42,233 bases of DNA from an uncultured delta proteobacterium (GCA_903894755.1 CAITRH010000488.1:1-42233); one strand, 5' to 3'. Counted from the stretch's first letter, positions 1 through 42,233 are shown. Made by a program: numbers and translations. The notes: generated from the sequence alone by a model not told the origin.

Positions 1-47
1 ATGGGCAAGGAGGATGTCGAGGGAGAGGGGGTTGGGGGTGAGGTCCG
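1..47. repeat. Partial palindromic (REP-like) element, right half
   Basis: The 14-mer GGGGGTGAGGTCCG at 34-47 is identical to the right arm of the nested palindromic element at 35187-35290, and is preceded by a G/A-rich stretch (gagggagaggggg, 20-32) resembling its inner arm. The left half would lie before the window. Positions 48-126 hold nothing I recognise. Confidence 0.6.
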
Positions 48-126
48 CGCGAAATTGGGGCGCGGAAGGGGTAGATCGGACCTGCGGTTTTCAAGATGGG
101 GTTGGTTTAGCTAAAGCTTAGTCTTG

Positions 127-378
127 GTAGCTCACCCCCGAGGCCTCGTAGCTCACCGCCGCAGCCTCGTAGCTCACCCCCGAGGCCTCGTAGCTCACCG
201 CCGAAGCCTCGTAGCTCACCCCCGAGGCCTCGTAGCTCACCGCCGAAGCCTCGTAGCTCACCCCCGAGGCCTCATAGCCCTCTTTCAGGGCTCCCTTAGC
301 CCTCCCCGAGGCCTCGTAGCTCACCGCCGAGGGCTCACAGCTCTCCGGGGATGTCTTGAAGCTCTCCAGGGGGGGCTT
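127..378. repeat. 21-bp tandem array A, about 12 units
   Basis: Units start at 127, 148, 169, 190, 211, 232, 253, 274 and then, in the same phase but decayed, 316, 337 and 358. Each unit begins gtagctcacc (or a close variant) and ends gcctc. Two unit types alternate strictly in the clean part (ccccgaggcctc versus cgccgaagcctc), so the higher-order repeat is 42 bp. The array runs up to the stop codon of tssG (392). Units read as heptapeptides (SYEASGV/SYEASAV on the minus strand), but I see no evidence that they are translated. There are no spacers, so this is not a CRISPR. Confidence 0.95.
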
Positions 379-391
379 TGGAAGGAACGGT

Positions 392-1462
392 TCAAGTCTC
401 ATCCATCTCGTCGCCCGGTCCAATCAGCCGCGCCCTCGAAGTTCCGGCATCCCCACTGAGCACCACACGCGCTCGCATCCCCTGCACCACCGCGGTCCGA
501 AGCTGCGTCGTCACACCAAGCACCGCCCCCCGCTCCTTGCCAAGCTGAAAACGTGGCACTGCATCGTCTGCAAGAATCAACTCGAGCTCCGCCTCCAAGG
601 TCCCTCGGGTAAACCGATCCACCACGGTCCGAAGACGTGCGTGCGCCTGCCCCCCTGGCATCAACGCTTCATACAACCCATAACTCACCGGTCCCATCAC
701 CACCCGGAAACGCCCCGAACGATCCACTACTGCCTGTCCTGCTGTAAAATCCAATCCCAAGGTGCTGTTCTTCACCCCAAGTGCAATCCGCTGATCGGCA
801 TCGAGACGCACCCGACGCCTCACAAAGCTCTCGATGTGGATCGGGATCTCGGGAAACAGCCTCTCCAGTACAAGTCCAAGGGAACGAGCTGGACGAGTCC
901 TTTGCGCCAGTACCGGCGCCAACGCCAACAGCTCGAAAGGACATAGCCCTTGCGTCGGTAGTGGCGCCGCGGGGTCCACCCCAAGGAACGCCAACGACCT
1001 CCGTGTTCCTAAATCCGTGCCATCCACACGAAACCCAGCAAAGAACCGGTACTTCTTCCAGGTTCGGAAAAACAGCGAGATGAGCCGATGGTGGAATATG
1101 TCGTAAAACGCCCTGAGCGCCGGCTGCTCCTCGGCGATCGCCCGCAAAAGATCCTCAGCAAACACGGTGGCAAGAGGCGACACACTCCCCGAAAGCCCAA
1201 GAAACGTCGTCACCATGTGCGCCCGCCCCGATGGATCGAAGCGAATGCTCGAGACATCGCTCGCACTGAACACGAGCGCGGGGTCGTGCTCGAAACGCAC
1301 GGCTTCCTGTCCCACGGGCCCGAGCTCCCCTACCGGCACCGCGTCTGACACCAAACGTTGCAAAAGCTGTACAGCCTGGAAAAACCCAAACGTCTCCCCC
1401 TCGTTGGCAAGACGCCGCCGTAGCGACTCCTCGAAGGCCCTATCCAACAGAAGCTCGCTCAT
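392..1462 (-). CDS. tssG: Type VI secretion baseplate protein TssG
   Basis: A 356-residue protein of the TssG/ImpH/VasB family. TssG joins TssF, TssE and TssK in the baseplate wedge on which the T6SS tail tube and sheath are built, on the cytoplasmic face of the membrane complex. Family features seen: the N-terminal stretch with GFFQAVQLLQRL, the VRFEHDPALVF-like strand, and the conserved FLGLSGSVSPLA segment near residue 90. Length is normal for the family. It is the last gene of tssE-tssF-tssG, 27 bp after tssF. Its stop codon abuts the decayed end of 21-bp array A. Other T6SS genes (tssABC, tssJKLM, clpV, hcp, vgrG) are not in the window. Confidence 0.93.
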   Translation of the reverse strand: MSELLLDRAFEESLRRRLANEGETFGFFQAVQLLQRLVSDAVPVGELGPVGQEAVRFEHDPALVFSASDVSSIRFDPSGRAHMVTTFLGLSGSVSPLATVFAEDLLRAIAEEQPALRAFYDIFHHRLISLFFRTWKKYRFFAGFRVDGTDLGTRRSLAFLGVDPAAPLPTQGLCPFELLALAPVLAQRTRPARSLGLVLERLFPEIPIHIESFVRRRVRLDADQRIALGVKNSTLGLDFTAGQAVVDRSGRFRVVMGPVSYGLYEALMPGGQAHARLRTVVDRFTRGTLEAELELILADDAVPRFQLGKERGAVLGVTTQLRTAVVQGMRARVVLSGDAGTSRARLIGPGDEMDET

Positions 1463-1489
1463 GGCTCCTCACGTCTTCTTGAACAACAC

Positions 1490-3235
1490 TCAAAGAAGCG
1501 TCACATCCCCGCTTCGCGCAGGCCACACATATTCAACCCGCGTCTTCTTCCCCACGATCGTCGTGCGTGCAAACGAGTTGATCGAAACATAGCTTGCAAA
1601 AAGACGATCCAACACCCCCGCGAACAAGTACATGTCTCCCTCCCCGGAAAACCCATCCTCGTCAAGCTCCACTTGGATCGCTACCCCTCGCACAATGGCC
1701 CCTCGAAAAAGACGCTCCGACGGTGTCACGCGAATGTCGCGCACGGCCTGGGTCCTCAGCTCGTTCGCCCGCGCTGCCTGCCGATCTACCCTTGCATGCA
1801 TGTTGTACACGTCCAGCGCCATCCGCAAGATCTCCGGCTCGGTCAACGACCGCAGCCCCATCGCCAAATGGGCCACAACCCGCCACGGAAGATCCTGTCC
1901 AATGGGTGGTGCAACCTCCGGAGTCACCGGTGAGATGTTCTGAAACGTCACAAACGCCGGCGAGCTCTGCGTCGGTACCGATACTTCGCCTGGACGAAGT
2001 GCCCCCGCAAGCGTTCGGTTCGTAGCCAAAAGATCGATCGAGGCCACGTCCGCCTCCGCCATCACTCCGCTGTCTTCCGGAGTTCCAAATGCAATGTGTA
2101 CGTCCGCCCCCTCCCCGGTCACACTAGGCACCAGATGCGTCGTGTAAAACGAATGAACTGCGTCCCCCGCATGAGAAAACTCGTAAAAGGACGGGATCAC
2201 AGTCCGCTTGTTCGTCGCCCTTGCGATGGTCTCCACCCGCGTCACCGCATACACCTGCGCCTGCGCCGACGTCAGCCCCGCTGGACGTACCACGTAACGC
2301 TCACGGGTCGGCGACAGCCGAATCGGCTCGGACGACGTCTCAAACACGTTGACAACCGGTACACAGTGCAGACGTACACTTTGTTTGCTCACCCGCACGA
2401 CATCGCGCATCGGAGCCCGAAAGCGAACCTGCAGACTGAACCTCGAAAGCTCCTTGCCAAGCTCCTGCAACCGCTCGAGACCACGGACATCGACAAAGGC
2501 AAACTTCTGGGGAAGTACATAGTACTCCTCGAGCAGACGGAGCCCTGGAAGGGCGCTCTTGCCAAAGGGGAGCAACGCCTCGCTTTCTTCAAAGCCTACC
2601 CACTGAAGCGCCTTGGTCCCAAGTCGTACCTCCTTACCCGACGGTCCTACCAGCAGGACCTCTTCAGCCAAATGAAACATCCCCAACACCAGCCCCAACG
2701 CCTCGCGAAGCTCGCCCGCCATGTGCAGCCGCAGGCGTTCGGCTCCGATCTGTCCTAGCGTGATCCCAGCAGTCCCCTTGATCTCCACCCGCAAAAGCTG
2801 CTTGCCGCCCGCCACAGCCTCGAGACGCACGTCCTCCACTGCCCATGGGAGCAGCTCGCATGCAACGACGGAGCGAAAACGACACGAGACCCCGTCCACC
2901 GGTACGCTGGCAAACTCGGTTCCTGCGGCCACCACCCGTTTCTCTTTGAGCGCGGCCGCGATGGGACTGATCTCCACAATCGTGGCGCTTGGAAGGGGAC
3001 GTAGAAGATGCGGGAACAGAAGATGCGCAAGGGAGTGGATCACCTCGGGGATTTCATCGTCGAGCTTCTGTCGGATCCTTCCCGTTAGAAACGCGACCCC
3101 TTCGAGCAGCCGTTCGACGTCGGGGTCGGCCCCGCGGTCGGAAAGCATGGGGGCAAGCATTGGATAAGCCTGCGAGAACTCACGTCCAAGCTCCCGAAGG
3201 TAGGCGAGCTCATCTTGGTAGTATTTGTTGAACAC
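1490..3235 (-). CDS. tssF: Type VI secretion baseplate protein TssF
   Basis: A 581-residue protein of the TssF/ImpG/VasA family. It dimerises and with TssG forms the core of each baseplate wedge. The N-terminus is typical: YYQDELAYLRELGREF, then DPDVERLLEGVAFLTGRI and the SLAHLLFPHLLRPLPS motif near residue 70. The C-terminal part contains the SFTRTT-like segment (NSFARTTI) expected near the end. Start is GTG at 3235, four bases after the tssE stop, with only a weak ribosome site, so translation is probably coupled to tssE. Length matches the family (about 580-620). Confidence 0.95.
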   Translation of the reverse strand: MFNKYYQDELAYLRELGREFSQAYPMLAPMLSDRGADPDVERLLEGVAFLTGRIRQKLDDEIPEVIHSLAHLLFPHLLRPLPSATIVEISPIAAALKEKRVVAAGTEFASVPVDGVSCRFRSVVACELLPWAVEDVRLEAVAGGKQLLRVEIKGTAGITLGQIGAERLRLHMAGELREALGLVLGMFHLAEEVLLVGPSGKEVRLGTKALQWVGFEESEALLPFGKSALPGLRLLEEYYVLPQKFAFVDVRGLERLQELGKELSRFSLQVRFRAPMRDVVRVSKQSVRLHCVPVVNVFETSSEPIRLSPTRERYVVRPAGLTSAQAQVYAVTRVETIARATNKRTVIPSFYEFSHAGDAVHSFYTTHLVPSVTGEGADVHIAFGTPEDSGVMAEADVASIDLLATNRTLAGALRPGEVSVPTQSSPAFVTFQNISPVTPEVAPPIGQDLPWRVVAHLAMGLRSLTEPEILRMALDVYNMHARVDRQAARANELRTQAVRDIRVTPSERLFRGAIVRGVAIQVELDEDGFSGEGDMYLFAGVLDRLFASYVSINSFARTTIVGKKTRVEYVWPARSGDVTLL

Positions 3236-3239
3236 GTGG

Positions 3240-3647
3240 TCACTTCACCGTTAGTTTTCGCGAGGCGTCGAGCCTTGTCTCGAATTTCACTGAAGACTTG
3301 ATCCCGTCGCAAGCCATTTGGGCTCGTATCTCGTAGCGCAGCGTGAGATCCAGCCCCTCGTTGGGGATATGTATGACCTGGACTTGGCTTAGACGAGGCT
3401 CGTACTGCTGGATCGTAGTCCGCAGCGAGCGGGCCATCATCACGATGGCGTCGGGGAACGCGTGCACCATCTCGCTTACATCGGCGATGCCATAATCAGG
3501 CTGCGTAAGCATCGTACCGAGGCGGGTGTGAATCATTTTGGAGAGGTTTGCGAGGATACTGGCCCGCAGCTCGTCCTCGGAAACGGAACGCCGAGCGACC
3601 GCAAGCTCGGGAAATCGAATGCGCGTAAGCAAGGAAGCACCGGCCAT
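3240..3647 (-). CDS. tssE: Type VI secretion baseplate protein TssE (gp25-like)
   Basis: A 135-residue protein of the gp25/TssE family, the sheath initiator that nucleates TssBC sheath assembly on the baseplate. Seen: ILANLSKMIHTRLGTMLTQP followed by DYG, then the central helices and the strand LDLTLRYEIRAQ characteristic of gp25-like folds. The reading frame stays open far upstream, but the ATG at 3647 gives the normal family length and an N-terminus (MAGASLLTRIRF) typical of TssE. First gene of the tssEFG operon. It diverges from the PglZ-like gene at 3724, leaving 76 bp between starts for both promoters. Confidence 0.9.
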   Translation of the reverse strand: MAGASLLTRIRFPELAVARRSVSEDELRASILANLSKMIHTRLGTMLTQPDYGIADVSEMVHAFPDAIVMMARSLRTTIQQYEPRLSQVQVIHIPNEGLDLTLRYEIRAQMACDGIKSSVKFETRLDASRKLTVK

Positions 3648-3723
3648 GCGCCAAACGCTACCACCCACTTGACGCTCGCAGCAAATTGGCTCTCTCGCGA
3701 CGTTGGGTGCATCCATTGCGCGC

Positions 3724-5067
3724 ATGGAGATGTCAACCGCTTCGAAGCTTCGAGAGGACACCGGGGTGGTGACGTTCGTGACAGCAGAGGAGCGCGCGAC
3801 CGAAATGCAGCGCCTTGAGATGCGGGGGGCGCTCGTCGTTCCGGTCGAAACGGGAGGGTCGCTGTGGGAGGCCGTTGTGGAATCGGTCGAGAGGGTCCTG
3901 TCGGATCTTGGAGCCTCGGTTGCCAGTGAGGCCACCAGTCCTGAGGGGGTTCTTGCCGACCTCATTTTTCGTGCGCAGCAGACCGGCGGGGCACTTCTTG
4001 TGCTGGCTCTTGGACCGCTTCGCGGCTCGCCAGGCGTGCTCGACGTCGACAACAGTGCAACGCTTCGGTTCTTGCTCGCCGCCACGAGGGAACGTCCGCT
4101 TGGATTGCTCCTGGATGCAAGCGATCGGGCGACCCTTGTTTACGGACCGCCAGTGCCGCTTGGACGGCTGTTGCAGAACGAGGAGCGTCCGCAGGTTGCG
4201 GCTCCAGCCCCTTCAGGCGAGCAACTCGATGGAAGTTGGCGGTCCTGGGTGCATGCGTTGGCGGCCGCACGCGGACCACAAACGCTTGCAGTATTGGAAC
4301 GCCTTTTTATGTCCGCCTACATGCCTCTAGGCAACGCGATTGCGGCGGGGCTGGACGACAGTCGGGCGTTGCAGGTCCACGACGAGTTCCGTAGGGCTTT
4401 TGCCAAGAGCTACTCGGATGCAAGTGCGACCTTTGCGGTGACGGGGAAGAGGCCGCGCATGGTGATGGATGCGTTCGAGGTGGCGGGACGCATTGCGCGG
4501 CTTCATGGAGCCCGTAACGTGCAGCTGCTGCTGGTGGACTCGCTGCGGTGGGACCTTGGACAGATGGTCAAGGCAAGACTTGGAGGATTGCTAGGAGCGA
4601 GGGCGTCCTTGGCAGATGAAGTACTGTTGTGGAGTGCGCTTCCGACCACCACGGCACGTCAGATGGACACGTTGGCAAGGGGGCCTGAGGTACTACGTTG
4701 TGCGGGGGAACGGGAGCAAGAGACAGAGTCGTTGCGGGGACGGACAGCGGAGTTCGTGCGGCGGATCCGTGTGGGGTCGCGAGACGTACACAAGCTCGAC
4801 TTGGTAGAAGCGCGTCTTCGGGAGCCTGGGGGCGATCCACGGCTGGTGTTGGGTCCTGTTGCAGACACGGTGGCACAGGTGATCGTGCGGCATTCGGAGG
4901 GACTTGCGCCAAGGACCCTGCTTTTCGTGTTTGGCGATCACGGGTTTGCGTTTGAAAAAGCGCCACGCTCGGCAGAGGGACCCGCAGTTATTGTGCGTCA
5001 GGGGGGGGCATGGCCCGAGGAGGTTCTGGTGCCAGGGTTTGCGCTGCTGATTGGAGCCGTGCATTGA
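3724..5067 (+). CDS. PglZ-like alkaline phosphatase superfamily protein
   Basis: A 447-residue protein whose C-terminal half has the signature of PglZ-type members of the alkaline phosphatase superfamily: VQLLLVDSLRWDLG (Asp272), a candidate nucleophile segment SALPTTTARQM (Thr308-310) and FVFGDHGF (Asp405, His406). The N-terminal 170 residues resemble nothing I can name, with a VLALGPLR strand around residue 93. PglZ proteins are best known from BREX and Pgl phage-defence loci, and related PglZ-like proteins occur in response-regulator settings. No BREX genes are nearby. The gene is divergent from tssEFG, so a T6SS-associated or regulatory role is possible but unproven. Start at ATG 3724; ATG 3730 and a GTG at 3703 are alternatives. 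Confidence 0.65.
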   Translation: MEMSTASKLREDTGVVTFVTAEERATEMQRLEMRGALVVPVETGGSLWEAVVESVERVLSDLGASVASEATSPEGVLADLIFRAQQTGGALLVLALGPLRGSPGVLDVDNSATLRFLLAATRERPLGLLLDASDRATLVYGPPVPLGRLLQNEERPQVAAPAPSGEQLDGSWRSWVHALAAARGPQTLAVLERLFMSAYMPLGNAIAAGLDDSRALQVHDEFRRAFAKSYSDASATFAVTGKRPRMVMDAFEVAGRIARLHGARNVQLLLVDSLRWDLGQMVKARLGGLLGARASLADEVLLWSALPTTTARQMDTLARGPEVLRCAGEREQETESLRGRTAEFVRRIRVGSRDVHKLDLVEARLREPGGDPRLVLGPVADTVAQVIVRHSEGLAPRTLLFVFGDHGFAFEKAPRSAEGPAVIVRQGGAWPEEVLVPGFALLIGAVH

Positions 5068-5069
5068 GT

Positions 5070-5171
5070 GAGAAGGTCTCCGAGAAGCCTTCTCCGAGCG
5101 CTGAAGGGGGAGCGAGCAACGAGAGCGTAGGAGCGGAGGGGCAAAGCCCCTATTTGCCCCCCCGCAGGGGG
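5070..5171 (+). promoter_or_regulatory. Overlapping hairpins before lipoprotein gene
   Basis: Several inverted repeats fill this 112-bp gap. GAGAAGG (5070-5076) pairs with CCTTCTC (5088-5094). GGGGC (5138-5142) can pair with GCCCC (5146-5150) across AAA, or GGGGCAAA (5138-5145) can pair with TTTGCCCC (5153-5160). CCCCC (5159-5163) pairs with GGGGG (5167-5171), which is also the likely ribosome site of the GTG start at 5180. The alternatives are mutually exclusive, as in attenuators. No T-run follows, so a simple terminator is not supported. Confidence 0.35.
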
Positions 5172-5179
5172 ATGGTAGC

Positions 5180-6310
5180 GTGCGGGCGATGATTCGAACG
5201 TTTCCTTTGCTTTTGGCTCTGGCGGGGTGCTCGGGCACCGGGACGCCGAATGCTATCCCGGCGCTACCGCATTCTGTCTCGCGTGCCGAGGAGCTCCTCT
5301 TGTCCCGCGAGCCGGTGCCGCGGCTTCCCGAGCCCGACCGAGCCGTCGTGCTCGTCGTGATCGACGGCCTGCGGGCCCATGAGGCCTTCGTGGGAATCGA
5401 TGGGGACCTGGCAGACGCTCGAAAGGTACGAAGGTCCGACTATCCCTCGCTCACGCCCAACCTGCACAGGCTCCTGCAAGAAGGAATGGCCCTTGGGGTT
5501 CCAGGACATGGCGAGCCTTTGGTCGCCTCCGGGCCAGACTTCGTCTCCATGCCAGGATACATGGAGCTCCTGGGAGGACTGGCCCCGACAGGCTGTACTG
5601 GCAACGAATGTCCGTCGCTTTCCCATCCAACCGTGCTCGATGTCGCCCGTCAGGCACTGCCATCGGCGGGGGACGTGGCCGTGTTTGCGTCCTGGCCTCC
5701 GCTTCAGCGTGCTGCTTCCCTCGACCCCTCGAAATTCATCGTTTCCGCAGGAAAGGGCCACGTCGCTCGATTCGCCGACCTTTGTTCCGATGCGCAGGTC
5801 CGCACCTTGTGGGAAATCGGAACGACCACCGAACCCTGGCCCAGTGACAACCCAGACTACCGTCCTGACGCCGCCACTGCGCCGCTTGCTCTCCGTTACT
5901 TCAAAAACCGTCGACCAAAGCTCTTCGTCCTGGTCTTGGGGGACGCCGACGAAATGGGCCATCGAAACGACTATCCTGCCTACCTTCGCGCCATTGCCCA
6001 CTCGGACGCGGTGCTGGGCGACCTGGTGCGCGTCATCGACGGCATGGGAGACCGAGGGGCCCACACCACGTTGCTCGTGACCTCGGATCACGGACGGGCC
6101 GACAGCTTTGCCGACCACGGTGGCGATTGGCCCGAGTCGCAGCGCACCTGGCTGGTCGCCCGTGGTGGAGAGGTGCGGATGCGCGGGATGGTAAGCGCGT
6201 CGCATCGCTTTCGCCTGGCGGATATCGCGGGGACGGTCCGTGCGCTGCTTCGTCTTCCTCCGGACTCCCGGGCCGGCTCGGGACAGGCCATCGACGAGGT
6301 GTTTCGATAA
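5180..6310 (+). CDS. Alkaline phosphatase-superfamily lipoprotein
   Basis: A 376-residue lipoprotein: short N-terminus, hydrophobic FPLLLALA and lipobox LAGC, so it should be anchored in the cell envelope. The catalytic fold is that of type I phosphodiesterase/sulfatase-like enzymes: VVLVVIDGLR (metal-binding Asp), a nucleophile candidate in DFVSMPGYMELLGG, GDADEMGHRNDY (metal-binding Asp and His), TSDHGR and DHGGDW. The family hydrolyses phosphate, phosphonate or sulfate esters; the substrate cannot be read from sequence. GTG at 5180 sits 8 bases after AGGGGG and is preferred; ATG at 5189 is the alternative. It is the second alkaline-phosphatase-fold gene in a row after 3724. Confidence 0.8.
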   Translation: MRAMIRTFPLLLALAGCSGTGTPNAIPALPHSVSRAEELLLSREPVPRLPEPDRAVVLVVIDGLRAHEAFVGIDGDLADARKVRRSDYPSLTPNLHRLLQEGMALGVPGHGEPLVASGPDFVSMPGYMELLGGLAPTGCTGNECPSLSHPTVLDVARQALPSAGDVAVFASWPPLQRAASLDPSKFIVSAGKGHVARFADLCSDAQVRTLWEIGTTTEPWPSDNPDYRPDAATAPLALRYFKNRRPKLFVLVLGDADEMGHRNDYPAYLRAIAHSDAVLGDLVRVIDGMGDRGAHTTLLVTSDHGRADSFADHGGDWPESQRTWLVARGGEVRMRGMVSASHRFRLADIAGTVRALLRLPPDSRAGSGQAIDEVFR

Positions 6311-6350
6311 AGAAAAGAGAAAAGGCCGCGCATGAAGCTCAGGACTGCGG

Positions 6351-6674
6351 TCAGTGGATGCACCCCTCGAGCTCCGCGGGGGAGCTCGCACGACGCACGC
6401 ATGCCATCATGGTGTCGGTGACACGTCGGCCCACGCAGTCTTTCATCTCCCCCTGCAGTTCGCGCCGAAGCTGCTCCTGACGCTTCACGATGGCCTCCGG
6501 GTCGCCGATGCGAAGCTCCTTCATCTGCAGCTCCACACTGCGGTCGATGAGAAGCGCGCAATCGGACTCGGTCGCGTGCCGTCCGCACCCCGAAAGCCAT
6601 GCCGCGACAGAGAGCAAAAGAAGGCAAGGCAGTTTAAGATAACGTCCTTCAAAAGGCAAAAACGTGTAGGTCAT
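6351..6674 (-). CDS. Small Cys-containing lipoprotein
   Basis: 107 residues. A hydrophobic segment LKLPCLLLLSVAAWL leads to a lipobox LSGC, so this is a predicted lipoprotein. The mature part has three further cysteines (SDCALL, KDCVGRR, MMACVRR), a fourth in the C-terminal EGCIH, and a long charged helix rich in E, K, R and Q. I do not recognise a named family, although small proteins with spaced cysteines like this are common in myxobacteria. Convergent with the phosphatase-like lipoprotein (40 bp between stops) and divergent from the TPR gene. Confidence 0.7.
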   Translation of the reverse strand: MTYTFLPFEGRYLKLPCLLLLSVAAWLSGCGRHATESDCALLIDRSVELQMKELRIGDPEAIVKRQEQLRRELQGEMKDCVGRRVTDTMMACVRRASSPAELEGCIH

Positions 6675-6785
6675 CGATACTGGTCCACTAAGAAGTGCGG
6701 CGGGACCACGCGCCCCGCGCCGAGAAGGAAACTTTCACCTACCACGTTTTGGCCCTTGCAAAGTCTGGGTGTTACGCTTTCCTTC

Positions 6786-7523
6786 GTGCCCGCAGTCCGG
6801 CGCTTACCGCTAAACCCTGAAGAAGCCTTGCGTCAAGCCATGGCCGCAAAGACGCCGCGGTCTCGCGCTCGGTTTGCCCAACGGGGTCTTGCCACCCACG
6901 GTCCCATCGACCGGACCGTCCACGCCATGCTCCTGCGGCAGCTTTACCTCGCCCACTTCGAAGAACGCCGCTTCAAACACGCCTACGCCATCGCCCTCCA
7001 AGCGCTCGAACTCGACGTGCTCCCCGACGTGCTCCACCAGGACGCCGCCCGGGCCGCCCTCGCCTCCGGTAACCTCGACCTCGCCGTCAGCCATCTCCGA
7101 CGCGCCACCCGAAGGAGCCCCGCCGCTCGCCGCGCGTTCCACCACTGGACCTTGGGAAGTATCCTGTTTTTGGCTGGGAAATATACCCAAGCTATCGCCT
7201 CGCTCGAACGTGCCACCCGATGGGGAACCCACGATAAACCTCTCTATCGTGCCCACCTCGCCCTCGCACGCCTGTTCGCGGGAAAACCCGTCGGCGACCT
7301 CACCGAAGCCATCGAGCTCCTCGACCGCGCCCCCTGCGGACAAGGCTACGGCCGCTTTGTCCTCGGCCACCTTGCCTACGCCGCGCAAGAATGGAATTCC
7401 GCCAGGCGCTATCTCGAAGCCTTTGTCCGCCGAACCGAGACCGCCCGCACTCCCATGGCCATCGCTCTCGAGGGCGAGCTGCGTATGGCCCGCGCCACTC
7501 TCGCACGTCTGACGCAAAATTGA
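6786..7523 (+). CDS. TPR-repeat protein
   Basis: About 245 residues of tetratricopeptide-like helical pairs: HAMLLRQLYLAHFEERRFKHAYAIA, the ALASGNLDLAVSHLRRAT segment, the LGSILFLAGKYTQAIASLERAT segment and a last one ending in RRYLEAFVRR. The repeats suggest a protein-protein interaction scaffold. No catalytic domain or signal peptide is evident. The start is uncertain: GTG at 6786 (N-terminus VPAVRRLPLNPEEALRQAM) gives plausible length, and ATG at 6840 is an alternative. The stop codon lies inside an 11-bp direct repeat. Confidence 0.7.
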   Translation: MPAVRRLPLNPEEALRQAMAAKTPRSRARFAQRGLATHGPIDRTVHAMLLRQLYLAHFEERRFKHAYAIALQALELDVLPDVLHQDAARAALASGNLDLAVSHLRRATRRSPAARRAFHHWTLGSILFLAGKYTQAIASLERATRWGTHDKPLYRAHLALARLFAGKPVGDLTEAIELLDRAPCGQGYGRFVLGHLAYAAQEWNSARRYLEAFVRRTETARTPMAIALEGELRMARATLARLTQN

Positions 7524-7548
7524 CGCGAAATTGACGCAAAATTGACCG
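7510..7548. repeat. 11-bp direct repeat tgacgcRaaat, 3.5 copies
   Basis: tgacgcaaaat (7510), tgacgcgaaat (7521), tgacgcaaaat (7532), then tgaccg (7543). The second unit differs from the first and third at one position, giving an A/B/A pattern. It contains the TPR gene stop and lies 58 bp before the OmpA-like start. It could be an operator (phased binding sites about one helical turn apart) or slippage. Confidence 0.7.
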
Positions 7549-7605
7549 TAAGCAATCTCCTAACTTGACATGTCGGGGACTACGCCCCTAGTCGTGCCTT
7601 TTACT

Positions 7606-9411
7606 ATGCGCTTATCCCAATGGTTCGGTTTGTGTGCAGGAGCAATTGGCGCTCTCGCAGCATGGAGCAACAGCGCCCAGGCGCAGGCTGCCCGAGGGTT
7701 CGCCCTCGATCGTTTCGACCCGTCCGAACGTGGCAGCGAGTGGTACGCCAATGAAACCCTGGATTTCCGCGGTCACCTGCGTCCTGCCCTAGGCCTCACC
7801 GCCAACTACACCTTCAAGCCCCTTGTCATCTACAATAGCGACGACAGCGAGGCTGCCGCACTGGTCAAGCAACAGCTCATGGCCCACCTTGGCGGCTCGC
7901 TGATCCTCTTCAATAGGCTTCGACTCGGACTCAATCTTCCCATCGCCATGTTGCAGGACGGCACCGCGTGGACCTCGGGCACCACCAGTTTTCCTCCGGG
8001 CAACAGCACCGCCCTTGGCGATGTCCGGCTTGGAGTCGACGCTCGCCTGTTCGGAAACTACAAAGACCCGTTCACCGTTGCCCTCGGCGCTCAGGTGTAC
8101 CTTCCCACTGGCAACCGCGACCAGTACATGAGTGACGGCCAACTTCGACTGACTCCGCGCCTCACTGTCGCCGGTACCATCAGCATCTTCACCTACGCCG
8201 CCAAGGTCGGCTTCGCATGGCGTCCCCAAAACGACACCTTTGGCGGGGTGGTCCGAGGCGATGAAGTTGTCTACTCGGCCGCTGCAGGTGTGCGCGTGCT
8301 CGACAACAAACTCGTGGTCGGCCCTGAGATTTTTGGCGCACGTCTACTAGCAGACCCAGGGGCCTCAGAAAGACAGGCCACTCCCACTGAAGTGCTCCTG
8401 GGTGTCCACTACACAGCGGGCAATGTCCGGTTCGGTCTCGGTGGCGGCTTCGGGATCACTCGCGGTCTCGGCGCTGCCAAAGCACGTGCCCTTGCCACCG
8501 TGGAATGGGCTCCTGCCTATGTCGAGAAACCCAAGATTGCCGACAGCGACGGCGATGGAATTCCAGACAACGAAGACGCCTGCCCAACGGTCGCGGGGGT
8601 CAGAACCTCCGACCCGAAAACCAACGGCTGTCCCCTCGTCGCAGACCGCGACCAGGACGGAATCCCCGACGCAGAAGACGCCTGCCCCGCTGTCCCTGGC
8701 ATCAAGACTTCCGATCCCAAGACCAATGGATGCCCAGCTCCGACCGACAAAGACGGCGACGGCATCGTCGACAGCGAAGACGCCTGCCCCGAGGTCGCGG
8801 GTGTCAAGACCGATGACCCCAAGACCAACGGCTGCCCGGCGGATCGCGACAAGGATGGTGTCCCAGATGCAGTCGACATGTGCCCCGATGTCCCAGGGCA
8901 AAAGAGTGACAACGCGGCATTCAACGGTTGCCCCGCCGACATCGATGGCGATCAGATTCTAAACGAGCAAGACGCTTGCCCCCGTGAGCCTGGCAAACCC
9001 AGCACCGATCCCAAGAAGAACGGGTGCCCCACTGCGTTCATCACCGCCACCAGCATCGAGTTCTCCGGCATGGTCAACTTCCAGACTGGAAGCGCAGTCC
9101 TTGCAAACGACGCCCAAACCAAAGAGATCCTCGAGAGCGTGCTCAAGATCCTCCAAGGCCACCCCGAGATCACCGTCGTGCGGGTCGAAGGACACACAGA
9201 CAACGTAGGAGCCAAAGCGGGCAACAAGGTGCTGAGTCAAATGCGCGCAAACGCCGTCGTCGCCTGGCTCACACGCAAGGGGATCGATAAGAAGCGTCTC
9301 ACCAGCGCGGGCTTCGGCGACGAGAAACCCATTGCCGACAACAAGACCACAGAGGGCAAGAGGCAGAACCGACGAGTCCAGTTCGAGATCGCCGAGCGCG
9401 CTAACCCGTAG
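7606..9411 (+). CDS. OmpA-family outer membrane protein with TSP3 repeats
   Basis: About 601 residues. A signal peptide (MRLSQWFGLCAGAIG, then cleavage near AQAQA) leads to a roughly 280-residue putative beta-barrel. Thrombospondin type 3 calcium-binding repeats follow (DSDGDGIPDNEDACP and five more of the D-x-D-x-D-G-I-x-D-x-x-D-x-C-P type), then a C-terminal OmpA peptidoglycan-binding domain (VEGHTDNVGAKAGN, then RQNRRVQFEI). The barrel would sit in the outer membrane and the OmpA domain would tether it to peptidoglycan. ATG 7606 is preferred because the signal peptide begins there; ATG 7570 is in frame. A possible -35 TTGACA lies at 7565-7570, but no convincing -10 is seen. Confidence 0.88.
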   Translation: MRLSQWFGLCAGAIGALAAWSNSAQAQAARGFALDRFDPSERGSEWYANETLDFRGHLRPALGLTANYTFKPLVIYNSDDSEAAALVKQQLMAHLGGSLILFNRLRLGLNLPIAMLQDGTAWTSGTTSFPPGNSTALGDVRLGVDARLFGNYKDPFTVALGAQVYLPTGNRDQYMSDGQLRLTPRLTVAGTISIFTYAAKVGFAWRPQNDTFGGVVRGDEVVYSAAAGVRVLDNKLVVGPEIFGARLLADPGASERQATPTEVLLGVHYTAGNVRFGLGGGFGITRGLGAAKARALATVEWAPAYVEKPKIADSDGDGIPDNEDACPTVAGVRTSDPKTNGCPLVADRDQDGIPDAEDACPAVPGIKTSDPKTNGCPAPTDKDGDGIVDSEDACPEVAGVKTDDPKTNGCPADRDKDGVPDAVDMCPDVPGQKSDNAAFNGCPADIDGDQILNEQDACPREPGKPSTDPKKNGCPTAFITATSIEFSGMVNFQTGSAVLANDAQTKEILESVLKILQGHPEITVVRVEGHTDNVGAKAGNKVLSQMRANAVVAWLTRKGIDKKRLTSAGFGDEKPIADNKTTEGKRQNRRVQFEIAERANP

Positions 9412-9438
9412 TCCGTCGGATTTGCTATAGGGGCCCCC

Positions 9439-10230
9439 ATGCAAACGTATGAAACCGTGCGATGCGACCGCGAAGACCACGTCGTCGTCGTCACCATCAA
9501 CCGTCCAGAAAAACTCAACGCCCTCAACGAGCAGCTCGTTCGGGAGCTCACGGCCGCCATCGACGAACTCGACAACGACCCCAGTGTCTACGCGGTCGTG
9601 TTGACAGGCGCCGGAGACAAAGCCTTCGTCGCCGGAGCCGACATCGAAGCCATGTCGGACATGACCCCCGCTCAAGGCAAAGCCTTCGCCGACAAGGGGC
9701 ACGCCCTCATGAACCGCATCGAGCAGGCTCATTTCCCCGTGATCGGCGCCCTCAATGGCTTCGCGTTGGGAGGTGGATGCGAGCTCGCCCTCGCCTGCGA
9801 CTTCGTCTACGCCAGCGACAAAGCCAAGCTCGGACTCCCCGAGGTCTCGCTGGGCATCATGCCGGGCTTCGGCGGCACCCAGCGTCTTGGACGCCGCATC
9901 GGACCGGGACAGGCTCGGGAACTCTGCTTCACCGGCGACATGATCGATGCGGAGCAAGCCCTGCGTGTCGGTTTGGTCAACGCGGTCGTTGCCCACGCCG
10001 AGCTTCTGAACAAGGTCAAGGAGGTGGCAAAGAAGATCGCGAGCCGCGGTCCTGTCGCCATCGCCCAGGCCAAACGGGTCATGGTTCGAGGCGCCGACGT
10101 GCCCCTTCCCGTGGCTCTCGAGCTCGAAGGCCAAGCCTTTGGGCAGCTCTTTGGCACCGAAGACCAGCGCGAGGGGATGAAGGCCTTCATCTCGAAACCA
10201 AAGCGCAGTCCCGCCTTCGTAGGGAAGTGA
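9439..10230 (+). CDS. Enoyl-CoA hydratase (crotonase family)
   Basis: 263 residues, full crotonase length. Both catalytic glutamates are present: Glu115 in GGGCELALACD and Glu135 in LGLPEVSLGIMPGFGGT. The oxyanion-hole segment KAFVAGADIEAM is intact. The enzyme hydrates trans-2-enoyl-CoA (for example crotonyl-CoA) to 3-hydroxyacyl-CoA in the cytoplasm. The next gene is predicted to make crotonyl-CoA, which fits. Start ATG 9439, 27 bp after the OmpA-like gene. Confidence 0.92.
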   Translation: MQTYETVRCDREDHVVVVTINRPEKLNALNEQLVRELTAAIDELDNDPSVYAVVLTGAGDKAFVAGADIEAMSDMTPAQGKAFADKGHALMNRIEQAHFPVIGALNGFALGGGCELALACDFVYASDKAKLGLPEVSLGIMPGFGGTQRLGRRIGPGQARELCFTGDMIDAEQALRVGLVNAVVAHAELLNKVKEVAKKIASRGPVAIAQAKRVMVRGADVPLPVALELEGQAFGQLFGTEDQREGMKAFISKPKRSPAFVGK

Positions 10231-10277
10231 TCTCACACCTCGGAACGACGCCGCACGACCTGTGATAGACCGGCGTC

Positions 10278-10772
10278 ATGATCGGCTTGCGAGCAACGTT
10301 GCGTGTGCGAATGGCCCCCAGCGACGTCCACTACGGCGGTGAAGTCGTCGATGGCGCCCGGGTGCTTGCCCTGTTCGGCGACCTCGCTGCCGAGATCCTG
10401 GTCCGGCTCGACGGCGACGAGGGGATCTTGCGCGGCTACGAGCAGGTCGACTTCGCCGCTCCTGTCTTTGCCGGCGACTTCATCGAGGCGAGCGCCGAGC
10501 TCGTTCGCTTGGGAAGCGAGAGCCGCCAGATCAGCTTCGTAGCAAAAAAGACCATCACCAACCTTCGCGGAGACTCCGCCCCGAGTGCGGCCACGGTCCT
10601 TGTCGAGCCTCTCGTGGTGTGCCGCGCCATGGGAACCTGTCACGTGCCCAAAGAGCTCCAACGCCACGCCCGCGAGCTCTACATGCCCGCTCTTCCCGCA
10701 GGACCCGAGCCCGGCACCGAGCCCATCATCACGCCAGTCCCAAACGTCCCAAGCGATCCTAGCGAGCCCTAG
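10278..10772 (+). CDS. kal: 3-aminobutyryl-CoA ammonia-lyase-like hotdog protein
   Basis: 164 residues with a single hotdog domain. LRVRMAPSDVHYGGEVVDGA, then LALFGDLAAEILVRLDGDEG, VDFAAPVFAGDFIEASAEL and the C-terminal VCRAMGTCHVPKELQR closely match my recollection of Kal, the enzyme of lysine fermentation that deaminates L-3-aminobutyryl-CoA to crotonyl-CoA plus ammonia. A proline-rich tail of about 28 residues extends past the usual end. The enoyl-CoA hydratase upstream could take the crotonyl-CoA. The Kce-like partner is at 21117. An acyl-CoA thioesterase of the same fold is the alternative. Stop is one base before the trpE start, so the two are probably co-translated. Confidence 0.7.
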   Translation: MIGLRATLRVRMAPSDVHYGGEVVDGARVLALFGDLAAEILVRLDGDEGILRGYEQVDFAAPVFAGDFIEASAELVRLGSESRQISFVAKKTITNLRGDSAPSAATVLVEPLVVCRAMGTCHVPKELQRHARELYMPALPAGPEPGTEPIITPVPNVPSDPSEP

Positions 10773-10773
10773 G

Positions 10774-12201
10774 ATGCGTCCCTTGGTCACGCACACCTTC
10801 GTCGCCGACACGCTCACCCCGGTGCGTGCCTATGCGGCGCTCCGACGGGGCGCGGGCGACACCGCGTCGTTTCTGCTCGAGAGCGTCGTGGCTGGCGAGC
10901 GCTGGGGACGTTACTCGATCCTCGGATACCGTCCGCGTTACGAATCCGTGCTCCTGCCAAGCGGCACGTGGGTGGTGACCGGCGAACCGCATGGCATGGT
11001 CGACCACAGCGTCGTGGATCCCCTCAGCGCGGCTGCGGGACTCTTCGCTCCAAGCGAGCGCGGATTGCCCGCAGAGGCGAATCCTGCGCAACGTCTGGCC
11101 CGCGCTCAGATCGGCTACCTCGCCTGGGACCTGGTTCATGCCGTCGAAAATGTTCCTGGCTGGCGAGGACTCGTCACGTCGCCTCTCGCTCGTTTCGTTG
11201 GCGGCGCGACTGTGGTGGTGTTCGACAACCTCCATCAGACGGTGACCGTAGCCTCCGAAGACCAGGCCGACGTTGACCGAGCGCTTGCCGATCTCGAACG
11301 TCTCGACGGTCTCAAGCCCATTCCGGTCCCCGACCGTCGGCGTCCTCTGGGCAACATCGACGTAGACCTTGATGATGCGCGGTTCGAGCACTCGGTACGT
11401 CGTGCGCAGGAGTACATCGCAGCGGGCGACGCGTTTCAAATCGTTCTTGCGCGCACGTTCTCGACCCCCACGGGCGACATCGATCCCTTCGACATCTACA
11501 GGTCGCTGCGGGTGCTCAATCCCTCGCCGTACATGTACTTTCTCGACCTGCCACCCGCGCCAGGAGAAACCTCGCGAACGCAGATTGCGGGGGCGAGTCC
11601 CGAGACCATGGTGCGTCTCGATGGGGCGGTCATGACCGTGCGTCCACTCGCCGGGACCCGTCCGCGGGGGCGAAGCGAAGAAGAGGACAGCGCCTTCGAG
11701 CGAGACCTTCTGAGCGACCCGAAGGAATGCGCCGAGCATGTGATGCTCATCGACCTTGGACGCAACGATGTGGGGCGGGTGTCCGAGATTGGGAGTGTGG
11801 AGCTTGTTCGACGCATGGAGATCGAGCGCTACTCTCATGTGATGCATATCGTGAGTGAGGTACGGGGACGGGTCCCGTCGACGACGCCGCCGCTCGAAGT
11901 GGTGCGGGCGTCGTTTCCCGCGGGGACTCTGTCGGGGGCGCCGAAGGTTCGGGCGATGCAGATCATTCGGGAGCTCGAGGCACGTCCACGCGGCATTTAC
12001 GGCGGTGCGATCGGCTACGTAGCGAAGACGGGCGATCTCGACTTTGCGATCGCGATCCGGACGGCGATCTGTCGTGATGGAAGGCTTGAAGTGACGGCCG
12101 GTGCGGGGATTGTCGAGGGGAGTGTTCCTAGGAGCGAGGCGGACGAGACGCGAAACAAGGCGGGCGGGGTACTGTGCGCGCTCGACAGCTTGCGGCGCTG
12201 A
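10774..12201 (+). CDS. trpE: Anthranilate synthase component I TrpE
   Basis: 475 residues. The N-terminal domain carries the SFLLES motif (residues 32-37) of the tryptophan feedback site. The chorismate-binding domain shows GDAFQIVLARTF, AGASPETMVR, PLAGTRPRGR, LIDLGRNDVGRV, FPAGTLSGAPKVRAM, GIYGGAIGYV and GAGIVEGSVP. It converts chorismate to anthranilate with ammonia from TrpG, the first step of tryptophan synthesis. TrpG and other trp genes are not adjacent. PabB is a close relative, but the feedback motif favours TrpE. Start ATG 10774, directly after the hotdog gene, so it appears to end that operon. Confidence 0.92.
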   Translation: MRPLVTHTFVADTLTPVRAYAALRRGAGDTASFLLESVVAGERWGRYSILGYRPRYESVLLPSGTWVVTGEPHGMVDHSVVDPLSAAAGLFAPSERGLPAEANPAQRLARAQIGYLAWDLVHAVENVPGWRGLVTSPLARFVGGATVVVFDNLHQTVTVASEDQADVDRALADLERLDGLKPIPVPDRRRPLGNIDVDLDDARFEHSVRRAQEYIAAGDAFQIVLARTFSTPTGDIDPFDIYRSLRVLNPSPYMYFLDLPPAPGETSRTQIAGASPETMVRLDGAVMTVRPLAGTRPRGRSEEEDSAFERDLLSDPKECAEHVMLIDLGRNDVGRVSEIGSVELVRRMEIERYSHVMHIVSEVRGRVPSTTPPLEVVRASFPAGTLSGAPKVRAMQIIRELEARPRGIYGGAIGYVAKTGDLDFAIAIRTAICRDGRLEVTAGAGIVEGSVPRSEADETRNKAGGVLCALDSLRR

Positions 12202-12299
12202 GGCCCGCGTGCTGAGACGCGCCGTGTCCAAGGTGGCGGATATCGTCGCGAGGGCCGCGCGGTGGCGGCCGAGGACCCGAGCGTCGAAGCCATCGCGGT

Positions 12300-12392
12300 C
12301 TAAGTTGACTCCCAGTCGTCCAACACGAGCCGGTCGACGCGCGCGAATTCCGCAGTGTTGTGCGTCACCAGAACCAGTCCATGGGTTGTCGA
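12300..12392 (-). pseudogene. Remnant of VapC-type PIN toxin (C-terminus)
   Basis: The minus strand encodes about 30 codons reading THGLVLVTHNTAEFARVDRL then VLDDWEST and a stop at 12300. This is the typical C-terminal end of VapC PIN-domain ribonucleases (the strand LVTHN...EFxRV...L.DW). No start codon, no N-terminal acidic residues and no antitoxin gene are present; upstream is thiC DNA. The frame stays open further upstream, but without family resemblance. It is a decayed fragment of a mobile toxin-antitoxin pair. The rest of the 12202-12460 gap holds nothing else I recognise, and no TPP riboswitch. Confidence 0.65.
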
Positions 12393-12460
12393 GAAGGCCC
12401 GCGACGGTCCGAGTGAGCCGACCTCTTGCTCCTCTCCTCGTGCCGGCCTAAACCGCCCCC

Positions 12461-13834
12461 ATGCGTACCGAATGGGTCAAGAAGCGTCTCGGCGAGCCCA
12501 ACATCACTCAGCTGCACCTCGCGCGGCAAGGCACGATCACCGAGGAAATGGCCCACGTGGCCCAACGCGAGCGCCTCGAGCCCGAGCTCGTTCGAAGCGA
12601 GGTGGCCCGGGGACGCCTCGTGATCCCCGCCAACGTCCTCCACACCAACCTCGACCCCATCGGTATCGGCATCGCCCTCACCTGCAAGGTCAACGCAAAC
12701 ATCGGAAGTAGCCCGCTCGAAAGCCACGTGGACTCCGAGCTCCGTAAACTCGCCATCTCCATCAAGTATGGCGCCGACACCGTCATGGACCTCTCCACTG
12801 GAGGTGACATCGACGCTATCCGCATCGCTATCCTTCGAGCCTCTCCGGTCCCTATCGGCACGGTCCCTATCTACCAGGCCCTCGAAAACGCCACATCCAT
12901 CGCCAAGCTCACTGTCAATGACATGCTCGGCATGCTCGAACACCAGGCAAAACAAGGCGTCGACTACTTCACCATCCACGCCGGCCTCCTGCGCGCCCAT
13001 CTTCCTCTAGTGCGCTCCCGCATCACCGGTATCGTCTCCCGTGGCGGATCCATCATGGCCCAATGGATGCTCGAACACTCCCAAGACAATCCCTTCTACA
13101 CCCACTGGGACAAGGTCCTCGATATCTGCAAGACCCACGACGTCGTCATCAGCGCAGGCGACGGGCTCCGTCCTGGTTGTCTCCATGATGCCAGCGACGC
13201 TGCCCAGTTTGCCGAGCTCGCGACCCTTGGCCAGCTCACACTGCGCGCTTGGGAAAAAGACGTGCAGGTAATGATCGAAGGGCCAGGTCATGTCCCCTTC
13301 GACCAGATCGAGATGAACGTAAAAAAAGAGATGGACCTTTGCCACGAGGCGCCGTTTTACGTGCTCGGCCCGCTCGTGACCGACATTGCACCTGGCTACG
13401 ATCACATCACCAGCGCCATTGGAGCCACCATGGCCGGTGTCGCTGGAGCTGCCATGCTTTGCTACGTCACGCCCAAAGAGCATCTGGGGCTTCCCAATGA
13501 AGACGACGTACGGCAGGGGCTGGTCGCCTACAAGATTGCTGCTCATGCTGCGGACATAGCCCGAAAACGCCCAGGCGCCAGGGACCGCGACGACGCGCTG
13601 AGCCGAGCCCGTTATGCGTTCAACTGGAACGAGCAGTTCCGTCTTGCTCTCGACCCGGAAACTGCAAAGGCGATGCACGATGAGACGCTTCCCGACCCCT
13701 ACTTCAAGACCGCCGAGTTCTGTTCCATGTGTGGACCTCGTTTCTGTTCCATGCACATGAACCACGAGCTCGAGAAAAAGCTCGCCGAGGACCCGTGTTT
13801 CCGTCGTGCTACCGAGGAACTTCCTGCCACGTGA
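12461..13834 (+). CDS. thiC: Phosphomethylpyrimidine synthase ThiC
   Basis: 457 residues, the shorter ThiC form. A radical-SAM enzyme that rearranges 5-aminoimidazole ribotide into HMP-P, the pyrimidine precursor of thiamine. The C-terminal Fe-S motif CSMCGPRFC is intact (Cys421, 424, 429). Core motifs include [76 protein letters not shown] and [11 protein letters not shown]. No thiamine-pyrophosphate riboswitch is visible upstream. The downstream lipoprotein start overlaps its stop (GTGA), so three genes appear to form one transcript. Confidence 0.96.
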
Positions 13835-14403
13835 CACTGCCGGGACTGCTCGTTCTGGTGGTGTTGCTGGCGTCTTGCGGGCGGAGCACACCACCAGGGA
13901 CTGCATCGAGCGGTTCCTCCTCGCCTCCTGCCGTGGTTTCGTCAGCCCCCGTGTCTCCCATGACGCCCGCGGTTGCGGACCTTTGGGCAAGGGCAAGGGA
14001 CGGAGAAGCGGACGACTTGTCCCGTCTTGCGGCTCGCGAGGGGGTGGACGGCCTCATCGAGCGTGCAGCGTTGCCTGCGTTTCGAAGCACGGCACTGCGT
14101 GCCCTTGGCGTTTCCCAAGACTTGACGCCTCTTGTGTTCCTTGCGGACGTTGCCGATGGTGACAACGATGCGGAGGCGCTTCTTGCGCTCGACTCCATCG
14201 TGGAGCTGGCGAGTGCGCCTCGGGTTTCGGCCGATCCTGCCGACACTGTGGAGGTGCGCGAGGGATGTGATCATCTCCTTGCACTAGCCAAGAGCAAGCG
14301 TGCGAGCGCACGTCGCGTGGTAGCGATCCGAGCGCTGCGCATGCTGGTCGATCGCGGATGCAGCAAACGTGAGGACATACCTGGAGATCTCGATGCGCGC
14401 TGA
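13831..14403 (+). CDS. Lipoprotein of unknown function, helical
   Basis: 190 residues. GTG start at 13831 overlaps the thiC stop (GTGA). N-terminus [16 protein letters not shown] ends in a lipobox, followed by a Ser/Pro-rich linker and then alanine/leucine-rich helices that could be HEAT-like ([17 protein letters not shown], then [20 protein letters not shown]). Two late cysteines (EGCDHLL and DRGCSKRE). No named family recognised. Overlaps the next gene by 11 bp, so it is translationally linked to thiC and the metallophosphatase. Confidence 0.7.
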
Positions 14404-15877
14404 GGGACATTTGGTAGGGGCAGCGGTAGCCGTTGTGCTTTGGGCATGTACGCACAGGGCGACGACGGCAGCCGCCGAACCGGCCCGTCTGCAGGTTGTT
14501 CCTGCGTCTGCGTCCGCGCAGCCTTTGCCAACGGGGTGTGGGGATCCCTTGGCCCCTCGGCGGATTACGTTGGCGCACTTCAACGATCTGCAGGCTCGGT
14601 ATGGGGAGCGCTTGGGAGGACACAGCCGCTACGCTTATCTTGCGGGCTATTTACGTGCGCTCAAACAGGAACGTCCAACGTTGGTGCTCGACGCAGGCGA
14701 CGACTACGAAAAAGGGTCGATTGCGGATCTTCGGTCCATGGGGGAGGTGACCCGCCAGATGGTGCAGGCGCTTCCCATCGACGTGCGCACCATGGGAAAC
14801 CACGACTTTGCCTATGGCGAAGCCGCGGTACTGCGCGATGTGCATCTGAGTGGTCATCCCGTGCTAGCCGCCAATGTGCATCGCGGCATGGACCAGGGCC
14901 CCTTTGCGCCGTACGCTGAGTTTGTGGTGGGATGCGTGAAGGTTGGCGTGATTGGGATGACCATCAGCAACTACGGTGCGGATGATCAGCCGACGCGCGA
15001 GCCTTACGCGGGGGTGTTTCTCCACGATGACCGGTATTGGGTGGTGCTTGCAGAGCAAGTGCGCAAGCATCGGGGGCAGGTGGACGTACTGATAGCGCTG
15101 ACGCATCTTGGGGCGCGACTGGACGCGCTGCTTGCCTACAACCAGAGCGACGTGGACTTCTTTGTGGGGGGGCATTCGGAAGAAGTCTTGACGGACCTCG
15201 AGGCGGCACGAAACCGGGAGAGGACCCAAGCGTTTGTGATGCAAGCAGGACACTACGGCCAGTTGGTGGGGCGGGCCGATGTGGTGGTGACACCTGGGAA
15301 GCGATTGGTGCTGGAGCGTTATACCTTGGTGACGGTGGACGAGAGTCTTCCGATGGCAGCTGACGTGTCGGAGCTTGCGTCCAGGCTGACAGCGGAAGTG
15401 GCTCCCGACGCAGATCGTCCTATTGCGCGGGTGGACTCTGCGATCGCGAATGGCAGACCCATGGTTGACTTGGTGCTGCGTGCTGCGAGGGCGACCTGGG
15501 GGGTGGACGGTGTCGTGATTGGGCGGGATACATTTTGGGAAGGGCTACCTGCGGGTTCCATCACACTGCAGCGTCTCTACGACTCTGTGTATGCGCAGCG
15601 TCAGCCTGCTGGAACGCCGGGGTTCACCTCGCTTTATGTGGCGACCTTGACAGGGGCCGAGATTATCGGGTTGCGACAGCTTCTTTCCGATCCCTTCGTG
15701 GTGATGGGACCCGAAAAGGTTATTGCGACGCAGGGGTACAAGATGGCTCTTGAGAAGCGCGTGGTGGTGTATCCCTTTGGGACGCCGCGGTTTGCGCAGG
15801 CTCGTTTTGCGGGCGAGGTCATTGATCTCCTCGAGGGCTACGCGAGAGCGCGTTCGGCCGTGTCTTTGCCACTGTGA
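14393..15877 (+). CDS. 5'-nucleotidase-like metallophosphoesterase lipoprotein
   Basis: 494 residues from ATG 14393. A signal-lipobox region (GAAVAVVLWAC) predicts envelope export. The metal-binding motifs of the UshA/5'-nucleotidase family are all visible: HFNDLQ, DAGDDY, GNHDF, ALTHLG and GGHSEE. The C-terminal part (DLVLRAARATWGVDGVVIGR, ITLQRLYDSVY, ATLTGAEI) matches the 5'-nucleotidase substrate-binding domain. The family splits extracellular nucleotides or other phosphate esters. The usual HxND metal site reads HFND as expected. Co-transcription with thiC suggests a role in nucleotide or thiamine phosphate salvage, but this is inference. Confidence 0.82.
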   Translation: MRAEGHLVGAAVAVVLWACTHRATTAAAEPARLQVVPASASAQPLPTGCGDPLAPRRITLAHFNDLQARYGERLGGHSRYAYLAGYLRALKQERPTLVLDAGDDYEKGSIADLRSMGEVTRQMVQALPIDVRTMGNHDFAYGEAAVLRDVHLSGHPVLAANVHRGMDQGPFAPYAEFVVGCVKVGVIGMTISNYGADDQPTREPYAGVFLHDDRYWVVLAEQVRKHRGQVDVLIALTHLGARLDALLAYNQSDVDFFVGGHSEEVLTDLEAARNRERTQAFVMQAGHYGQLVGRADVVVTPGKRLVLERYTLVTVDESLPMAADVSELASRLTAEVAPDADRPIARVDSAIANGRPMVDLVLRAARATWGVDGVVIGRDTFWEGLPAGSITLQRLYDSVYAQRQPAGTPGFTSLYVATLTGAEIIGLRQLLSDPFVVMGPEKVIATQGYKMALEKRVVVYPFGTPRFAQARFAGEVIDLLEGYARARSAVSLPL

Positions 15878-15924
15878 CGCTTGGTCCCCTTGAGGGAAAG
15901 GTCGCGCCATGTTAGTCCCGGCGT

Positions 15925-16161
15925 ATGGGTCCAGACAGTCCAATATCGCCTCGCCTTCGACGGGTACTCGAGCTCGTGTACGGCGTCGAAGGCGTGACCG
16001 GCGCCCGCGTGTGGCAATGGGAAAACTGCGTGGCCGTCGGAGTTCGCGGCGGCGTCGCCACCTCCCCAAGTGAGCTGCTGGCTCGCGTCTCGAACGTCCT
16101 CGTCCCGCTCCAGCAGCCCGACGAACAATGGGAAATCGGACTGCTGGTCGATGAGACGTAG
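15925..16161 (+). CDS. Small hypothetical protein
   Basis: 78 residues, ATG 15925. Composition is protein-like (LRRVLELVYGVEGVTGARVW, then VAVGVRGG and LLARVSNVLVPL), with an alpha-beta pattern, no signal peptide and no transmembrane segment. I do not recognise the family. It ends 5 bp before the stop of the convergent OmpA-like gene, with no room for separate terminators. Confidence 0.5.
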   Translation: MGPDSPISPRLRRVLELVYGVEGVTGARVWQWENCVAVGVRGGVATSPSELLARVSNVLVPLQQPDEQWEIGLLVDET

Positions 16162-16166
16162 AGCCC

Positions 16167-17912
16167 CTACTTCTTGCGCACCGCGTTAGGATCTTCTTCC
16201 TCGACAATCTTGAACTCCACCCGGCGGTTCGCTGCCCGTCCCTTCTCCGTCGCATTGCTCTCGATAGGCGCGCTCAAACCAAACCCCTTGGACTCGACAC
16301 GCCCCTCTGCAACCCCCTGCTTGATCAGAAACGCCCGGACCGACGCAGCTCGACGCTCCGAAAGGCTCCTGTTGTGTGCCTCACCGCCCACGTTGTCCGT
16401 GTGCCCCTCTACTAGGATCTTCTTGATCCCAGGATTGGCCTTGAGCAGCTCCACCACCTCCTTGAGCATCGCAAAACTGTCAGGCAGGATAGTCGCGGAG
16501 TCGCTGCCAAAGTGCACCTGCTGGAGCACCCGAACTTTCCCCTCCTCAAGCCTGATGAACTGCGGACAGCCGTTCTTCTTCGGATCCGCATTGGGCGGAC
16601 CAGGCTCCCGTGGACAGGCATCCTGCGGATCCAAGATCCCGTCCTTGTCAAAGTCATCTTCAGGACACCCATCGCCATCCTCAATGCCATCCAAGTCCTC
16701 GGGAACATCAGGGCATTGGTCGTACCTGTCGGGAATCCCGTCGTGATCGCGGTCAAGCATAGGACACCCGTCGTTCGGGTCCGGCTCCTTGTGGTCCTCG
16801 GGTTCGTCGGGGCACGCGTCGATGCTGTCGGGGATCCCGTCCTCATCGCGGTCGCCATCCCCCTTTTCCCGGACCGCAATGCGCGGAGGGTCGCCAGGAG
16901 CGTTTGGTTTGCTGTCCTCCACCGGCACCGCAACGCCCACAGTGGCAAGGACTCGCAGGTCAGGAGCGCCGTACCCTCCGAGGATCATGGTCCCCGCACT
17001 GCCTCCAAGCCAGAAACCCTGACCTAACTTGACACGTGCCTCGCCGTTCCACTCGAGCGGGGTGTTCTGTTTGGTAAATACCGTGTTGCCCAGCACGTTG
17101 GGGTCGTTCTGAATCCCTGTTTGCCCAAAGAGGGTGCCGCCTATCCGCAGCTTGCTCCCCAATGGGACAAACGCCCCCACCGCCCAACGCCACTCGTTGC
17201 CAACCCCAAGGCCCGAGCCTCCGGTAGGGTCGTTGATCGAGTTGCGCGGACGGAAATGAATCCCCGTGTTGGCTACAAGATCGACAAAGCCCAGCGAGTA
17301 CTGCGCCGCTACAAGAACAAGAAGACTGAACCCACCGTCCCCGCCAAAGTTCGAATTGGTTCCGCTGGGCACGAACACGGAAAGCTGCGGCGCTATAGCA
17401 AAGGACCTCGAAAACGTCCGGTACGCAATGTAGCGAAGGTCGAGACGGGTATCTCCCACCGCAGGCCCGTCGGTGTTCGGAAACGTCGTGCGACGTTGCC
17501 CAGGCACAGGCCCCGTGATGTTGCCGTAGTCGGGATTCTGACCGATCTGAAGCCATGACACTGGAAGCGTCGCGGCAACCGTAAGCCGATCGAGGAGCTC
17601 GGTCCCTACGGTCATCACCGACGTTAGCTGGTGCTGCACCATGCCGCGCGGCGAACGAGCCAAGGTCCCTTGATCGACCGTGACCGAGCTCGTTTTGAGT
17701 GGATTGAGCGAGTACCCGTACCCCAGTTGCGCAAACACCAGAGGTTTTGCCTGCGTCACGGGGCGAAAGAGAACCATCCCGTCCTCCGGCCCCCCTGGCA
17801 CTTCGAGCCGATCCAGATGAAACGACGCTTGCTGCGCCGACGCTGCCCCCGCGTGAGCGAGCACTGCAAAAACCGCTGTCTTGAAACCACGTCGCCCGGT
17901 TATCTTTGCCAT
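16167..17912 (-). CDS. OmpA-family outer membrane protein with TSP3 repeats (second)
   Basis: 581 residues. A signal peptide (MAKITGRRGFKTAVFAVLAH, then cleavage near ASAQQ) precedes a putative beta-barrel of about 310 residues. TSP3 calcium-binding repeats follow (DRDEDGIPDSIDACPDEPED, DRDHDGIPDRYDQCP, DFDKDGILDPQDACP), then a C-terminal OmpA peptidoglycan-binding domain (VEGHTDNVGGEAHNRSLSE, then RAANRRVEFKIVEEED). Same architecture as 7606-9411 but diverged in the barrel. Start ATG 17912 is chosen for the signal peptide; the frame is open further upstream inside the next gene. Lies 25 bp downstream of the DUF2520 gene. Confidence 0.88.
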   Translation of the reverse strand: MAKITGRRGFKTAVFAVLAHAGAASAQQASFHLDRLEVPGGPEDGMVLFRPVTQAKPLVFAQLGYGYSLNPLKTSSVTVDQGTLARSPRGMVQHQLTSVMTVGTELLDRLTVAATLPVSWLQIGQNPDYGNITGPVPGQRRTTFPNTDGPAVGDTRLDLRYIAYRTFSRSFAIAPQLSVFVPSGTNSNFGGDGGFSLLVLVAAQYSLGFVDLVANTGIHFRPRNSINDPTGGSGLGVGNEWRWAVGAFVPLGSKLRIGGTLFGQTGIQNDPNVLGNTVFTKQNTPLEWNGEARVKLGQGFWLGGSAGTMILGGYGAPDLRVLATVGVAVPVEDSKPNAPGDPPRIAVREKGDGDRDEDGIPDSIDACPDEPEDHKEPDPNDGCPMLDRDHDGIPDRYDQCPDVPEDLDGIEDGDGCPEDDFDKDGILDPQDACPREPGPPNADPKKNGCPQFIRLEEGKVRVLQQVHFGSDSATILPDSFAMLKEVVELLKANPGIKKILVEGHTDNVGGEAHNRSLSERRAASVRAFLIKQGVAEGRVESKGFGLSAPIESNATEKGRAANRRVEFKIVEEEDPNAVRKK

Positions 17913-17937
17913 CACGGGCGACGAGGCTAGCACAAAC

Positions 17938-18780
17938 TCACGCGCCAACATCCATGAGCCACGCTTCGATGGCATCAAAGGCTTCCGAGGACGCGTCCCC
18001 CACCGCCCTCGCCAGCGGAACCTGCGCTCGCGCACTCGCCAGATACAACGGGATCGCCTCAGGACACTTCCTGCGCAACACCTCGAGGTGTTTTGCCAAG
18101 GCCGCGACATCCCCTCGACGTACCGGACCGGTCAGCGCATTGGGAAACCCCAAGGTAGCGACATTGTCCGCCACACTTCGCAGCAGCGGGCCAAGGAGCG
18201 CCGGAGCCACCTCGCGAGCCACTCCCGCTCCCACCAAAAGCTCGGCCCCCAGCGCCGCCAACGCCGCCGCACCGTTGGCTACCAGTCCTGCGGCTGCGTG
18301 ATATCCAACCGTGTCAAGCCCATCAAAGGTTCGAGGGATCATCCCAAGACGCAGCGTCAGCGCCCGAGCCCGCGATACCGCTGTCGAGTCCCCCTGCACA
18401 TGCACGTGGCCTCCTTCGAGCGTTGGCAGTTGTTCCAGCGACGCAAAGGAAATCATGGGATGCATCTGCGCGACTCCTGCACACACCCCCCGAAGTGGCG
18501 CAAGCACGTCGGCCCCCAGCGCCCCGGCAACATGGACACACACGCTCGTTTCTTCCACGAGGTGTCCATTGGCAAGACTCGCTGCGAGCGGCCCAAGCTC
18601 CCGGTCCCGCACGGCCAACACCACCACGTCGGCCTGCAGTGGAGTCGTGGGAAGTCCCGCGCGCGCTGGACGAAGCGTGACCTTTGCGTGCGTCTTTCGC
18701 AACGCCGACGCAAGGGCGCGTCCAACTTTACCTGCACCAAAAATGAATACCGAGAGCGATGGAGTAAGCTTAGGGTCCAT
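17938..18780 (-). CDS. DUF2520 / Rossmann-like NAD(P)-binding protein
   Basis: 280 residues. The N-terminus has a Rossmann dinucleotide-binding loop (VFIFGAGKVGRALASAL), followed by ADVVVLAVRDRELGPLAASL and HVAGALGADVL, as in ProC-like and F420-type reductases. The helical C-terminal half (HPMISFASLE, GYHAAAGLVANGAAALAALG, NALTGPVRRGD) matches DUF2520. It is a likely oxidoreductase of unknown substrate; relatives often sit near pantothenate genes, which are absent here. Start ATG 18780. The frame is open upstream through the 21-bp array, but those heptads (ISLDADG) are not part of the family. Confidence 0.85.
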   Translation of the reverse strand: MDPKLTPSLSVFIFGAGKVGRALASALRKTHAKVTLRPARAGLPTTPLQADVVVLAVRDRELGPLAASLANGHLVEETSVCVHVAGALGADVLAPLRGVCAGVAQMHPMISFASLEQLPTLEGGHVHVQGDSTAVSRARALTLRLGMIPRTFDGLDTVGYHAAAGLVANGAAALAALGAELLVGAGVAREVAPALLGPLLRSVADNVATLGFPNALTGPVRRGDVAALAKHLEVLRRKCPEAIPLYLASARAQVPLARAVGDASSEAFDAIEAWLMDVGA

Positions 18781-18804
18781 GTCGCCAAGCCTAACCCAAA
18801 TGCC

Positions 18805-19098
18805 GTCGGCATCAAGGCTAATTCCGTCGGCATCAAGGCTAATTCCGTCGGCATCAAGGCTAATTCCGTCGGCATCAAGGCTAATTCCGTCGGCATCAAG
18901 GCTAATGCCATCGGCATCAAGGCTAATTCCGTCGGTATCAAGGCTAATGCCATCGGCATCAAGGCTAATGCCATCGGCATCAAGACTAATGCCATCGGCA
19001 TCAAGGCTAATGCCGTCGGCATCAAGACTAATTCCGTCGGCATCAAGGCTAATTCCGTCGGCATCAAGGCTAATGGCGTCGGAATCAACGCTAATGCC
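18805..19098. repeat. 21-bp tandem array B, 14 units
   Basis: Fourteen clean units, each starting gtcggcatcaagg or atcggcatcaagg and ending taattcc or taatgcc, at exact 21-bp spacing (18805, 18826 and so on to 19078). Decayed copies flank it on both sides (18784 and 19099). Unlike array A the variants do not alternate. It fills the 387-bp gap between the divergent starts of the DUF2520 gene (18780) and the NFACT gene (19168), so it lies in both leaders. Two frames on each strand are open through it; one frame on each strand contains stops. Confidence 0.97.
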
Positions 19099-19167
19099 GT
19101 CCGCGACGCCTCTTTGAGCCAAACCGATATGGACAGAAGCCCCGACCCTAGGCAAGGTGGTCTCTCC

Positions 19168-20457
19168 ATGACCCAACGTTACGCAGGCGGCGTCGTTCAG
19201 CGCATTCGACTCCTTGGAACCCCGGAAAACATGGGAGTCCTCTTGTGGGTCCGGGTCCCTGGAGAGACCGCATACGTCTTCATCGCAAACGCAGGAGTCG
19301 GCCTTCTCGCGCGAGAGCAGACCCACGATCTTCGAGCCCAAGACGCCTCCCTTCGCAACCGCGAAACCTCTTGGCGCCAACGGTTCGAGGGGGCCCATGT
19401 CACCAGGCTTGCGACACGCTCGGTTTGCCTCGAAACACAAGAGGCTTCCTTTGCCCTGGTCGCCCGATCGCGCTCCGTGGAGCTTGTGAACGCTCTTCCC
19501 ACCGAACCCTGGGCCGAACACGCCGACCTGCTCACCCGCGGCTCGGACCTCGCCCAGCGCTTCGTTTGCAGCACCCTCGAAACAGAACGCGATACAGCGC
19601 GCCGCAGCCTTCGCAAGGCCATCGAACGCGTCGACCGACGTATTGCAGCCGTCTCCGGCGACCTTGCACGCATTGGCGACGTGAGCCGAAAGTCCGAGCA
19701 AGCCAAGCTTTTCGTTGCCGAGGCTTCCCGTGCCCCTCGAGGTCTCTCCAAACTGTGTGCAACCGACTGGTCGACGGGAGAACCTCATGTCATCGAGCTC
19801 CTGCTCGACCCGTCGCGCTCGGCCCGCGAGCAACTCGACGCTGTCTTTCGTCGTGCCAAGCGCCTCAAGGAAGGGGCCCGCTTTGCCCAGATCAGACTCG
19901 ACGCCGCCCAGCAGCTCCGCTCCAACCTCGACACGCTGGCAATGACCACAGAAGGCGCGTCCTTGGAGACCTTGCAGGAGCTCGAAAAGACTGCGCGCGC
20001 CTTGGCCCCTCAGGACTTCCGTCGCGTCGAGGCCCCTTCGGTTGCTCGCAAGACTCCTACAGTCAAGGGGCCAGGACGGCTCTTTCGCGCTGGGGACGGC
20101 GGTGTGGTTTGGGTGGGACGGGGCGCAGAGCACAACGACGAGCTCACGTTTCACGTTGCCAAGCCGCACTACCTCTGGTTGCACGCCAAAGGATTCGGTG
20201 GAGCCCATGTCCTCGTGCCGCTCGACAAAGGAGCCTCCTGTCCCGCCGAGCGTCTGGTCGACGCAGCCCACCTGGCCGCACACTTTTCCGACGCACGGAG
20301 CGCAGCGCTGGTTGAAGTGCAGTACACTCCTCGGCGCTACCTTCGAAAGCCACGTGGAACCGCTCCTGGGCTCGTGGTGGTCGACCGGGAAAAAGTGATG
20401 ATCCTGCGTTTCGACCCCGCCAGGTTGGCTGCGTTGCTCGCCCGTGAGGAAGCGTAG
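19168..20457 (+). CDS. NFACT/RqcH-family protein
   Basis: 429 residues. The C-terminal NFACT-R (DUF814) domain is clear: HNDELTFHVAKPHYLWLHAK, then LVDAAHLAAHFSDARSAALV, the VQYTPRRYLRKPRGTAPGLV segment and a final strand. A central charged coiled coil (ETERDTARRSLRKAIERVDR) and a shortened NFACT-N region (VVQRIRLLG, VRVPGETAYVFIA) precede it. The family includes RqcH/Rqc2/FbpA, which in ribosome quality control binds tRNA and the 50S subunit to add C-terminal alanine tails to stalled peptides. Shorter than the usual 550 residues, mainly at the N-terminus. Start ATG 19168; ATG 19129 is possible. Confidence 0.85.
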   Translation: MTQRYAGGVVQRIRLLGTPENMGVLLWVRVPGETAYVFIANAGVGLLAREQTHDLRAQDASLRNRETSWRQRFEGAHVTRLATRSVCLETQEASFALVARSRSVELVNALPTEPWAEHADLLTRGSDLAQRFVCSTLETERDTARRSLRKAIERVDRRIAAVSGDLARIGDVSRKSEQAKLFVAEASRAPRGLSKLCATDWSTGEPHVIELLLDPSRSAREQLDAVFRRAKRLKEGARFAQIRLDAAQQLRSNLDTLAMTTEGASLETLQELEKTARALAPQDFRRVEAPSVARKTPTVKGPGRLFRAGDGGVVWVGRGAEHNDELTFHVAKPHYLWLHAKGFGGAHVLVPLDKGASCPAERLVDAAHLAAHFSDARSAALVEVQYTPRRYLRKPRGTAPGLVVVDREKVMILRFDPARLAALLAREEA

Positions 20458-20508
20458 GTCGGTCCCGAGAAGTCCGACGTCCACCTTTCGAGAAACTCGA
20501 CAAGGGGC

Positions 20509-20536
20509 TTGACGCGTCTGGTTTCCGCACTAATGC
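20509..20536 (+). promoter_or_regulatory. Possible sigma-70 promoter before marR
   Basis: TTGACG at 20509-20514, then 16 bases, then TAATGC at 20531-20536, which is 62 bp before the marR start. An imperfect inverted repeat (ctaatgc ... gctaag, 20530-20547) overlaps the -10 region and could be a MarR autoregulatory operator. Weak evidence from consensus match only. Confidence 0.35.
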
Positions 20537-20598
20537 TTCGTGTGCTAAGTGTTTTCACCGGCTCGGAGGGGGATTTCTTTGTCGGGAGCCGTGAGGTT

Positions 20599-21120
20599 AT
20601 GCGCGTGGTGAACCCCATATCCCCTGCCGTCAAGGCGGAGATTGATCAAATTCTTGAAGCGATCATTTACCTCTATACAGAGAGCCGGCGGATCACAAAA
20701 GAGGTCGCGCGCCGTGCGAACCTCACGGGGCCTCAGCTCACGGTGGTCAAGCTACTGGAGCACCTGGGGAGTCTGTCCCTTACGGAGCTCTCGGAGAAAA
20801 TCCGGTCGCAAAACAGTACGGTGACAGGGATTATCGACCGCATGGAGCGAGAGGGCCTGGTTTCCAGGGCCCGTTCCCAGGAGGACCGTCGTGTCGTGCA
20901 CATTCACCTGACCGACAAGGGAGCCCAACTTGCCCTCGAGGTTGCTGTCGAGCCTATGGAGATCTTCCGAGCCGCCATCGAAGACCTCACGCCCACCGAA
21001 ACCAAAGAGCTAATGAAAATACTTACGAAAATTGCCAAGCGTGTCCAACGAGCCGTGGCAACGGCAACAGAACGCTCGGTGAAACCCACAGACAGCAAAT
21101 CAAAGGAGCCAACTTCATGA
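20599..21120 (+). CDS. MarR-family transcriptional regulator
   Basis: 173 residues. Winged helix-turn-helix core of MarR proteins: LTGPQLTVVKLLEHLGSLSL, TELSEKIRSQNSTVTGIID, RMEREGLVSRARSQEDRRVV, HIHLTDKGAQL. It probably senses an aromatic or acyl-CoA ligand and controls the downstream catabolic genes. Start ATG 20599, with GTGAGG 5 to 8 bases upstream. Its stop overlaps the kce start (ATGA), so it heads a four-gene operon with kce, a crotonase and a carboxyltransferase. Confidence 0.9.
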   Translation: MRVVNPISPAVKAEIDQILEAIIYLYTESRRITKEVARRANLTGPQLTVVKLLEHLGSLSLTELSEKIRSQNSTVTGIIDRMEREGLVSRARSQEDRRVVHIHLTDKGAQLALEVAVEPMEIFRAAIEDLTPTETKELMKILTKIAKRVQRAVATATERSVKPTDSKSKEPTS

Positions 21121-21992
21121 CCGTCCGCGACCCCGATCTTTGTGTCATCACCTGCGCCGTCACTGGTGTTCTTGCCAACCGCAAACAATGTGTTGGTATC
21201 CCCTATACCCCCACGGAGATTGCCGATGAATGCAAACGTGCCTACGACGCAGGTGCGGCTGTCGTGCATATCCATGCTCGCAACGACGACGGTTCCCCAA
21301 CGTTCAGCCCTCCTGTTTTTGCCCAGATCAAACAAGAGGTGCGCAAACGCTGTCCTATTATCCTCAACTTCTCCACCGGCACGATCCTCGAGGACGTCTC
21401 CGACCAAGCGCAGTACCTGCGGGAGTGCAAGCCGGAAATTGGCGCCCTCAACATGGGGACCATGAACTACTCGAAGTACTCGGAGAAGAGGAAAGACTTC
21501 GTGTTCGACATGGTGTTCCCCAACACCTACGGCAAGATCATCAAGCTGCTGACCGCCATGAACGACAGCAACATCAAACCGGAGCTCGAGTGCTTCGACA
21601 CAGGCCACACCCACGGGATCTGGCCGCTCCTCGACATGGGGATCCTCCGTCCGCCGCTGCAGTTCTCCTTCATTCTCAACGTGCTCGGAGGGATCCCCCC
21701 CACTGTCGAGAGCCTCCAGCTTCAAAGCAAGATCATGCCTGCGGGGAGCGAATGGGAGGTCATTGGCATTGGACGATGCGGGTGGCGCATGATTGGCGCT
21801 GCCCTCGCCCTTGGTGGGAACATTCGAGCTGGCCTTGAAGACAACCTCTACTTACCCAATGGCGACATGGCGACGTCCAATGGTCAGCTCATCGAGGTTG
21901 CGGCCCGCATGGTACGCGATGTGGGGCGCAAAGTTGCTACAGTGGAACAGGCAAGGGAAATCCTAAGCTTGGAAGGGAAGGGGGCGCAGTGA
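21117..21992 (+). CDS. kce: Beta-keto acid cleavage enzyme (Kce/BKACE family)
   Basis: 291 residues of the BKACE superfamily (DUF849). Prototype Kce cleaves (S)-5-amino-3-oxohexanoate with acetyl-CoA to acetoacetate plus L-3-aminobutyryl-CoA in lysine fermentation. Seen: CVITCAVTG near the N-terminus, zinc-ligand pair HIHARN (His51, His53), ILNFSTG, FDTGHTHG and the downstream acidic ligand in GSEWEVIGIGRCGWRM. The superfamily also has members acting on other beta-keto acids, so the substrate is not certain. A good ribosome site (aaaggag) precedes ATG 21117. Its stop overlaps the next start (GTGA). Confidence 0.85.
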   Translation: MTVRDPDLCVITCAVTGVLANRKQCVGIPYTPTEIADECKRAYDAGAAVVHIHARNDDGSPTFSPPVFAQIKQEVRKRCPIILNFSTGTILEDVSDQAQYLRECKPEIGALNMGTMNYSKYSEKRKDFVFDMVFPNTYGKIIKLLTAMNDSNIKPELECFDTGHTHGIWPLLDMGILRPPLQFSFILNVLGGIPPTVESLQLQSKIMPAGSEWEVIGIGRCGWRMIGAALALGGNIRAGLEDNLYLPNGDMATSNGQLIEVAARMVRDVGRKVATVEQAREILSLEGKGAQ

Positions 21993-22774
21993 CCGAACGC
22001 AGTTATCGTCGGATCCGCGTGGTGCCGTCAGGTCCGGTGACAACGGTATTCCTGTCGTATCCCGAGCGGCGCAACGCCATGGGACCTGTGATGGTCAACG
22101 AGCTCTTGTGGGCGCTCGACGATGCGCACAACGCCCCTGAGGTCCGTGTGATCGTGCTCACGGGCGAGGGGAAAGCGTTCTGCGCGGGCGGCGACTTCGC
22201 TCAGATGTCTGGGTCTTCTGATGGACCAACGTTGGCGCCCAAAGGGGACTACGCGGATCTCTTGCTGGCCTTGACCCGCACTGAAAAGCCTGTCATCGCC
22301 AAAGTCAACGGAGTCGCCATGGGAGGAGGACTCGGCTTGGTAGCAGCGTCCACGTTTGCCATAGCCTCGACAGAGGCCACCTTGGGGACCCCCGAGATCA
22401 ACGTGGGGCTCTTTCCAATGATGATCATGGCAGTCCTTGGGCGACTGGTTCCCAAGCGCAAGCTGCTACAGATGATGCTTCTTGGCGAGAAGCTGACCGC
22501 CGACCAGGCCCTCAAACTTGGACTCCTGGGCGAGGTCGTGGCGCCATCCGATCTGGACGCAGCGGTGGGACGGCTTGCCGATGCTCTGGTGTCCAAGAGT
22601 CCCATGACTCTTTCTCTTGGACTCAAAGCCTTTGCCGACCAGGAGGATCTGGATCTGGCAAAGGCGCTTCCTTTGCTTCGCGAGCGTCTTGCATCGTGTC
22701 TTGCGACGGACGACGCGAGCGAGGGACTTATGGCTTTTCTCGAAAAACGACAGCCCCGATGGACGGGCAAGTAG
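21989..22774 (+). CDS. Crotonase-family protein lacking one catalytic Glu
   Basis: 261 residues, GTG start at 21989 overlapping the kce stop. Crotonase fold: VIVLTGEGKAFCAGGDFAQM (oxyanion hole) and TPEINVGLFPMM (second Glu, residue 136) are intact. The first catalytic position reads GGGLGLVAAS, with Gly116 where the hydratase at 9439 has Glu115. A standard two-glutamate hydratase mechanism is therefore unlikely; an isomerase, decarboxylase or methylglutaconyl-CoA-type hydratase role is possible. Cytoplasmic; it sits between kce and a carboxyltransferase, suggesting it handles a carboxylated or branched acyl-CoA. Confidence 0.85.
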   Translation: MTERSYRRIRVVPSGPVTTVFLSYPERRNAMGPVMVNELLWALDDAHNAPEVRVIVLTGEGKAFCAGGDFAQMSGSSDGPTLAPKGDYADLLLALTRTEKPVIAKVNGVAMGGGLGLVAASTFAIASTEATLGTPEINVGLFPMMIMAVLGRLVPKRKLLQMMLLGEKLTADQALKLGLLGEVVAPSDLDAAVGRLADALVSKSPMTLSLGLKAFADQEDLDLAKALPLLRERLASCLATDDASEGLMAFLEKRQPRWTGK

Positions 22775-22789
22775 GAATTGGAGTTTGCT

Positions 22790-24361
22790 ATGTCGAATAT
22801 GCGTGAGCTCGTTGCGGACCTCGAGGCTCGTATTGCCGAAACCCGCAAAATGGGGGGAGAAGACAAACTGGCCAAGCAGCGTGCGCGTGGCAAGATGAAC
22901 GCCCGCGAGCGTATGAGTGCGCTCTTCGACGGCGGGGTGTACTTTGAGGTGGGGGCCCATGGGACCGCCATGGGAATGGGGGCTGGCCCGGACGGAAAGG
23001 ACAAACCGCCTGCCGACGCAGTGGTTTGCGGCTTCGGAAAAGTGGAAGGTCGAACCGTGTGTGCAGCGTCCTACGACTTCACGGTCAAAGGGGGAAGCAT
23101 TGGATACACTGGTGAGGAGAAGGTCACGCGGCTTCGACAGATGGCGCTGCGCGGACGGTGGCCCATTGTGTGGTTCATCGACTCGGGAGGCGCTCGTATC
23201 GATCCAGGTTCGAGCCATCCTGACCAGATTTCTCTCTTTGCAGGCTCGGGACACCTGTTTCGAGAGCAGGTGCACATGAGCGGTGTGGTCCCACAAGTGG
23301 CCGCGATGGTGGGGCCTGGAGCCGCAGGAACTGCCTATATCCCTGGTCTTGCCGACTATGTCCCCATGGTCAAGGACATTGGAAGTCTAGCGCTCGGGGG
23401 GCCTTCGCTGGTCAAGGCAGTGACGGGGCAGGACATTACAGAACAAGAGCTTGGCGGCTCGAAGGTTCACAGCGAGGTCAGCGGAGTGGGGGACGGGGAA
23501 TTCCCGAACGACCTGGCCTGCATTGCGGCAATGAAGAAGTACCTGTCGTATTTCCCGTCGAACTGCGAGGAGGAGCCCCCGGTGGTCCCTTGTGATGACC
23601 CGGTGGATCGACGCGAAGAGGCGCTCCTCGACCTCCTTCCAGAGTCGACGCGACGGGCCTACGACATGTACAAGCTGATCAAGGCTATTGTCGACCACGG
23701 GGATTTCCTTGATATCAAGCCGCGCTGGGCACGGAGCATCATCACCTGCCTTGCACGCATTGGCGGGCGAAGTGTCGGGATCGTGGCGAATCAACCCAAT
23801 CACATGGGGGGCATCCTCGATGTGGACTCGGCCGACAAGGCTGCACGCTTTGTCCAGATCTGCGACGCGTTCAATGTTCCCCTGTTGTTTCTGCAGGACG
23901 TGCCCGGGTTCATGGTGGGGAGCAAGGTGGAGCACGCGGGGATCATCCGGCATGGCGCCAAGATGCTTCATGCGATGGCGGCGGCGACGGTCCCGAAGAT
24001 CACTGTGGTGGTACGAAAGGCCTACGGCGCGGGGTACTTTGTGATGTGCGGGCGCGCCTTTGAGCCCGACTTGATCGTGGGCTGGCCGACTGGGGAGATC
24101 TCGGTGATGGGGGCCGAGGGGATGGTGGGCATTGCAGCGAAGAAGCTGTTTGGGGATATGGAGCCAACGCCCGAGGCTAAGAAGATGATTGTGGACCAGA
24201 TCCAGAAGAACATCGACGTGTACAAGGTGGCCGGCTGGGGACTGATCGATGATGTCATCGATCCGCGCGACACGAGGAAGGTGATCGCAGCGGCACTCGA
24301 GCTGAGTCGGCACAAGCGGGTGGAACGTCCGTTCAAGCGGCGCGGGATTGTGCCGGTGTAG
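22790..24361 (+). CDS. Acyl-CoA carboxylase carboxyltransferase (beta) subunit
   Basis: 523 residues. Two crotonase-like carboxyltransferase halves: the first with GGSIGYTGEEKVTRLR, FIDSGGARI and GAAGTAYIPGLADYVPM; the second with NQPNHMGGILDVDSADKAAR, FLQDVPGFMVGSKVEHAGII and RKAYGAGYFVMCGRAF, then WPTGEISVMGAEGMVGI. It transfers carboxyl from carboxybiotin to an acyl-CoA. Motifs are intermediate between propionyl-CoA and methylcrotonyl-CoA carboxylase beta subunits, so the acyl-CoA is not assigned. No biotin carboxylase/BCCP gene is in the window. ATG 22790 follows GGAG at 22779. Last gene of the marR operon. Confidence 0.88.
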   Translation: MSNMRELVADLEARIAETRKMGGEDKLAKQRARGKMNARERMSALFDGGVYFEVGAHGTAMGMGAGPDGKDKPPADAVVCGFGKVEGRTVCAASYDFTVKGGSIGYTGEEKVTRLRQMALRGRWPIVWFIDSGGARIDPGSSHPDQISLFAGSGHLFREQVHMSGVVPQVAAMVGPGAAGTAYIPGLADYVPMVKDIGSLALGGPSLVKAVTGQDITEQELGGSKVHSEVSGVGDGEFPNDLACIAAMKKYLSYFPSNCEEEPPVVPCDDPVDRREEALLDLLPESTRRAYDMYKLIKAIVDHGDFLDIKPRWARSIITCLARIGGRSVGIVANQPNHMGGILDVDSADKAARFVQICDAFNVPLLFLQDVPGFMVGSKVEHAGIIRHGAKMLHAMAAATVPKITVVVRKAYGAGYFVMCGRAFEPDLIVGWPTGEISVMGAEGMVGIAAKKLFGDMEPTPEAKKMIVDQIQKNIDVYKVAGWGLIDDVIDPRDTRKVIAAALELSRHKRVERPFKRRGIVPV

Positions 24362-24414
24362 CCTCTTCAGGGGGCCAGGAGCTCTTTGGCCTGCGTCACG
24401 GCGAGGAGCTACGA

Positions 24415-24735
24415 GATCTCCCGCGGAAGTCGCCGCGGGATCGCTTGCAACCACTAGATCTCCCGCGGAAGTCACCGCGGGATCGCTTGCAACCACTAGA
24501 TCTCCCGCGGAAGTCACCGCGCAAGCGCTTGCAACCACAAGATCTCCCGCGGAAGTCGCCGCGCAAGCGCTTGCGCGACGATGGCGGCCGCGGAAGTCGC
24601 CGCGCAAGCGATCCCGCGGCGACGGCGGCGGCGGAAGTCGCCGTGTCATCCCCTGAGGCAGCGGTTTCCTGAAAGGCCCCTCGCGTGTCGCGGCCCTCCG
24701 CGGCGACTTCGGCGACAGAAGTCGTCCCAGCGGGT
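24415..24735. repeat. 42-bp (2 x 21) hairpin array C
   Basis: The marker gaagtc recurs at 24426, 24468, 24510 and 24552 (42-bp steps), then 24593 and 24634 (41), and again at 24718, which is 84 bp on. Each clean unit begins gatct and contains CCCGCGG-aagtcg-CCGCGGG, a perfect 7-bp inverted repeat (partly altered to accgcgcaagcg in later units), then gcttgcaaccac. The array fills the 461-bp gap between the carboxyltransferase and acyltransferase stops. I see nothing else in this gap. The tandem units could form serial hairpins in RNA from either strand. Confidence 0.93.
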
Positions 24736-24822
24736 CCCGCCGCGGCTTCTCCTGCGGAGGATCTTACCGTGCGATGCGCTCAGGACCGTAGTCTAGTCTT
24801 GGGTCCAGGGGGGACGCAGCTG

Positions 24823-25584
24823 TCAGGTGAGCTCACGGTTGGGGTCGGCCGCACGAAGCGGAGCTAGCATCGAATCAATCGCGTCGAATGTTGCTGCGCG
24901 GACCCGCTCGACATCGTTCGGATCATTGGGATCCCCGGTGGTATCGATGGGGGCGAGCACGGCATAGCGTTGCTTGACCCTGCGAGGGATGGCAGTGCCG
25001 TAGGCTCCCAAGACAAGGGGCAAGTCGTAACGGTCGGAGCCAAGGAGAAGGCGTCCAATCCACCGTTCGCGTCCAATCACAGTGTAGGCGTCGTCGATGC
25101 CGAAGGCGGCCACTGGAAGAATTGGGACCTTAGCCCTTATCGCAAGCCGGGCAAACCCTGCACGTTGGCCCCACTTGAGTTGGTAGCGTTCAGCGGATGT
25201 CTTGAAGGCGTCGTCAACCCCACCGGGATAGACTCCAACAAGCTCACCGGCTTCGAGCAGCTTGGCAGCGGTGTCAGGCTCTCCCGCAACCGCCCCCACT
25301 TTCGATAGGAAAGCGCCCACGACAGGGATTTTCCAGAGAGTTCGCTCGCCCAAGAACCGGATGTAGCGTCCTGTTGCGCGGTGCACCAGCGTGGCGAGAA
25401 CGAAGCCATCGTGGCCCAGGAAGGCGTGGTTTCCGACGAGCAACGCGCCACTGTCCCTCGCGATGCGCTCCTCGCCTTCGAGGGTGGCGGAAAAGTAGCG
25501 AATGGGGAGCTCGGCAAGGGCCCTCCCGAAAGGCGTGTGTATGAACTCGGTCAACAGGGTGCGGTCGAAATGATCATCGCTCAT
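24823..25584 (-). CDS. Lysophospholipid/DGAT2-like acyltransferase
   Basis: 253 residues. [10 protein letters not shown] (His53, Asp59) is the acyltransferase catalytic motif in the spacing seen in DGAT2/TMEM68-like enzymes rather than the strict HX4D of PlsC. A later [13 protein letters not shown] and [15 protein letters not shown] match the glycerol-binding and C-terminal segments of that group. Likely acylates a lipid alcohol at the inner membrane. No clear transmembrane helix. Start ATG 25584; divergent from nadA with an 89-bp gap between the starts. Confidence 0.78.
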
Positions 25585-25673
25585 GGTGGGGCAATTGTGC
25601 GAAATCCAGAAAAATAAGTCAACGGGCTAGACGCACCTTTACGCAATCTTCGCGGCAACCTAAGGTCCCCGTC

Positions 25674-26636
25674 ATGACCCTTCCCGTCCCCCTTCAGCAC
25701 GCCTCGCCAGATCCCGCACTCGACTTGCACGAGGCCATTGCGTCGCTCAAACGCGAACGCAACGCGGTGGTCCTTGCGCACTACTACCAAGACTCGGACA
25801 TCCAGGATATCGCAGATTTCCTTGGCGACTCCCTTCAACTCGCGCAGGCCGCGGCCACCACGACGGCCGACGTGCTCTGTTTCGCTGGAGTCCACTTCAT
25901 GGCGGAGACCGCAAAGATCCTCAACCCCCAGCGCATCGTGGTGGTCCCGGATCTCGAAGCAGGCTGCTCGCTTGCCGATGGGTGCCCCGCCGATCGTTTC
26001 GCCGCTTGGAAAGCCAACTACCCAGGCAGCGTCGTGGTCAGCTACATCAACTGCACGGCCGAAGTAAAGGCGCTCTCCGACTACATCGTGACATCCTCCA
26101 ATGCCGAGAAGATCGTGCGGTCGATCCCTGAAGCAACGCAGGTGCTGTTTGCTCCTGACAAGAACCTAGGACGGTACCTCGAGAAGAAGACTGGACGCTC
26201 GATGGTGCTCTGGCCTGGCAGCTGTGTAGTCCACGAGACTTTCAGCGAGCGCAAGCTCATTGCCCTGAAGACGCGCAATGCGGACGCAGAGATCCTAGCG
26301 CATCCCGAGTGCGAGGAGCCGATCTTGCGGATGGCGGACTTCATTGGCTCGACCACGGCGCTTCTCAAGTACGCGGTAGCCAGCTCGAAGCGGACCTTTA
26401 TTGTCGCTACCGAGCCTGGGATCCTGCACCAGATGGAGAAACAGGCTCCGGGAAAGACGTTCCTTGCGGCTCCTCCCGAGGGCAACTGCGCTTGCAACGA
26501 GTGTCCCCACATGAAGCGCAACACGCTCGAAAAGGTTTACCTGTCGCTTCGCGACCTGACACCGAGGCTCGAGATGAGCGCAGAGCTCCTTGAACGCGCC
26601 AAGGTTCCCATTCAACGCATGCTTGCACTGAGCTAA
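25674..26636 (+). CDS. nadA: Quinolinate synthase NadA
   Basis: 320 residues. Condenses iminoaspartate and dihydroxyacetone phosphate to quinolinate in NAD synthesis, in the cytoplasm. The three [4Fe-4S] ligands are visible: Cys98 (EAGCSLAD), Cys184 (PGSCVVHE) and Cys277 (ACNECPHMK). Active-site segments include [18 protein letters not shown] and [12 protein letters not shown]. nadB and nadC are not in the window. Start ATG 25674; a small secreted protein follows after 11 bp and may share the transcript. Confidence 0.96.
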
Positions 26637-26647
26637 GGAGTTACGAC

Positions 26648-26938
26648 ATGACCCGGTCAGCACTTGTTATTGCGCTCTTCGCCCTCATCGACATGGGACC
26701 GCGTTGCGGCGAGCGGAGCTATCCCCGCCTTGCACCTGGAGATTCCTGCGGAGGTCCTGCCTCTTGTACCGGTTCTACGAATTGCATGTTGGTGGAGGCG
26801 GACGGCGGAATCTCCAGGTCGATGTGCACCATCAACTGCACTGAGAACCGCGACTGCGCTGCGCTAGGAGCCGACTTTAGCTGCAGCGCGTCGGTACGTC
26901 AGTTTGACGGTGGGATTGGTTTGGCCTGTGCGCGCTAG
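26648..26938 (+). CDS. Small secreted Cys-rich protein
   Basis: 96 residues, ATG 26648 with GGAG 8 to 12 bases upstream (taaggagttacgac). A short hydrophobic N-terminus (MTRSALVIALFALIDM) suggests export. The mature part has about nine cysteines (PRCGERS, DSCGGP, ASCTGSTNC, SMCTINCTENRDC, FSCSAS, ACAR), implying a disulfide-stabilised domain. No family name is supported. It follows nadA with no obvious functional link. Confidence 0.6.
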   Translation: MTRSALVIALFALIDMGPRCGERSYPRLAPGDSCGGPASCTGSTNCMLVEADGGISRSMCTINCTENRDCAALGADFSCSASVRQFDGGIGLACAR

Positions 26939-26971
26939 GGGCAAGCCCGCTGGTTGGATAGGCAGGTCGGA

Positions 26972-27262
26972 CTACGCAGTCATGCAACGGAGGACGGCGG
27001 AGTCGAGAACGATCGCTTCGGCCAACAGCGCCTTTGCATATCGCTTCGTCACGCTGTCGACCAACTTGGCGATGTAGGCGCGGTCACTAGCGCTGACCCT
27101 AGCGGTGTCCACGGCTCGCAGATCCACCACGGACCCCACTTTTCCGCGTGCAAGCACGGCGCCGAGCTCGACGCCGTAGGTGTCAGCGTCCTGCGCTGTC
27201 ATCGACGCGGGATAGGTGATGACCACCACAGGAAACTCGGTGAGGTCCGGACGCGGTTTCAT
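26972..27262 (-). CDS. Small STAS/SpoIIAA-like protein, possibly truncated
   Basis: 96 residues from ATG 27262. The pattern FPVVVITYPASMTAQDADTYG, then VGSVVDLRAVDTARVSASD and RAYIAKLVDSVTKRYAKALLA has the alternating strand-helix look of STAS/SpoIIAA-like domains, with the central VVDLR strand. It ends at AVLRCMTA, earlier than I would expect; another frame just after the stop reads VVRPAYPTSG, which could be lost C-terminus. Starts 17 bp after the Cas4::HerA stop on the same strand, so it may be the last gene of that operon. Confidence 0.5.
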   Translation of the reverse strand: MKPRPDLTEFPVVVITYPASMTAQDADTYGVELGAVLARGKVGSVVDLRAVDTARVSASDRAYIAKLVDSVTKRYAKALLAEAIVLDSAVLRCMTA

Positions 27263-27279
27263 GACTTCCCTTGTAGCCC

Positions 27280-29598
27280 TTACTCCCGGGAGCGAGCTAG
27301 CGCCTTGTACACCTGATCGGGATTCCATGCCCGCTCGTGGCAAGAGTAGAGCATGCGCCCCTCAAAAACCGCCCCCTCCAATGCCTCCGGCTGGTTCGGC
27401 CAACGTCCCACAAAAGTTCCCTTTGTAGCCCCATTCCGACCCGACACCCACTGCGGTACCTCGCCCTCTTGCTCAAACCACTGCGCTATCCGCTGCGTGT
27501 CCTGCGCACTCTCCATCCGCCCCACAATCTTGGTGCTGATATTGCCGAATGCATTGTAGTCAAGGGAACGAGGACTCTGCGTGCACACCAGACACGCCAC
27601 ACCGTACTTGCGCCCCTGCGCAAAAAGCCTCAAGAGCGACGCCTTGGCTGGAGGCTGGTGCGCACCGGCTGGAAGGAAATCGCGGGCCTCATCTAGGTAA
27701 AAGAGAAGATTGGGAAGCCCCGCGCGCAATGGTGCCTCCGTAACCATCCAACGGTAGATCTCGGAAGCAAGAGTCGCGACGAAGAAGTGCTTCTCGTCAT
27801 CGTCCCCCAAGGCATTCAGATAGAAGACATTGAGAGGCACCTTTCCCGAGACAGTCGGCGTAAGAAGCGCCTCCATAGACAACACCTGATCGCCATCCTG
27901 GAAAAGCCGAGAGCTAGGACCGGCCGCCAGTGCATACAGTCCCTGCGCAAGCTTGTTGCGCTCTGTCTTGGTAAGCAGATAGTCAGCATCATCGAAGCCA
28001 TATGCCGCCGGGTCGCGCAGAAGCTCCACAACATCGCGAAGCGTTGGCGTGACATCGCCCCGCTCTGCCAACAGCTTGAGAGCGCGAAACACAAACGCAC
28101 GTCGAGCCTTAGAGTCCCCCTTGATGCGGGCAAGATGTACCACGTTGCTCGCAAGACTGCTAAAGAGACCGTCCTCTTCCTCCTTGCGATGTTTCGGATC
28201 CACCCGTTCGAGTCCCGCTTTGCTGGGAAGATGCAAGGGATCCAAGGAAAGCCGAATCCCATGGGACGTTCCCGGGGTGTAAATACGCGGCTCCACCCGT
28301 TCGCGGAACCTCTCCGCTGCCTTTCGGTAGGCATGCGGAACGTCTTGCAATGGACGACCCTCGAGGAACTGTACCAAGTCCCCCTGTGGATCGATCGCAA
28401 GCACCGGCACCCCCGCGGCAATAGCTTCCTCCGCCATCACCTTAGCCAGCCACGTCTTGCCACTTCCAGCTGCCCCCACCACCGCCACATGAGTGTTGAG
28501 TACGTTGAAAGGAATAAACACCGGCGCTGTACCTGCCATTCCTAGGAATAGGTGGCCCTCTGGTTGCGTGACAGATTCCTCTGGCTCGTTAGGCGTCTCC
28601 TCCTCCTCCTCAAGAGGAGTGTCAGAAGGCGCCAGTGCGTCCACTTTGGGAGCGTCAAGGGTTCCTCGAGCAGAAAGCTCCTCCCAACGTTTTTCGTACG
28701 CTCCTTGGTCCTTGGGCCCCAAACGCTGCTCGCATTGGCCCAGCTTGTTCCACTTGCAGTCGACACAATGGGTGATATCCCCGGGAGGTTTGAGCCCCGT
28801 TTGACCGTGCTCGTCGTAGGCCGCCCAAGGGACCATGGATGCAAGAAGATCGTATACTTTCCCGCGCAGATCGTAGACCTGCTGCCAGGGACTCTCAACC
28901 AACTGACGTTGCGGATGGAGGTACAACACGCCCACGTCTGGCTGCGTTCCATATTGGTGGTGATGCATGAGCGCACAGGCCGAAACTTGGAACAGGTCGT
29001 GGTTCGGTTGATCGGCTGGTTTCAGCTTGTAGTCGACAATGCGCAATCGCTTCTGAAGGGGATCAAAGTACAGGTAATCTACAGCACCGGTAACCTGCAC
29101 CGGTTCCATAGGCTCGCCCAGCTGGAAGGTCACGTCGATTCGACGCCTTGGATCCCCGAAAACCTCCTGCAATACGGCCTTCGGTGGGATACCCACCCCT
29201 CGCGCTTGGAGCAAGAGTTCAGCAACCTCCCGGAGGTACCGCTGCAGTACCCTCGACAGGTTCAGCCCTAGGATCGCCGATTTCTCCAGAAGCGCCTCCT
29301 GAGGCACGCAGTTGGCCATCAGGAACTGCATCAGTCCCTCCCAAAGCGTGTCCAATTCCGTGGCGCGCTCAAGGACCGTTTCAATCTCCGGTGAGCTAGC
29401 GGCGAGGCTATTGAAACGGTCGATGATGTTGTGGAAAAAGTTTCCACCGGCAGCTTCGGACCTTCCAGTTTTCCAGATCCTCGAGCAGGCAGGAGTCTTC
29501 AGTCCCCTGGCACGGCTGTATTCGACGTCAAAATAGTGAATGCGTGGGCAGGTCGCTGCTATCCGAAGTTGCGTAACGGAAAAGTGGTAAAGCGTCAT
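27280..29598 (-). CDS. Cas4/RecB-like Fe-S nuclease fused to HerA-type ATPase
   Basis: 772 residues in two parts. Residues 1-295 form a Cas4/AddB-like PD-(D/E)XK nuclease: His56 (GNFFHNIID), Asp174 (GAVDYLYF), Asp189-Tyr-Lys191 (LRIVDYKLK), a motif-IV Gln204 (DLFQVSAC), and four iron-sulfur cysteines, Cys17 (ATCPRIHYF) plus Cys278, 281 and 289 (HCVDCKWNKLGQC). An acidic linker (325-345) leads to a HerA/FtsK-type ATPase: Walker A GAAGSGKT (375-382), Walker B LLFYLDEARDF (Asp636, Glu637), and QGRKYGVACLVCTQSPRSLD with a trailing arginine motif. This couples a DNA-pumping motor to an end-processing nuclease in one chain. ATG start overlaps the AAA+ gene stop (ATGA). Confidence 0.8.
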   Translation of the reverse strand: MTLYHFSVTQLRIAATCPRIHYFDVEYSRARGLKTPACSRIWKTGRSEAAGGNFFHNIIDRFNSLAASSPEIETVLERATELDTLWEGLMQFLMANCVPQEALLEKSAILGLNLSRVLQRYLREVAELLLQARGVGIPPKAVLQEVFGDPRRRIDVTFQLGEPMEPVQVTGAVDYLYFDPLQKRLRIVDYKLKPADQPNHDLFQVSACALMHHHQYGTQPDVGVLYLHPQRQLVESPWQQVYDLRGKVYDLLASMVPWAAYDEHGQTGLKPPGDITHCVDCKWNKLGQCEQRLGPKDQGAYEKRWEELSARGTLDAPKVDALAPSDTPLEEEEETPNEPEESVTQPEGHLFLGMAGTAPVFIPFNVLNTHVAVVGAAGSGKTWLAKVMAEEAIAAGVPVLAIDPQGDLVQFLEGRPLQDVPHAYRKAAERFRERVEPRIYTPGTSHGIRLSLDPLHLPSKAGLERVDPKHRKEEEDGLFSSLASNVVHLARIKGDSKARRAFVFRALKLLAERGDVTPTLRDVVELLRDPAAYGFDDADYLLTKTERNKLAQGLYALAAGPSSRLFQDGDQVLSMEALLTPTVSGKVPLNVFYLNALGDDDEKHFFVATLASEIYRWMVTEAPLRAGLPNLLFYLDEARDFLPAGAHQPPAKASLLRLFAQGRKYGVACLVCTQSPRSLDYNAFGNISTKIVGRMESAQDTQRIAQWFEQEGEVPQWVSGRNGATKGTFVGRWPNQPEALEGAVFEGRMLYSCHERAWNPDQVYKALARSRE

Positions 29599-31763
29599 GA
29601 TTTCCTCGGGACATGGCGGAGAATCAGGTCATCGTCTTGCGAGGTTGCATGGAGCTTCCCGTCCCGATGCATCGCCATGGCTACCTTTTTCAGTGAGGCA
29701 AACGTCTGCAGGGAGTCCGCTGTCTTTGTTACGGCACATAGCCGTACCTGCGCCTCGCGCGCTGTAATGGCAAACTTGAAAGCCAGATCTTTCCAAAGTA
29801 GCTCCTCGATCACCTTTGGGTCCAGACCTCCGTTGGGCAGAGGAGGTGGGACAATGCTGACACCGCCCTCTTCAGTGACGAACTCGTGGAGCAGTGGGTG
29901 CTTTTCAAAGGTCTTGAGCCGATGAAGACTCTCGTTGACCTCGTCCTCGGCCACTCGGGAGCTCTTGCCCTTCGGATGTTCTACTTCGAGGTCTCCCACT
30001 TTGGCAGCCCCCAACACTGACGACATGGCGTCTAGCTGGGCATACCCTTCGAGCGTCAGCTTCACATGGAGGAAGCGATCTGCCCCCTGGGCATTGAGCT
30101 TGTCGTATATCTCTGCGCCTTTCTTGCCAAGATGCAGGGGACGTCGCTCTTCGTCGGTCACCAGCACGCAGTGCTCCGGAGGACTGGTGTCGCCTAGAAT
30201 CCGCTGGATCGCAGCAAGGGCTCCGTTGCCATGATGGGAGGTGCAGTACACCACGCCGGTGCTGACCTCCCGTCCACTCTTGCGTCGCTCGTGGACCAGC
30301 AGGTCGTAACGCGGGGTCTTCGCGCCTCTCGCAGGCTTCGGCTTCTCGAAGGAGAGCAGCGTATATTGGCTCTCCCGATGAAGACACTTGGCAAGCAGCT
30401 TCTGCGTGAGCTCCGCAAGGTTGTTCTCATCAGGAGGAAGTGCCTGCGGTTCAAGCTTGTGCCGCGTTACCGATTCCACAAGCTTCGCCTGGACAAGCGC
30501 ATCGACCGCGTCTTCTCGAGGAACCACAGGTGGTGCGACTAGGAGACCTGTCTCTTTCCCGTGAGGCCACCCTTCGAGCCACGTCGAGTCGCCAAGCTTT
30601 GCCAGCAGTGCCTCCTGCTGCTCCCATGCCTCCCGCGCCCAAATAAGGATATCCCTGGGACGTATCTCGAGAGCGTTTCCCACGCAGTTTTGGAACCAGA
30701 GGGAACCCAAGGGGAAAAGAGTGTCGGCTTCGAGCTTGGCTCGGATATCGCGCCGGGAACTGAATCTCTTTCCAAGGGCCTGCAGCCGCTTCTGCACAAT
30801 GAGGCTGCCTGTTTCAGGCGTGACTCCGGTTAGCTGGATCCTAAACTGTCCAAGTCGATCCCACGCTGCCGTCGCAATGACCTGGCGATGGACGAAACTG
30901 GTCATCGTCTCCTGGACCCCCGCAATGAGCACCAGGATGTTCTTGGAACGATCGAGAAGAGCGTGCAGAAATGACGAGAGCGCTCGAACTCGGTCGTCGT
31001 CGAGGTTGTCGATCTGGTCGACACAAAGTACAAAGGGGCTCCCCAGCGAGCCGGCGAGCACCCCAATGGTCGAAAGGACTGCCAAAATCCCCGCGTCGTC
31101 TTCGATGGACGCGTCATCGTGGCTCGCACGCAAGCCCAGTTGCTTTGCAATCTCCGTATCGATAGGGTCACCGCCCAGCCAGGCCACTGCGGCTTCGGCA
31201 AGCTCGCGCGCTTGCGCATCTCCGTGATCGGCTTTCGTAGCGGCTTCCCAGAAGGCCGCGAGAACTGAGAAGAGCTCGCTGGTTCCACGTGTGCCCGCCA
31301 TGTGTTGGAGGCAACTGTAGACTCGTTTCCGGTCTACCTCGCCCTTTTGCTTGGTGATAGCTGTCCCCGCGGCAGCATCCACAACGGCAAAAAGAGCGGT
31401 CCGGGTGAGGCGATCAGGCAAACCGGAGCCGAGCAGACTGATCACCGAGCGCAGTAGATGCCGCGGCATGCGCTCAGGGGACGCCAACAGGTTCTGAAGG
31501 TAGACATAGACCGCCCCCTGCCGTTTCTTTGTCGAACGTCCCACGCGCCCAAGGAGATGACTCTTGCCAACACCAGGACCTCCAAGGATCGCTGCCCCCA
31601 AAGAGCAGTCGTTTTTGTGGACATCGTCGACAAGACCAAGAATGCGCTCGAACTGCTCCTTGTAGGCCGTGGGGACATCAACGTCCGTGTCAAGTGGGGA
31701 GTGGTCAGTGACACGATTGCGGATAAACGGGTTCGATCCCAATCGCAGGTGCTGGGTGCTCAT
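29595..31763 (-). CDS. AAA+ ATPase of Cas4::HerA operon
   Basis: 722 residues. An AAA+/ORC-like ATPase in the N-terminal half: NPFIRNRVTD entry, Walker A GGPGVGKS (61-68), Walker B VLCVDQIDN (245-253) and a sensor-like LVLIAGVQETM strand. The region 465-590 has an alpha/beta look (RYDLLVHERRKSGREVSTGV, HCVLVTDEERRPLHLG) that could be a degenerate nuclease or binding fold, but I cannot assign catalytic residues. The C-terminus (about 650-722) looks like a winged-helix unit. It could load or regulate the HerA motor. Lies 3 bp after the upstream small gene and overlaps the fusion gene by 4 bp. Confidence 0.75.
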   Translation of the reverse strand: MSTQHLRLGSNPFIRNRVTDHSPLDTDVDVPTAYKEQFERILGLVDDVHKNDCSLGAAILGGPGVGKSHLLGRVGRSTKKRQGAVYVYLQNLLASPERMPRHLLRSVISLLGSGLPDRLTRTALFAVVDAAAGTAITKQKGEVDRKRVYSCLQHMAGTRGTSELFSVLAAFWEAATKADHGDAQARELAEAAVAWLGGDPIDTEIAKQLGLRASHDDASIEDDAGILAVLSTIGVLAGSLGSPFVLCVDQIDNLDDDRVRALSSFLHALLDRSKNILVLIAGVQETMTSFVHRQVIATAAWDRLGQFRIQLTGVTPETGSLIVQKRLQALGKRFSSRRDIRAKLEADTLFPLGSLWFQNCVGNALEIRPRDILIWAREAWEQQEALLAKLGDSTWLEGWPHGKETGLLVAPPVVPREDAVDALVQAKLVESVTRHKLEPQALPPDENNLAELTQKLLAKCLHRESQYTLLSFEKPKPARGAKTPRYDLLVHERRKSGREVSTGVVYCTSHHGNGALAAIQRILGDTSPPEHCVLVTDEERRPLHLGKKGAEIYDKLNAQGADRFLHVKLTLEGYAQLDAMSSVLGAAKVGDLEVEHPKGKSSRVAEDEVNESLHRLKTFEKHPLLHEFVTEEGGVSIVPPPLPNGGLDPKVIEELLWKDLAFKFAITAREAQVRLCAVTKTADSLQTFASLKKVAMAMHRDGKLHATSQDDDLILRHVPRKS

Positions 31764-31766
31764 GGA

Positions 31767-32579
31767 CTATTTCCTCACGACATACACGAGAAGCCGTCCA
31801 GCTTCAGTGATTCCAGCGTCTCGCTCATCATCGGAGAGCTGCACGTGGCGTCCATCGGGGCTGTCAAGACCGAATTTATTGTGGATCCGAAGCTCCCGAA
31901 GGCCGATGTCAAAACGTTCGCGGGAACACCAAGCAAGGGCGTTTCGAAGTGGCAGGAGCGGCACGAAGTTGAGTTCACCGGTTTCGCGGTCAAGGCGCGT
32001 GAAGGCGAGGTCAAAGGCTGTGGCGAAGTCCTCTTCGGTGAGCTGCTCGGTAGTCGTTGCAAGGGGCTCCGCCTTCGGAGGCTCGGCTTGAACAGGCTGG
32101 CTAAAGGCGCGGGCCTCGGCAACAAGGAACAAGTAGCTGGCTTTTTTTACGGCAATGACTCCCACCGTCGACGGGAGCGAGCAGGCCGTCATGCGCAAGT
32201 CGAGGGCTTCACGGAACGCCACTTTGAGCTTTCCGGGGAGAAGCTTTGCCAGGTCGGCTTCGGTGAACCCGTGCGTTTTGCCTTTGCGAGCGCGTCGCAG
32301 GTGATGCTCGAGGAACGTGTCGGAGCCTAGGAAATCGGGGAGATCGTGGGGACGAAGGACATAGGCGTCGCACTTTTCTGCGGACGTTGCGGACTCGGAA
32401 GTGGTGAGGAAAGCAACGCGTTTGAAGGCAGCGGAGTTGACAGCTTTGATTGACGCCGCGTCGTGACTCACGCCGGCCAGGTCGAAGAGCTGCCGCAGCG
32501 TTGGGGGCTCGGTGCAGGTCTGAATGGTCTTGACGAGTTTGGTGACGAGGTCTTCATTGGGAGCCATTTTTGAGGGCAT
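31767..32579 (-). CDS. Putative DNA-binding protein heading the operon
   Basis: 270 residues. The N-terminus (EDLVTKLVKTIQTCTEPPTL, then RQLFDLAGVSHDAASIKAVN) has a helix-turn-helix-like pattern. A central hydrophobic strand pair (STVGVIAVKKASYLFLVAEA) is followed by a proline-rich linker. The C-terminal region (EEDFATAFDLAFTRLDRETG, then NFVPLLPLRNALAWCSRERF) looks like a second winged-helix domain. No catalytic motif. It could recognise DNA or act as an adaptor for the AAA+ protein. I do not recognise a named family. Alternative start at the Met four codons in (MAPNED). Confidence 0.55.
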   Translation of the reverse strand: MPSKMAPNEDLVTKLVKTIQTCTEPPTLRQLFDLAGVSHDAASIKAVNSAAFKRVAFLTTSESATSAEKCDAYVLRPHDLPDFLGSDTFLEHHLRRARKGKTHGFTEADLAKLLPGKLKVAFREALDLRMTACSLPSTVGVIAVKKASYLFLVAEARAFSQPVQAEPPKAEPLATTTEQLTEEDFATAFDLAFTRLDRETGELNFVPLLPLRNALAWCSRERFDIGLRELRIHNKFGLDSPDGRHVQLSDDERDAGITEAGRLLVYVVRK

Positions 32580-32624
32580 CGCGAACCCTTTCGCCGTCTA
32601 GGGAAAAGTGCAAGGGGGTTTGGC

Positions 32625-33416
32625 TTAGGACCGCGGCGCTTCCGACAACAGCGTCGACGGCACCTGGGGAAGCCCATGAAACACGTCCAGGTCATGGGAA
32701 GGCACCAGCATCGGACTGCACGCGTCGGCTTGAAGCGCACGAAGACGCTGATGGCCGTGTTCCAGGTCCGACCTGCGCCAGGCTGTAAAACGCGCCAAGA
32801 TCGACGTTCCCGGCTGCGCGTACTCCCAGGTTTGGTACACGGCGTCGCCAATGTGGACAAAAAGCCACGTTGGAGCATCGATGATCACTGCGAGGCTTCC
32901 TCGGCTGTGGCCAAAGAGCCCAAACAAACGAAGGAACCCGTCGCCAAATGGATCCACCGCGTCGTCGAACCCCTGGATTCCCTCAAGAGGCAACGGTCTC
33001 AGACGCCCCGCACGCGCGAGGTCCGCGACACGATACGCGGGATCGAAATGCGCGTAGGAGCGAAGCTCGCGGTCCGCGCAGATCACTTCGGCGTTCGGGA
33101 AATCCTCGACGCCGCCAACGTGATCGAGGTGCAGATGGGTCGCAATAATGGCTTTGACCCGGTCCGCGGAAAAGCCGAGGCGACGAAGCTGCATGAGAAG
33201 CGAGTCTTCGGACGTGACGACAAGCCCCAACGACGCGGCCCGGGCGCGTCCCAGCACCCGCGCGGGATCCTCGCACTGGGCTGCGCTCCAGCCCACGTCC
33301 ACAAGCACCAGATCGCCGTCGTCGCACACGCACACAGCGACCGTGTTGGCAAGGCGTGTCACGCTCAGGGGGTTGATAAACCAAGACGGACGGACGGCGA
33401 ACGTGGGGGCCTTCAT
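32625..33416 (-). CDS. MBL-fold metallo-hydrolase
   Basis: About 263 residues from ATG 33416 (ATG 33458 and 33449 would add 11-14 residues; none has a strong ribosome site). The metallo-beta-lactamase metal site is complete: THLHLDHVGG, GHSRGS, GDAVYQ and PSHDLDVF. The fold hydrolyses esters, lactones or phosphodiesters; quorum-type lactonases and glyoxalase II relatives share it, and I cannot choose. Sits 45 bp before the putative DNA-binding protein and 67 bp after the cysteine desulfurase, on the same strand. Confidence 0.82.
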   Translation of the reverse strand: MKAPTFAVRPSWFINPLSVTRLANTVAVCVCDDGDLVLVDVGWSAAQCEDPARVLGRARAASLGLVVTSEDSLLMQLRRLGFSADRVKAIIATHLHLDHVGGVEDFPNAEVICADRELRSYAHFDPAYRVADLARAGRLRPLPLEGIQGFDDAVDPFGDGFLRLFGLFGHSRGSLAVIIDAPTWLFVHIGDAVYQTWEYAQPGTSILARFTAWRRSDLEHGHQRLRALQADACSPMLVPSHDLDVFHGLPQVPSTLLSEAPRS

Positions 33417-33483
33417 GACCCCCGAGGTGAGAAAGAAAACGTCTCGCATGGACTGCATGGTATCTGGCTTCGTATACGCCGGG

Positions 33484-34611
33484 CTAGAGGTTATTGCGAT
33501 GGAGTACCCTGTCCAAGACCTCCAAAGCAAGCTCCATCTCCGCCCATGTGGTCGTCTCCCCCATCGAAATCCGTATGCTCTGACGCGCCCGCTCGGGGCC
33601 GTGCATCGCCGACAGTACCGGCGACAGCTCCGAGGTCCCCGCACTGCACGCGCTTCCACTCGACACACATACCCCCTCCAGATCCAATGCTGCCGCTAGC
33701 TCCACCCCTTCCCACGACCGCACCCACACGTTGGTTACATGAGGCGCTCTGGTCCCCTTGCCGTTCACCTCCAGTCCAAGTGCCGCAAGACTGCGCTCGA
33801 ACGCCTCGTGAACCGGTAGCAGCTTGGCGTAACGATCAGGCCCTCCCGCAGAACGCCCTGCTGCCACACCAAAGCCGGACGCTGCCACCGGATCGAGGGT
33901 GCCTGGACGAAGCCCACGTTCTTGGCTCCCTCCCAGGAGAAGCGCAGAAAGCTCCAGCCCCCTTGTCCTTGCCTGTGGACTCACCACCAATGCACCGATC
34001 CCTTTGGGCCCTCGAAGCTTGTGCGACGCTACACAAAGGGTATCGGCTCCTTGTCCAAACTCCTCCACACGTCCCAGCGCCTGGACAGCATCGACATGCA
34101 CCGCAACGCCCCGTGTGTGGGCCAGCCGAAGCACCTCCTGGACTGGCAACACCACCCCGGTTTCATGGTTTACCGCCTGCACGGTCACAAGACGCACTTG
34201 GGAATTGGCAAGGACTTGTTGCAGCTCGTCGAGATCCAGCGATCCTTCGGGAGTGACCCTGAGCCAGTGGATCTTGGCTCGCCCTTCGCGCTCCAGCGCT
34301 TCGGCCACGCGGGTGACCGATGGATGTTCCAGGCGACTGGTGACGAGCATGCCTGTTTGGGAGGAAAACGCGGAGCGAAGTGCAAGGTTATTGGCTTCGG
34401 TTCCCCCCGACGTGAACACGACATCGCGAGGATCGGCCCCGACGCGTTCGCCGACGCAGGCCCGGGCCTTTTCGACTTCATGGCGCGCGCGACGTCCCCA
34501 GGCGTGCACACTTGCAGGATTGGCCCAGCACTCCCGTGCCACGTGTTGCATCACCTCCAGGACCTCGTCCAGCGGTGGCGTTGTCGCATTCCAATCGAGG
34601 TAGACGGTCAT
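33484..34611 (-). CDS. Cysteine desulfurase (NifS/IscS family)
   Basis: 375 residues. PLP enzyme that takes sulfur from cysteine for Fe-S clusters or other thio-cofactors. Seen: YLDWNATTPP, FTSGGTEANNLAL, NHETGVVLP, VDAVQALG, the PLP lysine SHKLRGPKG (Lys198) and the catalytic loop SSGSACSAGTSELSPVL (Cys322). No scaffold gene (IscU/SufU) is adjacent. Its position upstream of the Fe-S nuclease module is suggestive of a supply role. DNA phosphorothioation systems also use such an enzyme, but no dnd or ssp genes are present. The preceding lipoprotein gene overlaps its ATG (ATGA). Confidence 0.9.
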   Translation of the reverse strand: MTVYLDWNATTPPLDEVLEVMQHVARECWANPASVHAWGRRARHEVEKARACVGERVGADPRDVVFTSGGTEANNLALRSAFSSQTGMLVTSRLEHPSVTRVAEALEREGRAKIHWLRVTPEGSLDLDELQQVLANSQVRLVTVQAVNHETGVVLPVQEVLRLAHTRGVAVHVDAVQALGRVEEFGQGADTLCVASHKLRGPKGIGALVVSPQARTRGLELSALLLGGSQERGLRPGTLDPVAASGFGVAAGRSAGGPDRYAKLLPVHEAFERSLAALGLEVNGKGTRAPHVTNVWVRSWEGVELAAALDLEGVCVSSGSACSAGTSELSPVLSAMHGPERARQSIRISMGETTTWAEMELALEVLDRVLHRNNL

Positions 34612-35174
34612 CGGGCGCACAAAATCATGGAAGCTGCCCGCGCGGACATGTCGTCGTCGAGGCTGGAACCTGCGCAGCCGTGAGGGCAGGAGGCAATGGC
34701 GTGGCGATTGGAACAGGACACGACGGTGTTGGAGACACAAACGAACTGGTGTTCTTCGCAGTCGACGCTGGGGGCAACGGAAGGCGGGGCTGAGAGCACG
34801 GTTGCGACGGAGAATGGGGCACAGAGTTGGGTGAGCGCAAGGGGAGCGTCGATCACGACGGTACTCTGGTCATCGGCGCAGCCTTGGGAGCAGTGGCCGA
34901 TCAATTCCCAAGGGCAGGCGCACGGTTCGGAGGGGCAGGCAACCGGGACAGAGGCATTGCGCGACACCTGGACGACGCCGTTTTGGCAACGGGCGAGTCC
35001 ATCGGGGCAGTCTTGAGCGTAGAGGGGCCAGTCTGATGTGCGGGTGTGCTCGTGGAGCCACGACGCGAGTGCGCCACGTTTGCAGGCAGACAAGAGCATT
35101 GCAGTGGCGAGGAGGACGCTCACGGTTCGACCGACAGGCGAAAATCCTTGGACACTCACGACCCCCAGACCCAC
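34608..35174 (-). CDS. Cys-rich lipoprotein
   Basis: 188 residues from a GTG at 35174; a later GTG that begins VSVLLATAMLLSAC is an equally possible start. LATAMLLSAC is a lipobox, so a lipoprotein. The mature region is rich in cysteines (QDCPDG, ARCQNG, PCACPW, GHCSQGCADDQ, EEHQFVCV, VVSCSN, SCPHGCAGS), resembling small myxobacterial proteins with paired Cys-loop repeats. Function unknown. Overlaps the cysteine desulfurase start by 4 bp, indicating co-translation. Confidence 0.65.
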   Translation of the reverse strand: MGLGVVSVQGFSPVGRTVSVLLATAMLLSACKRGALASWLHEHTRTSDWPLYAQDCPDGLARCQNGVVQVSRNASVPVACPSEPCACPWELIGHCSQGCADDQSTVVIDAPLALTQLCAPFSVATVLSAPPSVAPSVDCEEHQFVCVSNTVVSCSNRHAIASCPHGCAGSSLDDDMSARAASMILCAR

Positions 35175-35186
35175 CTCGCCAACCGT

Positions 35187-35290
35187 CGGACCTCACCCCC
35201 CCGCGACTTCGCGATCCTACAAATTCCCCCTCCCCATCGATGGGGAGGGGGACGGTGTGAACGCTCCGAATCGTGTGGGGGTGAGGTCCG
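35187..35290. repeat. Nested palindromic element, 104 bp
   Basis: Outer arms CGGACCTCACCCCC (35187-35200) and GGGGGTGAGGTCCG (35277-35290) are a perfect 14-bp inverted repeat. Inside, 35226-35251 is a perfect 26-bp palindrome centred on atcgat, with arms CCCCCTCCCC and GGGGAGGGGG. The whole resembles widely dispersed REP-like hairpin elements. It lies between the rpoD stop and the lipoprotein gene, so it may act as a terminator, an mRNA-processing signal or both. A second, partial copy opens the window. Confidence 0.85.
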
Positions 35291-35332
35291 TGGGAGGAGA
35301 TCGTGGGGCAACTATTTCCTTGGGAGTGGGTC

Positions 35333-37099
35333 TCAGCCCTCGATAAAGGACTTGAGCTGTTTGCTTCGGGAAGGATGTCGCAGTTTACGAAGGGCTTTGG
35401 CTTCGATCTGACGGATCCGCTCGCGCGTGACTTCGAAGTCCTGTCCGACTTCTTCGAGCGTGTGGTCGCTCTTTTCGCCGATCCCGAAGCGCATACGAAG
35501 GACCTTCTCTTCGCGAGGAGTCAGGGTCTTGAGGACTTTACGGGTCTGCTCCGCAAGGTTGATGTTGATCACGGCCTCGGCAGGGGAGACCACGCTCTTG
35601 TCTTCGATGAAGTCGCCAAGATGGGAGTCTTCTTCCTCGCCGATAGGGGTCTCGAGGCTGATGGGCTCTTTGGCGATCTTGAGGACCTTGCGGACCTTGT
35701 CGAGAGGAAGCTCCATCTTCTCGGCGATTTCTTCCGGGGTGGGCTCTCGTCCATATTCCTGCACTAGGTAGCGACTGGTGCGGATCAATTTGTTGATGGT
35801 CTCGATCATGTGGACCGGGATCCGGATCGTGCGGGCCTGGTCGGCAATGGCGCGGGTAATGGCCTGTCGGATCCACCAGGTGGCGTAGGTCGAGAATTTG
35901 TAGCCGCGTTTGTATTCGAACTTTTCGACCGCCTTCATGAGGCCGATGTTCCCCTCTTGGATCAGGTCGAGGAACTGCAGTCCGCGGTTGGTGTACTTCT
36001 TGGCGATGGAGACAACGAGACGAAGGTTGGCTTCGACGAGCTCGGCTTTGGCTTTCTCGGCCATGCGTTCGCCGTCGCGGATGGCTTCGTAGGAGAGCCG
36101 AAGCTCTTTGACATCGAGCTGGAGCTCCTCTTCGACCTTCTTCAGATTTTTCTGGGCGAGGGCATGGCTTTGGAGGACCTCCTCGGGAGTGATTCCGTGC
36201 TTGCGTCGGAACCGTCGTTCGGCGGCAACGTCGGCTCGGGCGGCGCGAGCTTCGCGACGGAGTTGGTCCATGTCGACACCGGTGCGGCGTTCGATTTCTG
36301 TGGAACCTCCTTCGGCGCGCTCGATTTTCTGAATGAGCCCGCGGAGCTTCATGACGATGCGGTCGATGGTCTTTTTGTTGATGCGCATCTCCTCGAGGGT
36401 GTCGACGAGCTTTTGCCGGTTGACGTCGATCTCGGCTTCGATGGGTTTGCGTCGGCTGACAGAGGAGAGTGTTTCTGCGAGGTCCATGCCGATTTTTTCG
36501 AGGTGTCGGACCTTATCGATGAGACGCAGAATGCGTCGATCGGCCTCTTCTTCGTCGAATTCCCGGTCGTCATCCTCCGCGTCGCGGACTATCTCCTTGA
36601 CCCGGATTTTGTGCTTACGGAGTTTGTCTCCGAGGTCGATAATCTCGCGCACCGCGATGGGCGAGTTGAGGATTGCTTCGAGGATGGCGAATTCGCCTTG
36701 TTCGATGCGTTTTGCGATCTCGACCTCTCCTTCGCGGGTGAGAAGCGAGACGCTCCCCATTTTGCGAAGGTACATGCGGACCGGGTCGTTGGACTTGGAA
36801 TAGTAGGCGTCCAGGTCTTCGCCGGTTTTTGGGGCTGGCCCCTCGCGGTCGCGAGGAGTGTTTTTCTTTTCTGTGATCTCCTCTTGGACCATGCGGCTGG
36901 GTGCGATGCGCACCTGCGTCGCGGTGTCGACGATCTCGATGTCTTCGTCGCCGAGGACCCCGATGACATCGTCGATTTGGTCGGCGACGACATCGGCCGG
37001 CAGGGCGTCGTTGACCTCGTCGTAGGTCAAAAACCCCTTTGACTTGCCGACTTCGATGAGCTGCTGGACCTCTTTACGCTCGCGGTTCTTCGTCGCCAT
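35333..37099 (-). CDS. rpoD: Primary sigma factor RpoD (sigma-70)
   Basis: 588 residues. Region 1.1 at the N-terminus, then region 1.2 ([20 protein letters not shown]), a long charged non-conserved region, region 2 ([60 protein letters not shown]), region 3 and region 4.2 ([20 protein letters not shown]) that reads the -35 element. Directs RNA polymerase to housekeeping promoters. Start ATG 37099. Overlaps the dnaG 3' end by 26 bp, so the two are co-transcribed, as in many bacteria (without rpsU here). Confidence 0.97.
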
Positions 37100-39056
37100 C
37101 GTGTCCGTTCCCTTGTACCTCTGGTGCCGTTGGATCCATCGGGGGAGCCCCGATTGCGTAATTTTCGTTCTTTGGGGGCGCAATCCCATGTTTTTGGCGT
37201 ACACGCGCCTGGGCGTTTTCAGCAAGCTCGCGCTCAGCTTGCCAGTCGCCCACAACCTTTTGCTGGGCACGCGCAAGGTCTTCGGTCTCGCGCCCAAGAA
37301 CAATCTTTTGAAGCTTGCTGGCGTTCTCAAGCACACTCGCGCGGGCTACCTCCAAGGAGTCATGCAAAGGGGCTGCGAGACGTTCGGAAGCAAAGGCATG
37401 GATAGGACCTGGGACTTGCGCAAGAAAATCTACGATGTCCAGTCCCACGGAAGCGATTTCCAACGTTCCCCCGCGTGACACGAAACTTTTTCGAGCGCGA
37501 GCTAGCGCGCCGACCGTCAGTGCCGCAGGCCCTTCGAGCATCCCAAGGCGCTCTTGCACCTCGGGATCGTCGAGAAGCGACGGAAACTCAATCAGCGCCC
37601 CCACCATGGCCCGCGACTCTTCGGCCCCTGGACGACGCGACTTGACACGGGCCCGTTGCGGGTCCTGGTCCGATTGCCCCGGCGGGAAAAAAACGCGCTG
37701 TGGAGGCGCCTGCGCCACGGCCTTGCGTACGATCTGCTCGAGCGCCCGAAACGCATCGGTCGAACGCACCAAATCGAGACGTCCCGCAAGCCGGTCGGCG
37801 TACGATTTTCCCATCATGCGAACCAGCGGGTCTTCCTCCTCGGTAAGCAGACGTGCCACGCGCTCCACCCGTGCGGCGCGTTCGTGAGCGTCCGCCGCCA
37901 CAAAGGACTCGTCAAGAGCCGTATCGATTAGGTACTCCAGCATGCCGCGAGCTCGGGTCAAGCGGTCGCGAATGGCGTCGATCCCGTCGGTGCGTGCCAC
38001 TTCGTCCGGGTCGCGTCCCTCGGCGATCACCGCAACGCGCGCCGAAAGGCCAGCTTGTTTGCAGGGGGCGCGGGCAAGCGACGTGGCCTTCTGTCCTGCC
38101 GCGTCCCCGTCGAAAAGCAGCGTGACCTGAGGAGCAAAGCGTTTGAGAAGCTTGGCCTGATCGACCGTAAAAGCCGTGCCTAAAGGGGCGACCACGTGGT
38201 CCAAGCCTCGCGCGTGGAGCGAAACCACGTCGAAGTTCCCCTCGACCAGCACAGCGCTCCCCTCGCGACGAATTCCCTGACGCGCTTGATGGAGGCCAAA
38301 CAGCATGGCGCCTTTGCTGTAAACCGGGCTTTCGGGCGAGTTGATGTACTTGGGGGCTTCATCGGCGCCCGGCAGAACGCGTCCGCTAAACCCCACGACA
38401 CGTCCTTGTGGGTCTACAACGGGGAACATCAAGCGCTGACGGAACCGGTCGTAATGGCCAGCGCCGCTCGTGCGGGGGACAAGAAGCCCAACGGTTTCGG
38501 CGGCGATGGGGGACATTGTCTGGCTCCGAAGGAACGTCGCGAGAGCATCCCAGCCCGCCGGGGCGTAACCGATACGAAAGGCCTGGATCGTGTCGTGGGC
38601 GTTTTCGAGGCCTCGTCGAGCCAGTTCGTCAAGAGCCGCCTGGCGTTCCGGGTGCTCGTGGAGCTGGGTTTCAAAAAAGGACGCGGCGAGTTGGTTGACG
38701 GCGTAGAGGCTTTCAATTTGTTTGCGCGCGCGATCGGCCGCGTCGCGGTCCTGCGGCAGGTCGGTCTCCTCGACGGGGATCCCGAGACGTTCGGCGAGGG
38801 CGCGGACGGCTTCAGGAAACGAGTACCCGTCGTGTTTGATGAGGAAATCGACGACACTTCCGGATTCTTTGCAGCCGAAGCAATGGAAGAAGCCACGGTC
38901 TGGGTTGACATGAAAGCTTGGCGTTTTTTCCGAGTGGAACGGGCACAATCCGACGAACGCCCGTCCGCGCCGTTTGAGCGAGGGGACGCTCTCAGAGACA
39001 ACGGCGACGATATCGGTTCGGTCGCGGACAAGCGAAATGGTGTCTGGGGAAATCAC
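37074..39056 (-). CDS. dnaG: DNA primase DnaG
   Basis: 660 residues. The N-terminal CHC2 zinc-binding domain has Cys38, His41, Cys59 and Cys62 ([14 protein letters not shown], then FFHCFGCKE). The TOPRIM catalytic domain shows [15 protein letters not shown] and [13 protein letters not shown] long C-terminal helicase-interacting region follows. Makes RNA primers for DNA replication at the fork with DnaB. Start GTG 39056, preceded by GGAGG nine bases upstream. Last 26 bp overlap rpoD. Confidence 0.96.
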
Positions 39057-40835
<1,779 letters not shown>

Positions 40836-40843
40836 GCAAGCCG

Positions 40844-41392
40844 ATGGCAAACGACATATCGAATCAAATCCACCTTGAAATCGTCACGCCCCGTGGTCGT
40901 GCGCTCAGCGTGGTGGTCGACGAGGTCACGGCTCCCAGTGTCCGCGGCGAATTCGGCGTCATGCCAGGACACCTTCCGCTCCTCGCTGCCCTTCGCACCG
41001 GCATCGTGAGCTACAAGGTCAATGGCGAGCTAAAGCAGTGCGCCGTCGGTCGCCCCGGGTTTGCCGAAGCTGGCGCCAACAAACTGCTTCTCCTGACCGA
41101 CGAATACGTCGAGCGGGACAAAATCGACCCCGTGATCATCCGGACCCGTCTCGCGGAGGTCCAGGGGGAGCTCGCCAAGATCGAATCGGCAAAGCTCGAC
41201 GACGCCGACATCGGCGGGGAGTCCCGAGCCGAGCGGATGAAGCTCCTGGTCGACGAGGAAAACTGGCTCGCTGTCCAACTCGAGCTCTATGGCGACGCCC
41301 CTCCCGCCACCATGCGTCCCTACGAAGAGTGGGGACCTCCGCCGCCCACTCCGGACGACGAAATCCCCGCAGACGACGAGGCGGCGTCCTAG
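40844..41392 (+). CDS. atpC: F1 ATP synthase subunit epsilon, extended
   Basis: 182 residues. The N-terminal beta-sandwich is typical: HLEIVTPRGRALSVVVDEVT, GEFGVMPGHLPLLAALRTGI, VGRPGFAEAGANKLLLLTDE. The C-terminal helical region is unusual: after the helices it adds about 30 residues that are acidic and proline-rich (WGPPPPTPDDEIPADDEA), so it is clearly longer than the usual 130-140 residues. Epsilon controls ATPase inhibition through its C-terminal helices. Starts 8 bp after atpD. Confidence 0.93.
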   Translation: MANDISNQIHLEIVTPRGRALSVVVDEVTAPSVRGEFGVMPGHLPLLAALRTGIVSYKVNGELKQCAVGRPGFAEAGANKLLLLTDEYVERDKIDPVIIRTRLAEVQGELAKIESAKLDDADIGGESRAERMKLLVDEENWLAVQLELYGDAPPATMRPYEEWGPPPPTPDDEIPADDEAAS

Positions 41393-41395
41393 CCC

Positions 41396-42004
41396 GTGAA
41401 CCGCCCTCTCACGCTCCTTTTGGGCGCTGCAACCGTAGCGCTCGCCGCAGTCCTTACCTTCAAGGGGCTTCCACCCCAGTCTCCGAGACCTGCCGTGTCC
41501 CAGATGGACGCGGGGGCCGATGCGGGCGATGGGGGCGGGACCGACGGGGCGACGGATGCCGAGGCCGATGTTGCGGTCGATGGACCGCTTCTGCTGTCCG
41601 AGCTTGTGGACCGCGACGGTCGTCGTCTTGCGGGCCCGTGGCTTCGCTTGGCGGACGGGTCACCGGTCCCGCCGCTCCCCTCGGACGCTCCAAAGCAGGT
41701 CCGGTTTGGAGTCGTGCTGGTGACATTTGCGGGGGCGCAGCCGAGTCCGCTTGGTCTTGCAAACAGCACGAGGACCAAACAAGACGCCAAAGAGCTTGCA
41801 GACCGACTTGCAGGCGACGCGGCGACGGACTTTCACGGCGCCGTGCAACGCGGCGACGTGGGCTCGAGCGACGACGTAGGGCGGATCCAGCGGGGGGTAC
41901 TCGAGGCCGGGCCCGAGTATGTTTTGTTTACTCTTCCCTCAGGCAAGGTCGCGGGTCCGTTGGAGACGCCGCGCGGGTACTGGATCGTCAAGCGCATCGA
42001 TTGA
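41396..42004 (+). CDS. Parvulin-like peptidylprolyl isomerase, membrane/exported
   Basis: 202 residues, GTG start 41396, three bases after atpC. An N-terminal hydrophobic segment (RPLTLLLGAATVALAAVLTF) suggests a membrane anchor or signal; an Asp/Gly/Ala-rich linker follows. The C-terminus has parvulin (PpiC) features: VRFGVVLVTFAGAQPSPLGL, AKELADRLAGDAATDF and FTLPSGKVAGPLETPRGYWI followed by VKR. The domain looks short for a full PpiC, so activity is uncertain. Co-transcription with atpDC is likely by position only. Confidence 0.65.
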   Translation: MNRPLTLLLGAATVALAAVLTFKGLPPQSPRPAVSQMDAGADAGDGGGTDGATDAEADVAVDGPLLLSELVDRDGRRLAGPWLRLADGSPVPPLPSDAPKQVRFGVVLVTFAGAQPSPLGLANSTRTKQDAKELADRLAGDAATDFHGAVQRGDVGSSDDVGRIQRGVLEAGPEYVLFTLPSGKVAGPLETPRGYWIVKRID

Positions 42005-42008
42005 CTCT

Positions 42009-42029
42009 CCACTTCAAGCCTTGAAGTGG
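42009..42029. terminator. Perfect 10-bp-stem hairpin after last gene
   Basis: CCACTTCAAG, one central base, then CTTGAAGTGG: a perfect 21-nt inverted repeat starting four bases after the parvulin-like stop. No T-run follows, so it may be a weak or Rho-dependent terminator. Its 21-nt length matches the array period that begins downstream, and it could be a decayed array unit. Confidence 0.5.
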
Positions 42030-42042
42030 CCTTCCTCAAAGA

Positions 42043-42206
42043 CAAGTCGCAGGTTTCAAGCGTGGGGTACGCGCTCTTCAAGGTGAGGAGCGAGCTATCG
42101 ACGTTGGGGTAGGCGCTTTTTCGAGTGGGGTAAGCGCTTTTTTGAGTGGGGTAAGCGCTTTTTCGAGTGGGGTAAGCGCTTTTTTGAGTGGGGTGGTATG
42201 GCAGTC
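42043..42206. repeat. 21-bp tandem array D
   Basis: gagtgggg at 42123, 42144, 42165 and 42186 marks four clean units; earlier decayed units in the same phase have gggg or gagg at 42106, 42085 and 42064. Units end taagcgc and differ alternately as ttttcgag versus tttttgag, giving a 42-bp higher order as in array A. The window ends 27 bases after the array. Confidence 0.93.
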
Positions 42207-42233
42207 GCCCATGTCCGTTGTGAAGGTGGGAGA

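What the first reader, a model, noticed from the sequence alone, without database searches (positions are those of the whole stretch)
27280..32579. Operon fusing a Cas4-like Fe-S nuclease with a HerA ATPase, plus AAA+ and small putative DNA-binding protein
Seen: three genes with overlaps/gaps of 3 to 4 bp on the minus strand. The last encodes a Cas4/AddB-type nuclease (His56, Asp174, Asp189-x-Lys191, Gln204, four Fe-S cysteines) joined in one chain to a HerA/FtsK motor with Walker A and B. Known: in archaea HerA works with NurA, and several bacterial defence systems pair HerA with an effector nuclease as separate proteins; Cas4 is usually free or fused to Cas1. Inference: an ATP-driven end-processing or phage-DNA-degrading machine with its own AAA+ partner. 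I know of no named system with this layout, but I could not search.
Basis: partly seen in the sequence, partly recalled or inferred. Interest (0 to 1): 0.92.

Follow-up and report, generated by a model that had tools for sequence, protein, structure and literature searches.

The report
Predicted DNA-capturing nuclease motor defence operon
Three adjacent genes encode a DNA-loading ATPase, a probable DNA-binding protein, and a DNA-cutting enzyme fused to a DNA-pumping motor; this matches a kind of bacterial anti-invader machine predicted in 2024 but apparently never tested, and the ATPase gene proves to be swapped between related strains, pointing to it as the part that recognises the target.

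Summary
Three minus-strand genes (27280-32579) encode a 270-aa probable multi-winged-helix protein, a 722-aa AAA+ ATPase, and a 772-aa chain joining a Cas4/AddB-type Fe-S PD-(D/E)XK nuclease to a HerA motor. The same operon, in the same order, occurs in 69 cyanobacterial loci, a Pseudanabaena plasmid, a Chromatiales MAG and six other genomes of the window's own family. Fe-S cysteines are near-invariant and the active site is kept in 67 of 71 nucleases. The motor differs by lineage: HerA here, FtsK-alpha+FtsK in cyanobacteria, often with an added DEDD exonuclease. The ATPase models as Orc/CDC6 AAA+ followed by a REase-like block and a probable winged helix. This matches the "Orc/CDC6-coupled HerA/FtsK capture systems" predicted in NAR 2024 (PMC10853773), so the kind is known in silico; I found no experimental test. 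New here: (1) in cyanobacteria the nuclease and small protein track flanking genes while the AAA+ gene does not, showing allele replacement; (2) in three close relatives of the window's family, only the operon is shared in 19.5 kb. Both favour an anti-invader module with the AAA+ as exchangeable specificity part. Function is inferred. New member of a known kind.

The parts
31767..32579 (-). Small protein C (270 aa), predicted multi-winged-helix DNA-binding protein; first gene of the operon
   Evidence: AlphaFold model of 56-sequence alignment with helical/winged-helix blocks, mean pLDDT 65; Foldseek hits are largely winged-helix proteins but none significant; conserved gene upstream of AAA+ in other loci
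31779..32036 (-). Best-modelled C-terminal winged-helix block of protein C (residues 182-267)
   Evidence: pLDDT mostly 83-93 over 181-240
29595..31763 (-). AAA+ ATPase of Orc/CDC6 type (722 aa)
   Evidence: AAA_16 2e-9, BrxC_BrxD 5.2e-5; model pLDDT 80; VIA Z 17.0 to archaeal ORC2 1w5t, 16.1 to Cdc6 1fnn
30594..31661 (-). AAA+ core and lid (residues 35-390); Walker A G61-x4-GK67, Walker B D249 followed by an amide (Q250)
30000..30518 (-). alpha/beta block with restriction-endonuclease-like strand order and no complete D-(D/E)xK set (residues 416-588); candidate inactive REase
   Evidence: secondary structure of the model, residue counts; fold not searched alone
29616..29819 (-). C-terminal winged-helix-like block of the AAA+ protein (residues 649-716)
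   Evidence: secondary structure of the model, moderate to low confidence
27280..29598 (-). Nuclease-motor fusion (772 aa)
28720..29598 (-). Cas4/AddB-type PD-(D/E)XK nuclease domain with four Fe-S cysteines (residues 1-293; C17, H56, D174, D189, K191, Q204, C278, C281, C289)
   Evidence: PDDEXK_1 5.5e-14; conservation in 71 sequences
27331..28557 (-). HerA-type translocase domain (residues 348-756; Walker A K381, Walker B D636-E637)
   Evidence: DUF87 7.9e-12, HerA_C 5.6e-8; PDB HerA matches; alignment with five relatives

Best explanation
A three-component anti-invader DNA-restriction machine of the predicted Orc/CDC6-coupled HerA/FtsK capture class. Proposed working: the winged-helix protein C and the Orc/CDC6-like AAA+ bind a feature of invading DNA and load or clamp onto it (inferred). 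The AAA+ is the exchangeable recognition or activation part (allele replacement in cyanobacteria is shown; the role is inferred). It hands the DNA to a ring of the nuclease-HerA fusion, whose motor pumps double-stranded DNA (inferred from HerA/FtsK family knowledge). The Fe-S PD-(D/E)XK nuclease in the same chain cuts the DNA as it passes (active site conserved; activity inferred).
For: Same gene order and strand in several bacterial phyla. Nuclease active site kept in 67 of 71 and Fe-S cysteines in 70-71 of 71. Motor domain exchanged between HerA and FtsK, and an extra DEDD exonuclease gained, while partners stay the same. AAA+ models as Orc/CDC6. All core domains match the published predicted class. 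Conflict-type evolution: in 36 cyanobacterial loci nuclease and C distances follow the flanking parA (rho 0.84 and 0.72-0.73), AAA+ distances hardly do (0.26); 13 of 18 supported splits in the AAA+ N-terminal tree conflict with the nuclease tree, against 2 of 18 for a control part of the nuclease protein. DNA shows replacement tracts nearly confined to the AAA+ gene: L095/L117 about 92% before, 65% in, 93% after. Some loci carry two C-AAA blocks, three AAA genes in all, before one nuclease gene (L089, L126). In three close relatives in the window's family 19.5-kb stretches share only the operon and a few hundred bases upstream, at about 90%. One locus adjoins type I restriction-modification genes.
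Against: No phage or plasmid challenge was found. In many cyanobacteria sampled the operon sits at a fixed site beside parA and often valS and is vertically inherited, unusual for a mobile defence module. The window's own neighbours found by family search are housekeeping genes (nadA, rpoD, dnaG), not a defence island. PADLOC has no match for C or the AAA+. The AAA+ lacks the usual Walker B catalytic acid, so it may bind but barely hydrolyse ATP. No modification or self-recognition gene was recognised in the operon, so self/non-self discrimination is unexplained.
Confidence: 0.6

Rival explanations
1. A housekeeping DNA-end processing, recombination or chromosome-maintenance machine, analogous to HerA-NurA or AddAB, with an Orc-like loader. 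In cyanobacteria it would serve multi-copy chromosomes together with the neighbouring ParA.
For: Fixed locus and co-inheritance with parA and valS in many cyanobacteria; AddB/Cas4-type Fe-S nuclease and FtsK-alpha motor are typical of repair and segregation; housekeeping neighbourhood in the window.
Against: Patchy presence: 30 of 244 sampled cyanobacteria have a strong AAA+ match and 7 of 184 genomes of the window's order; replacement of the AAA+ gene between near-identical strains; operon at different sites in close relatives; motor-less copies and some catalytically dead copies tolerated.
Confidence: 0.25
2. A module of selfish elements (plasmid or integrated element) used for their own maintenance or competition with other elements.
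For: A conjugative plasmid carries it; operon shared without flanks in three related genomes.
Against: No integrase or replication gene was found tied to the operon in the loci examined (search limited); most copies are chromosomal and stably inherited in cyanobacteria.
Confidence: 0.12

Closest known systems
Orc/CDC6-coupled HerA/FtsK capture systems (PMC10853773, predicted 2024, no experiment found)
   Same: Orc/CDC6 AAA+, active REase, HerA/FtsK motor from more than one source (with and without FtsK-alpha), wHTH components, 3'-5' exonuclease fused to the motor in some members
   Different: The part of the paper read does not mention a Cas4/AddB-type Fe-S nuclease, the AAA+ allele replacement, or the fixed parA/valS locus; whether this exact HerA single-chain form is in its figure or supplement could not be read
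DndFGH (DptFGH) restriction module
   Same: Three genes; a REase plus captured HerA/FtsK motor in one chain (DndH), a multi-wHTH subunit (DndG)
   Different: DndH is about 1700 residues with eight core domains; here 772 residues and two domains. PADLOC finds no Dnd match for C or AAA+; only the motor's Walker A region weakly matches DndH (E 0.012)
HerA-NurA and HerA-effector defence pairs
   Same: HerA-type motor with a nuclease partner
   Different: Nuclease is fused, of PDDEXK_1/Cas4-AddB type with Fe-S cysteines; scores far below curated HerA equivalog cut-offs (30.5 vs 800 bits)
Cas4 / AddB / UvrD-Cas4 fusions (PMC5704561)
   Same: Same nuclease superfamily (pfam12705) and Fe-S cysteine pattern; fusion to a DNA motor
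   Different: Motor there is an SF1 or SF2 helicase; no FtsK or HerA in that paper's text. TIGR00372 Cas4 score 13.4 vs cut-off 65
MADS (mad8)
   Same: mad8 is the best PADLOC match of the motor domain (2e-18)
   Different: Match covers only the motor; the other two genes match no MADS component

Membership tests
Orc/CDC6-coupled HerA/FtsK capture system (PMC10853773) | Orc/CDC6-family AAA+ ATPase | tested here: met
   Model pLDDT 80; best structural matches are archaeal ORC2/Cdc6/ORC1 at Z about 16-17
Orc/CDC6-coupled HerA/FtsK capture system (PMC10853773) | Inactive REase between AAA+ core and C-terminal wHTH | tested here: inconclusive
   Residues 416-588 have REase-like strand order, lack a complete D-(D/E)xK set in the consensus and in the window, and are followed by a wHTH-like block; block not modelled or searched alone
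Orc/CDC6-coupled HerA/FtsK capture system (PMC10853773) | Active REase (PD-(D/E)XK) | tested here: met
   PDDEXK_1 5.5e-14; catalytic residues in 67 of 71 homologs; activity itself untested
Orc/CDC6-coupled HerA/FtsK capture system (PMC10853773) | HerA/FtsK translocase, acquired from different sources in different members | tested here: met
   HerA in window and relatives; FtsK_alpha+FtsK in cyanobacteria with the same partners
[quoted passage not shown]
   Protein C model mean pLDDT 65, hits to winged-helix proteins not significant
Orc/CDC6-coupled HerA/FtsK capture system (PMC10853773) | 3'-5' exonuclease fused to the HerA/FtsK protein (subset) | tested here: met
   DNA_pol_A_exo1 7.4e-29 in the Nostocales homolog; exonuclease-nuclease-FtsK form in 51 cyanobacterial loci; absent in the window
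Orc/CDC6-coupled HerA/FtsK capture system (PMC10853773) | Restriction of invading DNA | not testable with these tools
   Needs experiment
DndFGH | DndH of about 1700 residues with eight core domains; DndF and DndG partners | tested here: not met
   772-aa protein; C and AAA+ match no PADLOC model at E up to 1
CRISPR Cas4 | Passes Cas4 equivalog cut-off; beside cas1/cas2 | tested here: not met
   TIGR00372 13.4 bits vs 65; no cas gene among the ten neighbour ORFs searched
HerA-NurA / anti-phage HerA equivalogs | Passes curated HerA cut-offs; separate partner nuclease | tested here: not met
   30.5 bits vs 800 for the Thermoproteota HerA model, all others also far below cut-off; nuclease is in the same chain

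The most novel reading that the evidence does not exclude
The Orc/CDC6-like AAA+ gene is the exchangeable specificity determinant of HerA/FtsK capture systems, swapped between strains in the way HsdS is swapped in type I restriction, while the nuclease-motor is inherited vertically. Spare C-AAA units in some genomes would share one nuclease-motor effector. This would give the class a self-contained, modular recognition mechanism without DNA modification.
Probability: 0.4. Interest if true: 0.75.

Novelty: new member of a known kind. Interest (0 to 1): 0.5.

Why it matters
[quoted passage not shown] I found no experimental study of the Orc/CDC6-coupled kind. This operon gives a compact three-gene version with motor, nuclease and Fe-S cluster in a single chain, suited to reconstitution. 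The finding that the AAA+ gene is replaced between sister strains while its neighbours are not turns the open question of what such systems recognise into a direct allele-swap experiment. The HerA-for-FtsK exchange in one operon also shows that the motor is a generic part.

Tried and rejected
A single-protein scan of genome contigs with the full 772-aa protein found nothing; the two-sequence nuclease profile then found 70 loci. The same profile found nothing in viral contigs, and the window AAA+ found nothing on plasmids. Most phylum-wide hits to the 772-aa protein were HerA-only proteins in other contexts and were set aside. Plasmid hits in Methylobacterium, Nonomuraea and Tsukamurella are HerA-only. 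The Synechococcus plasmid AAA hits had no trio neighbours. A CRISPR Cas4 reading, HerA-NurA, DndFGH and MADS were considered and not adopted. Whether the window operon was inserted beside nadA could not be decided: relatives' nadA loci with 1.5 kb flanks show neither the operon nor the MBL gene. The REase-like block was not searched alone (no structure jobs left). A weaker subfamily of the AAA+ in cyanobacteria (L165, L166) was seen but not resolved. The paper's supplements could not be opened.

Full report
Observation. The 772-aa protein matches PDDEXK_1 (5-236, 5.5e-14) and HerA central domain DUF87 (358-468, 7.9e-12); the 722-aa protein matches AAA_16 (2e-9) and weakly BrxC/BrxD; the 270-aa protein matches nothing in Pfam. 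NCBIfam gives no curated name to any of the three, and PADLOC matches only the HerA and Cas4-like parts of the first.

Relatives. A tblastn search of plasmids with the nuclease-HerA protein hit the N-terminus of a 'DNA translocase FtsK' on a Pseudanabaena plasmid. Its two upstream genes are homologous to the window's other two, in the same order. A two-sequence nuclease profile then found 70 loci in the genome collection: 69 cyanobacterial and one Chromatiales MAG. In 63 of 70 all three genes were recognised; five of the other seven are cut off by the contig start. The Chromatiales version is the HerA type and is closest to the window (nuclease 43% identical). A search of the window's order found strong AAA+ matches in six further genomes of its own family. 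The HerA-type trio was read there where the contig allows; one copy is frameshifted between nuclease and motor, and one contig ends inside the nuclease gene.

Architecture. Cyanobacterial homologs carry FtsK_alpha+FtsK where the window has HerA, and in 51 loci also an N-terminal DEDD 3'-5' exonuclease. Motor-less forms exist (exonuclease+nuclease, or nuclease alone). Four sequences show catalytic substitutions, D174 to N, D/E189 to N, K191 to Q and Q204 to A, each in four of 71; by count and context I take these to be the four motor-less Okeania copies (inference, not listed row by row). The Fe-S cysteines persist in 70-71 of 71 sequences.

AAA+ and C. An AlphaFold model of the AAA+ (56 sequences, pLDDT 80) gives an Orc/CDC6-type ATPase (Z 17.0 to A. 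pernix ORC2; TnsC, BrxC and RdrA lower), then an alpha/beta block with REase-like strand order (416-588) and a winged-helix-like end (649-716). The residue after the Walker B aspartate is Q or N in 55 of 56 sequences, so ATP binding may matter more than hydrolysis. Protein C models as winged-helix-like blocks, at low confidence.

Known class. PMC10853773 (NAR 2024) predicts 'HerA/FtsK capture systems' in which a HerA/FtsK, with or without FtsK-alpha, is coupled to an Orc/CDC6 ATPase with an inactive REase between AAA+ and wHTH, an active REase, wHTH proteins, and sometimes a 3'-5' exonuclease fused to the motor. PMC12839542 (NAR 2026) extends the theme to BREX-related capture. The window operon fits this class. 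I found no experimental study of it, but the library lacks most subscription journals.

Evolution. In cyanobacteria the trio is often followed by a ParA-like gene and, in 19 loci with all three genes, valS lies nearby. Nuclease and C distances track valS (rho 0.81, 0.74) and parA (0.84, 0.72-0.73); AAA+ distances do so poorly (0.46, 0.22-0.26). Trees agree: 13 of 18 supported splits of the AAA+ N-terminal part conflict with the nuclease tree, against 2 of 18 for a control section of the nuclease protein; C is intermediate, 6 of 20. C and AAA+ distances co-vary once nuclease distance is removed (partial 0.35, Mantel p 0.002, whose script stopped after this line). Alignments show the replaced tracts: L095/L117 92%, then 65% through the AAA+ gene, then 93%; L094/L108 87%, 65%, 85%; in L072/L073 a central part of the AAA+ gene fails to align between 79% and 92% blocks. 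Two loci have two C-AAA blocks, three AAA genes in all, before one nuclease gene (L089, L126). In the window's own family, three loci about 90% identical across the operon and a few hundred bases upstream share nothing else in 19.5 kb at the search threshold; the four AAA+ alleles there are about 91% identical, so no swap is seen in that group.

Interpretation. Replacement of one gene inside a vertically inherited operon, together with movement of the whole operon between sites in another lineage, is what I would expect of a conflict system with a polymorphic recognition part (inference by analogy with HsdS). Against this stand the fixed cyanobacterial locus and the housekeeping neighbourhood in the window. 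I put anti-invader restriction at 0.6, housekeeping DNA processing at 0.25 and a selfish-element module at 0.12.

Limits. Target, nuclease activity, motor direction and self-protection are all untested. The inactive-REase and winged-helix assignments rest on models. Allele replacement was inferred from distances, split conflicts and alignment breaks, not with a recombination-specific method. Pairwise distances are not independent; Mantel permutation was used only where stated.

Noticed in passing
L070:13072-14010 and equivalents in many cyanobacterial loci: A ParA/MinD-like ATPase gene lies just downstream of the nuclease-FtsK gene in many loci and travels with it, next to valS; whether it is part of the system is unknown.
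   Followed up: partly
window 29595-31763, residue 250: The AAA+ has Q or N in place of the usual Walker B catalytic acid in 55 of 56 family members, suggesting slow or absent ATP hydrolysis.
   Followed up: partly
L125, L129, L135, L137 (Okeania): Motor-less nuclease genes; four family sequences have catalytic residues substituted while the cysteines are kept, most likely these four.
   Followed up: partly
L161:503-5389: HerA-type operon directly beside type I restriction-modification methylase and specificity genes, with a PDDEXK_13 nuclease on the other side.
   Followed up: partly
L062:5634-8771 (another contig of the window's genome): A single 1045-aa open frame joins an AAA_16/STAND-like ATPase and a HerA domain; possibly a one-chain relative of such systems.
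   Followed up: no
L057:8130-10010: HerA-like ATPase fused to an FHA domain in one frame.
   Followed up: no
L063:1310-5447: Beside the operon on the Pseudanabaena plasmid lie a SNF2-type helicase (ZorD/DpdE-like in PADLOC) and a SWIM zinc-finger gene, divergent.
   Followed up: no
L163 (unnamed relative, operon copy): Nuclease and HerA parts are in different reading frames, a frameshift in the linker or a sequencing error.
   Followed up: no
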